From Nitzschia sp. pyKryTriq1 (taxonomy: Eukaryota; Bacillariophyta; Bacillariophyceae; Bacillariales; Bacillariaceae), in NCBI GenBank assembly GCA_956465555.1, contig OY101122.1, positions 755,001 through 819,000 of the forward strand: 64,000 bases of DNA, in the 5' to 3' direction. The notes under the pieces are model-generated. The model ran no database searches and was not told the DNA's origin. It worked only from the letters and a program-made list of their open reading frames with translations. This document shows positions 1 through 64,000 of this stretch, piece by piece (the first letter of the stretch is position 1; every line of letters begins with the position of its first letter). The translations under genes and the position numbers were made by a program.

Positions 1-524
1 CTTGCACGCTCGTCACCGTCGTTGTTGTGCGTGATTTTTCCTCGTCACAAACAATCGTTGAGCGCGCAAGGCCAAACGACTCCTAGGAACAACACTTGTA
101 TTCATGTATGGAGGAATTTATATGATCTAATTTTTGGCGCGAAACTACAGTATTGGTATTGCTGAGAATACGAAGGACAGACGACATACCTCCACGCGTC
201 ACAGGAACGGAGGCGGATCGATAATGCGATACCGGTTCCAGACCTGCTGTACCTGGTATCATACCTGTACCGGTACCGGTAGAGACTTTACTTGCACCTA
301 CCGGTATTGTGTACGAGTGCGGTACCGGTACGGTACGGTACACGTACAGTCTCCTTGGTACAGTAATAAACAAGAAGCCGATCTTCGCGCGCCAAACGCC
401 CACCACCAAAAGCCATCAAAATAAGAAAGGAGACAGGAGACATCGTCGTATTCACAATCGCAGAAAACATAGTTGTTCTGTTTGCTCATGTCCACCGATT
501 AGCCCTTTCCAAATTGGATCAACG
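1..524. other. Intergenic, GTAC-rich, left edge of window
   Basis: I see no convincing gene here. The left part is unremarkable. From about 266 to 350 the sequence is built from overlapping TACCGGTA and GTACCGGTAC words. The last 150 bases presumably hold the promoter and 5' UTR of the transporter that starts at 525. Open frames in this stretch are short and look like chance readings of the repeat. Confidence 0.6.
266..350. repeat. TACCGGTA/GTACCGGTAC low-complexity palindromic cluster
   Basis: The stretch contains repeated palindromic words TACCGGTA, GGTACCGG and GTACGGTAC. Similar clusters recur through the window, always outside the confident coding exons. No longer repeat unit or element ends are visible. 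Confidence 0.7.
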
Positions 525-1588
525 ATGACTTCCAAGGCAGCCCCAGCTCTCGATCACAAGGCGATGTTCTATATGCTCCTTCTTGCTTTGCAATTTGGGA
601 TGCAGCCAGCACTGACGAGAAAATATACCCCTCCGGGGATTTGTCGGTCGACAGTTATATTGATACAAGAGCTTTTGAAGTTTTTCTTGGCTTTCATAAT
701 GCTACATTTGAGTGGTGGGGCCCAGTCCGCGTTTTCTGGTGAGTGGCTGCACGTTCTGAAGTTCATGGTCTTGTCGACATTTTTCTTCTTACGAGAAAAT
801 TATTTTCAGGTTGGAATATTTCGACGTGGGCAACCGTTGCTTTCCTCCCAGCTGCTCTCTACGCGGTACAGAATATTGCAGCCTTACAAGCCTACCAAAA
901 TCTCGACTCTTTGACTTTTAACGTCTTGAATCAAACAAAAACATTGTCTGCAGCTCTGTGCTGCTATCTTGTTATGGGTCGGAAGCAGAGCTTTATTCAG
1001 GTTTTAAGTTTATTCCTCCTTCTTTTGTCAGCTCTTGTCATGGAGCGCTTGGTGCCCCTTGACTCGCTTTTTTCAGCTGGTGTTTCGATAGGGGTCCCAG
1101 AATGGGGCTCCAGGCACTGGTCTCATGGCGTCGCACCAATCATGGTCGCAAGTTTCATCAGCGGATTATCAGGTGCGCTTTCCCAGAAAAATTTGCAATC
1201 CCAAGGGGGTGGTCGAAATCCTTACTTATTCAGCATGGAATTATGTGCTGCTTCAGCATTGATCTTGGGCAGCAGCCTTATCATTAGCTCCGACGGCAAG
1301 CGGATTGCAGAGGATGGGTTTTGGCATGGGTGGACAGCTACTACATGGATCCCTATCCTGACAAACTCAATAGGTGGAATTATCGTCGGGCTAGTGACAA
1401 AGTATGCGGGGTCGGTGCGAAAGGGGTTTGCATTGATTTTTGGCATTTTTCTGAGTGGCCTGGTACAAGCGTTACTCCAGCCAGATGTCGGTGTGACGAC
1501 CGAACAGGCGGTTGGTGGGGTATTGGCTGCAATTAGTCTTTGGATACATGCAACCAACCCTCCTGTGGTGAAAGAAAAGAGAGAATAG
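525..1588 (+). CDS. Nucleotide-sugar transporter (SLC35A / UDP-galactose transporter family)
   Basis: Exons are 525-738 and 810-1588, giving 330 residues. The intron 739-809 starts GTGAGT and ends TTTTCAG, and splicing joins the frames inside a glycine codon. The protein is a chain of hydrophobic segments. Residues 88-116 (YAVQNIAALQAYQNLDSLTF, then NVLNQTKTL) match the conserved core of SLC35A transporters, which carry UDP-galactose, UDP-GlcNAc or CMP-sialic acid into the Golgi or ER lumen in exchange for the nucleotide monophosphate. Length is normal for the family (about 320-340). The substrate cannot be read from sequence. The gene converges on the MATE gene downstream, with a 204-base gap between stop codons. 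Confidence 0.9.
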
Positions 1589-1792
1589 AGGGCTACATGC
1601 TTTCGTTTGAGTAACTTGGCCCCGTCGAAGCCGAGGAAACGATGGGGTCGATAGCCTGTGGTTTCTAGTAAACAAAAGTGGCGTCATCACCGAATGTTCA
1701 ACAACGACCAACGACTTTGATAGTGTAATAGTTTGTTCTCATTAGTAGATCAACACATCATGTCGTTACTACGTGTTGGTCAGCTAGGACAG

Positions 1793-3400
1793 CTACCGTG
1801 CAGGATCTGTGGTTTCTAGAGCATCCAGTTCTGGATCTCCGTCGACTATTGCTGTCCCTTTCTCTGCCTCTTCATCCCTCCGCGCAGTGGAATCAAGGGG
1901 CATGCTTGTCATGGTAGATATTCTTTTCGTTGCATTCTTTGCTTCCTTCTCCCAGGAAATGCGGAATTTCAAGACCAAGACGCCAATGATGCTTGCACTA
2001 TAGATCCCAAGAACGTACCCCCACCACAAGCCAGCAACTCCTGAATTGCCCACAAATGTTAGAAGGGCGCCAACTGGGATTGCCAATACCCAAAATGCCA
2101 ACATATTGAGGTAAAGTACCATCCGTTGGCGGCCTAGCCCTCTCATGACACCCCCAACCGTCGCTTGTGCCGCATCACCCATCATGAAGACGCAGGAGAT
2201 AGGAATAAGCGTCGAAACGAGTTCAGCAACCTCGTCATCGCTGCTGAACGCTTTTCCAAGCCAGTCCTTACAGGGTAGTACAATTGCAATGAGAGCCAGT
2301 TGGACACCAGTAGCCAGCAAGAAGGAGACGAGTGATGACCGTCGTGCATTCTCGATGCTTCCCTCTCCCATCCATTGGCCGACACGGATTGACGCAGCGA
2401 TCCCGATGGCAAAAGGAAAACTGAGAAAGATGAAAGTAGCAATACTCAATGTGATGATATGTGCATCCAACGCGACGGTACCAAGCAAACCAGCTAGTAT
2501 GGTTGCTATCTCAAAGGACCATGCTTCCGCAGAAATCGATAGCGCCCCAGAAAATGCCAGTTTACAAAACGGACCCAAGGTCTTCAAATTCCACACTTGA
2601 CGAGAAATTGTAGGCCAAGTTGACTCAATTTTTTCGGAATGGCGGTTCCAATAAATGTAGCACACAATGCCGATGAACTCAAGGAATCGCGTGATGGTAG
2701 TTGCCCAAGGAGCACCATTTAGGCCCATGCCCAACGCATAGATCAATGACCAATTGAAGAGAATGTTCACGCCATTTGCCCACAGGCCAAGCCAGACCCC
2801 TGGCATGACAATTCTCTGCGACTGCAAGTATTTTACTAATACCTTGAAAGCGTAATACGGGAACAGACCCGGTATTAGACGATAGGAGAATTGACCAGCC
2901 GCATCCGCCAGCGCGTCGTCTTGGCCAAATAACTTCATGGCTGGACCGCACAAAGCGAGGAGGCCAGAGACAAATACTGTGACGATCATAACGATGGCTA
3001 ATCCAGACCCAGCCCACATTCCGTAAGCTTTGAGCTCCTTGGCCCCGTGTGCTTGCGCCAAGAAAGTATCAATCGCAGTGTTGAAGCCCAACATTGTGGA
3101 ATTCCAAAGGTTGAACCACACAGTTGCTAAGGCTGCTGCTGCCAAGTCATTTTTATCAGGAAGGTTCCCAACGAAGGCAATGTCTACCACCGGCAGCGTA
3201 TTCTGAAAAATTTCTGACATGATGATCGGACCAGTCAATAACACCACATCATGCAGGTGCTCTTTGTAGGAGCGAATCGCTGATGCAGCAGTCCTCGCTG
3301 GGGTGGTTTCCTGTTCCGACTCCTCGCCCTCCTCTGATGATGAGGCGGCTTTTTCGACCATGGTTTCAAGAGATTTTCGTGTGTGAGTTGGATAATTCAT
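1793..3400 (-). CDS. MATE family efflux transporter
   Basis: A single uninterrupted frame of 535 residues starts at the ATG at 3400; a second ATG at 3361 (residue 14) is also possible. The first 40 residues are acidic and Ser/Glu-rich. About twelve hydrophobic segments follow, with the MATE features LLTGPIIMSEIFQNTLPVVD near residue 55 and an N/F-rich second segment (FNLWNSTMLGFNTAIDTFLAQA). The two similar halves begin near residues 50 and 285. MATE proteins are cation- or proton-coupled antiporters exporting organic cations and xenobiotics, or moving them into vacuoles. The acidic C-terminal tail is probably cytosolic. The gene is convergent with the sugar transporter at its 3' end. The substrate is unknown. 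Confidence 0.9.
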   Translation of the reverse strand: MNYPTHTRKSLETMVEKAASSSEEGEESEQETTPARTAASAIRSYKEHLHDVVLLTGPIIMSEIFQNTLPVVDIAFVGNLPDKNDLAAAALATVWFNLWNSTMLGFNTAIDTFLAQAHGAKELKAYGMWAGSGLAIVMIVTVFVSGLLALCGPAMKLFGQDDALADAAGQFSYRLIPGLFPYYAFKVLVKYLQSQRIVMPGVWLGLWANGVNILFNWSLIYALGMGLNGAPWATTITRFLEFIGIVCYIYWNRHSEKIESTWPTISRQVWNLKTLGPFCKLAFSGALSISAEAWSFEIATILAGLLGTVALDAHIITLSIATFIFLSFPFAIGIAASIRVGQWMGEGSIENARRSSLVSFLLATGVQLALIAIVLPCKDWLGKAFSSDDEVAELVSTLIPISCVFMMGDAAQATVGGVMRGLGRQRMVLYLNMLAFWVLAIPVGALLTFVGNSGVAGLWWGYVLGIYSASIIGVLVLKFRISWEKEAKNATKRISTMTSMPLDSTARRDEEAEKGTAIVDGDPELDALETTDPAR

Positions 3401-3885
3401 GGATGCTGTACGGTACGTACGAGCATGGCAGTGAAGAGCAATATCAGCATCTCAGCTTTGTTCTTTCGGCTTCACAAAACTCGCAATCGATCCAGAAAAC
3501 ACAAACAAAAAGCGAATGCCGCGTCGTTTTGGGTGGCAGGTGGTGGCACATAGACATGGTGCGCATTGCATTGAAGCAAGGGGTTGCGGCGGGAAAATTT
3601 GCCGCCAACTTTCAGGCACGCGCGCTTTCCGCGAGTCTCAATATTACCGCGGTATTATCTGCCGCCCAAAAAGTCAGAACGCAGCGAGCGCATGCAGAGA
3701 GAGAGGCGCGAGGAATTTTTCAATGGCTCAGAAACGCTTCGACGATGGGATGTGCGAGATGTGCGATGATGTGCGATGTGCGTCGATGATTCTCGATTCT
3801 CGATTCTTCCTCTAGCTAAAGATCTTATGGTCGCTTGACCTATCTTGCATTTGAAGATCAAATACCTATTATTTATATTAGGACA

Positions 3886-5217
3886 ATGTATTTACCAGAC
3901 GATAAAGACCAGGCCTTGGTAGAAACTCCCTACGGAAAAGGTCTCGTGGTTCGGACGCGAACAAATCCGAAGCGAGGGCGTGCAATTCGGGAGATTGAGC
4001 TTTTAGATTGGACCCAACCAGACGGTAGCCGAGGCCCCAAGAGACCAAATATGCTATATTCGCCATCAAAATTCCCTTCCGTTATTCCCGTGGTAGGGAG
4101 TGAAGTTTCCACAAACTATGGCCGCGGAAAGGTGACTGAGATCCGACAAGACGGGAAAATGGTCGTGGTCAGGATATCTTCCTGGCGTTTGGCGGGTCGC
4201 TCCACGGTTACGTGTCATCTTTCGACCGACTCGGTCCAAGTTATCCGACCGAAAAAGATATTTGAAATGTCCATCTTTGAGAAGGTGGAGCACGCGCAAG
4301 AATTGAAGGAACAAGCTTCTACCAAATTTTCGGCCAAAGAGTACAACGAAGCCTTGCAGCTCTACGCCGAAGCCGTCGATGCTGTCAGGTATGTACAGCA
4401 CAAGAAAGATTCTACTAACGAATTGAGAGCCGACCTTTTGATTGTCATGATCACTTGCTGCAACAACGCGGCGACCTGCTGTTTACAGCTACACGAGTGG
4501 GACCGTGCTGAGAAATTCGGCAAAAATGCACTCGTTCTCTTGGAAGCTCTTTACGAAAAGAAGGGAAACAGCAATATTCTCAAATTACTGAATCGTGAAG
4601 GAACAACAGACGCTAAGCTGTTTGGAGCCTGGATGGTCAAAAGCCATTTAGTTATCGCTCGTGGATTGGCTGAACGACACGACACCGCCGAAGCGATTGA
4701 CAGCCTGAAAAAATCTCAAGAGATGATTTCCGAATACAAGCAGGAAGGGGATCCGACGTTCCGCCAATTGCAAAGTCAGGAGAAAGAAGTTCGGAAGCTT
4801 CTTGCGAACTGCAAAGATAGGATCAAGGCAGAGCGAAAAAGAGAGAAACAGCGAGCGCGGGCGATGTTCAGCGGCGCAGAAGAAAAGAAAGACTCGGAAA
4901 ATAAAGAGCCGCATCAAACAGAATCAGTGACCAAAATAGAAAAAAATGACATTCCAACCAAACAGGAATACCGTGATCTTGGCGAATCGGAGAAAAATGA
5001 AATGGCCTGCAAAGAGCCAGAAATAGAGCTTGATATTTCGAAGACGGGGCCTCGTGAAAAAAAAAGAGTCAGTTTCGCCGATGGCACAGCGCCGGGCAGT
5101 GTGGACGACAGTGCGGAACCATCATTCCTCGAAGAACACAAAGAAGCATTGCTGGTTGCTGCCGGCATCGTACTGGGCTCATTGTGCGTACATATCCTGT
5201 CTCGCAGGCGCCGATGA
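3886..5217 (+). CDS. Tail-anchored TPR protein with two YGKG/YGRG modules
   Basis: This intronless frame encodes 443 residues from the ATG at 3886; the frame is open a little further upstream but without an ATG. Two related modules open the protein: TPYGKGLVVRTR... near residue 14, and NYGRGKVTEIR... near residue 80, each leading into a tryptophan- and leucine-rich strand. Helical TPR-like repeats follow from about residue 128 (FSAKEYNEALQLYAEAVDAV, then CCNNAATCCLQLHEWDRAEK). After that comes a long basic and acidic coiled region, and then one hydrophobic segment at residues 421-438 ending in SRRRR. A lone C-terminal helix with a basic tip is the layout of tail-anchored proteins of mitochondria, plastids, peroxisomes or ER. 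A role as chaperone or import co-receptor, as for TOM34 or OEP61-like TPR proteins, is inference only. Confidence 0.75.
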   Translation: MYLPDDKDQALVETPYGKGLVVRTRTNPKRGRAIREIELLDWTQPDGSRGPKRPNMLYSPSKFPSVIPVVGSEVSTNYGRGKVTEIRQDGKMVVVRISSWRLAGRSTVTCHLSTDSVQVIRPKKIFEMSIFEKVEHAQELKEQASTKFSAKEYNEALQLYAEAVDAVRYVQHKKDSTNELRADLLIVMITCCNNAATCCLQLHEWDRAEKFGKNALVLLEALYEKKGNSNILKLLNREGTTDAKLFGAWMVKSHLVIARGLAERHDTAEAIDSLKKSQEMISEYKQEGDPTFRQLQSQEKEVRKLLANCKDRIKAERKREKQRARAMFSGAEEKKDSENKEPHQTESVTKIEKNDIPTKQEYRDLGESEKNEMACKEPEIELDISKTGPREKKRVSFADGTAPGSVDDSAEPSFLEEHKEALLVAAGIVLGSLCVHILSRRRR

Positions 5218-5797
5218 TGCTACCCCACCATCCAAAGAACAACACAGCAAGATACAGCAACCGCAACTAGTTATCATCATCATCAGCATCATTTATCGAA
5301 GGAGTACTTCGTATCGCGGATCGTCATCAATGTGGATTTTTCAATCAGCACACGAGCAAATAATGATCATCGATGGAGAGTGAGGAGGAGGGGTTAGGAG
5401 TCGTCATGAATTTTCAATGATAGTCACGCGCACCGCACCCTATTACTACACGGGCAAATTATAACGTGCACCGACCGTGTGCTAAAAAACAAGAACATGC
5501 CGCCAAGGCATATCTCAAAGTTTCTTGAAGAGCCGGCCGGCGGTTGACTCATAACAACTCACAACATCATGAATGGTGATGCTGTCAATCGTCAATCTCT
5601 CATCACCTTCAAAAAGCGGTGCTTCCGCTTTTGCAAGTCGACAATTACCTGGAAAGCCGCCGTGGACGACTCACAGTTGTCATTTTTGACCACACAAGTC
5701 AATGGAAGCATGGTAGTATATGGTATTTCGATTGTCGTGGAGACACCGACTGTGATGTGAGTTCCTTCGATCATAGGCGAATTGGTCGAGGAGAAAA
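5218..5797. other. Intergenic region
   Basis: I see no supported gene in these 580 bases. They must contain the 3' end of the TPR gene and the promoter of the DUF6824 gene. A 63-codon open frame at 5569 has no recognisable content and lies close to that promoter. An upstream non-coding or coding first exon of the DUF6824 gene cannot be excluded. Confidence 0.5.
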
Positions 5798-7276
5798 ATG
5801 GACGTAGTCTTCATCGAGCAGATCAATAAAGGAAAGGGCCACAAAAAATCACGACATCGGATGGTTCGGAAACGAAGAATGGATTCAAACAAAGCTGGCG
5901 CAAATGCTGAGGAAGCCCAAGTACAAAAAACAAGCCACCAGAGCGAGATTTCAGGGATGCCAGACACTTGTCCAGCGATCTCGACAGGAAGGAGTGTCGT
6001 GGAAATACTGGATCCCCAGGAGGTATGTAAATGTATAGCTATCCAAGTGCTACCGGTGACAATCGCGTATTCAAACATTGATTTCTTCAATTACAGCGGG
6101 CGGCTAGTGCCATATTCCGTCGTCGGAGAGATGGATATAATTACGAGATTCAAGCCACCCGTGAGAGACCACACCCCCATGACCACCAGCCCCATATTTG
6201 TCGGAAGCAATCTCAAGGGTATTCTATTGATACTCCACACAACACGCCATTGATCCCTGCAACGGGATCGTCTGGAATTTACTCATATCCTCCGCCTCCC
6301 CCACATTCCCACTATCACAACCCGTCCTTTTCCTACGGACAAATAGTGATGCCATCATTGGTGCCTCCTACCGCTGGTGGTCCAGTACCTGTATTTTCCT
6401 ACCCCTACCAGCCCCCAGCCTACGCTGGATATCCCCATTACCATTGGGCCCCAGTCGAATACATATCCGAAATCAAGCCCAGCGACGTACTTTGCGGTAA
6501 GTTCATTTGACGGTCGAGAGCAAAATCGTCGAAGGACCAGACGCTCACCTTTTCTACTTTCAGGGCGAGGTGGGGCGACTAACTCTCACTCTGGCAATCG
6601 AGCGTTTCGTTCCCTTGTCAAACGATATCAGGATCAATATTTAAAAGCAAAAAAGAGAGACAAGCCAGCAGTGGCCGCAATTGTTGTCCAAAGAATTCGC
6701 GACAAGGGTGGAAGATTTGTGAAAAGAATTGATACCCCAACCCCCGAAGGTCGTGTTCTTTGGGTTGATATAGGCGATGACAGAGCAAAGGAAAAAACTT
6801 GCCAAGCATTGAGGGAGGGGGCTCCGGAGATCAGGAGAAAGCGCAAAACCTCTTCCACTGACGAAGAGGATGTCATCAAGAAAGCCAATGCTGGCAAAGG
6901 CGAGTTGTCCCCAAACTCAAACTCAAGCCTTAGTCGCTCCCATTCCGATGACGAAGGTGGGGGATCTTTTGCAAACCGAACAATGGTCACCAGGAACACG
7001 GGGCGGGCGAATGCTTGTCAGCATCCTTCTCAGCCACAGTCTGCTCAAATCATGATCAGGCCCTCTGCGGCTTTGATTCGAAGGCCATTTCTGGAATTCA
7101 TTCCTATCGATCAATTGGATCCTCACAAACGCGAACTTTATCTGCGAGATTTCCTCCCACCAGATCCGGGAATCCGGAAACATACAAGCTATACTTCGAG
7201 CCCGCCCACCTCTTTTGTTGAAGTATCCTCTGCACGACACGAGAACTCGAGTACCTGGCCCAGTATTCAAGTTTAA
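5798..7276 (+). CDS. DUF6824-family protein (DVLCGRGG module), likely regulatory
   Basis: Exons 5798-6022, 6097-6496 and 6564-7276 give 445 residues. Introns 6023-6096 (GTATGT..TTACAG) and 6497-6563 (GTAAGT..TTTCAG) keep the frame, and the second is removed inside the glycine codon of DVLCGRGG. Residues 1-75 are basic. Residues 85-200 are rich in Pro, Tyr and His. From residue 205 runs DVLCGRGGATNSHSGNRAFR followed by SLVKRYQDQYLKAKKRDKP and ...IRDKGGRFVKR...W.DIGDDRAKEKTCQALREGAP, the signature of the domain annotated DUF6824, which is greatly expanded in diatoms. The rest is low complexity. The domain is usually suspected to be nuclear and DNA-linked because its proteins are basic, but its function is not established. 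The first exon is the least certain part. Confidence 0.8.
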
Positions 7277-7401
7277 GCATAAGGACAAACAAGAGCGCGA
7301 CGTGAACGAATCCATCTTATGGTTATTGTTGTAAGAGTGGATATAATAGTCGTCAGATTAAGCTCTATAAAACCAACGTGTATCCACATTTTGTCACATT
7401 T

Positions 7402-7817
7402 TCAAGTCAAAAGCGACATAGAGTTCAGCAATAGCTTGAGATCTTCTTTGCCCATCTTGCTTTGAGCCTTCAAGGTGTACAAACCCATGTTGAGCTCTTC
7501 AAGATCCGGGTAGTCGGCGTACATTTTGCTACTGTACGGCTCATCCGACACAAATCACCGGAGTGAAGCTTCTCCTGCAGCTCTGTGTTCTCTTGTTCCA
7601 GCACGTCCGCTCTTTTCGACGCTTTAGACAACTCTGCCTTGACCATTTCAAGCTCCGCCAAAGCAGCCTCCAATTCTGCCTTTACAGATGTAAGCTCCGT
7701 CTCTGTTTCCTTTGCTTTCTCCACTGTGTTCTTCGCATTTCCCAGTTCTTTTGTCAATGTCTCTGAGAGAAAGTGAGCATTCGGTCGGCTGTGTCTCTTA
7801 TGGTGCTCTGGACGCAT
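7402..7817 (-). pseudogene. Broken coiled-coil gene fragment
   Basis: Reading leftward from the ATG at 7817, one frame gives about 75 residues of heptad-rich coiled coil (TKELGNAKNTVEKAKETETE, then ...AALAELEMVKAELSKASKRA...). It then runs out of phase near 7560. Another frame continues with clearly coding-like sequence (MYADYPDLEELNMGLYTLKA...LKLLLNSMSLLT) and stops at 7402. No intron with acceptable size and phase links the two parts; the only GT..AG pair there is 27 bases long and does not change the frame. I interpret this as a gene remnant with an indel. A family assignment is not possible. A sequencing error or an unspliced short intron are the alternatives. Confidence 0.4.
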
Positions 7818-8974
7818 GCACTCATGGTGCTTCCGGAGCTACCTACACGTGTCCCAAGACTCAAATGGCCGTGACTCACAAGGGCGACATAAGAGGCTGC
7901 GACAAGGCATCGAATCTCCTCGGCGACAAAATGACTTCTCGAGCGGATGATCCGGAGCAACCGGTTCGTGAAAAGATGTGTACAAATTACATGGTCTTTA
8001 CGGCAGAAGATACGATTGATGACCGCAACAAGAATGGCCCAAGTAGTTATCATTACTGTGGAAACCTACAGATCCAGTCGAAAGCTCAAGCACGGCACAA
8101 GTCCTCGTCGTGGACAGCGAGTACTACAAGATTGGCGCGGGACCCACAAGGCGGGCCAGCACTATGCTCTGCCAAGGATGATATACCATACCACCAGCGT
8201 ACTAGAATTGTAGAAGAAAAGGCGAGACTGAAAGGGGTCCGATGAATGGATAGCTAGAATACGCGACGTGCTAGCACCATGTACTAAAGTAGTCTCGATA
8301 TATCGTATCTTGCGAAGAACGGCCAGGGATACCGGTACATAAACAACTTGGGAAGTGTAATGCCCATAGCAGGGCCGTGTTCCGTTCGTGGAGTCCAAGA
8401 GCAAGACGGCCGCGCGATAGCTCGTTTATAAACATAAGGCCTGGGGTTTTGCCTACTAGCCTACTGATATTGAGAGGGAGTGTGACATTACCGGTCATTT
8501 CGGGGCGAACCTCTTCGAGAACCCCAAATATTATCCAACATCACTTCCCGAACCTTTCCGGACAGTCATGAATCAATCACGAGTACCGTTCCCGCAACCC
8601 GAATCCTACTACATAACTATATCGTCACTCTAACACTCGAGAAGGCAACTGTCAAATCAACTACCCAGTGTATCCAGAATACAAACGTCAAGACTACAAT
8701 CAGGAGATCAATTCTACATCAAATAGATGCTCAAAAGGAGCTCATCAAATAATCTATGCGACAGTCGCAAACACTCAGTACAAATACTCCTTATTTTATC
8801 ACGCACAAACGCCCAGTAATTCGAGACCGTCAGCCAAAGCGCCTGTCCGTCTACGTAATTATCACACCTACGCACACAGTCAACAATCAACCAATTTGCA
8901 TTTTACCACAACATTGTAGACTACCCAATAGTCTTGATCCAATTATCTTCTCTCGCCAAAGGACCCATTCGAGG
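7818..8974. other. Intergenic region, no supported gene
   Basis: About 1.15 kb without a recognisable product. Several open frames of 60-180 codons overlap on both strands, but none shows family motifs, membrane segments or plausible splicing. The part next to 7818 may contain decayed upstream pieces of the coiled-coil remnant. The right end is the promoter of the hydroxylase gene. Confidence 0.5.
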
Positions 8975-10124
8975 ATGCAGAAACAACCATGTTACGTCAC
9001 GTGGACAGCGACCTGCTTGACAATCTTGTCTCTGTTGTGGCTGCCTGCGTCGCAGTCCTTTGTCGGTCGTTGTGCAATCCACCATGGATGGATGGTGGCA
9101 ACAGAAGATCAAATTAGCAGTACCAGGACTTCATCATCGTCTCGTGCGGCCTTGACCGAACGACAAATGCAGTTTTGGGAAGACGTTAATACGGGCCTCA
9201 ACGATATTGAAAATTTCTATGCAAAAAAGGGTCAAAATATTGATCGGATCCGAAGATTTGCAAAGACGTAAGTTGACTTATTGGAGACACGGATCGAAAA
9301 TAGAGCTGCCTTCATTCTTTAGGAGATCTCACTGACCACCGGGGTACCTTTGTGTCATCTCATATAGTGCCAGTGGAGAGCTGGAGGCCCCAAAGGGCTA
9401 TGCTCCTGGGCACGAGCCGAGCGAAGAGCATGTGGACGGATTGACGGCCAAACCATTTTGGGATGTTTCAGAAGAGCCAGCGAATTTTCCATGGGCCAAG
9501 AAACTGGAAGAAAAGTATACTATCATCCAGAAAGAATTCGAGGCCAGACTGGAGCGGGATAAGGAGCTATTTAGCGCGGATAGTGCTTGGCAAAACCAAG
9601 TGATGGGCTCTGGATGGTCGGCGATACGTTTGCAGCGCCTGGGGGTATGGAACATGGACAATTGCAAGGAGTTCCCTAAGACTTACGAATTACTGCGGAG
9701 TCTACGTATCCCACTGGCCGTTCGTGGTGTCTGCTTTGCGCGACAAGCTCCTGGATCGGGCGTCGCAGAGCACTCGGATGGTCGAAACTTCATTCTGACT
9801 TCGCATTTGGGATTGAAGATCCCGTCTGACTGTTGGATTGAAGTTGGAGGAGAACGAAAAGGCTGGACCGAGGGAAAGTTGACAACATTGGACACATCTT
9901 TCGTGCACTCTACAGGAAATCCTACAGATGAGGAACGACATGTTTTGATCCTGGATTTCTGGCATCCAGAACTGACCGAGGCAGAGAGAGCCGCTCTAGA
10001 ATTCGTGTACGATCTGAGAAACAAATTCGAAAGTGGAAAAATTCCATTCCGGCAACCTAAAGCATTACAGGAAGGTGAAGGCTTGGGTGGATGGTGGAAA
10101 AGCGTTACCGGCGGAGGCGAATAA
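8975..10124 (+). CDS. Aspartyl/asparaginyl beta-hydroxylase-like protein with N-terminal signal peptide
   Basis: Exons 8975-9267 and 9368-10124 give 349 residues; the intron 9268-9367 (GTAAGT..CATATAG) splits a threonine codon. Residues 12-30 form a hydrophobic signal segment ending in LPASQSFVGR, where a Phe follows a likely cleavage site, as in diatom plastid presequences. The catalytic region carries H233 and D235 in HSDGRNF, H244 in TSHLG, H278 in TSFVHS, and R288 before VLILDFWHPEL. This spacing fits the Asp/Asn beta-hydroxylase fold (cupin-type 2-oxoglutarate/Fe(II) dioxygenases), with the Fe and 2-oxoglutarate ligands present. Substrate and final location (plastid or secretory pathway) are not shown. 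The gene is convergent with the small membrane protein gene, 97 bases away. Confidence 0.82.
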
Positions 10125-10221
10125 TTAGAATATAAACTTTCTCCGCCGCCCAATGTTGATCGGGAAGATTGCGTTTCACTCCACCATGGTACGAATTCAC
10201 CATTGCAAGGGTCGCTCCTGA

Positions 10222-10593
10222 TTATTTTTTCTTTCCAAATATCATATCCGGAAGCTCTTGTAGATTAATCTCGTCATACACAACAGCATATGCGGCTCCT
10301 CCAAAGGTGGCGGCTCCGAGGACACCAGCGACTTTCCCGCGGCGCAACAACATCGTTCCACCACCGAGTAGTGCACTTCCACCGATTATTTCCAGAGGGA
10401 ACTCATGACGTCTCTGATAAGTATACACAGCGGACTCCTTAACCACACCTGATTGAGTTTTGACCGTCTCCCAAGCCGATCCGACGGGTTTCGCAACCTC
10501 TTCAAGACTGCCCAAAACTTTGTTGGCGGAAGAGACTATACTCTTGATGCCCGACCGAAAGATTTCTTCCGGTTTCTTTGGATCTTCCCCCAT
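10222..10593 (-). CDS. Small membrane protein with two glycine-rich helices (possibly MICOS Mic26/27-like)
   Basis: The intronless frame encodes 123 residues from the ATG at 10593 (MGEDPKKPEE). An amphipathic helical region at about 12-50 is followed by the basic patch YQRRHEFP. Two closely spaced glycine-rich hydrophobic segments come next (LEIIGGSALLGGGTMLL and VAGVLGAATFGGAAYAVVY), then a short acidic stretch and a lysine tail. Tandem glycine-zipper membrane helices after a helical region resemble the APOO/Mic26-Mic27 family, which shapes mitochondrial cristae. The similarity is architectural only, and I could not confirm a family motif. The gene is tail to tail with the hydroxylase gene. 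Confidence 0.55.
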   Translation of the reverse strand: MGEDPKKPEEIFRSGIKSIVSSANKVLGSLEEVAKPVGSAWETVKTQSGVVKESAVYTYQRRHEFPLEIIGGSALLGGGTMLLRRGKVAGVLGAATFGGAAYAVVYDEINLQELPDMIFGKKK

Positions 10594-11375
10594 TCTCAAT
10601 TTGATAGCACTGACTGCCTTTCACGATGGTAAAAGTACAATTGTTTGTAAGCTGTCCTTGCGGTGTTGTGGGTTGCCCAAACCCTTTCCATCATCATTGA
10701 AGCAGTTCAAGGTTCAACGGATGATTCTTCGCGAACGCTTTTACTGTACGCTGTACGCTTTCATTGTTCGAATAGTAGTACCAGGTACCGTGTGTCCAAG
10801 ATCTTCGTTTCTATTGGCGGATTGGCAACGCGTAGAATTTGCTTGTTGTTTTTACAGCAGTTACGACGCACGAAAATTCTTTTTCGACCAAGTCGAATCG
10901 TCATCGTCTTTGATGTGACAGGGACATCATGATTTGTTCCTTTTGGCAGACTACTTGTACTCTATATACCGGTACCGGTACTACTCTCTACTACCGGTAG
11001 TAGTAGTAGTAGTAGAGAGAGAGAGTAGAGAACACCAGTCACAACAACAACTAGTAGAAAGATTATTCAGCTAGAGCTAGAGTCTCCCCATTTTCTAGTC
11101 TACCCCCCGCCAGGAGAGTTCAACATCTTCATAGGCGTACTTGAAACGAACATGTTTCTTGGAAACCACGAGAGCGGGTCATCAGATCTGGAACTATGCT
11201 CTGAGAATCTTCGTGGATTACGGCCTTTCAGATGGTCTGAAGGATCGCGAAATAGATCTTCTCTGTGGGGCGTTTGTTGTTATTGCCAGGGAGCAGCGAA
11301 GCCTAGACCGGAAACGAACTAGGTAGCAAAGTCGGGCTATTGTACAGTTCTAGAATAACTTGCCAGCGTCTATGT
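10594..11375. other. Intergenic region with purine/pyrimidine tracts
   Basis: No gene is supported here. The right half (about 10960-11095) has TACCGGTACCGGTAC, a run of TAG triplets, GAGAGAGAG and CTAGAGCTAGAG words. The left part is the promoter side of the small membrane protein gene. Confidence 0.55.
10960..11095. repeat. TACCGGTA plus TAGTAG/GAGAGA low-complexity cluster
   Basis: TACCGGTACCGGTAC is followed by (TAG)n and (GA)n tracts and by CTAGAGCTAGAG. The same vocabulary recurs at 17690-17760, 38580-38655 and 39890-39980. Confidence 0.65.
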
Positions 11376-11944
11376 TTATTCCTTGTTTCCTGCGGTCAAG
11401 ATATCGGAGTCTCCGGCATCAGTAACGCACATAACGGAGCAGTTGAAGAATTTACCGCAGGCTGTTCCAAGGGCGCTGTTGTCACCGGTGTAGTGGTGGA
11501 CTTGGGTCTTGGCAAGCATGGACAAGTACTCGACCTCAGACTTCCGCAAGTGCGGACAGTTCGACGAAATAAGAACCAATTTGGCCTTTCCCTTTCGAAG
11601 GGCCTTCGCGGTGTGCTTGTATCCCAAGATGGCCTTACCAGACTTCATGACCAGCTTCAGCCGACTGTTCATGGAGTCTTGCGACTTTTTCTATACTCAG
11701 AGAAAACAAACATGTGAGAAATTATTCAACGACAGTAATATCAAAATCACTACCACCCATGGAGCACCCACTGTTCATGGACCGGTCGACAAAAGCGTAG
11801 CAGACGTAAATCTGCAATGCAAGGCACTTCACGTGCTAGCCCATCGAACCAGCCTTCAGAACGTCAGATGACAACCATCTCGGGCGGACAGCATTTTTGA
11901 TGCCCCCTCCGGTGTCAACGATGTACCTGCTTCTTGGAAACCAT
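11376..11944 (-). CDS. RPL30: 60S ribosomal protein eL30
   Basis: Exons 11944-11927 and 11690-11376 encode 110 residues. The first exon is only 18 bases and gives MVSKKQ. The intron 11926-11691 (GTACAT..GTATAG, 236 bases) is in phase 0, and the second exon resumes [20 protein letters not shown]. The body holds the L7Ae/L30e fold signatures [20 protein letters not shown] and [19 protein letters not shown], followed by [17 protein letters not shown] and GDSDIL. This is a component of the cytosolic large subunit. Length matches the family (about 105-115). The tiny first exon right after the start is common in ribosomal-protein genes. I searched the intron by eye for C/D snoRNA boxes and saw no convincing pair. 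Confidence 0.93.
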
Positions 11945-12437
11945 CTTGTTCTAGGATTGAAAGTAGACAACGCGTTGTTGGATTGACAAAAGAGTGTGAT
12001 AACAGTTGGCAGTCCTCGGGCAGGGCGGCAAAAAGGGAGCGTCCGGCTCCTCTCTTGGAGAGCTTGGGTTTGGGTGGCGTCCAGCGGCTCGTCCACATCC
12101 GTGCCGTGCGTGCACTTGACGAACTCGTGACGTGTGTTGTCGAGAACAGAGCAAGTTTTAGTACGTGCGGTAAGATTTAATCATTTTAGTCCAATATTTG
12201 TCTGGGACGCGCGATGTCGAGCGCAGGTCAAGACTACGTACGTCGTACGTGCACCCTTACTACCGGTGGTACCGGTACACACTACCAGTACTCGCCGTAC
12301 TGTACAATTACAGTACCGGTACCATCCTCGCATTTAATGAACTTTCCAGTCGCTTTCAATCCTATGTAGTGCAATACACACGGTCTACGCGACTCGTACG
12401 ACCATAGTCTGCCCGTCGTCGGTAGATAATGTCCTGA
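11945..12437. other. Intergenic region
   Basis: This interval contains the eL30 promoter on its left side. On the right (about 12240-12330) there is a GTAC/TACCGGTA-rich patch. No gene is seen. The DNA leading up to 12437 may be the decayed 5' part of the retroelement whose protease relic follows. Confidence 0.45.
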
Positions 12438-12848
12438 AGGATCTTCCACGCTATAAAAGAACGACCCGGTACGGTCTGGACTAGCGCCGCCGGCAAATTC
12501 GAAACGACGATGCGAGCGCAAACGCGCTTCACATTACCTGAATTTAGCGTTTCGCGAGTGATCCACTCCGAAATTCACGCCACCAAACAGAGTCTAGGTG
12601 GCTACGATATTATCATAGGCCGAGACCTCCTCAGAGAGCTCGGAATCGTTCTCGACTTTAATCGCGAGACGATTATCTGGGGCGACGGCGAGATTCCGAT
12701 GAAACCTCGCGACGCTACCGCAGAAACACACTTTTTCGTAGACGAGCCCGATGGACTCCTCGAAGAAGCAGATCGAATGTCAAAAATTCTCGATGCTCGA
12801 ATACGAGCAAGGCAAAGACCACATTCTACTCAAGCTCTTATCTGTTGA
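12438..12848 (+). pseudogene. Ty3/gypsy-type retrotransposon aspartic protease relic
   Basis: The frame runs from a stop just upstream of 12438 to 12848. It contains TVWTSAAGKFETT, then RFTLPEF, then YDIIIGRDLLRELGIVLDF and TIIWGDGEIPMKP. This is the C-terminal half of a retropepsin-like domain of gypsy-class Pol, including the [IV]IGRD-x-L-x-x-LGI-x-x-DF segment typical of these proteases. The N-terminal half with the catalytic DTG/DSG is not present in frame, and no RT, RNase H or integrase follows directly. The element is therefore dead and heavily truncated. I see no LTR or target-site duplication near it. Confidence 0.7.
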
Positions 12849-13559
12849 TCAATTTCAGTAACGAAACGTTGCTTCAAACGAGGTTCGTCTTAACCTTTCG
12901 CTTCGAAGCGTGTTACAAACTCTCGTGTCTCTTTAGCGTAATGTCCGCTTACTAAAATTATGAGCACTTCTACTCTACTATTTTCTTCTCATGTACTTTC
13001 GGTCAAACGTGTGTCGTTCTTCATATCATTTCTCCGATGTTCTCCGGGGGTCTTCGATTCTCTCCGAATCCTTCAGAATTATACAGAATCATTCGCCGCG
13101 TGTCTCGATATTCGATTCCTTCGAATCATCATGAGCAACACTCTCCAACACATATCCATGTAGCATGTGGAGCTGATCCGTACAAGTAACGAACGTGCCA
13201 GTGTCGATCTGGGTGCGTATGCTGTTGGGATCGTGCTCATTTGGGGTACCGTCGGCAGAGGTGACATGGGAGACTCCTCATAACAATAGTACTCCGGGGC
13301 GTACTCCGGGCTCCGGGTACGAGCGTATGGTACTATACTATGGTGCGATGAGAGCATTCTTTCTTTTTCAGTCTCAACCTAGCACTCCAATCTCCGTTCC
13401 TTGGAGCACTGCCTGTAACGATAAACCAACATTACTCCTATTTCGAGATGCATAAACACATATACTCGGGGAAAAGATCGCAGCAATCTAATACCTAAGA
13501 CATTCTGGCAAAAGGTAGAGGAATCTTTCCAAGGGTCAGCTAAAATAGCTAGTCAATTT
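12849..13559. other. Intergenic region after the protease relic
   Basis: About 700 bases without a supported gene. Words such as TTCGAATC and TTCTCCGAATCCTTC recur, which may be residual retroelement or simple decay. The right end is the 3' flank of the GYF gene. Confidence 0.45.
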
Positions 13560-16500
13560 TTATCGTGAACCGGTTTTCTTCTTGCGCCCTTTCTTTGCGC
13601 TACCAGGGGTTTCCCACTCTTCCTGCTCGTTTCCTCCCAGACCTCGTTTGATGATAAATTCGGAGGCAAACGAGTTCACTTTGGCTCCATTTCCAAGGTA
13701 AGCCTGCAGGTATTGGCGAATCTCACTGGCGTCGGTCAAGGTCATGCAGAAGCCAATAAGAGTGAGATCGTCACTGCCCGTGAGCTTTTCCATCTGCTCC
13801 TTGCACCAATTTTCCAGAGCCGGCGAGAGAGTTGCTCCGAATTCTTCAGCCGGTGTCGACGCAGATGCACTTGAGCTCGATCGCTGCTGTTGAGATAGTG
13901 GCGGGGCCTTGTTGACGGGAGCGGAAGAGGGCTGAGCGCCGCTCGGTTGTCGCGTCGTCTGGGATGGTCGGATGTTTGCCGCGACCGCCGTTGGAGCCGT
14001 AGCTACTGTCTTCTTCACGACACCACTTGACCAGCCCTGCGTTCCTGCGGCTACGTTAGCCCACCCACTACTAGACTGACGAGGTGCGTCATCGCCTTGG
14101 GCAGCCATAAGAGCTGCTTTACGTGCCTCCTCCTGTTGAATTTCAGAAATGCTCTTTTTGGGCTTGGCACTCGCAGCTCCACCCCATGCAGTGGCGGCAG
14201 GTTTGGTCGGAGCTGGCGCCTTTGGGACTGGTGCCTCTTCTGATGTTTTCGACTGAGATTTTTTGCTGGCCTTTGAAGCTTTCTTATCTGCGCTTTGTTT
14301 CTTAGGTGCAGGAGCTGATGGTGCAGCTTTATCTGCTTCCACCACAACACCAGCACTTTGAGCACCCGAAAGACCAAGCATCATTTTCAGTTGGGTGGAA
14401 GGTTCGTTACCGTCGTTAGAATCCTTCATTGCCCTTTTATCGGCCTCCGCGGCTGCAGCTTGCGCCTCGGCAGCTTGTCGTTCGGCCTCGCGCTCTGCAA
14501 CTATGCGTGCTTCCGAAGCCCTCCGTTCATCTTCTGCCTTTTCTCTTAGGCGCTTCTCTTCTTCAAGTGCCTTCCTTTCAGCCTCGTCTACAGCAATGTT
14601 TGCCTGCGGTACCTTAAATGCGTGGTTCAAATCCGGGAAAAGCGCCGACAAAGGAACAAATGGCCCAGTGGTTTGTTGACTAATCGGAAGATCGCCTTTG
14701 AAATACCCAGCCTCAAGCCACTGTCTCATTTCTTCGCCCCGGAATGGACCCTGAACGCGAAACTAGTTAGCTACCAACCATGCGATTCAGAAAATGTACA
14801 ATACAAACATTACATACCTGGATATTGTTTTGAGGATCAGAGTAAAACCAAGGAAGATCGGCTTTGATCTGTATGGATGCTCGGCTTTGAGCTTGGGCCC
14901 GCGCCTCCTCTTCTAGCCGGCGACGGCGGAGTTCCTCCTCCTGCTGTCTTGCCTGAGCTTGTTGTTGTTGTTGCTGCTGCCATTGGGTATTAGTCACTAG
15001 TAGCACGGCCATATCACCTGAGAAGCTGGGATCTCGTCGAAGAGCGACTCGCTGTGGACTCCTTGCAACGAGAGCCCGCAGAGCGTCGACATTGCTCAGC
15101 AAAGGAATTACTCGCGAATCCTCAGAGTGCAAGGTGGTAAGAATCGAAACGAGATCGGAGCGACCCCAAGAGTTTTCGAGGATCGAACAGATGCGCTCCA
15201 TCAGAACTAACTCAACCTGAGATTGTTGAGAGGCTTGCTGTTGCTGCTGCATGGCCGCCGCTTGGGCTTGTTGCTGACGAGCTTGCTGTTCTGCTTGCCG
15301 TTGTGCGAGAGCTCGGCGCTGAACCTCTTCGTCTTGTCGCCGCCGCAGCAACTCCGCCTCTTGTTGAGCCCGTTTTTCCATTTCTACCTGTTCTGCCGCA
15401 AGAGCCCCTAACCGCCCTGCCAGATCCAAACCACCATCTTGACCATTAGGAGCCGCAGTACCAGGAGCCCCACCCCAAGGATTGAGCGACAAACCACCGA
15501 TCGAACCAAAGATTGGATCGATTCCTGGTACCGAGGGCTCTGACTGCGCCGCGGCAGGGTTGCCGCCCCCCCAAGGATTTCCGCCCGCGGTCGTACCGTC
15601 CGCTGCCGCCCCTTCAGGTTTTGGAGGCTCTACTCCGATCATCTTCATGAGACGAGAGCTAGCTGTAGGATCTTCTGTTGCCCCACGAACTACAGGCGTT
15701 TCACCTTCGTTCGGCTGATCGGCGGAGGGAGAGTCAAAATCTTCAAACACGTTCACATCATTTCCAGACCCAGATGTAATCGCTGTACCCGCACTTGCCA
15801 GTGGACGGGTTGTGTCTACTGCTTTCTGCAGACGCACTTGATCATCAACGTCATCATCAGCAGAGTCGGAAAATCTGGCTGATCCGTGTATTTCCTCGTC
15901 CAACTTCTTTGTTGCTTCTGCCATCTTGTCAAAATCAAACGGCTCGTCGTCAGGCATGGCGCCGAAAGAGCTGAAATCGGAAGCCGCACCGGTTGCGCCA
16001 CCGACCGGGTCGTCCCACAGCTCGTCAGGATTCTCTGCGTTATCATTCCTTTTTCGAGCTGCCTCTTCCGGTGGTGGGAGCGCAACCCCACGCTGCCACC
16101 TACCACCACCGCTCACAGTGCTACGCCGCCTGGGGTCAGCTGTAGCTTCAGGCAAACGAGGACCACCAGCGACAGGCTCATTTTTGGCAGCTCGCGCCAT
16201 GCTCCTCTCGCGAACTGTTTCCCATATTTCTTCACTATCGAATGTGTCCCAGCAGACTACAAGTATCAAAACGAATGAAGTGAGAAGTGCTCAGGGAATT
16301 TCCGACGTACTACACGCAAATTCGTAAAGAAGCGGTCTCACCTGGATCCTGCGGGGCCGTCGACACGATGGGCGTTCCTTCCAGTTCTTGCAGTAAATCT
16401 GGTAATCCCATGTCCTTTGGAACTGGGCGCATTGATAGAAGTTTCTCTCTCGTAAATCGGATTACTTTGGGGTCGGGTTTGTAGCCATCAGTTCCATTTG

Positions 16501-16921
16501 CGGTATCACTAGGAGCTCGAACATTCGGAAATCTCCCACCACCAGACTGAGCTCTCCGCGCTACTCCTCCGGGAGGCTCCGGGACTCGAGCAGCCAAGTC
16601 TGCCAGAGATCGTCCTGGTGGTTTGTTTCCAGTCGAAGAACTCCGTCCGCCGAAGCTAGAGCGGAATGCCTCACTTCTCGAGTTTCCCGCTGGCTTGTCC
16701 TCCGGCTTTGCAAGCCCCGGTGCACCAGGAAGGGGTCCATCATCGTCCTCATCCAAAACCGCAAATTTGTTGGTACTATTTCGTTCTTGGCTTCCCCAGG
16801 AACCTGACCGGGCCTTGTCACCACGCTCGGAAACGGTGGGCGGTGGTTGGAATCCTCCTCGACCTCCACTACTTCCCTTACTCCATGCAGGCCGCAGCGA
16901 GGAGCTGCCTGATGCACTCAT
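13560..16921 (-). CDS. GYF-domain protein, GIGYF-like
   Basis: Exons 16921-16342, 16256-14818 and 14750-13560 give 1069 residues. Introns 16341-16257 (GTGAGA..TTGTAG) and 14817-14751 (GTATGT..TTCAG) keep the frame; the second lies inside the GYF domain. Residues 1-150 are low complexity. At 155-164 there is RFTREKLLSM, which resembles the eIF4E/4EHP-binding motif Y-x4-L-L of GIGYF proteins with Phe replacing Tyr. Acidic and Gln/Ala-rich coiled regions follow. The GYF core spans about 660-715: PWFYSDPQNNIQ, then GPFRGEEMRQWLEAGYF. After it comes a long charged coiled coil and a basic end. GYF domains bind proline-rich ligands, and GIGYF relatives repress translation of selected mRNAs. That role is inference here. 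Confidence 0.87.
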
Positions 16922-17907
16922 ATTTTCTATACTCTATATAGCAAATTCTGAAAGAAATATGACGTGAGTGTGAGCTTTCGCATCGATCAATGACATTTAC
17001 GAGTAGGGGAAAGAGGCTTGTTTTCCAAAATGTCTACTTCTTGGGATAACAAGACGTCGGATATTGGATTATCGCCCGTCGCAAAATAAAATTCCAGATT
17101 CTTGTGCACTTCTACGCGGTGACTCCGTACTAAAAGGAATCTCGAAAAAGATCGCGCAGAATGCGCTGCTTGATTGATGCTCTCTCGCGAGCGTCGCGGT
17201 CTCGTCGTAGTCTGCACCGATGTTGACGCTTTCGAACCGAGCCGCAATGGCGCTTTCAGGAGGCTTCCAATTTTCAGCTGCTCTCCACAATTCTACACAT
17301 TGAGCCTTGGACGATCCCAGAGCAAAGAGCAATCAAGCAATCCTCACTTTTTCGCCGCAAACGGACTCTCTTACGATCTCACTCACCCTTAGTTGTGTTA
17401 TTGTGCGCCCGCTGATCGAGGCGCCGAGCCCCGACAAGAGCAGTCCGCGGCGGCGAACCACGGACAGAGCCCTTCCTCCTCTCGTCTCTCGTCTCCCAAC
17501 CGATCTTTCATTTTACGTAGATTTTACGTAGAAATATTAGCATATCTAATCGAATGAGTCGATCAGTCGATCATTATTCATTCATTCGAAGCTATCCACT
17601 GTACTAGTACTGCTGGATGCTCAGTCCTCTGCACCATTAAAAAGTATTCGTACTTCGTACAACTCTCCACTATTACTGTAGTCTACCTGCAGCTCTCTCT
17701 CTCTCTCGAGCCACAGGAGTAGAATCCATCGCCCACAGTATGTACATATAGTACTCTAGAGAGCATTTGAAACAGTGAAAGATCAGAAGTATGTCTATTA
17801 TGTTTTGAAGAATAGAAGTGATGCACATCTTTTTCGTCGTAAACTAGAGAGGAGTTGCTTCATGATCTCCACGGGCATCATGGTGGTTTCATTGGCTGCT
17901 CGTCTTC
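16922..17907. other. Intergenic region between GYF and cyclophilin genes
   Basis: Nearly 1 kb without a supported gene. Open frames on both strands (up to 87 codons) have no recognisable content. CT/GA-rich words appear at about 17690-17760. The left part is the GYF promoter; the right part is the 3' flank of the cyclophilin gene. Confidence 0.5.
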
Positions 17908-19039
17908 TTACAATTCTCCAGAGTCCACGATGGTCACCTTGCTTTTGGGGGTACCAGAATTGGAGCCTTGGGCTTCCACTTTCTTGACAAAGTCTTCTCC
18001 CTCCAAGACCTTTCCAAAGACAACATGCCGACCGTCGAGCCAAGGAGTCTTCACAGTGGTGATGAAAAACTGCGATCCACTGCGATTGGGAACATCGTGC
18101 AACGAGGTGAAATATCAGAACAAAACAGCTAGTGAACGTTACCACATACGTACAGCAGAGCAACGTGACAGACTTACTTGGTATTGGGTCCAGCATTGGC
18201 CATGCTGAGGTACATGGGACCTTCGTGCTTCAGATCGAAGCTGCAGCGGTGCAAATCGCACGTTGAGAACAAATTACAAAATCATTTCAACAAGACATGA
18301 TGCAAAGGACTCACTTCTCGTCGGCAAACTTTTCACCGTAGATGCTTTCTCCTCCCCGGCCGTTGAATTGAGTGAAATCTCCTCCTGAAAACACAATATG
18401 ATTAGTAAAAAGTATCACGCCAAGCAGTCAAAACCATGCACGGTAGCTTGTCGCTCACCTTGGATCATAAAGTTTGGGACTGTAGAGAACATGTTTTGGC
18501 AAAAGACGGAGGCGACAGAAACTAATGAGAGACCCACACTCCCATGCAAATCAAGAAATAATATCACAATTCAAAAAACATTTTGCAAGGAAAGAATGGA
18601 TACTTACTGATTCGATGGAAGATGCTTCCCTTGTAGTGAAGGGGTTTTCCCGACTTTCCAGCTCCCTTCTCTCCTGTGCAGAGGGCACGCTGTGGCAGGT
18701 GGGACATGTCAGACGAGAAACAATGCCACCTATCAACTTTCCGAAGCGATTTTTAAAACTTACAAAGTTCTCGGAAGTCTTCGGCGTTTCACTAAAAAGC
18801 CCGAGGACAATTCTGCCAGATTCACCTCCCTCGATCTCGACATCGAAGAAGACTTTGCTTGTGACTGTTTGGCTACGAGGAGTTCAGCAAACGAGTATTT
18901 GAGAAGGGGTTAGTTGGCTTTAGTTACACCCGAGACTGTGACTCCCCCTCTTCCTGTCCTCTGCTTCCGACACTTCTGCACCTACTCACCCACTAGCAAC
19001 GGCGAAAAGGGCAAGGAACAATGCAACAACAATCTTCAT
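17908..19039 (-). CDS. Cyclophilin-type peptidyl-prolyl cis-trans isomerase, secretory
   Basis: Seven exons (19039-18990, 18872-18764, 18689-18608, 18479-18459, 18384-18315, 18240-18178, 18079-17908) give 188 residues. All six introns have GT..AG ends and the phases agree. The fourth exon is only 21 bases and encodes most of PNFMIQG. Residues 1-17 ([17 protein letters not shown]) form a signal peptide. The isomerase domain keeps FHRI, PNFMIQGGDF, the AGPNTNGSQFF segment and the Trp and His of [12 protein letters not shown], so catalysis and cyclosporin binding are expected. There is no C-terminal KDEL-like signal; the protein ends VDSGEL. It resembles ER/secretory cyclophilin B. Its likely role is protein folding in the secretory pathway. 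Confidence 0.93.
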
Positions 19040-19439
19040 TTTGAAACTGAGGTAATAATAGGTGACTTTTTTAAGGTTGTAAAAGTTTTCACTTCGATGC
19101 GGTCATGGACCATGGCTTGTGCATGGCTGCATCGCGATCGTCGATCTTGGATTTTTTTGTTGTTACTTTACACTGTACCTGGTACTGGTACCGGTACAGG
19201 TATGTATCCCCTCGCTTGACGGACGACTGAATGACGCCGCTTGGCTGAGAGAGGGCGGGAGGCATCTGCAGGCAGGCATTTGCAATTTGCATGTATTTGG
19301 TACTAAGCTAGTTTTTATGGCTCCTTGGCACCAGTACAAGTAAAGTTGGGGTGACAGAGTAGGTATCTTGTTGGCAAGAGGTGCGAGGTCGGTGAGGAAG
19401 TGGTCGGTGGCTCCAGTATCGGCTTTGGCTAGGTGAGAG

Positions 19440-19754
19440 GTGGGCTGCAGATCAAAGTTTTCGCCTGAAAGGTTAGCTGCTACTTGTACTATTGGCCCAA
19501 CATTTCACGGGAGCTACCACCCCTCTGGCACCAACTTGCCGTGGCCGGCACCAAGCGAGATCAAGCAACTCTGCAGCAGGCACTACTCAGCAAAGGGAGG
19601 AGCACGCCAACCCAAACTTTGGTCCGGTATATCTCTCCAAGATCGATATTTCGGACGGATTCTACCGCATTGTTCTACTATTCCCTCGGGACGTCCCACA
19701 GCTGGGAGTACTGTTACCAACCATGCCGGGCGAGCAACAGTGCTGGTAGGGTAG
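19440..19754 (+). pseudogene. Reverse transcriptase relic of a gypsy-like retroelement
   Basis: The best frame ends with NFGPVYLSKIDISDGFYRIV, then LLFPRDVPQLGVLLP. This corresponds to reverse-transcriptase motif A (K-x-D-x-S-D-G-F) and the strand that follows. The flanking residues are scrambled between frames and no YxDD motif follows, so this is a short dead fragment. It lies about 6.6 kb from the protease relic at 12.4 kb, with intact genes between, so the two are probably independent insertions. Confidence 0.65.
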
Positions 19755-19824
19755 GAGTCCGGGGGGGGGACAGATACTACGGTAGTACCGCGCGGTAGGC
19801 TTTGAACAACAGAGCCTAAGTGAC

Positions 19825-20290
19825 GATACCAGGTACGCCGGCACAGTACTGGTACCTGGTACTGCACCGGTACAAGTACCTGCGTACTGGTACAGTACCA
19901 GGGTACCGTACCGGTATGTGTACTGCACGGACTATGCTTGTACGGACTCTCTCGCGCGAGTAAAGCAGAGGTGACTTCGCAGCAGCAGCCCGCAGTCATC
20001 GACACCTCAGCATAGCGAGCACAACGCACAAAACAAACACGTGTTGACGAAGAGCATCAGACGCACAGTACAAATTCTACGCAATTTTACACAACAAATA
20101 AGCCTGCCCCTGGCTTCGCCCCCCGCGCGCTCTCTTTTAGACCAGTACTGGTACGGTACCAGTACTGTGTGTACCAGTACAGTACTGTACCAGGTACAAG
20201 GACTTCTCCTGGTACTGTACCGGTAGAGTACAACGTGCAAGGTACTGTACTCGTGGACGACGACTCTCGGTAGCACATACCGGTAGAGTT
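19825..20290. repeat. Dense GTAC/ACCGGT/AGTACT palindromic tract
   Basis: Two blocks (about 19825-19925 and 20140-20290) consist largely of GGTACC, ACCGGT, AGTACT and GTACTGG words that can fold back on themselves. This is the longest such tract in the window. It carries no ORF content of its own. Confidence 0.7.
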
Positions 20291-20561
20291 GCCGTACTGT
20301 CAAGCAATATTTCTATTGATTTTTTGTTTTAGTAGGCATCCGGCATCCGGGCAGTCTGTGTTGCGTCTCGACCCTCTACCGGTAGATGTTGTTGTCAACG
20401 TTCAAGCGGCATCGATCAATATTATCCAACGCACGGTTCACCTTCACTTTGTTCAAACCAAGGCGGACTGCAGTCGGTACAAGTACACCCACATCAACTT
20501 CGGATACACTCTGACGCGCAATCACAAAGAAGCAGAACACCGCGACAGCGAAGGGTCAAGA

Positions 20562-21925
20562 ATGAGCAAGAAGATCGGCGGGTATACAGAAGAACATCTT
20601 CTGAACGTTGCCAAGGATGTCGTACAAAAGAAAACCAAGGGTTCTAAGCTTCTGGATTCTGAGGCGGAAGCCCGGATACCCAAATTCAATTCGAAAGGTA
20701 AGTGGGGTGGATACGAAGGCCGCACCTATCTTCTTATATTGCCATCGGTATCTCGTTTACTTTAACCATCTTCGTGCCGTGCTGAATCTCTTTTCTTAAT
20801 AGAATTAACTATTGGACGAGTTCTCGGCCGTGGTGGCTTTTGTGTTGTCAGCGAGGTCACCAAAATCACACTCAACGACAAAGGGAGTGAGCAGGGCACC
20901 ACCAATGGTAAAACGTCTGATGATGAACACTTCATTCACAATATCGTGCAGGATCGCGCCTTCATGGCTCGACATTGCATCCGTCAAGGAAAAGATTGTC
21001 GATATGCGATCAAAAAGGTGCAGGAATCCTCGCGTAACAACGAACAAACCTTTGTCAACGCAGTGGTAGACTTGGCCATTGAGTCACGCTTCTTGGCGGT
21101 GATTCGCCATCCCAACATTATCAAAATGAGAGCCATGGAGGAAACGAATCCCTTCCACTCGGGATTCTTCCTAGTATTGGATCGTCTTTTCGATATCATG
21201 CCCCAACGACTACTGAAATGGAAGAAGCAACAGGGTGGGGGGCTCAAAAAGTTGTTCGACAGGAGCGGAAAGAAAGCGATGGCTTTCTGGGTGGAGCGTT
21301 TGACCGTAGCCTATGATATTGCTTGTGCGTTGAGCTATCTTCATGGCATGGGGTAAGTTTGAAGCTAGTTGGAAGCAAACAAACCAAGCGTGTTGTCATG
21401 CACTCACTTCTATCTGCTTCCAGTGTCATCTACCGTGATTTAAAGCCAGATAATATTGGATTCGACGTACGTGGCGATGTCAAGATCTTTGATTTTGGTC
21501 TTGCTAAAGAAGTCGACCCCGACAACAAGCTCGAAGACGGGACGTACAAGCTTACAGGAGATACCGGTTCCTTGAGATACATGGCACCAGAGGTAAGCTT
21601 GGGCTTGCCATACAACGACACGGTGGACACTTTCTCCTTTGCGATCCTCTGCTGGCAGATGTTTGCGATCCAAACACCTTATGAGGGATTCACGGTGAAG
21701 CTGTTCGAAAAGTCAGTAATCAGAGGGGGAACACGCCCAAAGATTGACGAAAAGTGGGGTCCCGAGATATGTGGCTTTCTGCGTAGTGCCTTTGCCGACA
21801 ACCCAAATCGTCCAGCCATGAACGATGCTTGTGACCTCTTGCGTGAAGAGATCAACAAACTCTCAGACGAGGAAATCACTGACATCCTCGACGCTTCCCG
21901 AAAGAGTCAGTTGTCGGCTTCGTAG
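20562..21925 (+). CDS. Protein kinase (copy 1 of a tail-to-tail pair)
   Basis: Exons 20562-20697, 20803-21352 and 21424-21925 give 395 residues; introns of 105 and 71 bases have GT..AG ends and matching phase. The N-terminal 45 residues (IGGYTEEHLLNVAKDVVQKK...) form a helical leader. Kinase motifs are the glycine loop G54-R-G-G-F-C-V-V, in which the third glycine is Cys; K116 in YAIKK; Y232-RDLKPDN with catalytic D234; D252-FG; and the MAPE motif. About 50 residues are inserted between strands 2 and 3, containing FMARHCIRQGKDCRYAIK. The activation region and GGTRPKIDEKWGPEI resemble TKL-type kinases. All catalytic residues are present, so activity is expected. It converges on a paralogue, with a 148-base gap between stop codons. 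Confidence 0.9.
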
Positions 21926-22073
21926 AAACTCTGCGAACAAACTATTGTGAATGTTGTAGAAAATGGGGCAATGTGCCACAAAGTAAATGTACCTAGGGTA
22001 GCCCCCGTCCAAAAAAATGAAAGGTGTTGCAAGTTGTAGAAATGAGACTGGGAGACAAAAAATGCCACATTCT

Positions 22074-23739
22074 TTAGTTGTATGGCGTAATATATCGAGC
22101 ACTCCTAGCACTTCTGGCGGACTCAATGAAATCCTCATCGTCGACCATATCTTTGTCAGACAATTGCTTGATTTCATGCCTCAGGACATCACATACAACC
22201 TCCATCGCTGGTCGTCGAGGGCTACTAGCAAAGCAATCTTGAAGAAGTCGACGAAGCGACGCAGGCCACTGCGGGTCAATCTTCGGGCGATAACCCAGCT
22301 GTATTACTTTCCTCTCAATTGCCCCGTCACTCAGCTTCTCATATGGCATTTCCATCTGACAAATCTGCCACAACAGGATTCCGAAAGAATACACATCAGC
22401 CTTTTCAGTGTATGGGTGGGATAAAGCAACTGGAACAAAATGTGTGACACGGCGCAGTGAGTGGCTACCGTTGATGAAGCAAGGTAAAAAAAAACAAAGC
22501 AATACGTTTCTCACCTTCGGGTGCCATGTAGCGGATGGTACCAGTATCACCGGTCAATTTGTAGGTTCCATTGTCCAGTTCTTCCGGTCGAAATTCAGTA
22601 GCAAGGCCGAAGTCGAATAGTTTTGGGTCATTCCGTACATCTGCAGAGGAAAGTAAGAGAATTAGATTCCTACTATCAAGGGTGAGACTTTAAAGCGCGG
22701 TAGGTCCACAAAACTTACCAAAGCCCACGTTGCTGGGCTTGAGATCTCGATACATAATACTGTCATTCATCGGGATACAAGAAAGTATAACCATTAGAAC
22801 ACTACACAAAGCGGTATGTGATGGATGCAATTTGATTACAAAACCACCACAAACATCAAACTTACTTCATATCATGAAGGTAGGCCAATGCACTCGCAAT
22901 GTCAAAAGCCACAAGCAGTCGTTTTGCCATGAAGTTCTTCTCCCGCTTCTTTTGAAAGTCAAAGAGTTTATTGAAAGCACTATCTTCCTTTTTCTTCCAT
23001 TTGTCGATCCGTGTATCCAATGTGTCATAAATCTTGTCAAGCAGTATGAATGTACTTGGATGATACAAGTCCCCCGCAGAAACGGCTCTCATTTTGATAA
23101 TATTGGGATGACGAACGGAGCTTAGAAATTTAAACTCCATCACCATGTCGACGACAGAGTTGAGAAAGGTGTCAGGGTCCTTCAAGTTTTCTTCTTGCAT
23201 CGTCTTAAAGGCATACCGCGGATCTTTTCCATTACGAAGACAGTGTCGCGCCATGAATTTCCGATTCTGAACCACTGCTTGAATATAATCCTCATCCTCG
23301 AGATGTCGCGATGAGCTTTCTTCGTGCGAAGCCCCGTCGTCCCCTTCCTCATCGTGCCGTAAAGTTATGTGTTTTACTTCGCTGACTACAAAGAAGCCCC
23401 CCTTGCCCAGTTCTCCAGCAATCTCGATCTCTGAAATTATTGTACGTAGCCAAATTCCTGATTAGCAGCAATCGAACACGAAAGGGCTCCAAAAAATACA
23501 CTGGAATTCTTGGCATGAACTTCACGCCGAACTGAACACGTACCATCTCGATGAAATCTCGGAATTCGATCTTCCGCTTTGGCATCTGTAATCTCCCAGT
23601 CTTTTGTTCTATCAGCAACAATTTCTTTCGCTTTTTCCAAGAGGTAGGATTGCGGATATTCTCCAATTTTCTTCTGTGTTGTGTTGTCGGTGCTGCTACT
23701 GCTTCCGTCATCGGTGTGGTTCCCCCCCTCTCCAGTCAT
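22074..23739 (-). CDS. Protein kinase (copy 2 of a tail-to-tail pair)
   Basis: Exons 23739-23544, 23430-22866, 22759-22719, 22640-22515 and 22429-22074 give 427 residues; all four introns fit in phase with GT..AG ends. The leader repeats that of the neighbour (KKIGEYPQSYLLEKAKEIVA against KKIGGYTEEHLLNVAKDVVQ). The same unusual glycine loop occurs (GKGGFFVV), as do the insertion with FMARHCLRNGKDPRYAFK, MYRDLKPSN with D259, FDFGLATE and YMAPE. The C-terminal part has VYSFGILLWQICQMEMPYEK, as in TKL-like kinases. It has two more introns than copy 1, inside the catalytic loop and activation segment. The two genes are diverged paralogues in inverted orientation. Substrates are unknown. Confidence 0.9.
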
Positions 23740-24965
23740 GGTTCAAATGTGCGTGTTGTTGGTCGATGTTCAATAACTTCTTGTGCAAAGAGATGGCTAC
23801 TGTACGTAACTGATGATTCTTGATGGCTTTGATACGCTACTCGTACCAGGTCGGTGTCAGGAAGGAAATAATGCAAATAATGGGAATGAATGAATGAGAT
23901 GGATGGAGGTGAGCGAAATGATGGAGCAAACACCGACTGAATGATGTACCTGTACCGGTATTATGTATTTTAATATTATTATGATCATGCGGCTCGTCTC
24001 GTCGGGTGGTCGTGCGCGCAGCAAGAGAAAGTTTGTGACGGCGAGGGCGAAACACACGATGCGATGATGACACGCTAGCGGGTTCGGCCAAGCAGGTTCG
24101 GCTTATCTGTGAGAATGAAAATGAGGGGGGAAAAGGCGGAAAAGTCGTAGAGTGTTGTTCGAGTGCAAGACTGGATTGACTGACACCGGACAGACTGAGC
24201 CTGACGTCAGAGGGCAGGGAACAATGTTCGCCAAGCCAGCAAGCCTCGAGCAAGCCAGGCAAAAGTGGTGATCGGCCAAAGATCATTATTTTTCGGTCAA
24301 CAAACGATGATGAACATGATAAGATCATCAAGGTATCGCAACTTCGGATTTCTAGATTAATTAGCTTTTAAAACCCCGCCCGCCATCCCTTCACACCTTG
24401 ACGAGAACGAGGCAAGGAGATGATGTACCGGTACCCAAGGGTACTCCCAAAAGAGGACGACTTTGCCATGCAAATCGAAATCGACTAGATAGGGACATGG
24501 GCCAGCAGCGAATTATTATTATTTGTCTCCATCATCTACTACATCATCGGTCTACAGTGTCCGAGAGAGTTGAGGGTTGTTCGTTAGTTGGCGTTAATGA
24601 CTTGTTCGACCTGATCGAACCACTCGGCTAACTCATTATTGAAGATTTTTTAGTATCTACAGTACTTGTTCAACTACGATACTGTAGTTGTTTTCGATAA
24701 CGATCTGAAACTTTCTTGCCCTATTACTAGTCTAGAGATTGCTATATATAATATCTCTGCTATTGCAATGTGCCATTCATTTGAAATTAACCACACAGCT
24801 TTCCAGCAACCCCTGCAATAGACCATCCTAGCAACCATACCGGTAAGCATTGTTCTGTATTGATGGACCTGCTCAGAGCAAGCTGAAAGCATTAAAAAGA
24901 CAATTTCGGAGCTGGGTACCCCAAAACAGCAGTACAGGTCGTGCAAGCGCTTTGTCTATGTCTGT
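23740..24965. other. Intergenic region, no supported gene
   Basis: About 1.2 kb between the promoter of kinase 2 and the 3' end of the NnrU-family gene. The open frames here are overlapping, rich in His/Ser/Arg and without motifs. Single TACCGGTA words occur near 23951, 24428 and 24838. Nothing else stands out. Confidence 0.5.
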
Positions 24966-25799
24966 TTATCTTGCCAGGCGTCGCAGTACCCAGAGAGAAC
25001 TCGCCCCAACAGCTACAGTCGCATTGAGAGGTTTAATATCCTCGAATAATGCTTGCCAGGATCCACTCCCCTGTTTGCCACTCACAAGAGCCCAAAAGGG
25101 AGTATTTGACGTCTGGCACTCATATTCAGGAGGTAGCGTCCCTCCCATGCCTCTACGAAATCGCGAGTCGGTATGAGATCCCCCCAACAACGCCACAGCT
25201 GCTGGACCACACCACCAAATCCGTTGAGGAATCGTCGTCGCCAAAAATGCTTGTCCCATTCCAATAAATCCAAACGACCACAGGCCCGGGTGTCGTGTAA
25301 TCCTTTCGATGCCCTGTAGCGTCGATGATGATTCTTCCGCGGATCTTTTGTCCGAAAAGTCAAATGGACAACGAACTTGCAATGACTTGGAAGTGATGGA
25401 GGATGAAGTTTCTCCTGCCGCGTTCGATGAATCTACCAACGTGAGAGGTATTTGCATTTTAGGAGCTGCTTGCGACGACATGATCATCCCAAGGGACAGA
25501 AAGATCCAACCCCCAACGACTGGGGCAGAAAGCATCGGTGCTGTCATCGTAGTCGTCCACAAGGTCAAGGCGGGAGGCGTAGGCGTCAATTTTCGGATAG
25601 AATAATAGGCATAGCCAATCGAAGCCGTGGCCACCGTAGACAGCGTGCCATACATCAAGTGATATCGCTCGTCGCCCAATTCCTCAATGAGCCAGGTGCG
25701 ATTCTCACTCAACAGAGCATTCTCGGCAGTGAAGAACGACCACCCGCCGGCTGCCCAGCGCACTGCTGGATATTTGGCTAAAGCAGGTATCAAGGACAT
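24966..25799 (-). CDS. NnrU-family membrane protein
   Basis: The intronless frame encodes 277 residues from the ATG at 25799. The frame is open 12 bases further, but only to a TTG. Hydrophobic segments lie near residues 48-65, 75-110 and 180-215. The diagnostic segment is GIERITRHPGLWSFGFIGMG, followed by a polar, Arg-rich strand (GGSHTDSRFRRGMGGTLPPE). R-x-TRHP-x-LW is typical of the NnrU domain, shared by bacterial NnrU and plant 15-cis-zeta-carotene isomerase (Z-ISO), where the conserved His binds haem. About 60 low-complexity residues (100-160) interrupt the domain. I see no targeting presequence. A carotenoid-isomerase role is possible but unproven. It is divergent from the VTT gene. Confidence 0.75.
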   Translation of the reverse strand: MSLIPALAKYPAVRWAAGGWSFFTAENALLSENRTWLIEELGDERYHLMYGTLSTVATASIGYAYYSIRKLTPTPPALTLWTTTMTAPMLSAPVVGGWIFLSLGMIMSSQAAPKMQIPLTLVDSSNAAGETSSSITSKSLQVRCPFDFSDKRSAEESSSTLQGIERITRHPGLWSFGFIGMGQAFLATTIPQRIWWCGPAAVALLGGSHTDSRFRRGMGGTLPPEYECQTSNTPFWALVSGKQGSGSWQALFEDIKPLNATVAVGASSLWVLRRLAR

Positions 25800-26409
25800 G
25801 AATTCGTACAAGTACAGGCAGACAGTAGCAACGCTAGATTACTTTTCTAGACTCTTGATACTGGCGAAGTGTGATTTGTGATGAAGGTTGCAGGTTGCAG
25901 GTCGACTGTCGAGTTTTTTCTTGTTTAGATGGCGATGGCGATGCGTTGGCAAAAATGCGAAGAAAATTTTTTTGGGCGGTGGTGATGAGCAAGTCCACAA
26001 GTAGGCGCATGTGCTTCTTCCCGTAGTCTAGAGTACATTACTGGTATATACTGTACAGTAGAGCGAGCGTGCACGCATGTTGGAGGGCGTTTTTTTTTTA
26101 GGCCAACGTGCAGTCAGTACCAAAAAGTCGTAGAAATTGAGATGTCGTGCTGGGCCTGCCCCGTACCGGTACAAGTACAGGTACTTAAAAAATATGTGGC
26201 TGCATGCTGCACCAACCGCGTAAATGGATCTCGACAATGACCACTCCCTTCTCGTTGGGCACAAAAAAGCTCCTTGAACTCGCTGGCTACTGCATTCCCC
26301 CTGCACATCATTTAGTGCAGTCCTTCCTTCCAGGACCGAAGCAGTGACCGATTGGAATCATCATATCCAGGTCGTGCCAAACATACGTGTAGCTTGATTG
26401 ATCGACAGC
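25800..26409. other. Divergent promoter region
   Basis: 610 bases separate the NnrU-family gene (minus) from the VTT-domain gene (plus). A TACCGGTACAAGTACAGGTAC patch is at 26163-26183 and a T9 run at 26091-26099. No gene is supported. Confidence 0.55.
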
Positions 26410-27776
26410 ATGGGAACCAAGCAACGAGCCCCTCATTCGGGTCCGCCAAAGTCATCAGGAAGTGCCAGTATGGACACTGCTCCTCCCTTTTTGCCGCTCG
26501 AAGAAAGCATGGGAGGACGACGATCCCGAGCCAACAGTGACGACAACGACGACAACAATTCGTCCCCCGAATTGCACGACCAGCCGGATAGGGATGTCAA
26601 GGAAAAGCATGAAAAACTTATTGCTGCCCTCAAGGCGACATCACGGATGCAATCTCGCATTCCGAAATTGGACGGCAAGAAGGTTGTCATGAGCTGTATG
26701 GCACTCTTCTTTCTGGTCATTATGTATGAATCATTCTTTGTCGAATCGGAAGATCGACTCATACAACCAGACTTTGCAGACAAATTTCTTGTGTGGGTGG
26801 AAATGAATCCAGGATGGGGACTGGGCGCCATTTCTATTGTGATTGCGGCAGCCGTGGTCACTCTGGTGCCCATCGGTACTCCCTTGACGTTGGGGTGCGG
26901 CTACATTTACCGTGGAGTGTATGGGTGGAAACTAGGCCTTTTTGTTGCGACTGTCGTCAGCATGGCGGGGTCCTGTTTGGGTGCAGTGATTTGCTTCCTC
27001 CTGGGTCGATACCTCATGCGAGAAACGGTGCAACATTGGGTCCGAAAGTATCCTCTCTTTGACGCGATCAATGTCGGTACGTATAATGATGTTCACTGGG
27101 TCACTCTTATTCATACGGTATAGATTATGGCAAGTATGATCTCATGGTTGCATTTTTTTCACGCTCCACTCCACGAACGATGCTGTAGCGGCGAAAGAAC
27201 AAGGGTTCAAAATTATGGCAATGCTGTATCTGACCCCCGTGATTCCACTGGGATTGGTCAGCTACATGTGCGGTACAACATCCATGAATGTTTACGCATT
27301 TGCGTTTGCCAAGATATTTGCGCTTCCGCTTTACTTGATTTACACTTTCATGGGAGCTTCAGCTCATTCATTCGTCAAACATGGAGCCCAAGCAGGTGGT
27401 GGTGGTCCGTCATCAAGCCTATCCGCGTCGGATCAGGCCAAACAATTGGAAGAGAATCAATTTCTGTTAGTCTCGGGATTGGTGTTGAGCATTGTGATGA
27501 TGACTTTGATTTCTAGGCACATCAAGAAAGAACTCATGAAGGTATGCAAAAGTTGTATCCGTGGTTTGTTCCTGTAGGCTGGCTAGCGAGAAAGCTGGAT
27601 GTGGTGTGGTGTCACTGTACTAATTCTTATCAAATTTGCGCTATATCTAGATCTTGGACGAACAAAAGAAAGAAAAGCCAGGTGCGACCCATGGTACCGA
27701 TGATGTGGAAGACGCAGGCATCGAATTGGGTCTACCTACAAGACGGAGAGGGGTCAAATCGGAACAAGTCGATTGA
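26410..27776 (+). CDS. VTT-domain (SNARE-associated / TMEM41-VMP1-like) membrane protein
   Basis: Exons 26410-27076, 27189-27541 and 27651-27776 give 381 residues; introns are GTACGT..CTGTAG and GTATGC..ATCTAG, in matching phase. Residues 1-90 are a hydrophilic cytosolic tail. Membrane segments follow, with the VTT pattern TLVPIGTPLTLGCGYIYRGVYG, then GSCLGAVICFLLGRYLMR in the first half and LTPVIPLGLVSYMCGTTSM in the second. This is the core of the DedA/TMEM41B/VMP1 family; eukaryotic members act as lipid scramblases at the ER and in autophagosome formation, while others sit in Golgi or plastids. The acidic-basic C-terminal tail is cytosolic. The specific location cannot be read. A divergent promoter region is shared with the NnrU-family gene. 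Confidence 0.88.
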
Positions 27777-28481
27777 GAACAGCCTTTTGGAATCTCTCGC
27801 AGCAAGAACGCAATTCGTTTTGCTCCACAACTCTCCGCTACGATTTTGAGCCGCCAGAAAGACGATACGTTAACTTACAGCACAATGCATCGAAAGTACC
27901 TGCGTATCAGGTACTGACTGACTCTCCCCACAGTGGTACGTGGTTGAATAAACAGCTATCGAAGAATCATTCAGGCCGATCTTCGCCCTGCAAGGCAGAA
28001 GATTGAAGGTCATACTGAAGGAATTTTGACTGATGATGCTGACTAGGGAATTTCTAGCTATGTAGTTGCTATTGCTATGCTGTTGAGGGAAGAATAGATT
28101 TTTTGACTACGGTACAAGTAGCCCTGAGGGGTACTTGTATAAATCCCTTGAATGTACCGGTATCATTGCTAACCCGACATAACCCCTAATTATTATCCTC
28201 GACGATTGTTCAGAAGACTGGAAAACCGCGCGGGCAAGGATTTTATGCGTCGGAGGGAAAAAAGTTGGAACATCTTCCGCCTTCATTTTCCATGGCTCGA
28301 AAAGGCCGCCGATCACGTCATACGAACGAGTTGCGTTCACTATCAGGCATTCCACGCACCGACGATGACGCAACTCTCTCCCGTCAACAGCATCCATCAT
28401 CTCATCTGCCGTATAATCTCATAATCTTTCCAAAACACTAATTTCGATTTTTAATTAAAAAAACTACTTGTATACCTTACC
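27777..28481. other. Intergenic region
   Basis: No gene is supported in these 700 bases. An open frame of 97 codons on the minus strand (28107-28400) has no family features. The right end contains the promoter of the GST gene. Confidence 0.5.
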
Positions 28482-29887
28482 ATGCCTGCAAGAACCGCTC
28501 TTGATGAACTTGGTGATGACGGATCCTTCAAACGAAAGGATGCCGCCTTTCGAAATTGGATCAGCCGCGGTAAGCAATAGCATCACCACCCCGAAAGCAA
28601 TGCCACCATTTTTGAGTTTCGACGTCAGCTTATATTTTCTGCTCGTTCTTTGTTTCTTCTCTTTAAAAAGAGGTAGGCGCCGAATTTCCTCCAGAGAAAG
28701 ACAGATACCATCTCTATGTCGCCTCTGCATGGTAAGTCAACGTGACTTGTTCGCTTCGTTGTCAGATTATTTTGTCGTCGGCGTCTCAAGTGTGTTGCTC
28801 TTGTCGAATTTCAGTCCGTGGGCCCATCGAACGCTAGTCACACGAGCTATCAAGGGCCTCGAAGATGTTATTACTGTTACGACGGTGATGCCGGTTTGGC
28901 AAAAGACGAAACCGGATGATCCAGAGGATAAACACACTGGATGGGTCTTCGCGAATCCCGACGGCCAGGCTTATCCCAACACCATTGGGCTTGGTGGTCC
29001 CTTTCCAGCATATTTTCCTGAAAATGAGAAAGACCCTGAATTTGGAGCTTATTCTATCAGAGAAATATACGAACGTTCTAATGATGTGGATGGAAAGTAC
29101 ACGGTACCAATTCTTTGGGACAAGAAGACGAAAACTATTGTCAGCAATGAGTAAGTTGGTTTGTGAGTGTTCACGTCTTTGTTGATGATAAATGCTCTGG
29201 CTGACAAATAATGATATTATCTACTAGGTCTTCCGAAATCATTCGAATGCTGAATTCTGAGTTCAATGATTTTGCCAAAAATCCCGATGTTGACCTGTAC
29301 CCCGAAGATCTTGTGACGGATATGGAGGCGGTAAATGATTGGGTCTACCCGTAAGTAGTCTACGCTTCAGCACTCAGCATGAAGAATGCTGTTGATGAAT
29401 CATATGCAAGTCAGCTCAATCTCAACCACTATGCTATTTGAACAGTACCATTAATAATGGGGTCTACCGGTGTGGGTTCGCAACGTCCCAGCGCGCCTAT
29501 AACGTTGCAATCGATGAGCTGACTGAATCTTTTGATCGTGCGGAGGAAATCTTGTCGCGGCAACGGTATATTGCTGGCGATAAGTTCACGTTGGCGGATA
29601 TTCGTCTTTTTGTAACCCTGTTGCGTTTCGATGAGGTGTATGTCGTGTATTTCAAGACAAATACCAGAACAGTCACCTCGTCCCCCAACATTTTGAATTA
29701 TCTTCGAGAGATCTACCAAATGCCGCGTGTGAAGGACACCGTGAACATGGAACAGATCAAAATGCACTATTATGCTTCTCATCCCAACCTAAATCGCTGG
29801 AGTATCATTCCCAAGGGACCCAATTTCGTCAAGCTTCTGGAAATGCCCCACGATAGGGAGTCGATCAACAAGAAGCAGAAGTTGTAG
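28482..29887 (+). CDS. Glutathionyl-hydroquinone reductase (Xi/ECM4-type glutathione transferase)
   Basis: Exons 28482-28569, 28671-28731, 28815-29150, 29228-29350 and 29446-29887 give 349 residues, and all introns agree in phase. The second junction rebuilds the catalytic cysteine C50 in SACPWAHRT, the active site of glutathionyl-hydroquinone reductases (Xi class, YqjG/Ecm4). Further family marks are VMPVWQ, then GPFPAYFPENEKDPEFGAYS, VPILWDKKTKTIVSNESSEI and GVYRCGFATSQRAYN. These enzymes reduce glutathionyl-(hydro)quinones with GSH. The family is about 320-370 residues long, so the protein looks complete. I see no strong targeting peptide, so a cytosolic location is likely. Confidence 0.92.
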
Positions 29888-30306
29888 ATCTCTGCGATGG
29901 TTCTCTCTTCCGTTTTGTTGGGCCACTGATAAAATTATGACTAACAGTTGTCTACCTACAATTATAGCGCTAGCTAGATATGGATACAGTAGCTAGTAGC
30001 AGTGACCCGACGGACGTTTCGTTCGGAAAACAAATAGCATCATGTTTGAGACGAGACGACGACGAGAATTTGACTACTTCGACAAAAATTCGGTGTTTGT
30101 CGCTTGCTCACTTCGTAATAATACGCCGGCCCAAACGCGAAATGCGACATGCGACAGAAAACACCAAGATAGCGGTGCAACGACAAAAATGATGCCATGC
30201 CACAAACCATATCATCACACTACCGTAATACCAGGTGTTACTATACTGGCAGCATTGGCCAAGTAAGCAGCATATTGTGGTAAGCAGATCAGGGCAAAAT
30301 CAGAGA
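29888..30306. other. Intergenic region
   Basis: About 420 bases with the promoter of the deaminase gene. The deaminase frame is open upstream of its ATG as far as about 30235 but offers no other ATG. No other gene is seen. Confidence 0.5.
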
Positions 30307-31044
30307 ATGGACGAAGATGAGCTGTATATGAAAGAGGCTTTGAAAGTAGCCGAACGAGCCTTGGAGGTGGGGGAAGTCCCTGTTGGATGTGTTGTTGTCC
30401 TTCGAAAGCACCCTCTCATACCCGATGGCGAAAGCGTTGTCATCTCACACGGGGCCAACCAAGTGAATGCGACGAGGGATGCTACCCGACATGCGGAAGT
30501 GGTTGCAATTGACCGATTATTGACTGGAAGTGTATCTACAGACGCGTTGAGATTACCACCAGACACTGATACTAAGGGGAGCGCTGTAGGTGTGCAGGTG
30601 CCCGATTCCGTAAAACGGGCTAGGAAAAATCAGTGGGAAGATCAATGGATTAGCGTGCCCAATGAACCTACACATTGGAAGAATTCTTTTGGGTGGAGAA
30701 ACAATCAAAAGGAAGAACTTCGATCGGTGGATATTTTTCGACATTGCTGTATCTACGTCACCTGTGAACCCTGCATTATGTGTGCAGCAGCTCTCGCCAC
30801 TGTCGGAATTGGTCGGGTAGTCTTTGGATGTCGAAACGATCGCTTTGGGGGGAATGGATCCTTGCTACATTTGCACCAGCCAGAGGAAGGAAGTGACGAT
30901 GGTGATACTGCTAAGAGCCGGGGATATGAAATTCGAACTGGGGTTCTTGAACAGGAATCCATTTCATTACTCCGATCCTTCTACGACAGAGAAAATTTCC
31001 ATGCCCCTGATGATAAACGAAGAAGAAAGGAGCCATATTTATAG
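30307..31044 (+). CDS. ADAT2: tRNA-specific adenosine deaminase, catalytic subunit ADAT2/TadA-like
   Basis: The intronless frame encodes 245 residues from the ATG at 30307. The cytidine/deoxycytidylate-deaminase zinc site is complete: H62-A-E64 in TRHAEVVAID, and P155-C156-x2-C159 in TCEPCIMCAAAL. The N-terminus MKEALKVAERALEVGEVPVG is the typical ADAT2/TadA start, and RVVFGCRNDRFGGNGS follows the second motif. ADAT2 pairs with ADAT3 to convert A34 to inosine in tRNA anticodons. Between HAE and PCxxC there are about 90 residues, roughly 60 more than in bacterial TadA; the extra segment (about 72-140) is polar and not recognisable. The gene is convergent with the SLX9-like gene, 65 bases away. 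Confidence 0.92.
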   Translation: MDEDELYMKEALKVAERALEVGEVPVGCVVVLRKHPLIPDGESVVISHGANQVNATRDATRHAEVVAIDRLLTGSVSTDALRLPPDTDTKGSAVGVQVPDSVKRARKNQWEDQWISVPNEPTHWKNSFGWRNNQKEELRSVDIFRHCCIYVTCEPCIMCAAALATVGIGRVVFGCRNDRFGGNGSLLHLHQPEEGSDDGDTAKSRGYEIRTGVLEQESISLLRSFYDRENFHAPDDKRRRKEPYL

Positions 31045-31109
31045 AACACCGCCTTACTCTAGTATGTCATCTGTTGAGAGGATCAGCACAGATAATTGCT
31101 CAGTATTGT

Positions 31110-31745
31110 TTACGATCCCCTGCTGCATCTTCGAGGTTTGTACTTTTTGGTTGACTTTTTGATTCCTTGTAGCCGCTCCTTCTTCTCCAGCCTTTTCTCT
31201 TCCTTTTTCGATTTGTCCTGTTCCGCCTTTTTCTTTGCCTCTTGGTCTCGCTTCTCTTTTTGCGCTGCTAGCGTATTCTTTAAATGTTCTTGGATGGCCC
31301 CAAAGGGGTTTTCCTTGAAAGCAGGATGCTCCATCACCAACCCCATCCGTTCAATTTCATTACTCATCAAACCCTTTCTGGATCGATTCGTACCATAAGT
31401 TGGATTGTGTTCCTCCGCAGTTTCTTCCTTCGTTGCTGAATTCTTGGTGGTATCTAGTAGTGCATCCCGAATTGCATCCAAACCGTCGATTCGTCGTTTT
31501 TGTTCTTCTCGTTTCTTTAACATCAGTGTCGATAGGATCATCTTTTCTTTTTTGAGATATTGATCCCTCTTGGCTTGTCGTTTTCGCTGCCCGCGGCTCA
31601 ATGCCTGGCTGGTGGGATCGTCGTCGTCATCTTTTCGGTGTTCATCCTGCTTGTTGACAGCGGCAGACGCCGTCGGCAGCGGATCCGAGGCGGCAACCCG
31701 ACGGGCTACCCGACTCAATTTCTTGTTCTTTGAAACTTTAGGCAT
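31110..31745 (-). CDS. SLX9/FAM207-like ribosome biogenesis protein
   Basis: The intronless frame encodes 211 residues from the ATG at 31745. The protein is very basic and helical. The region LSRGQRKRQAKRDQYLKKEK, followed by a helix with KKREEQKRR, and then PTYGTNRSRKGLMSNEIERM and FKENPFGAIQEHLKNTL match the conserved core and C-terminal motif of the SLX9/FAM207A family. In yeast Slx9 acts in early pre-40S assembly and ITS1 processing. A nucleolar location is expected, and the Lys-rich tail fits that. The gene is tail to tail with ADAT2. Confidence 0.8.
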   Translation of the reverse strand: MPKVSKNKKLSRVARRVAASDPLPTASAAVNKQDEHRKDDDDDPTSQALSRGQRKRQAKRDQYLKKEKMILSTLMLKKREEQKRRIDGLDAIRDALLDTTKNSATKEETAEEHNPTYGTNRSRKGLMSNEIERMGLVMEHPAFKENPFGAIQEHLKNTLAAQKEKRDQEAKKKAEQDKSKKEEKRLEKKERLQGIKKSTKKYKPRRCSRGS

Positions 31746-32877
31746 GCTATTGTTCGTTTGATATCGTCGTGCGCAACCCAAATGTGTTAACTGTTCCTTG
31801 CATCAAATGAACAATAATATTTGCCATTGGAGAAGTTTTAAAAGTTCTGTACAACATACCGGTACACCGGTACCGGTACAGCAGTACCAGTAGTACCTAT
31901 GGTACCGTACTTTGGTATTAATATTGGTTGGCTGCGGGCTCGCATTATGCGACGACTTTGATCCGACCAACCTCCCTCCGAGCTCGGCGTGCGGAGAGAT
32001 GGACGGACGGTTCGGTTGAGTCCGAACCGTTGATGGAGCCGCAGTGGTCTTGCACCCGAAGGCCGAATGCCAAGTGCCCGAGTGCAAGCCCCAGGATTTC
32101 CTCATGTACCATCGGATTGGTTTATTTTACATTGTTTATAACCTTCTAGGAATAAATTTTATGTTCGCGAGCACGAACTTGCTTTTTTGCGCGTCGGCCG
32201 TATTCATGTACGTATACAACATTCTTAATTGGCTAAGGCAGCGCCAGACTAAGCTTAAATAGGCTTAAATAATGACGTCATTGCATCCATTGGCTAACGC
32301 AGTCGAAAGGGCTAACCCGGAGGTTACCCATATTGTGTGCCATCGGATTGGTTTATTTTAAATTGGATTATATACTTCTAGGTATTAATTTTATGTTCGC
32401 GAGCGCGTACTTGCTTTTTTGCGCGCCGGTGACATTCATACTCGTGCACATCACTCCAGTTGTAAAGGGCTAACCCGGAGGTTACCTTCGTTATGTGCCA
32501 TCGGATTGGTTTATTTTATATTGGATTATATCCTTCTAGGTTTAAATTTTATGTTCGCGAGCGGGTACTTGCTTTATGCGCGCCGGTCACATTCATGTAC
32601 CGGTACGCACACTACACTCGTAATCGGCCTCTGCTACTACTACTAGATAGCGACGTACTGAACTTTACAGTACAGGTACCACTACACCGTCATGTCTCTA
32701 TCATGGCATAACCCGGAGGTGATCGTCTCACAATTATTGATACACGGGCTGATTTCGATTTATTTTACATTGGATTGTCTAATTGGCTGATAGTACTATC
32801 GTTACAGTGGGGTAACCCGGAGGAGGGGTTACTTTGTTCTTTACACAAAATGCCCCATTGATAAACTGAAAACATGG
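31746..32877. repeat. Repeat island with tandem ~159-base units
   Basis: After a TACCGGTA patch (31857-31890) come at least three related copies of a unit: about 32105-32215, 32340-32440 and 32498-32605. Each has ATCGGATTGGTTTATTTTA, then CTTCTAGG, ATTTTATGTTCGCGAGC and ACTTGCTTT..GCGC. The word AACCCGGAGG occurs at 32313, 32472, 32709 and 32814; the first two lie 159 bases apart. A partial fourth copy (TTTATTTTACATTGGATTG) is near 32757. No ORF is conserved across the copies, so the repeat is probably non-coding. Confidence 0.75.
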
Positions 32878-33252
32878 TCAGTGGTCTCGTGGAAGAAGAT
32901 AAATAAGCCGTATCGGGTTGTCGATGTCGCCTTCGATTTTAAAGGTGACCCTGAAGAAATTTTCAATGTAACTCTTCTGTCCTTGGTTTAGTGAATTGTA
33001 TTTTGTGACTGTACCGGCGCAAAAGCCGTACATATAAATGGGTTCCTGCCATATATGTGTATCTGGTAGTTCGTATTGCAACAACATGTCGTTGGACTTG
33101 TACATCAATCTTATCAGTGATTTCGCCGGGTGACGTAGGTTGTTCCATGCTGGTACCTTGAGGACCTCTGACTCTAGGAACCGATAGAAGGATGCAGACT
33201 CATTCTTCACGATTTGAAGGGTGTATTTTGTTTTTTGTACAAAATACCACAT
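32878..33252 (-). CDS. Unidentified small protein (orphan)
   Basis: A 124-residue frame starts at the ATG at 33252 and begins MWYFVQKTKYTLQIVKNESA. It has the look of coding sequence: balanced composition, aromatic and hydrophobic periodicity, no low complexity. I recognise no domain, signal peptide or membrane segment. It lies inside the repeat island, 97 bases from a divergent ORF. The start codon overlaps the near-repeat TTTTGTACAAAATACCACATTG, which has relatives at 32837 and 33933. It could be part of an unrecognised mobile element or a decayed gene. Confidence 0.4.
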   Translation of the reverse strand: MWYFVQKTKYTLQIVKNESASFYRFLESEVLKVPAWNNLRHPAKSLIRLMYKSNDMLLQYELPDTHIWQEPIYMYGFCAGTVTKYNSLNQGQKSYIENFFRVTFKIEGDIDNPIRLIYLLPRDH

Positions 33253-33348
33253 TGACGGTTCTTCAATTTAGCGCATATGTGCGCGATATTCATTGATGAT
33301 TCTTTACGTTAGGGTATCAAAATAGACAAGCAAAAAATTCAAGAAGCC

Positions 33349-33780
33349 ATGAACAATCATTTCCTTGATACCTTGTCCTTATCCGGCTTCATCCAAGAGA
33401 AAACCGGTGCTGACGGCTTTGGAGGAGAACAAACACTTCCCGAAAAGGATCGCCTCGTCTTCAAACCACATACTAAGCGGAAGAAAGACGGGGATGAAGA
33501 TAGCACCGAGCCGGGAGCGAAGAAATCCAAACTGGAGGAAGTAAGGGCTATGCAAGAGAATGCAGTGGACTTCATCATAGGGATCAACGCCATTATCTCG
33601 AATAAAACCGACAGAAGCAAAAGTGCTAAGGCACTACGAAAGGTTTATGCCTCGAATTTGGAGTTCCTCAACACGCTGTATCATGTGATTGCACCGGGTC
33701 TTGTTCAACTCAACAAGGAAAAGACTGCACTTGTTATCATTGAGGACGAAGACAATACGGACTCTACCAGTGGCGAATGA
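33349..33780 (+). CDS. Unidentified small protein (orphan)
   Basis: The 143-residue frame starts at the ATG at 33349. Residues 1-65 are polar, with a basic stretch (HTKRKKDGDEDSTEPGAKKS) that could serve as a nuclear localisation signal. Residues 66-125 are helical with an alternating hydrophobic pattern (AVDFIIGINAIISN...KALRKVYASNLEFLNTLYHV). The end is acidic. No family is recognised. It is divergent from the orphan ORF at 32878-33252, with a 96-base shared upstream region. Whether it is expressed is not known. Confidence 0.4.
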   Translation: MNNHFLDTLSLSGFIQEKTGADGFGGEQTLPEKDRLVFKPHTKRKKDGDEDSTEPGAKKSKLEEVRAMQENAVDFIIGINAIISNKTDRSKSAKALRKVYASNLEFLNTLYHVIAPGLVQLNKEKTALVIIEDEDNTDSTSGE

Positions 33781-34292
33781 GTTCCTATTCCCGTCTTCAA
33801 TTGGCAGAGCCATACATTATGCATTCATTAGAATAGCAATCACCATCAAAATTTGACATCTTCGCGCAACAATACATTGTGTACCTATAAAACACACAGT
33901 CTTATTATGAGTTTCTGCGTTCTATCACGGGGGGTATTTTGTGCAAAATACAAATTGCATCTCTGTGGAAACAAGATGTTAATCATGTCTATGGTCTGTC
34001 TGTCTGTCCCCACTGCGGCTTGAGGGTTGGTCCAAGAATGCCGGAGGCATCCACTACACTATCCCTACCCATCCCAACCGTCATGCAGGCTCCAGCGCAC
34101 CTTCGGTGCTACTTGTTATTATTTATGATGATTGATTATTCCCGCAGAAGAAGGCAGAATAAGGCGGATGAAGATGAGCTAGAGTAGAGACCAAAATAAC
34201 AGTACTGGTACTGTACTTTTGAAGTACACAAGCACTTCCTCGACTACTCATAGCAGTCGACCATTATTGAGTATCAGTCAGCCACTGCCACC
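33781..34292. other. Intergenic region upstream of eEF1A
   Basis: About 510 bases. A near-palindrome GTATTTTGTGCAAAATAC is at 33934-33951. No gene is supported. The right part is the eEF1A promoter and 5' UTR. Confidence 0.5.
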
Positions 34293-35734
34293 ATGGCACA
34301 AGATTCTAAACCGAGCATTTCTCTCGTAGTCATCGGGCATGTCGATGCAGGTACGTAAAATGAGTATGAGTACGGCATGATCCGAAGAACCAAAGATTCA
34401 TTGGAAGTCATCTCATTGCGATTCTCGGTGCTCGTGTGTATCTTACCCCCCCCCCCCCCCGTTTCGTGTCAACAGGAAAATCCACAACAACGGGTCATCT
34501 GATATACAAATGTGGTGGTATCGATCGGCGAACCATCGAAAAGTACGAGAAGGAAAGTGAAGAGCTTGGAAAAGGTACATTCAAGTATGCGTGGGTATTG
34601 GACAAGCTCAAAGCCGAACGGGAACGCGGAGTTACGATTGACCTTGCGCATTGGAAGTTTGAAAGTGCCCACTACAATTTCACTATTATCGATGCTCCTG
34701 GGCATCGAGATTTTATCAAAAACATGATTACTGGAGCCTCACAAGCTGATATCGCCCTTCTGGTCATCAATGCGGCCCAAGGAAGCTTTGAGACAGGAAT
34801 TTCCAAGGATGGACAAACCCGGGAGCACGCCTTGCTTGCATATACATTGGGCGTCAAACAGATGATTGTTGCGGTGAATAAAATGGACGACAGTACTGTC
34901 AACTTCTCCGAGGAACGATACAAAGAGATTAGAGCCGAATGTTCTGCCTTCCTCAAAAAGGTTGGATACAAACCAATGAAGATTCCGTTTGTACCCATCT
35001 CAGGATGGTCAGGGGAAAACATGACAGAAAAATCCACAATGATGCCATGGTATGAGGGACCGCATCTGCTAGAGGCCCTCGACAACGTGACTGCGCCCAA
35101 AAGACCATCCGAAAAGCCACTCCGTGTTCCATTGCAGGATGTATACAAAATCGGTGGAATCGGAACGGTTCCTGTGGGTCGGGTTGAAACCGGGATCATC
35201 AAACCAGGTATGGAGGCGTTGTTTGCTCCTGTTGGGATTAAGGGCACCATCAAATCTGTCGAGATGCACCACGAGTCGTTGCCTCAGGCGATGCCCGGTG
35301 ATAATGTGGGGTTCAACTGCGACGATGTGGCCGTCTCAGACCTTAGAAGAGGCTACGTGGCGTCGGATTCTCAAAACGAACCAGCATCAGCCGTCGCAAG
35401 TTTTGATGCCCAGATCATCATCATGAATTATCCCGGAAAGATCCAAAACGGATACTCGCCCATAATTGACATACATACGGCACATGTGGCGTGTACGTTT
35501 GCCAAAATCAAGGAGAAAATGGACCGAAAAACTGGAAAAACCTTGGAGATAAATCCAGAGTTTGTAGAAGCTGGAGATGCGTGTATAGTAGAGCTGGTTC
35601 CGACCAAGCCACTCTGTGTCGAAAGTTTCACGGAATTTCCACCGTTGGGCCGATTTGCCGTCCGTGATATGCGACAAACGGTTGCGGTGGGAGTTGTCAA
35701 ATCGGTCAACAAGGTTGAGAATGTAACGAAATAA
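34293..35734 (+). CDS. Translation elongation factor eEF1A (divergent)
   Basis: Exons 34293-34350 and 34476-35734 give 438 residues. The start sits in an optimal context (GCCACCATGG). The intron 34351-34475 (GTACGT..CAACAG) is removed inside the P-loop glycine and contains a run of 15 C. GTPase motifs are complete: GHVDAGKST at 15-23, DAPGHRDF and NKMD. Conserved eEF1A blocks ([20 protein letters not shown]-like, [35 protein letters not shown]) identify it as eEF1A rather than EFL, eRF3 or HBS1. Many positions depart from the usual sequence, for example DLAHWKFES for D-I-A-L-W and [12 protein letters not shown] for N-H-P-G. It delivers aminoacyl-tRNA to the ribosome, or is a specialised copy. 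Confidence 0.92.
34446..34460 (+). repeat. Poly-C run in the eEF1A intron
   Basis: Fifteen consecutive C bases lie 15 bases before the acceptor AG of the eEF1A intron and form an extreme polypyrimidine tract. Length variation or sequencing error is likely here. Confidence 0.9.
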
Positions 35735-35993
35735 CAGTATTGTCTCACAAGGTGGCAGCAAATAATCCCCTGGCGACTACTACTAGCAGTAGTGTCTAAT
35801 GTTAGCGCTCTCCAATCGCTGAGAACATAAAAGTAGGTTTTAGTCAAAAAGGGGGGCTCTAATCAAATATTCAAAATATTAGCAAGGGGTACTCGAATCC
35901 AGGATTCGGAGAACCTGTAAAGCATTTTTAGCCAGTAATTCGCAACAAGAGAGATCTCGAAATCAAAAAATATTCGTTGTCCGAACTTGGTTG

Positions 35994-37271
35994 TCATGTG
36001 ATTGTGTGCCGGCGCGTACGTCGGAAGGGTTGCTCCTCTGTGGGACAGAAGCCAGCATCAGGATCGTTGATATCAGGCATTTCCGCATCCTTGTCATCTG
36101 CATTCTCCTCTACTTCAGAGGATTCGGGAGACACAAACTTTTCATCTTCCGGAATGGTTGAATGCACCGACGACACGGCGAGCTTGGCTTGCTGTTCTGT
36201 CGAGCGTTTGACGAAACGGCCCTTTACTCGCATGCGGCGATCAGCCAGGCTCTTTCGGCAGTTGTAACGAATCTTCTTCTTCCACATTCGACGAGAGCGC
36301 TTGCCATGGAATCGGTTGATGATGGCAGCTCGTTCAGCCGGTGTGTAGATTCCGATACGGCCATTCTGGTTGTACACCTGAAGACACAACATACAGTACA
36401 TTATAGTGTGAGAAACCACCGAAATGGATGGACACTACTCGCTAGATTTCTCATGGTTTCTTACCTCCTTGTACTTTGCCAAGGCGTGCGGTAGAGTAAG
36501 TATTCCCTTCTCTCCATTGAGGTTGACTTCGCTCAGGTCTTCTAGCAGTCTGGAGCGAGCCCGCCGCAGGAGCTCATCTTGACTCAAGTTTGCCTCGTCC
36601 TCGTCAGTCTCTTCCTTTGACTCCAATTCTTCGTCTTCATCCTCGTCTTCGTCATCACCATCCTCTTCTCGTTCCTGTTTTGCTTTCATGGCAGCACTGG
36701 CTTCAGCCAGCTCCTCTTCAAGAATGGATTCAGGAAGAACGAAACGGAGACGGTTATGATCCCTGGGTGCCCACTTTTCCATCCCTTCGGGGTTGGAAAC
36801 ACTTCGCCGCCGCGTGATTGCCCGTCGAGGAGGCGGAGGAGGCATGGTTTCATCATCTGATGACGAAGAAGAAGATGAAACTGCACTTGCCACCAAGGAC
36901 CGGCCGTTCTCGAGCTCCGAGCTCGATTCTTCCCAAAGAGCATCCGCTGCATCAGTCACCTTCATGCTGGCCTGCTCTTTGGTGGCTAGAAAGGCCAGAG
37001 CTTCAAGCCCTGCAGAGTCGGATCTCTGTCTGCGAGCCGGGGCGTCGCCCGCTTCCGAGCTTGTTGGAGCGCCCGAAGATTCATCGACGGAGGAGGATGC
37101 ATCCGGAACCTTTATCGAGTCTCGTGCACCAAAGAGGATAAGGGAGCCAGCGCCGTCTACCACAGAGTTTGGGGAGACACCGAGTAGCGCTCTAGCAGCA
37201 TCGAGTCGATCGTCCGATTCGTGCTGCTGAGAGTACATGGCGTTCACCATGTTAATGATCGTCTGTGGCAT
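35994..37271 (-). CDS. CCT-domain (CONSTANS/TOC1-type) protein
   Basis: Exons 37271-36465 and 36377-35994 give 396 residues; the intron 36464-36378 (GTAAGA..TCTTCAG) is in phase 0. The first 200 residues are acidic and Ser-rich with low-complexity D/E runs. From about residue 276 comes RIGIYTPAERAAIINRFHGK followed by RSRRMWKKKIRYNCRKSLAD and RRMRVKGRFVKR. This is the CCT motif, including the R-x-KGRFVK end. CCT domains mediate nuclear localisation and protein or DNA contacts (with HAP3/HAP5 in plants). In diatoms they occur in proteins without B-box or response-regulator partners, and none is seen here. A transcriptional role is inferred. Confidence 0.88.
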
Positions 37272-38866
37272 TGTTGGTGACGCGTAAAGGTGAGAAAGGA
37301 AGACAGATCAACAGATGCCAGATGTATGAGCTCGCTTAACGAGACGAGAGCGATTGGAATCTGAAGCGACGAGAACGGTATGAATGGATGGACGTCAAAA
37401 CTTGTCGAGTGGTCATAAAGAATGGTTGAAACCAAGTTAGTACGGGTGTGTCAGCCTACAAAGTAATATTGAAAGTCCCGAAGAGTAGAACGAATGCAAA
37501 AAAGGAGAGCAGTAGTGTTCCTCCGTCCCCGCCGGCAGCGGAGGAGGCAAACTTCGTGCTTTCGTGCGTGCTTCGTCTGATGGGTTGAAGAAGAAGGCCA
37601 GCCTGCGAGAGCCAATAATGATGATTCCGATTGATGTGGTACGTACCACAGTACGTTTACGTAGAATTCTGCACGAACCAACGACAGCCGCAGATTTGGA
37701 TTGGTAGACTACTCGTTTTACCAGCTCGAACCGGTACACGCGGCGCGGGGTTCCACCCAATAGAAAATATGGCGCGGGACGACCAGAACGCCTGTATCAC
37801 AGAGCGACGTCACGTCGCGTGTCAGCCGGATATCCTCAACATCACCAGAACCTTGCCAGAACGATCGATCGCCGATGATGGAAAGTTGACGTACGCGCCA
37901 TTCGATGAGAATTGTAAGCGGGTTGCGTGAGGTCTAAATAATCCTATGTATGTCCAATACGGTCATCGATATACTCGATTATGATTGGATGAAACGGCAG
38001 AAAGAACGTCGCAAGGAGAATCCGAAACGAACCGGAACTTCAAATGAGGTACGAAGTACGACGTCCATGCAGTACAGTACCGGTACGGACCGGTGCGCAC
38101 GGACGGAGGAACAGGGGAACAGACGACATCCGACGGCGTGCATCGCATCCAAAGCAAATCGCAACTAGCACATCACGTCGACGAAAGGATGATTCCTTCT
38201 TCTGACACGACGATGGGCTTCCGAATCCAATTGATGCATGGCGGCTCCGACGAAAACGTACCATGGTGTCAGATATCAGGAAAGAACCGATTTTCGGCCT
38301 TGATGAGTCGGAAATTCACAATAGGAGCAAACTCAATATCGTTCATCGGTCGTCGTTGGAGGATTTTGTGCTCATGTTGTGATCGGTCGGTGGGCGGGGG
38401 GCAATGCTTGCATGCATCATCCAATCAATCGCTTGAAGAATCTTCTCGAAATCGCGCCGCTGAGAGCGTGCAAGTTTCAATTTTGGCTGGCGGTCACCTG
38501 GCAGACGTCATCATGATTCAGATTGTGGTTCGGATTCTTCAGCTCGAAGCTAGCTCGTAGCTTGTACACTTACATAAACTTATTGTGAAGTCTCTCTAGT
38601 AGTCTACTCTACTCTACTAGTAGAGAGAGCTCCTCTAGCTAGAGAGAGTAGAGCAGTAGGTTGGGTTTGTTGTTGCAAAACTTCTTCATTTTGGACTTCA
38701 TGAGGGTTTTCTCACCACATGAAGGTGAACGCATGGATTTTCTCCATGCTACTCTAGCTAACACTAGAGACAGTTGTGGTGACAATTCCAACGAAAATTA
38801 TTCTGGGCTACCCGAGGTTATCCCCATCTACGTTTCGGGCTTATCATCCGTCTATGCTTGCTGCAT
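37272..38866. other. Large intergenic region, no supported gene
   Basis: About 1.6 kb between the start of the CCT gene and the stop of the WKF gene. Open frames of 60-155 codons exist on both strands but have no motifs, repeats of other genes or plausible splice continuity. Features seen: a TACCGGTACGGACCGGT patch at 38080-38097 and an inverted CTCTAG/TAGTAGAGAG tract at 38585-38655. Confidence 0.55.
38585..38655. repeat. CTCTAGTAG/TAGAGAGAG inverted low-complexity tract
   Basis: The words TCTCTCTAGTAG, CTACTCTACTCTACTAGTAGAG and CTCTAGCTAGAGAGAG can pair with each other in several registers to form hairpins. The tract resembles those at 10985-11095 and 39890-39960. Confidence 0.6.
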
Positions 38867-39478
38867 CTATTCGCTTATTGTTTCGAGGATTTTACGTGTC
38901 CGTTTGTATTCTTTTCTTTTGTCGTGATCATCTAGTTTCTTCCATCTCTCTTCATCCTCCCGGTCGTCCTCGCTTTGAGTTTGCCTTGCAGCCGGCGTGT
39001 TCTCCTCTTTTCGCACATCTTCTAAGTTGGTGTCAGCATCGTCTCCGGCGGTCCTTTGTGCTCCTTTTTCGTAATTTTTGTATCGCAATGCTCGGCGGGA
39101 TGCTTCGGACCGTATCCATGTTCTCGTAGTTTTTCCCTCGATGCCACTCAAATATTCCAAAAGCAGAGCGAACACTCCTTTAGGAATTTTATCTGCTTCA
39201 TACATGTGCCTGATCAACCAGGATTGAGTATTTTTGTTGAATTTCCAACCAGACTTGCCCTTCTTGCTATCCTTCCATTCCTGAAGATAAGTCGCAGCCT
39301 CGCTGGGGTCCTTGATATGTCTGTTCTTCTTTTGTTTTCGCTTAACAACTTCATTGTTCGCATCATCTTTCGTATCAGTACTTGTAGCTTCTGTCGTCTT
39401 GGCTTGCCCTTCTCTTGCCATCAGAACATGCTTGCTGATTTTCTTCTTCTTATGCGCCGACTTTGACTTGGCCCCCAT
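38867..39478 (-). CDS. WKF-domain protein (C7orf50-like)
   Basis: The intronless frame encodes 203 residues from the ATG at 39478 (MGAKSKSAHKKKK). A Lys-rich N-terminus and the region ATYLQEWKDSKKGKSGWKFN, followed by KNTQSWLIRHMYEADKIPKG and a LLEYLSGIEGKTR helix, match the WKF domain named after its W-K-F triplet. The C-terminal third is charged and probably coiled. Human C7orf50 is nucleolar and linked to ribosome biogenesis; the same role is an inference here. Length is normal for the family. Confidence 0.82.
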   Translation of the reverse strand: MGAKSKSAHKKKKISKHVLMAREGQAKTTEATSTDTKDDANNEVVKRKQKKNRHIKDPSEAATYLQEWKDSKKGKSGWKFNKNTQSWLIRHMYEADKIPKGVFALLLEYLSGIEGKTTRTWIRSEASRRALRYKNYEKGAQRTAGDDADTNLEDVRKEENTPAARQTQSEDDREDEERWKKLDDHDKRKEYKRTRKILETISE

Positions 39479-39987
39479 GGTTCGAATTTTTGTATTTGCT
39501 CGAGACGAATTCTTCCAACACACAAATATTCAGAACAAGTTTACAGCGGGAATTTGAGGGATAAGGCAACCTCTCTAGAGGGTGGGCGATCTACTCCTTC
39601 AAATATTATTGTTTACCTGAAGCAGTGTAGGACGCTTAGAGAGGAGTTGGATTTGTTCTGCCATAGTGTGCCGCTTTCACGCTTCACGCTTCACGCTTCA
39701 CGAGTCCCCTTGTTTGGTTGGTGGCGGTGGCGGCCGCAGCGGTGGCGGACCGGAAGGTTGTTTTCAGGGCAAGGCGTATAGAGGGACAGACGTCAAATCG
39801 GGTCGAACTACTCGAAGACTGCGTATCTTCCGCCACACGTTTAAAAAACGTGTAGATGATTGACTCTCAACTTGTTTTGTAGTCGTAATAGCTAGTACTG
39901 TAGAGACTCCTCTACTCTAGTAGCTCCTCCCTCTAGAGAGGAGAATAACGAGATTTGTATCTCTCTATCGGTACCGGTAGAATGAAT
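39479..39987. other. Intergenic region
   Basis: About 500 bases between the WKF gene promoter and the 3' end of the ABC-F gene. A CTCTAG-rich tract and a TACCGGTA word occupy 39890-39980. No gene is supported. Confidence 0.5.
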
Positions 39988-42750
39988 CTAGCTGTTAAGT
40001 GCAGTGAGTCGTTTGACACTTTCTTCGATTCGTTTCTTCGTTTTTTCGGCAGTGTACTCTTTGTATTCCTTGAAAGTACCACGGAATCGAGTTGCACTTC
40101 CGTTTTCAACCACCCAAAGCTCTGTGCAGGTATTGGATACGAAGTGGGAGTCGTGCGAGACTACCATGATACCACCGCCAAAGTCTTTCACTGCTTCCAC
40201 AAGAGCATCGACGGCATCCATACTCAAGTGATTACTACCCTCGTCAATGATCAGGACATGTGGACGCTTGTATGCAAGCGCTGCAAAGGCAACGCGGCTT
40301 TTCTGCCCTCCGCTCAACAAACCCATTGGCTTCAAGGCATCATTCCCTTGAATTTGAAACTTTCCCAAGAATGCGCGCATTTCTTGATCTTCTGATCCAT
40401 CGAACAAATTCATCATATTTTCAATGGCAGACAACGCAAAATCGAAATTCGTCGCGTGCTGCTGGCTGAAATGTGCAATACGCAAACCGGGATTTACGGA
40501 ACAAGATCCAGCAAGTGGCTGAAGCTTCCCCATGACAAGGTTCAAAAGAGTGGTTTTTCCTTGAATCGAATAATCGTGTTAGCAAGAATTCAAGGGTGAC
40601 CTCGCACATGTTCAAGACAAGAAGTAGTATGCTTACCTTGGCCGTTTGCCCCAAGAATTGCGATTCTCGAATCTAAATCTACACCAAAATTGACCTTCTG
40701 TAGAAGATATTCTGACTCGCTTTTCTTGGTGCCGTCCGGTTTGACAGGTGTATAATCAAATGAAACGTCATCGATGGATATGATTGGGCGGCCAAGAGGG
40801 CCCGAGCACGGAATGGAGAAGCGCCAAGTTTGATCCATTTCAACGGGTTCTGGTGCCTCAGCGTCCATCTTGTCCACCGCTTTGATACGGCTTTGCACCA
40901 TTGTAGCACGCTTGGCGTTGGCTATAATAGAGGGTGTGATGAGACACGCATTTTGATTTTTTTCTTGCAGAAACAGCTCAACAACAGACGTGCGTACCTC
41001 TAAACTTATCAATGAACTCCATCATGTGCGCTCGTTTCATTTGATATGCTTCATATACCCGGGCGGAATTTTTCAGTTGCTCGTCTCGTAGTGTCACATA
41101 CATATCGAAATTGCCACGATAGTCTGGGAAAGGGAGAAAAAACAAAATTAGATTTTCACAGATACATTTGTGGTGGTCGAAGGCCACGGGGTGCACGTAC
41201 AGGTGAGTTTCTTGCTTTTGAATTCGATAGTATCTGTGCATACTTCGTTAAGAAATCCGCGGTCGTGACTGACAAGAATGACAGTATGAGGATATTCCAC
41301 AAGATATCGCTCCAACCAAATTACCGCTTCGATGTCCAAATGGTTTGTTGGCTCGTCAAGCATCAAAATGTCGGGCTCAATTAGAAGCGCTGCCGCTAGG
41401 GCCACTCGCATGCGCCACCCTCCACTAAGACTTTTTATGGGTGCTGTTTGCATATCTGGGGTAAACTGTAGACCACTCAATATCGTTGCGGCACGTGTGG
41501 TGGCAGTATCCGCACCCAACAATTGTAATCTCTCGTAGACTTCATTAAGTTGTTTCAAATCATCCGCAAAATTACCATCGGTCATTTGAGACTCTGCCAG
41601 TTTCTTCTTTCGTTCTTCTATGGATAGTTCTGCGGCTCCATCGACATGATCCTTCTCTTCACTTTCCAATCGGGACAAAATTTCTTTTTCTTGTTGCAAA
41701 AGGGCCTGGCGCTCTACATCAGCCTCCAAGACCGCTTGCAGCACCGTAGTTTCTTCAGATGCTGTATGTAATTCTTGTCGCACATGTAAGACACGCAAAT
41801 GTTGGGGAAACCCTTCCAAATCTTGCCAGTTTGCAATTTTGTTGAGTAAAGTCGTCTTTCCGACACCATTTTCACCAATCTAAGGAATGTTTTTGAAAGA
41901 GCAAAATAGTCAGCTCGACCGAGCACGGGGCAGAATAAAAATGCGGCATATACTTACAAGACCGTAGCGACGTTGATACGCAAATTTGAGGTCCCCTTGC
42001 TCCAAAAGCAGGGTGCCATTGTCAAGAGAGAGACTAATGCCTGGTAGGTTGACATCACGTTCTTTGGATTTAATGGTGGGAACCAGCATGACGGAGACGC
42101 CGGCCTTTGCAGATGACTGTTCCTGTTGATGTTGGGCCGCCAAGTCACGTCGAATCTTTTCCAATTCCTGGCGTTGTTTGCGCTTATCTTTGGCAGATGA
42201 CTTGTCGTGGTACATGTCGATCTTAGTGTTGGCATTGGCCTTAACTTTTTCACCCGCTCCCCACATATATCGATTCGCCTCGTCGTCGTCCTGATCTGTC
42301 AATGTAGAAGACATATTCACGATACCTTGCTTAAGTTTTCGGGTGCCTCCTTCGTCAACTGACGACGCTGCGACTGCGACGGCCTCGTGGGTCTTGGACA
42401 GAATCGCCTCTTTGGCAGCTTCCACTAGCTCAGGTGGACATTCCACGTTATCGAGAAATGGGACCATGGACTCTTCTAGGATCTCTCTGGCGGATTCCTC
42501 GTCTGTGGCATCTAACAGTTGGGCGGAAATCAACCCTAAATGATTCGAGGAGGCCTGTGAGAAACGTATCGAACTTTCGTTTGCATCAGCGCTCGACCAG
42601 ACCACATGATTGATGATGATTCTTCGAAACGTTCAACGTACCTGCCAAATATGCCACCAAATCTTCGTCCAAACCATCAATTTCATCCTTCAAGAGAATT
42701 CCACTGAGTTTAGTCACTAGCTCTTCCTCGGTCCAATGCTGTTGAGACAT
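39988..42750 (-). CDS. ABC-F family ATPase (GCN20/ABCF3-like)
   Basis: Exons are 42750-42642, 42554-41958, 41879-41201, 41123-40998, 40921-40637 and 40559-39988, about 788 residues. Junctions 2-5 agree in phase. The first does not: the clear donor after 42642 leaves one base over, while the clear acceptor before 42554 is in phase 0. An undetected exon, an odd splice site or a frameshift must lie there. There are two ATPase domains and no membrane segments. Domain 1 has GENGVGKTTL, LSGGWRMR and DILMLDEPTNHLD; domain 2 has GANGQGKTTL, LSGGQKSR and the unusual VLIIDEGSNHLS. The N-terminal region with LAGxx...ESMVPFL resembles ABCF3/Gcn20. Such proteins act on ribosomes or with Gcn1 in amino-acid-starvation signalling. 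Confidence 0.88.
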
Positions 42751-43350
42751 GCTGTCCAATAGAATGGAATGCAGTAGAAACAATCACAATCTAAAAATGT
42801 TATGTGAACGACGAAATGGCATCAAATGACGAGAGTTTGGATTTTTTCGTTCAAATTTTGTTGTGCTTTTTGGTATACGAGTAATATCAGTGCGTTCTGA
42901 GAGCTTTCGTGTGGAGAGAGGACGGACGGACGAATATACGTACGAAGGCCATGCCGCAGAAAGTCATGCTGGATTGCCGATTGCCGGAACCTTTCTCTTT
43001 TTGATGTCGAGGACTTTTGGTTCGCCCTCTACTACTACCACCAGACGAATCTACCGGTTGAGTAGAGCACTGTAGCTTTTTAGAGAAAGTCTACCAGCAG
43101 TATGCATTTATGGAGATGTCAAATGCTCCTCTATAGCTAGGAGAAGATAGAGCAGAGGATGGTGTATCCACTACCCAGGGAAGGAGATATTTGCAGCCCG
43201 TATTCTTTAGCAGAAAAAACAGAGGCCGGCGAGGGGAGTCGTCGTCGTCGTCATCGTGGATAGTCCCCAAAAGTGCAGCAGTGTCCTCGAGGGAGTATAT
43301 GGCTCATCTTTATTCGAACGAAATATTCACATTTTCTCTCTGCCGACTGA
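42751..43350. other. Intergenic region
   Basis: 600 bases between the ABC-F promoter and the 3' end of the ferredoxin-like gene. Open frames up to about 80 codons are featureless. No gene is supported. Confidence 0.5.
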
Positions 43351-44025
43351 CTATTCACCACTCTTGTCCAATGCAATTTTGGTTTCGACTGCCCACCGTT
43401 CCGGATTCTGTTCGTCGCTCCTTCGAATTGTTCGTGCCATAGCCTTTCGTGCGACATACTGAGTCGATTCATCATACAGTCGATCTTGATATAAATCCGC
43501 CCACGCTCGATGATTCTCGCCCAATTCCAATTTCAATCCATCCCCAGTGACGTACGAACTGCACGTCAAGATATATCCAGATTGTAAGGTCTGACGTGAC
43601 ATGAACGGTGATAGGCCATCCTCTCCCCTGCGAACCGATGATTCTTGGGAGTTGCTGGAATGACGACCCGCACATGTCAAGCAATTCCCTCGTCGACATT
43701 CCGAAGGCAATTCGGGGATGGCAAGTTGGTCTGGAACTCGGGCTCTCTCCAACCCGGCCAATAAAGTCTCATTGGCACTTATCGAAACTTTACAGGAACG
43801 CCCTTGATAAGTCACTTCGACCAAAAATGTGTTTTCTTGTTCTTCACCTGATGTCGCTTCATCGTTGGAGGAAGCAAGTATTGCCGTCGCTATGCTCTTA
43901 ACATTCTTCGAAAAAGAATTTATTGACCGAGTGTGCTGCTGTTGGCGGTCGTGGGACGGCAACCAGGCCTCGAGATACTTCATCAATAAGAACAATAGAG
44001 CAAGCGTCAACATACTTGTAGTCAT
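43351..44025 (-). CDS. 2Fe-2S ferredoxin-like protein with presequence and C-terminal extension
   Basis: The intronless frame encodes 224 residues from the ATG at 44025. Residues 3-20 are hydrophobic (MLTLALLFLLMKYLEAW), followed by a basic Ser-rich stretch, the layout of a diatom plastid presequence. The plant-type ferredoxin core spans about 66-170. The cluster ligands are C110, C115, C118 and C155 in SECRRGNCLTC and ILTCSS. This gives C-x4-C-x2-C and a fourth Cys 37 residues later, where plant-type ferredoxins usually have about 29; extra residues (QESSVRRGEDG) lie between. A 55-residue charged helical tail follows the core. The protein should transfer electrons in the plastid; its partner is unknown and the tail suggests a specialised one. 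Confidence 0.85.
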   Translation of the reverse strand: MTTSMLTLALLFLLMKYLEAWLPSHDRQQQHTRSINSFSKNVKSIATAILASSNDEATSGEEQENTFLVEVTYQGRSCKVSISANETLLAGLERARVPDQLAIPELPSECRRGNCLTCAGRHSSNSQESSVRRGEDGLSPFMSRQTLQSGYILTCSSYVTGDGLKLELGENHRAWADLYQDRLYDESTQYVARKAMARTIRRSDEQNPERWAVETKIALDKSGE

Positions 44026-44946
44026 GGTCGTCTGTCTCGGGATAATACTAATGGTAGTATTGAAAGCGGTTGTGTCAGCGTTCAGTGTTCATCAGCATCA
44101 AGTACTGGTACTATCATCATCAAGCTACAGGGTACATGGTACAGGGTATCATCAACGAGATTTAGTTATTCTCACACAAAAATTTGCGGCGGCGACACGA
44201 CGAGACACGAGACGAGAAAAGGCGGATGGGTGCGCGCGATCGAGGGCGATGCGATGTAACACTTGAGTCGTAGTAGTCATATTTTTGAGGTCGGAGGAGT
44301 CGTTGACTTTCCTCGTCAGTCCTTGGTCAGTCATCGCGCAGACTGTGAGGGCGCACCGGCTTGGGTGCCTGTTTTCATGTGATTCGTCTTTCATACTTTC
44401 TACAGATACGTTTATAGTACATTAGCTAAAACATGGCGCGCCCGCCTAAGTCATAATCAATTCCGTTCGGATCGCAACTGCCGTGGAGTGGGGCCTGCGC
44501 ACTTACTTTGATGGCAACAAGCACGAGTATCGTGCCCTTGCTTGTTTGGACGAGAGGAAGAACAACCAGAGCGAGGTGATGCAACGTGCTCTGTCGATGT
44601 TGGGGAGGAAGAGGCGGAGGAGGAGTCGAGTTTGAATTACAACGGAACTTCTCGCTTGCGCTACATTGCGATACGACTGTAGTTGCTCTCTATCATTAGA
44701 CCTTTAGACAACTGACTCTCTGTTTGTTCGAAGAGCATTTCTTATTTGTGTGGAGTGCTATCAACTTCTTTTCGTCGACAGTTCTCCCCGTCGTAGCACG
44801 AAGTAGCCAGACACGACTTGTTCGTTGAATGCAACCTGGCTAGACCGTCGATGAGTGGATTCCTTTCTTGAAAACAAGTTCTTTTTTGAGTTGATCATCA
44901 AACGGGCGTGATCCGAGCTTCATACATACATACATTCTACAGTATC
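44026..44946. other. Divergent intergenic region
   Basis: About 920 bases between two divergent gene starts. No gene is supported. An AGTACTGGTACT word is at 44100-44111. The rest shows nothing notable. Confidence 0.5.
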
Positions 44947-47379
44947 ATGGTGTCATCGTGTTCCTCCCCGCCCCAGCCCCAAGCAGTAGTTTCCAAGTCA
45001 CAGTCGATGGAAGAAGATGGGGAAGAAGAAATCATGGGACCATACCAGTTACCGTCGCGGAATAACATTTCTCGGCGTTACCATCGCAAAGACGACAATT
45101 CAGCCCCGCCGTATTCTCCTACTGTTTCGGAGATTCTCGATGGTGTGGAGGAAGACGATATTGTGGTGGAAGTGGGTGGTGGCAAAGAACAACAACAACA
45201 ACAACAGGAAACTCGGCGAAACAATGACGTCAAGGTTTCGGAAGAGGATGAAGAAGAGGACGATGAGGAAGAGGATGATTGGGGGATCATTGATGATCCA
45301 ATGTTTGAACAGCGCATCTATGATTCACCGCGGCTGATTTGCGAAGACAGCGATATTTTTCCGCCAGCAGACTCCCATGAATCTTATCAAGATCCTCAAC
45401 AGCGATGGAGTCTCATCTCCGATCAGGCGGGGCCTCATCGTCAGGATGGGGCGTCTCTAATGGTCCGGCGACATATGAAGCCGGCGTCTCTGAGGCGAGG
45501 AATCATGTCCAAATTCGTCGCGACGCGAGTTCGATCGTTGTCCCTGTGGTTGGACCACAAGGAAGATATCTTGCCGCAGTGGCTCGATGTGATCACCACG
45601 CTGTTTCCGAATCTCGAGCATTTGACCTTGTCGCAGGATTATTTTGAAGGGGAGGAGGAAATTGAAGTTAGTTCACGGATGCGACGACTATATATCCTTT
45701 ACCGACTGCCCGATTTACTTTCCATCGATGGCAAAGCTGTCACGCGGGCCGAACGAAGTATAGCGCGACCGTCCACACCAAATGGGGAAAGAGTCCAGCG
45801 AAATGACTGGATGGACAAGAAGACGGCATCATCCTTGCTGGATAATGAAGACGACGAGGAAGAGGACTACCAGTATGAGGAGACAGCAGCAATCCCCGCC
45901 AATGCGTCCATTGGAAATGCCACTGCCATGGAGCTAGGTGCGGAGCTTGCTCAACTGACGGAAAAAATTGCCATCTTACACGATGACGACGATCAAAACA
46001 CCAACAATCCTAGAAAAACCAAAGAGATGGACGAAGAATCATTGGCTGGCGAGATGCTTGTCGACCTTACCGCGGGGAGTTCTTTCCCGTCAGGGGAGCA
46101 GCGGGAGGATCTCAGCTCCGACCCCGGAAGCAAAGACAGGCGAGACGAAGGCGAACAACTACAGAATATTCATCGTGCATCCAGCTCTAGTAGTCAGCAA
46201 GCTCAGAATGCCCCTGCCACTTCCGAACCTGCGGCGGCGCATGCCGGGAGACGAAAAAGTGCTCAGGCACCATCAAGAACTGCAAGATCGCGTGCTCATC
46301 CCGATGACCCTAGTACACGAAGCAACAGGGCTTCCACGGCGCAAATTCAACACACTTTACTCAGCCAACCTAGTACAGCTGATACACTGGAACTTGTCTC
46401 TGTAGCGAGTTCACATCATGAGTGGACTGCCGCGTGTGGAGTCTTATCATTCCGGTCAGACCGAGCCTGTGCACCCAGACTACGATTGAATTTTTGTGGC
46501 CGAGGAAATCGTAAGCGGATTGCCGATGACAAGAAAGAGTCTAATGGTAGCTCGTTCAAGTTGTCCAAAACACAGGTGGAACCGGCCAAGGTTGACGGTC
46601 AAGATGACTGCGCCGCCGAAAATCCTAGACAACAACTTCGGCCTCAGATGGACAGTAGATTGGGACGAGAATCAACGAATGCTGCAAACGATTTTCGAGC
46701 CAGTAGATCACCATTGCGAGACAAATATGCAATACCTGGACAGGAATCATCTCCAAACAGACAGCCAACTAATAATGTCGATTCTTCGACGACGGCGAAC
46801 CAAAAGTTGCCACCTTCCAAGTCCTTATCATCACCCTTTCCCATGCAGTTTCGCGAGCGAACATCGTCGCTCCGCATTTCGACTGCTGAGACAGATTTGG
46901 CTGCCAGCAAAGCTCGGCAAAATGTCATTCCTAGCTCACCTCGTGCAAGAGGCTCTGTTGCCATGGACACAATTACCAAACCAATGACTCTGACCACGTT
47001 CGCCCCGCCTTCGCCGCCTCACACAAAGACAGCTCCTGCTGGACAAACGGTGGCATCCGCAAAACCACATTCCGCTAGTATTATTGGGAGACCTGTCACC
47101 AAGGGAGAACTACCCCCACCATGCCCCCCAGCTGCCAGGCGCAAAGTAGGCGCTGCTAGCTTGTTGCAGACAGATGCCCAAGAACGCAGGCAAGCTCGAC
47201 GGGCGCGCAAAATGGAACGACGAAAACGAGCCTTCCAGGAAAATGCACGATCCACTTCTGTCTTTGACGAAATGGAGGATGACACGGAGGATGATTCTTC
47301 TAGCAGCGAGGATGACACAGACGGCCCTATCTATAGCGAAGAGCAATACTCTTCGATTCATGAAGGCAACGACTGGTAA
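44947..47379 (+). CDS. Large acidic protein with LRR-like segment
   Basis: The intronless frame encodes 810 residues from the ATG at 44947. Residues 1-130 carry Gln and Asp/Glu runs. A folded part at about 180-270 reads RVRSLSLWLDHKEDILPQWL, then LFPNLEHLTLSQDYFEGEEE and RRLYILYRLPDLLSIDGKAVTRAER. This is the C-terminal end of a leucine-rich repeat array of the type that ends with an LRR cap, as in U2A' and dynein-associated LRR proteins. The other 540 residues are disordered, Ser/Pro-rich and basic, with a final charged helix (RRQARRARKMERRKRAF) and an acidic tail. A scaffold role is plausible. It is convergent with the flavodoxin-like gene, 123 bases away. Confidence 0.75.
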   Translation: MVSSCSSPPQPQAVVSKSQSMEEDGEEEIMGPYQLPSRNNISRRYHRKDDNSAPPYSPTVSEILDGVEEDDIVVEVGGGKEQQQQQQETRRNNDVKVSEEDEEEDDEEEDDWGIIDDPMFEQRIYDSPRLICEDSDIFPPADSHESYQDPQQRWSLISDQAGPHRQDGASLMVRRHMKPASLRRGIMSKFVATRVRSLSLWLDHKEDILPQWLDVITTLFPNLEHLTLSQDYFEGEEEIEVSSRMRRLYILYRLPDLLSIDGKAVTRAERSIARPSTPNGERVQRNDWMDKKTASSLLDNEDDEEEDYQYEETAAIPANASIGNATAMELGAELAQLTEKIAILHDDDDQNTNNPRKTKEMDEESLAGEMLVDLTAGSSFPSGEQREDLSSDPGSKDRRDEGEQLQNIHRASSSSSQQAQNAPATSEPAAAHAGRRKSAQAPSRTARSRAHPDDPSTRSNRASTAQIQHTLLSQPSTADTLELVSVASSHHEWTAACGVLSFRSDRACAPRLRLNFCGRGNRKRIADDKKESNGSSFKLSKTQVEPAKVDGQDDCAAENPRQQLRPQMDSRLGRESTNAANDFRASRSPLRDKYAIPGQESSPNRQPTNNVDSSTTANQKLPPSKSLSSPFPMQFRERTSSLRISTAETDLAASKARQNVIPSSPRARGSVAMDTITKPMTLTTFAPPSPPHTKTAPAGQTVASAKPHSASIIGRPVTKGELPPPCPPAARRKVGAASLLQTDAQERRQARRARKMERRKRAFQENARSTSVFDEMEDDTEDDSSSSEDDTDGPIYSEEQYSSIHEGNDW

Positions 47380-47502
47380 AGTGATTGAGTCCATGCCTCG
47401 CAAAAAATATAGCAATGGAGGTATAGCTATTGTAGAGGAGCAGATACGCGTACTAAACGGGTATAATCTTCATTCTTTCAAATCTCTTGAATCATGACAC
47501 TA

Positions 47503-48426
47503 CTAGCAGTTGCAACGCTTTCCTAAGCGTTGTACGACAGAAGCGACCCTAGCTCCCAATCCGTAGGCCTTGTCCAAGAACAAAGGGTGAATAATTCTCT
47601 CACGTGGCTCTTCGTAGCACTCTCTCGCAAAGTAATTCGGTCCAATATCCTCTCCGTCGCGCAATGGTTGAAAGGGTGCTTCTCCTGTGATAGCCGCAGC
47701 TCCATATGCAGCCTGCCAATAGTCACCACCAACGACAATCATCTGAAACGTCAACATGGATCGCAAGAGACTCTGCAGCGTACTTTCTTGGCCGGCAGAA
47801 ATGCCACCGGCCGTAACAAAGGCGGCACCAACTTTCGTCGAGAGTTCGTCGCTCCGACGTATATCCCATTCGTCGTTGATCCAATGGTGGAGCAACGGGT
47901 GGGTATTTCCATTTTCTACCGACGAGCCCAAGATGACGGCATTCGCTTCCAGTACTTGAACAAAAGTCACGTTCCCGATAGGTGCCAAAATGACAGCGAT
48001 GCTCATCTCGGATGGAGAAAAATCATGATCATCCCGAGGATCGGCAGTCTTTTGGATTCCGTTAGCGATTTGTTGAGCCATGAGGTACTGTCCCTCATCA
48101 TTTGGTAGATACACAATCAGAACTTTTGGTGGAGGACATGCCGGAAACCCCTCGTCGGCTGCAGTGGTTTGTGACCGTGTATCGCCTCGAGAAAGCGCAG
48201 GACGTGAACTAGGAGCTGGGCGCAATAGTACCTTGGAATATTGCTGATCGGGAGGAATGAGTTGTCGAGTTTCCCATTGGTTTTTCCAGGCTGCACCACT
48301 GTCCGTATTGGAAACAGCATTTAAGATTTGGTGGCCCAGTATGGCAAGATACGCGAGTGATAAAAAAAATGAGAGGCTGCCAACAAGAACACAACAGTAT
48401 ACTACTACTAGTAGCAGCAGAATGAT
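47503..48426 (-). CDS. Membrane-anchored flavodoxin/WrbA-like protein (5' end unresolved)
   Basis: The frame ending at 47503 is open back to about 48430 and has no ATG near that end, so a first exon is missing from this model. A candidate first exon starts at the ATG at 48547 (MATPLHLNRN...ETSPLL), but its splice site is unclear. The assigned part opens with a strong hydrophobic segment (LLLVVVYCCVLVGSLSFFLS, continuing LAYLAILG). From about residue 100 comes a flavodoxin-like fold: PKVLIVYLPNDEGQYLMAQQ, then NAVILGSSVENGNTHPLLHH and STKVGAAFVTAGGISAGQES. These correspond to the FMN-binding regions and the GG-x5-QE strand of WrbA-type NAD(P)H:quinone oxidoreductases. A membrane anchor is not usual for that family. 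Confidence 0.65.
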   Translation of the reverse strand: MILLLLVVVYCCVLVGSLSFFLSLAYLAILGHQILNAVSNTDSGAAWKNQWETRQLIPPDQQYSKVLLRPAPSSRPALSRGDTRSQTTAADEGFPACPPPKVLIVYLPNDEGQYLMAQQIANGIQKTADPRDDHDFSPSEMSIAVILAPIGNVTFVQVLEANAVILGSSVENGNTHPLLHHWINDEWDIRRSDELSTKVGAAFVTAGGISAGQESTLQSLLRSMLTFQMIVVGGDYWQAAYGAAAITGEAPFQPLRDGEDIGPNYFARECYEEPRERIIHPLFLDKAYGLGARVASVVQRLGKRCNC

Positions 48427-48972
48427 GATATTTCAGGCCCAAAACGATGCTCCCTCCCTCGGCTATGGATCTAGTAACGTCATCGTGATGGGATAGCAAG
48501 GGGGATGTTTCACCTCTATTGCGATTGAGGTGCAAAGGCGTTGCCATGGGGTCCACCCAGTAGTTCCATTGCAAATAAAATAGGAGTAATACAAAAAAGC
48601 CATCAATAGAAACAACAAAACCGCGAGTAGAATAGTGCACCAATGCATCATGTGCAAAGGATCGCCATGTGCGAAGGCATATATATCGGCAATAGTTGGC
48701 GAAATTATCGTTAAGTAAATTGGTGGTGCCTGCGCGGAACGGTCGGAAGCAACTCACGGCTTGCTCGGATGGAAATAAAGAATGATGGGCGGATTTTTCA
48801 TGTCTTACGAAAAATTCGAATGGGAACAGGGAACATAGGCGGCTTTCACAAGAACAAAAAAAGCACAAGCCGCCAGTCTTCTTGTTCCGCTTCCTCTTGG
48901 TAGATTAGTTGCATCGACTATCCACTCATTTGGCTTGGATAACAATCACTGTTATATTCGAAGGAAGACACC
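48427..48972. other. Upstream region with possible first exon of the flavodoxin-like gene
   Basis: The minus strand has an ATG at 48547 followed by a short hydrophilic peptide with an ETSPLL dileucine-type motif. It could be the missing first exon of the flavodoxin-like gene, for example with the donor GTGAAA 34 bases after the start, but the acceptor is not certain. The right part is a divergent promoter shared with the LRR gene at 48973. Confidence 0.35.
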
Positions 48973-50211
48973 ATGCCGTCGACGCGCAGAAAAAAGCAAC
49001 CTGTGCCCCGTGGACGAACTAGAAGTAGACGTGATCCTGACAGTAGTGATGATGATTCTTCCAGAAACGATTCAGACGCCTCCTCGTCATACACGGGCTT
49101 GAGCTCCGATGAGGATGGTCCTGTTGAAGGAGAGGGGAGCAATTCTGAAGGAGATACAGAAGACGAAGCATCAGTCGAGGATGGCGAGGAAACAAGCGAC
49201 CGGGTTGGTGAGGATACCTATGAAGCAGGACTTCTGGCTCGACTTCTGTCAAGTGACCAAACCTTAACTCGCATGGACATCGACCACCGTCACCTTAAGG
49301 ATTGGTCGGCGGGTCTACCTATCGAGGACATCATGATAGAGATCGCCAAGCAGTCGTCGCTGGAGACGCTTTGCATCGATCTCGAATTTGTTACCATGGC
49401 CAAGTATGATGTCATCCTTGACTGTGTCAGCCGCACTGAGACGTTGAAGGAACTGATATTGGCTGGCGCAAAAGTGAATCGGCACACGGCAAATGACATT
49501 GCCTCGGCCTTGGCTGAAAATCCCAATTCATTGAGAAAGCTTACTTTCAAAAAATGCTCATTTGCAGGCAGTGGCTTTGCCATTTTGTTTCTGGGACTCC
49601 AGCACGTTTCAGAGCTGACGCATCTTTCGATTGAAGAATGTAGCTTGCAAGGATTTGCCTCGGAGATTATATCTGCCGCGATTCCTCTCATGAAGGATTT
49701 ACAAAGTCTTCGACTCGTCGGGACTCAACTTCCTGTGGAAGGTCTGCGATATCTTTTCGACAATTTGTTGAGAAGCCGTACTTTAGTCGAACTGGACCTA
49801 AGTTACAACGAATTGGATGCTCAGTCAATCACATGGTTGGCTGGCTTTTTGCAAGATGAAGACACCAAGATTGAAACACTGATATTAAAGCAGTGCGGCC
49901 TTGATCCCGCTTGTATTGAAATCTTGTGCGAAAGCCTTGGGGAAGACAAGAACTTGACAACATTAACGCTACATGGCAACACTTTTGGAGATAGAGGTGC
50001 TATGAAGCTAGTCAAAGTGCTGAAAACAAACCATCACTTGCAAAGTCTTGGTGTGAAGGGTTGCAAGATTGGCAAGAAGTTTCTTGGAAAACTGTCTGAC
50101 GGTCTCCGCTACAACAATTCATTCCTCAAGAACATGTTTTCCAGTGAATTCAGTTTGGCTATTTTGGATACAGTTGGTATGGTGGAGAAGTTGCCAGGAT
50201 CGTTCGGCTAA
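48973..50211 (+). CDS. Leucine-rich repeat protein (RNase-inhibitor type)
   Basis: The intronless frame encodes 412 residues from the ATG at 48973, preceded by ACACC. Residues 1-85 are basic then acidic Ser/Asp-rich linker. From residue 95 to about 385 run roughly nine LRRs of the long (28-29 residue) type, for example LVELDLSYNELDAQSITWLA, LETLCIDLEF and LTTLTLHGNTFGDRGAMKLV. No NACHT, kinase or membrane segment is attached. Such solitary LRR proteins are frequent in diatoms and probably act as binding scaffolds; no partner can be named. Tail to tail with the gene at 50538. Confidence 0.85.
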   Translation: MPSTRRKKQPVPRGRTRSRRDPDSSDDDSSRNDSDASSSYTGLSSDEDGPVEGEGSNSEGDTEDEASVEDGEETSDRVGEDTYEAGLLARLLSSDQTLTRMDIDHRHLKDWSAGLPIEDIMIEIAKQSSLETLCIDLEFVTMAKYDVILDCVSRTETLKELILAGAKVNRHTANDIASALAENPNSLRKLTFKKCSFAGSGFAILFLGLQHVSELTHLSIEECSLQGFASEIISAAIPLMKDLQSLRLVGTQLPVEGLRYLFDNLLRSRTLVELDLSYNELDAQSITWLAGFLQDEDTKIETLILKQCGLDPACIEILCESLGEDKNLTTLTLHGNTFGDRGAMKLVKVLKTNHHLQSLGVKGCKIGKKFLGKLSDGLRYNNSFLKNMFSSEFSLAILDTVGMVEKLPGSFG

Positions 50212-50537
50212 GCGTACTTTCTGCGTGTGGGTGACAGTTTGAAGACTCCTTGAATCCCGTTATCTTAATCCTTTGCGTTGACCTTTCCGTTCGTTAAAAA
50301 GTTTAAACTCCGATCTGGATGATCAAAAATCCAGACCAGTAGTGCCTATGCTATTACTCAGGAGTACTATTTTGTGGATCGTAGGCTCAGAATCCATTTG
50401 CACTGACGGCTACGTGAGAGTCTTCAGTACTCTCCGTGAAACGGTTTTTGAATCGTCGTCGGATGAGTTTAGTCGAGCAAAAAACAAACTGCTAGCTAGT
50501 AGTATTCGTATTTTATTGACATTGAAACCGACAACTA
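50212..50537. other. 3' to 3' spacer
   Basis: 326 bases between two convergent stops. An 83-codon open frame crosses the spacer but is not supported. Nothing else is seen. Confidence 0.5.
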
Positions 50538-51749
50538 TCATTCGAATCCACTTTCGATTTTCTCATCGATTGCCCTGCCCATCAATCGGTTGAACTGCAT
50601 TCGTTTGATGTCCGTGTGAGATTCTGGTACATCAAGAGCTAGTTCAAGCCATTCTTCCGCCACTTGTTCCCGCTTTATTAGAATAAGATCAGCGACTCGT
50701 AGTGGATCCACCAAATCACAATCGTCGTCTTGAAGTTGGACTACGCTGGGGGACAACTTGAGTAGCTCCGAGAGAAACCCCTCCGCTTTCCCATACCAAT
50801 TACTGCCAGAAAAGTGCGTGGGAATTCTTTTGAGATAGAAGTTTCTCAAGAAGAGTACGGAAGACTTGTCGGATTGTTGAAATGCTTCGTCATTCAGTAC
50901 TCGATGTATCGCCTCTTGAGTAGTGATCGTCAATAACAGATCGAAATTTCCCTTTCGTAGAGGAGATGGGGTATATTCATAGTCACCTTCTAGAAACAAG
51001 AGATTGGAGTCTTCCATCTCACCAGTTCCATGCGAGTCTAGGTATCGTTGCATCATAGCTGCTGACATTTCAGCAATGACATCGAGATCGTTGACAAATT
51101 CTTTTGCAATCTGCTCTCTCACACTAATGAGTCGACTGCAAAGGGAGGCTGGATTGATATCCAATTCGTACGAGGGAACATTGGGTCTCGAGGATTCGAT
51201 GGAATAAGTGACGCCGTCTTCTTGTAGGAGCTGTTCGAAATAGGAATCCCAAGTTGGGAATATGGTGGTGTTGATCGCACCGATGCCATGATATGTCAAA
51301 AGGCGAATGGGGCGCTCCATTTGGGTCTCTCGCATTGCATCGCTCATTGCTTTCGCCATATCTGATAGGACTTGTTCGCTTGCTTCATCTTTAAATCCGG
51401 GTCGAATTACTGGCTGAGTGAAATCTTCGAGCCACAGAGCTGTGTGACGATCCTTTAGCGAATTGATAAGAAAAATGAGCGACTGTATTGTGACTTGATT
51501 GAGAAACGTGGTGAAATCATTTGTCAGCTTCCATGATCCACCATGGTAAAGTTTTTCATTTCCGGCTTCATCATGTGGATCACTGGTAGCCGCATGCAAT
51601 TGGAACGACAGCCGATTTGAAAATGAGCTCGATGGACTAGGAGCACGGCCCAGCCAGTTTGTCCGAGGAACGGAAATTTGGGTGAACGACCATGAAAGAG
51701 AAGGAGCCAGTAGAAGAAATACAATCACAGGGGGGGGCGCGGAATGCAT
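50538..51749 (-). CDS. Unidentified protein with plastid-type presequence
   Basis: The intronless frame encodes 403 residues from the ATG at 51749. Residues 6-22 are a hydrophobic signal segment ending LSWSFTQIS, with Phe after the likely cleavage point, followed by a Ser/Arg-rich transit-like stretch to about residue 50; this fits diatom plastid import. The mature part is soluble, mostly helical and acidic, with segments such as FLNQVTIQSLIFLINSLKDR and SNLLFLEGDYEYTPSPLRKG. I recognise no domain. Codon composition and length suggest a real conserved gene. Function is unknown. It converges on the LRR gene. Confidence 0.7.
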   Translation of the reverse strand: MHSAPPPVIVFLLLAPSLSWSFTQISVPRTNWLGRAPSPSSSFSNRLSFQLHAATSDPHDEAGNEKLYHGGSWKLTNDFTTFLNQVTIQSLIFLINSLKDRHTALWLEDFTQPVIRPGFKDEASEQVLSDMAKAMSDAMRETQMERPIRLLTYHGIGAINTTIFPTWDSYFEQLLQEDGVTYSIESSRPNVPSYELDINPASLCSRLISVREQIAKEFVNDLDVIAEMSAAMMQRYLDSHGTGEMEDSNLLFLEGDYEYTPSPLRKGNFDLLLTITTQEAIHRVLNDEAFQQSDKSSVLFLRNFYLKRIPTHFSGSNWYGKAEGFLSELLKLSPSVVQLQDDDCDLVDPLRVADLILIKREQVAEEWLELALDVPESHTDIKRMQFNRLMGRAIDEKIESGFE

Positions 51750-52229
51750 GTGTGCGTTCTAGCTATAGGCTTTCTAAAGGTTCGGTCTAAAGGTTCGGTA
51801 GGCAGGTTGACATCAATGATCAGAAGAAGGTTAGACCGTATTCACACAAACATAAAACATCCCAACATCACAAGAATGGTTTGTTCTTTTTGGATCGGAT
51901 CATGTCGGTGTTTCAGTGTTCTGGGTCACGCAGTACAAATCCTACGACGATCCACGTAACGGAATCGAATCATCATCAATCACCAATCACCAATCACCAT
52001 CATCAACAAACAGCCAATTAATTCTTGTTCCACACTGATGACGTCACGGCCAAAAAATGAGATCGTACACGTACTTCAATAGTTCCCGATTTGGATCTTT
52101 GATGACGATACGTCATTTTAAAACCACGGTACCTGGTACCTGGTACGAGTACTTGTGCCGCCGGTAGATGATGATGATGCCAGCAGAACGCAGGAAGACG
52201 ACAGTTCCAGTAAAGCTTGTTTATTATTC
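51750..52229. other. Divergent promoter region
   Basis: 480 bases between two divergent starts. TGGTACCTGGTACGAGTAC and neighbouring words at 52128-52153 belong to the GTAC-rich family. The esterase frame is open upstream of its ATG but only from a GTG. No gene is supported. Confidence 0.5.
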
Positions 52230-53003
52230 ATGATGCATATTCGACCCTCCATTGTCCTGTTTGGAGATTCCATCACACAATTTGCCTATGGAGAAGGCGC
52301 TGTGAAGTTCGGGTGGGCGTCCCTGCTGTCGTCGGCTTACCAGCGCCGAAGTGATGTGCTGAATCGAGGCTTTAGTGGATACAATACGCGACACGCTTTA
52401 GAACTCGTTTCTAGGGTCTTTGGAGGAGGATCTGTCAACAATAAACTCATCGAACCCAGTACTAGGAATCATCATCTACTCTTTATTACCGTATTCTTTG
52501 GTGCCAACGATGCGGCCATACCAGGAGAACGACAGCATGTCCCGTTGAAGGAATATGCGGAAAATTTGACCAAAATCATTCAAGCTATTCGACAGGAGAC
52601 CCAGTCGGGTTCTTCTTTGTCGAACAGCCCGCCGATCATCGTAATGACACCTCCACCTATCGACGAGGAAGCCTGGAAGGCGTACCTGCAGTTGTTTGAC
52701 TATTATGATCGTAAAAACGATGTTGCGCGAGAATACGGACTCGAAGCCAAGCGAGTGGCCAAGGAATTGAACTGTTCTGTGTTGGACACATGGGAGCTAT
52801 TGGGTGGAGACCAAGGAAGCTATGGCAAACATTTATGCGATGGCCTACACCTGAGTGAAAGTGGAAATGAACTTATTTTCGATGGATTGATGAAGTTGAT
52901 CAAGACTGAATATCCTGATTTATCTCCTCAAGAATTGGTTGACGGAAAATTCCAGGGTAAAGGAATATCCCCAGAGGAAAAAATATGGGATGAGCTCTGC
53001 TAG
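52230..53003 (+). CDS. SGNH/GDSL esterase, isoamyl acetate-hydrolysing (IAH1) type
   Basis: The intronless frame encodes 257 residues from the ATG at 52230; a second ATG follows directly at 52233. SGNH blocks are complete: catalytic S14 in LFGDSITQ, the block II glycine in NRGFSGYNTR, N93 in FFGANDA, and D204/H207 in CDGLHLSESG. NRGFSGYNTR and PLKEYAENL are typical of the IAH1 subfamily, which hydrolyses small esters such as isoamyl acetate and possibly lipid-related esters. I see no signal peptide, so the enzyme is likely cytosolic. Length matches the family (about 240-260). The gene is convergent with the PPR-SMR gene, with only 48 bases between stops. Confidence 0.92.
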   Translation: MMHIRPSIVLFGDSITQFAYGEGAVKFGWASLLSSAYQRRSDVLNRGFSGYNTRHALELVSRVFGGGSVNNKLIEPSTRNHHLLFITVFFGANDAAIPGERQHVPLKEYAENLTKIIQAIRQETQSGSSLSNSPPIIVMTPPPIDEEAWKAYLQLFDYYDRKNDVAREYGLEAKRVAKELNCSVLDTWELLGGDQGSYGKHLCDGLHLSESGNELIFDGLMKLIKTEYPDLSPQELVDGKFQGKGISPEEKIWDELC

Positions 53004-53051
53004 AGACTGACTCTAGAGAATGTATTTTTTTACGTTATTTCAAAATTTGTC

Positions 53052-56000
53052 TTATGTACTCGTAGTACCACTCGCTCCCAGCCTTGAGGCGATCGACTGC
53101 ATTCGATCGGTTGATGCGTTCTTCAACAAAGCCGCCAATGTCAACATACGAGCGCCCTTTTGTTCCTGTTGATGCTTTTGCCAGGCCGAAATGTCGGTAT
53201 CGTAGACCATCAACGCACCAGTATTTCCGGGTACCGACACAGTATTCAGAGGAGGATAGAACTCCTCCAGCAACATCCTTTGGACTTCCGGTCTGAGAAC
53301 GGGCCTCATACTGAGTTGCGAATTTCGGCCTCTGCCAGTAATGATCATCATATCACGAGGCACACTGGACTGGGAGCTGATTTTTTCGCTTGCAAGTCTC
53401 CTCATCGCGACTCGAACCGCACTGTGAGCCATTGCAACATTCATGCCATGTAAATCAAGAGCATAGACATCCTCGTTTTCTCTCTCCCCAAAAACGAAGG
53501 GAAGATAGTCCTGTGTAATCGCCGAGATGAAAACTTCGTCCGCATCATCATACATGCCACAATTATGCAGGGCGGTAATTGCGCCAATGTATAGCATCTC
53601 TTCGTAACCAACACCTTTCTTCGTATCCTTTGCTAGCGTGTCATCTTTGATGTAAGTTGCGAGCAAACGTTTGACTTCCTCTCCCTGCCCTCGGTTGCTA
53701 AGATTACGAATGATTGATATGACAGCATCCGGACGTGGTTGCCGTCCACTCCAGTTCACCCACTCATCTAGCACACGCTCTCCCCAGGCATATTGAGATC
53801 GCTTTTCTAAACAAATACATGTAGCAATCAGCGCTGGGGCCAGTTGCTCGTATCGGCTCTCCAGTAGCGCGGTATCGCCATCTTTCTGATTTCGTGGATC
53901 CGTCCGTTCAACAAAAGGTCGCAAGAATTGCATAGTGTTGACGCAGACTTTCCAGTGCCCAGAGCTTGATGCGGACTTGATGAGGGCCACCCAATCTTCT
54001 GCTCTCATCCCTACGTACGTGCCAGCACTCGGAGGCTGGACATTTCGAAGGGAGGCCATGATATTCTGACCATGTTTTTGATTTTTTGGTCGCCCCACAG
54101 CGCGTTCGTTTCGTGTTGGAGCCATCCCCGCGAAGTTCTGTATATCATTGGCAAAGTTCAAAGCGGCAGTCACATTCCGGTGGCGGGCACATTCTCGTAT
54201 CAAAGAACTGTGCATTGAGCGGACCACTTCTACGTCTCTGCGTCTCAATGGAGCACCACTGGCCAGCAAATTGCTATGAGCACTGCGGAGAATAGCTTGG
54301 GCATTTGAAAATTGTGTGGTCTTTGCACATGCCTGGGCTACTTTCGAATGTACAGGGAGTGAGAGATCCTTCAGTGCGGTGGCAATTTTATAGGCACTTT
54401 CAGCTCGCGACATGGCCATCAGCGTTGGATCTTGACCCATTGCCTGCTTCTTAGAAGACACACGGATGGCAGCTTCAGCATATGCAAAAGCAAAGCTCTG
54501 CAAACACTCATTGGTGGGTGGGATTCCGTGCTCTCGCATCAAGGAGAGGACACTCCGTGCCTCTTCCAACTTGTTCGCGATTAGACATGCTTCGATGGCG
54601 GATACATAATGAACAGTCTCGAGCCGCAGATTTCGCATCGACGCCGAAGAAAGTCCGGTTGCTGAGGCAACCCTTTCATGCTCGACCGTCTCGCTCACTC
54701 CATCGGGGTATAATGTAGAGAGAAGAGAAAGGAGCATTTGAAACTTCCCATTTCGACCAAGCGCGGTTACCAAGTGAGTCAAACTTTCGGAATCAAGGGC
54801 AATATTTCTCTCTTGCATTAGTTCGAAAGCCTCCTTAAACCGTTTAAAGTTGTTTTGAAGAATGGAGGTGGACAGTGCAGCGTTGAAAACATACGCCATA
54901 TCGTGTGATGACTTCCCTCCGGTCCCATTGTTCTTTCTCTGTTTGGAGGGATGGATTCCAAGGTCGTCGAAGGCCGCACCAAGCAAGTGAATGATCGTAG
55001 ACGCGTCGGCGCACCCGATGATCGCATTCCGGTATGTGATGGCATCTCTCGGAATATTCCCTTCTTTCATTTCGTCAATGATTGGAGTAACCTGTGAATC
55101 CAAAATGCTGGTATCTAGTTCCCCCGTAGATCCTCGAATCGCAAGAATAGTGTTGTACGTCACAGTGTCTGGAAAAGTGGGCATGCCAAGATGCAAATGG
55201 TCGTACTTCATTTGATCCAAAAGGCGCAAGGCCAGCTCGAGATGATTGCTTTCTGGCAAGTGAGCACTTTTCTTAGTGTCCTTGCTCCCCCTATCATCTA
55301 AAGACGCGATAGTAGAAAGGACAGCATTGTAAACCCAGGTATTGGGATTGGGTGGTACAAACGACGTCTCTCCCGTCGATCCAGTCCGCATTTCTTTGAG
55401 CAAGTCCAACGCTGCTGTGTATTCGTGGCACCTCGCACAAGCTACAATCGCTGCCGAGTAGGAATATTCGTTCGGGTCCGGGAGGCGCGGATCAGTCTTG
55501 AGCTGACCCAGGAAATGGACTGCCAGTTTCCAAGAGGTAGGATCTGTCGCTGGGTCTCCCATGGCCTTGATTGCCAGTGTGCAGGTAACGATATCTGGTT
55601 CAATACCTTGATTCATCAACGAGTCAAAAATTGCCATAGCAATATGTGGTCCATTCTCATGTCCCGGAATCAACTCTTGCGCTTTATCCTGGAGTTTCAG
55701 AAGCGCGCTGTATGCGTGATTGTTCCACTGAGAATGCTCTCTTAGAGTCGAGAGGAGTTCGATGGCTGAATTCCATTGCCAACATGGAGAGACGGATAAT
55801 TCAATTAGAGATGCTTCCAAAGACGAAGCTCCAGAGCCAGAAGAAGAATCGAATGCTGATGGTGGGTCCAATGGTTGGCCGAGAGTGATCGAATCTGTCA
55901 GCAACGAGAATAGGGTGCTAGCTGTGTACGCATCGGGTCGAATAAATGGTACATCATTCTCTTGGGCAGTGCTTGCATCGGCGTGCAGACGATATACATC

Positions 56001-56690
56001 AACGCACGCACGTGTTTTGCCTCGACTGGCAAGGGATTTCAACATGACATTTAACTCAAAGGCTGTCAATGGGCTGTGCAGAAACGACGGTGCTTTCGTT
56101 CCAGCTGTTGCTACCAAATTCCATACTTGTTTGAGTTTGGAGGCGTTGGCATGTGTCTGGGACAAGGCGTCCAAGGCTTCTCCAAATATTCGAGGTTTCA
56201 AAAGAGGCTCCCCCTGTGCAAACTTTATCGCACCATGCACCAACTGCAACGTCAATCGATAGTCTCCTGTTTCTCCCGAGAAACGAAGTGCTTGTGTCAG
56301 GGCCCGCTCTGTTACTTCAAGTAGTGATTGATTATTCTCTTTTGAAGCCTGACGATTTTCTAAAAAATGAACCAAAGACCGGACAGTTTTGACGTCCCCC
56401 GACTTTCGGGCTCGCTGTAAATTGAAGACATAGGACCACATCTTCTCTTCTATAGTTGGTGAGTCGTTGTTCTCTGGTTCGTCGTGTTGCGTCTGTGCTT
56501 GCAAGTCGTCCACGCGAGTAACAACATGTCGTTTCGATAAAAGACTTGCGTGAAGAATCCTTGTTCTTGTCGATGGACAGACAAAGCCAGTGGTCGTTGG
56601 AATAGTGGGAAGAACCCAAGCCACTCCGAAGAAACTCCATTGTTCGAGCAAGAAAATCAATGGTAAAACAACTGCGTGGGCGAGTTTCAT
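53052..56690 (-). CDS. Pentatricopeptide repeat protein with C-terminal SMR domain
   Basis: The intronless frame encodes 1212 residues from the ATG at 56690; the frame is open 48 bases further but only to a TTG. Residues 4-28 are hydrophobic (VVLPLIFLLEQWSFFGVAWV), compatible with a diatom plastid presequence. A long array of PPR-like helix pairs follows (for example NTWVYNAVLSTIASLDD, VTYNTILAIRGSTGELD, IPRDAITYRNAIIGCADAST). The end carries an SMR domain: LDLHGMNVAMAHSAVRVAM and MIITGRGRNSQ. Plant PPR-SMR proteins (GUN1, pTAC2, SVR7) bind RNA in plastids and affect plastid gene expression and signalling; the same site of action is likely. The SMR may have nuclease activity, since its DLHG and TGRG motifs are intact. 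Confidence 0.88.
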   Translation of the reverse strand: MKLAHAVVLPLIFLLEQWSFFGVAWVLPTIPTTTGFVCPSTRTRILHASLLSKRHVVTRVDDLQAQTQHDEPENNDSPTIEEKMWSYVFNLQRARKSGDVKTVRSLVHFLENRQASKENNQSLLEVTERALTQALRFSGETGDYRLTLQLVHGAIKFAQGEPLLKPRIFGEALDALSQTHANASKLKQVWNLVATAGTKAPSFLHSPLTAFELNVMLKSLASRGKTRACVDVYRLHADASTAQENDVPFIRPDAYTASTLFSLLTDSITLGQPLDPPSAFDSSSGSGASSLEASLIELSVSPCWQWNSAIELLSTLREHSQWNNHAYSALLKLQDKAQELIPGHENGPHIAMAIFDSLMNQGIEPDIVTCTLAIKAMGDPATDPTSWKLAVHFLGQLKTDPRLPDPNEYSYSAAIVACARCHEYTAALDLLKEMRTGSTGETSFVPPNPNTWVYNAVLSTIASLDDRGSKDTKKSAHLPESNHLELALRLLDQMKYDHLHLGMPTFPDTVTYNTILAIRGSTGELDTSILDSQVTPIIDEMKEGNIPRDAITYRNAIIGCADASTIIHLLGAAFDDLGIHPSKQRKNNGTGGKSSHDMAYVFNAALSTSILQNNFKRFKEAFELMQERNIALDSESLTHLVTALGRNGKFQMLLSLLSTLYPDGVSETVEHERVASATGLSSASMRNLRLETVHYVSAIEACLIANKLEEARSVLSLMREHGIPPTNECLQSFAFAYAEAAIRVSSKKQAMGQDPTLMAMSRAESAYKIATALKDLSLPVHSKVAQACAKTTQFSNAQAILRSAHSNLLASGAPLRRRDVEVVRSMHSSLIRECARHRNVTAALNFANDIQNFAGMAPTRNERAVGRPKNQKHGQNIMASLRNVQPPSAGTYVGMRAEDWVALIKSASSSGHWKVCVNTMQFLRPFVERTDPRNQKDGDTALLESRYEQLAPALIATCICLEKRSQYAWGERVLDEWVNWSGRQPRPDAVISIIRNLSNRGQGEEVKRLLATYIKDDTLAKDTKKGVGYEEMLYIGAITALHNCGMYDDADEVFISAITQDYLPFVFGERENEDVYALDLHGMNVAMAHSAVRVAMRRLASEKISSQSSVPRDMMIITGRGRNSQLSMRPVLRPEVQRMLLEEFYPPLNTVSVPGNTGALMVYDTDISAWQKHQQEQKGARMLTLAALLKNASTDRMQSIASRLGASGTTST

Positions 56691-57335
56691 TTTCCTCGTT
56701 TTGAATCCTCCGGCGGTTATTAGCGTAGTATGTTTCAATGATAGCTTTACTTTGGAAAGTTTGTTGGCTACTCTCTAATGGCTGGCGAGAGGGGAGATAC
56801 GACCGTGTGCGTAGCCGCAAGCGCTCCTTCACGCACAGAACACGAAGGTGATGGGTCGGAATAATAAAAAAATGGTGATGGGCTCGTTTATTCGTTTGCT
56901 TTTGCGACGACTGGCGGCGGCAGTTGGTTTCTTGATGCGATGGACAAAACGAAAACGGCCGCCGTACGAACGTCGGCCGGCCATGGGAGTTTAAAAACAG
57001 CACATGCGCCTTTTGGGGATAGTTTGGTCTGTCCTCTGCCCCAGCACTAGTGTGCTGGCGGCGGCCGCCGCTCGATCTCGAGATCTGCTCGTGTCTCGTG
57101 ATACTGTAGCGATGGGCAGGAATGAGCAAGATGTGTTGCTGTAAGAGGGTATGTATTACTTTTCACACTTCATACTTCCTTTATGTTGTTGAAGTCTGGT
57201 TCAAAGTGTAGTGTATTCCTTCTTCTCTCTCTTATCCCTGTAGCATCAAGCAAGGCCATAAACCTACGGTAGAGAAATTTCGAACGGAAGCAATCGGCCG
57301 AAAGGAGTGACGAGACCTACATAGCGCACGTCAGT
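56691..57335. other. Divergent promoter region
   Basis: About 645 bases between the PPR-SMR start and the uL3m start. A GGCCGGCC word near 56972 and GCGGCGGCCGCCGC near 57057-57070 make this part locally GC-rich. No gene is supported. Confidence 0.5.
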
Positions 57336-58511
57336 ATGTTGGCATCCCGAAGTTTAGTGCGAGTGCTGCGCTCTGTGAAGCCGCGGCAGCTGGGGCAGTG
57401 TGCACCCGTCATCACCAATAGCCAGCAATCCTGGTATTCTACGTCTCCTCCAGTTTGGAAGATCCACTCGTTCGGTGGTGATGGCGATTTGAGTCCCGAA
57501 GAAATGCAAAAAATCTTGGAAGAAGAAGAGGCCAAGATGAAAGCCGAGCAAGAGGCGAAGCAATATCCCGACTGGAAGCCAGGTCAGCGTAAGCGCCCTC
57601 TTCTCAAGACCTACAATTTGGAAGAGTTCGAACGAGAGCTCATGCCAGAAAAGTTTGCTGATAAGCCGATCTGGACGTTACGAGACAAGCGAGTTGGAGC
57701 CTTGGCAATCAAGGTGGGTATGATGCCTGTCTGGGATGACTGGGGCGTTCGTCACGCCTGTACGATTCTGCATCTAGATCGCAATCTGATCTTGGGTCAT
57801 AAAACTATGGAGCAGAATGGATATACGGCCATGCGTGTAGCAGCAGGAGAGCGCAAAGCGAAGAATGTTGGCAAGTGTCTAGCTGGACAATATAGCCATG
57901 TCGAAAACTTGCAAGACTCCCCGCCTTACCTAGTGCGAGAGTTTCGAGTAACGGACGATAACTTTCTTTTGCCAGTTGGGTCGCAGATTCATGCCCGTCA
58001 TTTTGTGCCGGGTCAAAATGTTGATGTCGCAGGAATCTCAAAGGGTAAGGGCTTTCAGGGGGCCATGAAGCGACACGGCTTCGCTGGTATGCCAGCATCG
58101 CACGGAGTTTCTCGAAGTCACCGTGCCCTCGGCTCCACAGGGAACTGTCAGGACCCTGGAAAGGTGTTCAAGGGTAAGAAAATGGCGGGTCGCATGGGGA
58201 ATGACCGAGTGACCATGCAAAACCTCAAGGTCGTCAAAATTGATAGAGGCCGGGATCTTATCTATGTCGCGGGCGCAGTGCCTGGTCAAAAAGGAGGATT
58301 TGTCGAAATCAAAGATGCTATCAAAAAGCCGTTATGGAGAACCGACCAAGTTCTGGGCTCCTTGGAACGACCACCTTTACCAACCTTTGAGTACGATCCG
58401 GAAATCGATGGCTCTGGTCAATGCTTTGAGGAATTCATGCCGTTGGGCGACGAAGATCCACTTGATCCAGACTACATGGACTCAACCATCGAAATCAAAG
58501 CCCAAGCATAA
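57336..58511 (+). CDS. MRPL3: Mitochondrial 50S ribosomal protein uL3m
   Basis: The intronless frame encodes 391 residues from the ATG at 57336. Residues 1-35 are rich in Arg, Ser and Leu without acidic residues, a mitochondrial targeting peptide. A charged linker (EEMQKILEEEEAKMKAEQEA) follows. The uL3 body starts near residue 120 (RVGALAIKVGMMPVWDDWG). The diagnostic block GKGFQGAMKRHGFAGMPASH, followed by GVSRSHRALGSTG, sits near 229-262, and GRMGNDRVTMQNLKVVKID follows. uL3 shapes the peptidyl-transferase region of the large subunit. The targeting peptide and bacterial-type insert point to the mitochondrial ribosome rather than the cytosolic one. Convergent with the TPM-RING gene, 82 bases apart. 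Confidence 0.93.
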   Translation: MLASRSLVRVLRSVKPRQLGQCAPVITNSQQSWYSTSPPVWKIHSFGGDGDLSPEEMQKILEEEEAKMKAEQEAKQYPDWKPGQRKRPLLKTYNLEEFERELMPEKFADKPIWTLRDKRVGALAIKVGMMPVWDDWGVRHACTILHLDRNLILGHKTMEQNGYTAMRVAAGERKAKNVGKCLAGQYSHVENLQDSPPYLVREFRVTDDNFLLPVGSQIHARHFVPGQNVDVAGISKGKGFQGAMKRHGFAGMPASHGVSRSHRALGSTGNCQDPGKVFKGKKMAGRMGNDRVTMQNLKVVKIDRGRDLIYVAGAVPGQKGGFVEIKDAIKKPLWRTDQVLGSLERPPLPTFEYDPEIDGSGQCFEEFMPLGDEDPLDPDYMDSTIEIKAQA

Positions 58512-58593
58512 ACTTCTCAATCAGTCTAATAGTACCTAAAGACAACGCTACCAATCCCTCATATTTAAGACTAGTGCTGGCCCATTTATGAAT

Positions 58594-59895
58594 TTAGAAC
58601 CGCCCCGATCGCCCCCCCGAACTGCTTCCTCCACCGAAACTCATGGGCCTCGGTGCTGATCCCGCACCTCCTCTCATTCCGTTGCTGCGATACAGTTCGT
58701 TCTGCCGCGCCACTTCTTGTGGGGAACGCTGACGAAATATCGGATCTCTTGCCAAGGAGCCATCGTAGGTGGGTGACGACCAACGCTGGATCTGAGATTG
58801 TGTGATGTAATTCGGGTAGCGCATCCCAAGTCTCACTAGTCGAAAGTTGCGCTCCTGTTGAAATCGACGCAGAACGACTTGATCGTCTGCAGGGGCATCA
58901 TTATCGGGAAATTCCTGGATAGTGGCTGAGGGATCGGTTGCCTCGGCCGCTGGAAATGCTGGTGGTGATGCGTTTTCCAGCGGCCGAGCAATATCCTTTT
59001 TGCAAATTGGGCATTTATTTACATTGCCTTGGCCGCTACTGACCCATTCAGCCCAGCAAGATTCATCGAACACATGACCGCATCGAAGAAGTTTAATTGG
59101 TTGGTCATCTGATCCTATCGTCGAGCTTTTGAAGGATTCCAAACAAATTGGACAGGAACTGGCTTCGTACTGGCCTTGAAGTGCTTCCGCATGGGCTCTG
59201 TCGATCTCCGAAAGCTGGCTGGCAGCTTCGGCATAGGCCCTTTGTTCTCGTCGTTGTCGACGAGCAGAGGTCAGTGCATTGATCAATATACCCACCCAGA
59301 CAAAGAGGAACAAGTTTTTCATTTGAAAAACACCCATTATAGTTTCTTTCCATGTGGGCTCTCCTTTTTCGATATACATGATCACTTCATCGATGGCCAG
59401 CATCAACCCTTCAGCGAATTTTGCTTGACGCATCGCTGGGCGGATCTGGTGTAGAATATCATCGATCCTTCTATCGCTTAGCACACGGTCGAGAGCCCCA
59501 CCCCGTGAAATATAGACAATGCGGTCATAAATCGATAAAAAGACAAGTACACCCGTGCCACCAGAATCCGTCTCGTACCCAATCCCCCACTTGTCATGCA
59601 AGGATCGTGCCAGCTGTTCAGCCGCCTCGTCTTCTTCCATATTCGCCGGATACACCTCCATATTTATTCGGTCGACCACGACCACTGCCAATTGAACTTC
59701 TATTTCTTTCTCGGATACCGGGATGGATACGCCGTGACCTTGCATGCGCTGGGATAAGGCTTCTCGTTGTTGGTCGGTCAACACCCCATCGGGATCGAAG
59801 ACTCCATTCGATGGCGGTGGTGGAATGTCCCCTTTCTGAGCGACACAACATCCACAAAGCAGTAAGAGTAGTGTTGTAAGGATTCGAATTGTCAT
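58594..59895 (-). CDS. TPM-domain / transmembrane / RING-finger fusion protein
   Basis: The intronless frame encodes 433 residues from the ATG at 59895. Residues 1-19 form a signal peptide (MTIRILTTLLLLLCGCCVAQ). A TPM domain at about 30-180 has VFDPDGVLTDQQREALSQRM, then VQLAVVVVDRI and GTGVLVFLSIYDRIVYISRG; plant relatives (TLP18.3/Psb32) repair photosystem II and bacterial ones face the periplasm. One transmembrane segment follows (NLFLFVWVGILINAL, about 192-208). Beyond it lie a helical stretch and a RING finger: SCPICLESF, LLRCGHVFDESCWAEWV and NKCPICKKDI. In the RING the position usually held by the second His is Asp. The C-terminus is Gly/Ser/Arg-rich. The layout suggests a membrane ubiquitin ligase with a lumenal TPM sensor. 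Confidence 0.88.
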   Translation of the reverse strand: MTIRILTTLLLLLCGCCVAQKGDIPPPPSNGVFDPDGVLTDQQREALSQRMQGHGVSIPVSEKEIEVQLAVVVVDRINMEVYPANMEEDEAAEQLARSLHDKWGIGYETDSGGTGVLVFLSIYDRIVYISRGGALDRVLSDRRIDDILHQIRPAMRQAKFAEGLMLAIDEVIMYIEKGEPTWKETIMGVFQMKNLFLFVWVGILINALTSARRQRREQRAYAEAASQLSEIDRAHAEALQGQYEASSCPICLESFKSSTIGSDDQPIKLLRCGHVFDESCWAEWVSSGQGNVNKCPICKKDIARPLENASPPAFPAAEATDPSATIQEFPDNDAPADDQVVLRRFQQERNFRLVRLGMRYPNYITQSQIQRWSSPTYDGSLARDPIFRQRSPQEVARQNELYRSNGMRGGAGSAPRPMSFGGGSSSGGRSGRF

Positions 59896-60420
59896 CTCGG
59901 GTCTTCTTTTATGTTTTATGGGAGGATTTAGAGATAGAATATAGCTGAAGTCACAAGTCGATTTTCAACGAAGGGAAAAGCGGAAATGCGAAGTATGCGA
60001 TACTAATAAAAATTTCGCACGTTTCGACATCCACGACTCCGAATCAATCCCGCGAAACATGTAACGTGGCGGGAAAATAATCTGCGGATGACGATGGACG
60101 ACGGACGACGAACGACGAACCCAAAGTTCCATGCTGCATGACGATGACGAATGACGATGACAATGATGTGGGATGTGGGATGGGGATGAAATGAATGATG
60201 GAAATGTCTCATGTCTCCTTCTCTCTTTTGGAAGTTCTGTCTCATTCCTACCTCAGAGATTGTGATCGAGGAAACCCGTGTTCATATTTTATCTTCAGAA
60301 TTGTTTCATTGAACAGCCGCTTTCATCGGTCCCCTGGAATTTCTTCATTGCATCCGACAAACCAAAAGCGCTTCATCTTTTTCGAACCACAAACATCGTT
60401 GAATACTCTATGTCATCAGA
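59896..60420. other. Divergent promoter region
   Basis: About 525 bases between divergent starts, including GATGACGATG/ACGACGAACGACG simple repeats at 60090-60165. No gene is supported. Confidence 0.5.
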
Positions 60421-60807
60421 ATGTTTCAACGGACACTAGTTTGTCTCAGAAAGGCTCAGATTACGATACCCCAGCTGAGCCCCACTCACTCGCGGGCCAA
60501 AATTGTCAAGTGGTGCGTGGATGCATCCTCGACCACATCATCAGTGGAATCGTATGATCCTCTATTCATAGTGCAATGTTCGCCTGATTTGGTGACAGAA
60601 GGATTCCGAAAATCTACAAACCATGAACCATTGATGATAGTAGAGGCCCACGATGAAGGGAAACTATCATTGAAAGACGGCATTGAGATGGACAAGTGGT
60701 ACGACGTTGGAACGGAAATCGGTGAAATTGACGATGGCGACGACGACTTTGAGGATGATGGCGAATGGCTGTGGCAAGCATATTCGCACGAAGAAGAGGG
60801 GGGATAG
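60421..60807 (+). CDS. Lipoyl/biotinyl-domain-like protein lacking the attachment site, mitochondrial-type presequence
   Basis: The intronless frame encodes 128 residues from the ATG at 60421. Residues 1-13 (MFQRTLVCLRKAQ) look like a short mitochondrial presequence. The strand pattern of a 2-oxoacid-dehydrogenase E2 lipoyl domain follows. ITIPQLSPTHSRAKIVKW at 14-31 matches the E2 start I-x-M-P-x-L-S-P-T...G-x-I-x-x-W; SYDPLFIVQ at 44-52 matches the strand before the lipoyl turn; EPLMIVEAHDEGKLSLKDGI at 69-88 and YDVGTEIGEI at 94-103 match the second half. The DKA turn that carries lipoyl-lysine is absent and replaced by a loop of about 17 residues (CSPDLVTEGFRKSTNHE). The tail is acidic. 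It cannot be lipoylated in the normal way. It is convergent with the ankyrin gene, 83 bases away. Confidence 0.6.
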   Translation: MFQRTLVCLRKAQITIPQLSPTHSRAKIVKWCVDASSTTSSVESYDPLFIVQCSPDLVTEGFRKSTNHEPLMIVEAHDEGKLSLKDGIEMDKWYDVGTEIGEIDDGDDDFEDDGEWLWQAYSHEEEGG

Positions 60808-60890
60808 AAATATACGACGCTCGGAAACAATTTGTCAATTTGTGCGATGGTTGGGCAATGCAAAAACTAATAGAATCAATCATCATATGT

Positions 60891-62138
60891 TCACAGAGAA
60901 TGTCCAAAGATGATACCAGCGACGCTCCCGATGGAAATGGCTGTTAAGGTACCCAGCATCGCATCTTGAAATCCTCGGGGACATTGGGCGTGACCTTGAG
61001 ACACCCATCTGGCCTCTAGAGTAACCGGGGCTTTCTTGGGTCTATTAGAATAATCCATCAGTCCCAGTACATCCGGTTGTGATCGCAGTAGCAGGTATAT
61101 AGTATCTAGATCCACCTTGTTGTCCCTGACAGGAACGGCCGCCAGTTGAAATGGATAAAGTTTTGTCACCGGGTCTGTCACCAACAGAACTTCTGGAGCG
61201 GCATGAAACAGGCAATCTATACCTCCATGCCAGGTATGCCGATTTGACAACGCCGTGTGGAGTGGGTATCGATCGTGATCATTGTGAATGACTTCATGCG
61301 CGGCACCAGGGTTTGTTTCCAGTAGGAGCGAAATAAAATGTTGCTCCCTGGGCTTGTATTGTCGTCTTGTCGACGGGTTCCAAGTTGTAGGCCCTACAGC
61401 TATATGCAGCGGTAGTTGATGCCATTGATCGAGCAAAAACGCTTGCTCTGGAAATTTCCGTAAAACATGCTCTAGAACTTCGACTGGGCAACTCAAAGAC
61501 CCCAATGAAACAGCCGCATGGACAATCAAGGCCTCTTCAGCACTGAAACATGACGAATTGATTCTTCGTTCTGAACGAAACTCTTTTGTACGGGTTCTTG
61601 GGGCTTGATTCTGATAGAGAGGATGCTCCCGGAAGCGCGCCACAGCCTCGAGAACGATGAAGATCTTCCTCCAAAGTGTCTCGTCGATGCTTGACGAGCC
61701 CTCACTTTCGACTTCTTCTTGCTTGGGTCGAAACTCCCATAATGCCATGACTGGCGTTTTCCCCCATCTTGTCTGTTCAACTGCAGTGACAGGAAAGTCC
61801 CTTAATAACTCATGAAGGATTGCCTCATCAACGTGGTATCGACAGGCGATGTGGATTGGCAAGTCCTTGTTCGCACGGCTTGGACTCAATAGAGCGCGCG
61901 GATAGGCCTCCACAATAGCTTTGATGGCCTCCAGAGGAGGATTGTGTGTACACGCTAAATACAATGGAGTCTCATGCCAATGCCCATCGGTCCACTCGGC
62001 ATCATACGGATGTTCTTCGGCGTGCGAAATGACTCGAGCCCAGTCCATGTCGAGGACCAGATCCCACAGATCGCTGCTGGGAGCGATTGCTCGATGGGTA
62101 TTCCTCGTTTCGCTTCGTCGTTGACTAAACCAAAACAT
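60891..62138 (-). CDS. Ankyrin-repeat protein with C-terminal membrane segment
   Basis: The intronless frame encodes 415 residues from the ATG at 62138 (MFWFSQRR). Ankyrin-like repeats start near residue 55: ETPLYLACTHNPPLEAIKAI, DLPIHIACRYHVDEAILHEL, QLPLHIAVGPTTW and RYPLHTALSNRHTWHGGIDC. These are degenerate ankyrins of a type widespread in diatoms (LPLHxA cores with irregular spacing). A hydrophobic C-terminal stretch (AMLGTLTAISIGSVAGIIFG) could be a tail anchor. No enzymatic domain is present. The likely role is protein binding at a membrane; the partner is unknown. Confidence 0.78.
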   Translation of the reverse strand: MFWFSQRRSETRNTHRAIAPSSDLWDLVLDMDWARVISHAEEHPYDAEWTDGHWHETPLYLACTHNPPLEAIKAIVEAYPRALLSPSRANKDLPIHIACRYHVDEAILHELLRDFPVTAVEQTRWGKTPVMALWEFRPKQEEVESEGSSSIDETLWRKIFIVLEAVARFREHPLYQNQAPRTRTKEFRSERRINSSCFSAEEALIVHAAVSLGSLSCPVEVLEHVLRKFPEQAFLLDQWHQLPLHIAVGPTTWNPSTRRQYKPREQHFISLLLETNPGAAHEVIHNDHDRYPLHTALSNRHTWHGGIDCLFHAAPEVLLVTDPVTKLYPFQLAAVPVRDNKVDLDTIYLLLRSQPDVLGLMDYSNRPKKAPVTLEARWVSQGHAQCPRGFQDAMLGTLTAISIGSVAGIIFGHSL

Positions 62139-62506
62139 GATACGCGAAGATGGAAAATGATTGAAGTCTATTTGTGTTGTAATGTGTTGTACGAGGATGA
62201 AGAATGTTAGATAGACACCTTTGACTGTTGGCGCTGTTGACACTGACTTCTTTGTATCTTCTCTCTATTATTTTTGGCGTCGACTTTTTGTGCTTTGTGC
62301 GAGAAAAAATGAGCCGCCGGCGCGCGGCGGACGGACGGGCGCGGCCAAACGGCCTGGGTCGCGTCCATCGCGGTGGTCAACAGATTACCGTCCTCGTACT
62401 GTACTCGTAGCACAGTTGAGGATAGTCTAATACTCCAGACATTAAGATCCAAAAAGTAAAGTGGAAGGAAAGAGGATTCACGATTTCGCAACCTTGTTGA
62501 TCTGCA
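62139..62506. other. Intergenic spacer
   Basis: 368 bases between the ankyrin gene start and the stop of the glycosyltransferase. The centre (62310-62370) is GC-rich with CCGCCGGCGCGCGGCGGACGG. No gene is supported. Confidence 0.5.
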
Positions 62507-63916
62507 TCATCTCGACTGGATCTTTTTCCATTCACTAATCGCAGTATGTAGTTTATCCCAGACTTGGACTTTGTCCAACGCCCCTGTTTTGGAATTCTTT
62601 TTTCCTTCGAATCCAATATACTTGCCACCGCCCAGCTGAGAAATTGCGTTTTGTGAATTCTTTTGCAGGTCCGTACGAAGATGAATTTCAACAACCACAC
62701 TGTTAAACGGCATGAACATGGCTAAATTGAGACCGGCTCCATGCACGCCAATCATAATATTTGCCCGTGACGCTGCATGAGCCTGCTCGCGATACGATGT
62801 TTGCGAACCTTCGCGGTCGTAAAAGTTTGCCACATCCATCTTAATACTCAATTCGAGGCATTTCGCTTGCAAATATGTGGTCAACTCTTCTTGGTTTGAA
62901 ATGATGCGTCTCTGCTGCCATTCAGTTGGATTCCTTTCCCTGGTAGTGTCTCGCCCGACCCACACCACACGAGGATTGGGTGTCCACGTCGCGTTCTTTT
63001 CAAACAGAAGAGCATGATACGTGGGTAATGTGGGAATACGCAGTGACGCTTTTAGATGTGCAGCATAGGCCGTCACAATGGCAGAAAAGCATGTCATGTG
63101 GGTATGGGCCCTGTTGATCAAGATGTTGTTGGCACCCGTCTTGGCACCAGGTGACCAAATCAAACGGTTTTGAAAGCAGTAATTCCTTGTTTCTTCCTCT
63201 ATATGATTCCCACCTAAGCTCCAGATTTGTACGGAATCATGCGGACTACGGCTGTCGGTGAAGAGGAGCTCCAAACCGTCAGTCATGGGCCGATCGTAGA
63301 TATTGTTGGGCGCAATGTAAAACATCTGTGGGCTGGGGGCCATATACGTCTCAACCAACTCTGGCTGAAGCAAGGCGTACAGTACAAACATTTTCATTTG
63401 TTCCAGATGAAAGAACCACCAGTTCCAGTGATCTGGATCATTGTCCACAAGAAATGCTGGGTGACGGATGATGTAGTCGCACTCCGTTGGAAGTTCGTCC
63501 ACGAACTTCAGTCGCCTTGTTGATTCTCCCAAAAGTGTGTCACCTTGTAGGTTTCGGATTCTCGCTTCTGTCATTTTTTTGTCGGGATGCCGAGCCGGTA
63601 ATAAAATTGAAACTGCAGGCGGCTTTTTGGGGTTTTGGTTCGATTGGACTTGCACAACGGCCCGGTTCGCTTGAAAGATATCAAAATTGTTGGCACGGTA
63701 GGAATCAAGTTGGGCGGAACCTTCGGAAATAATGGTGACTTTCGATTTTCGCAAATTCTCCATGAGTCCCATACCACCCCAGTCCGAGCATCGTTTTGCT
63801 TGGTCTCTGGCTATCGCTGGTCCATAGTAGGTTTCTTCGGCATCTTGAATAGAGTTCCAAAACGATCGAGAAGAAATCTTCTGCGGTGGCCGATGAATTT
63901 GGCGGGGAGTGGACAT
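62507..63916 (-). CDS. GT61-family glycosyltransferase (5' end uncertain)
   Basis: From the ATG at 63916 the frame gives 469 residues. The frame is open beyond it to the window edge, and a GTGAGT donor-like word occurs near 63955, so an upstream exon may exist. The C-terminal half has GT61 features: TTRERNPTEWQQRRIISNQE, the acceptor-site segment EQAHAASRANIMIGVHGAGL and NLAMFMPFNSVVVEIHLR, where HGAG..N.MF.P is the hallmark. GT61 includes plant beta-1,2-xylosyltransferase, arabinoxylan xylosyltransferases and animal EOGT. The N-terminal signal anchor normal for Golgi enzymes is not visible in this model, which supports a missing upstream exon. The sugar and acceptor are unknown. Confidence 0.75.
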   Translation of the reverse strand: MSTPRQIHRPPQKISSRSFWNSIQDAEETYYGPAIARDQAKRCSDWGGMGLMENLRKSKVTIISEGSAQLDSYRANNFDIFQANRAVVQVQSNQNPKKPPAVSILLPARHPDKKMTEARIRNLQGDTLLGESTRRLKFVDELPTECDYIIRHPAFLVDNDPDHWNWWFFHLEQMKMFVLYALLQPELVETYMAPSPQMFYIAPNNIYDRPMTDGLELLFTDSRSPHDSVQIWSLGGNHIEEETRNYCFQNRLIWSPGAKTGANNILINRAHTHMTCFSAIVTAYAAHLKASLRIPTLPTYHALLFEKNATWTPNPRVVWVGRDTTRERNPTEWQQRRIISNQEELTTYLQAKCLELSIKMDVANFYDREGSQTSYREQAHAASRANIMIGVHGAGLNLAMFMPFNSVVVEIHLRTDLQKNSQNAISQLGGGKYIGFEGKKNSKTGALDKVQVWDKLHTAISEWKKIQSR

Positions 63917-64000
63917 GGTCTCATTACACAGCAAGGACGATGTGTAGCCGTAACTCACCGTACCCACTGGGAAATTCAATTCGTGTTGCTGCTGATGTGG

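Follow-up and report, generated by a model that had tools for sequence, protein, structure and literature searches.

A small diatom protein with a weak likeness to E2 lipoyl domains and no lysine at the lipoyl turn

The lipoyl domains of E2 proteins are recognised by the lysine that bears the cofactor. E1 and E3 visit these domains, and the PDH kinases bind them. Terms such as 'pseudo-lipoyl' return no paper in the literature searched, and among the matches listed no title or beginning of an abstract describes a stand-alone lipoyl protein lacking the lysine, which does not prove that such a protein is absent from print. In humans, binding of lipoyl domains by the PDK-type kinases is described in a paper that also gives the domains of human E3BP: one lipoyl, one E3-binding and one catalytic but inactive (PMC5322387).

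The window analysed here is the 64,000-nucleotide stretch C8:755001-819000 of the Nitzschia sp. pyKryTriq1 genome, where C8 denotes the contig. On its forward strand an uninterrupted frame runs from the ATG at 60421 to the TAG ending at 60807 and encodes, in a single exon, 128 amino acids followed by a stop. The original prediction described this 128-residue protein as a lipoyl-domain fold without the lipoylation site; the frame proved intact, and every segment that had been quoted is present in the protein. The ORF is coding-like and single copy. For comparison, 16 long ORFs in the same window supplied 54 coding pieces; the codon score of the ORF, 0.054 per codon, equals their median, and only 2 of 270 wrong-frame pieces outscore it. 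Restricted to synonymous codons, the score is -0.003; this falls above the 5th but below the 25th percentile for coding pieces and is uninformative, so the coding signal stems mostly from the amino-acid composition. Searches of the 40.65 Mb genome (20 contigs) with the whole protein and with its core, both single-protein searches in which only the best candidates were scored, gave no second copy. A nine-codon frame starting at an upstream ATG (60410-60439) is out of frame with the ORF and overlaps its start. An upstream exon was rejected, as 60000-60460 holds just two donor-like sites of the GTxxG type, both far upstream.

None of the neighbouring genes is indicative of function. The divergent upstream neighbour encodes a TPM-domain/RING protein, the gene for ribosomal protein L3 lies further upstream, and the downstream neighbour is a convergent ankyrin-repeat ORF whose stop is found 83 bp past that of the ORF studied here. 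The silicon-transporter family is matched eight times in the genome, which marks it as that of a diatom; seven of these matches have E < 1e-261 and the eighth has 2.4e-134.

The part of the protein that aligns to a lipoyl profile comprises residues 13-104 of the 128, and the features are laid out as follows:

60421..60456, + strand: residues 1-12, basic N-terminus (+3), possibly a very short mitochondrial presequence (charge and moment computation)
60457..60525, + strand: residues 13-35 (QITIPQLSPTHSRAKIVKWCVDA), corresponding to the initial strands of an E2 lipoyl domain and strongest portion of the match (profile alignments)
60547..60576, + strand: residues 43-52 (ESYDPLFIVQ), corresponding to the strand that precedes the lipoyl turn (alignments)
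60577..60630, + strand: residues 53-70, a lengthened loop where E2 has the DKA turn, with K64 as its sole lysine (alignments)
60634..60669, + strand: residues 72-83 (MIVEAHDEGKLS), corresponding to the strand plus Gly turn that come past the lipoyl lysine (profile alignments)
60697..60732, + strand: residues 93-104 (WYDVGTEIGEID), corresponding to the final lipoyl strand, which includes the conserved Gly (profile alignments)
60733..60804, + strand: residues 105-128, acidic tail with a net charge of -11, containing EWLWQAY (composition)

The tail is acidic, as had been claimed. The first 12 residues are basic, but their mitochondrial character is not confirmed, a helical moment as high as their 0.52 occurring in 19% of shuffles. 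Plastid targeting was rejected because the N-terminus, inspected by eye, has no stretch resembling a signal peptide.

The likeness to lipoyl domains was measured with a profile, A1, made from eight E2 lipoyl domains of the same diatom genome. A1 behaves as expected of lipoyl domains: at E <= 0.001 it matches 76 distinct sequences of the PDB, and among the best 60 of these 76 the E2 chains come at the top and biotin domains lower. In hmmsearch the protein reaches 15.7 bits, which in a set of 5513 sequences amounts to E 0.003, against 10.3 bits for the best of 5000 shuffles; most of the signal lies in residues 13-36. In hhalign the whole protein aligns collinearly with A1 over residues 13-110 (78 columns, P 78.6%, E 1.7e-5), and its score of 32.8 is attained by 0 of 1000 shuffles (best 23.3). 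The 509 remaining window ORFs no shorter than 60 amino acids score 16.7 at best. When parts of the protein are aligned alone, the core (13-104) scores 25.7 (P 43%) and residues 1-60 score 24.9 (P 50%), while residues 41-128 score 20.0 (P 9%), which is under the best shuffle. Fifty distinct bacterial lipoyl domains, none from the Nitzschia genome, make up another profile, which puts the protein in the same register as A1 but more weakly: 14.1 bits in hmmsearch (E 0.0083; best of 5000 shuffles 0.2) and, in hhalign, P 31.4% with E 5.1e-4 (best of 500 shuffles 9.4e-4). In hhalign this profile, itself collected by means of A1, is barely above its shuffles. The best identity to seven aligned lipoyl domains of the same genome is 30%.

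Judged by these profiles, the likeness to a PDH-type lipoyl domain is measurable but weak, and for the PDH-type lipoyl family alone the lipoyl-like order of the segments is above chance expectation. This family was chosen post hoc, however, and the E-values are not compelling once corrected for the many families that a reader could recognise. When these other families are allowed for, homology to lipoyl domains looks somewhat better than an even bet.

The curated libraries contribute little. No Pfam family matches the protein at E <= 10, and it falls below the PF00364 cut-off, the ORF being absent from the 18 PF00364 places of the genome. The two matches found by phmmer in the PDB are not lipoyl chains, and the single, weak match in NCBIfam (E 0.24) is to the start of the PDH E1-beta model, a portion that we take to be the lipoyl domain of that model. 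AlphaFold, given the single sequence without an alignment, returned a mean pLDDT of 37.2 and a pTM of 0.24 for the whole protein, and 33.7 and 0.19 for the core (13-105), so that the structure prediction put forward earlier as a check produced no confident fold of any kind. The whole-protein model places strands at 27-33, 47-53, 72-76, 82-84 and 93-95, and one at 5-10 outside the domain; these places would be compatible with a lipoyl fold, yet are untrustworthy at pLDDT < 40. The claim that the protein reproduces the strand order of an E2 lipoyl domain holds for the order of the segments, which beats shuffles in both hmmsearch and hhalign; the fold is not confirmed.

It is quite possible, if somewhat less likely than the lipoyl reading, that this is an unrelated lineage-specific small protein in which the N-terminal ITIPQLSPT..IVKW resembles E2 by chance. 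About 25 residues hold most of the profile score, the protein was selected for looking like a lipoyl domain, and neither a curated Pfam match nor an AlphaFold fold speaks against such an origin. On the other hand, the remaining sequence aligns in the correct order with both later glycines present, and the full-length hhalign score is matched by none of the 1000 shuffles and by none of the 509 other ORFs of the window.

The protein departs from E2 at the lipoyl turn. Two of the five columns that are invariant in A1 are kept (G80 and G97), while the first-turn Gly is replaced by S36, the Asp by H68 and the Lys by E69. Between the strands that flank the turn there are about 14 extra residues (53-66), and the alignments thus bear out that the lipoylation site has given way to a longer loop. 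An intron inside the loop was rejected, as none of the three donor-like sites within the ORF lies where the loop begins. If the protein has a lipoyl fold, its lipoylation is very unlikely. The statement that no E3-binding or catalytic domain accompanies the protein also agrees with the genome-wide matches: the five matches to the E2 catalytic domain (PF00198) are on C1 (two), C6, C7 and C14, and all five to the E3-binding domain (PF02817) are likewise on contigs other than C8.

Lineage-specific subunits of mitochondrial assemblies are often structural, and bacterial membrane-fusion proteins use a lipoyl-type fold with an insertion at the lipoyl turn. One reading is that the protein is a lipoyl-fold structural subunit of some other mitochondrial assembly, unconnected with the 2-oxoacid dehydrogenases; the loss of the lysine and the added loop and tail would suit a use of the fold as scaffold, and the insertion parallels that of the membrane-fusion proteins. 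We regard this as unlikely, and the one diatom complex I study consulted names three extra proteins of which none is lipoyl-like (PMC12854811).

That the ORF is a decaying fragment of an E2 or E3BP gene, as the lost lysine and the lack of attached E2 domains could suggest, is improbable given that the frame is open with its own start and stop, that the codon score is coding-like and that there is no close E2 parent, none of the seven aligned lipoyl domains of the genome exceeding 30% identity. Lipoylation of K64, the only lysine that the loop offers, is highly improbable, as it lies five residues ahead of E69, the residue aligned with the E2 lipoyl lysine, and the lipoylating enzymes need an exact lipoyl turn.

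Relatives were sought in viral contigs and prokaryote genomes. Peptide patterns of the protein gave 7 matches in the former and 16 in the latter, none of which tblastn confirmed, while its degenerate DNA patterns gave 0 in viral contigs and 11 bacterial stretches in the prokaryote genomes. A lipoyl profile query in the viral contigs resulted in 55 pattern matches and 0 confirmed, and two lipoyl DNA patterns picked 0 and 11 stretches there. The lipoyl profile has no match at E <= 1 in the 22 stretches (11 bacterial and 11 from viral contigs), and the best tblastn matches of the protein had E 0.002 over 38 residues (L028) and 0.005 over 21 (L026); being short, weak and overlapping the stretch used for picking, these two were not counted as relatives. 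The viral contigs and prokaryote genomes scanned thus contain no confirmed relative or orthologue.

The 18 PF00364 places of the genome allow a comparison with clear lipoyl domains. In 16 of them a lysine is found, read by eye, at the modified turn; the exceptions are L017 (C1:4475016-4475651) and L018 (C3:3337657-3338292). These two loci of 3222 bases are identical at 3210 and share the same 212-residue open frame. The protein has 204 amino acids counted from the first ATG and a basic, presequence-like N-terminus (by eye). Pfam recognises a lipoyl domain in residues 116-189 (31.7 bits, E 1.4e-7), and the best PDB match of this domain is the PDH E2 chain 6ct0 (E 4.7e-9), presumably the human one. 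QDF stands in place of the DKA of E2, and the genome-wide profile matches include no E2 catalytic domain (PF00198) near either locus. Going by these matches, a stand-alone lipoyl domain without the lysine does exist in the Nitzschia sp. genome, and it is a firmer case than the protein of the window. Each locus lies some 270 kb short of the high-coordinate end of its contig, and this matching distance together with the near-identity suggests that they arose by segmental duplication. BLASTP detects no significant similarity between their lipoyl domain and the protein of the window, so the two need not form one family.

Two of the 16 places with the lysine deserve mention. L016 (C1:2593223-2593360) is a lipoyl domain with DKV; within about 0.5 kb downstream, a frame encodes a linker and a C-terminus weakly resembling Kgd4/YMR-31 (PF10937; E 0.051, 15.6 bits where the cut-off is 22), and no E2 catalytic match is found nearby. 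It may be a lipoyl-bearing protein that recruits E3 to the 2-oxoglutarate dehydrogenase complex. L013 (C12:967412-967633) combines a lipoyl domain with DKA, a Pro/Ala linker and a short tail; inspected by eye, the tail is similar to an E3-binding domain in degenerate form, although Pfam recognises the lipoyl domain only. As C12 has neither a PF00198 nor a PF02817 match, L013 is a candidate E3BP without the catalytic domain.

The best single reading of the 128-residue protein is a stand-alone lipoyl-like protein without the lysine, for which the profile support is weak to moderate. The fuller form of this reading, a divergent E2-derived lipoyl-type domain that cannot be lipoylated and serves as a binding-only accessory, is tentative, and we give it a probability of roughly 0.4. 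The original observation is thereby partly confirmed, and its interpretation is partly supported and plausible but weak. Fold, location, partner and role are what we infer for the protein, as is the function as decoy or regulator first proposed for it. The gene would encode a divergent barrel-sandwich hybrid domain descended from a 2-oxoacid dehydrogenase E2, in which the lipoyl-lysine turn has been swapped for a longer loop. Such a domain could carry neither lipoate nor acyl groups nor electrons, and it would then act through binding alone, as a small and probably mitochondrial accessory docking at the sites for lipoyl domains on E1, E3 or a PDK-type kinase. A soluble, non-modifiable protein of this kind could anchor, mask or titrate its partner.

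With three matches to the PDK/BCKDK kinase domain in the genome, a possible partner exists. In the human work the strongest activator of PDK1 is the free E2 tridomain L1L2S, while free lipoyl domains elicit little response from PDK3 and PDK4, and the domains employed in the binding assays were lipoylated (PMC5322387); kinase binding by a domain without the lysine is thus putative. A wider idea, speculative and rather unlikely in our estimate, is that diatoms hold at least two unrelated-looking stand-alone lipoyl-fold proteins without the lysine, the present one and that of L017/L018, as binding modules controlling 2-oxoacid dehydrogenase complexes, for example by taking up sites on PDK, E1 or E3 with no part in acyl transfer. 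If this is true, free-standing lysine-less copies of the lipoyl domain would regulate central carbon metabolism in the style of pseudo-enzymes, and would do so in algae of major ecological weight. L017/L018 lets the idea be tested directly even should the protein of the window prove unrelated.

With the lipoyl domain of mitochondrial and plastid PDH E2 (PF00364) the protein shares the order of the segments, the xPxLSPT start, two conserved glycines and, apart from the loop, the length of the domain. It differs in lacking the D-K at the turn and the first conserved Gly, in its insertion of about 14 residues, in being below Pfam detection and in having no PSBD or catalytic match on its contig. 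The L017/L018 protein likewise stands alone, without the turn lysine and with an N-terminus that is basic by eye, but it has a clear Pfam match, a long N-terminal region and a turn without the long insertion. E3BP/PDHX has in common with the protein the idea of a non-catalytic accessory bearing a lipoyl domain, while the E3-binding and inactive catalytic domains of human E3BP (PMC5322387) are not found with the protein on C8.
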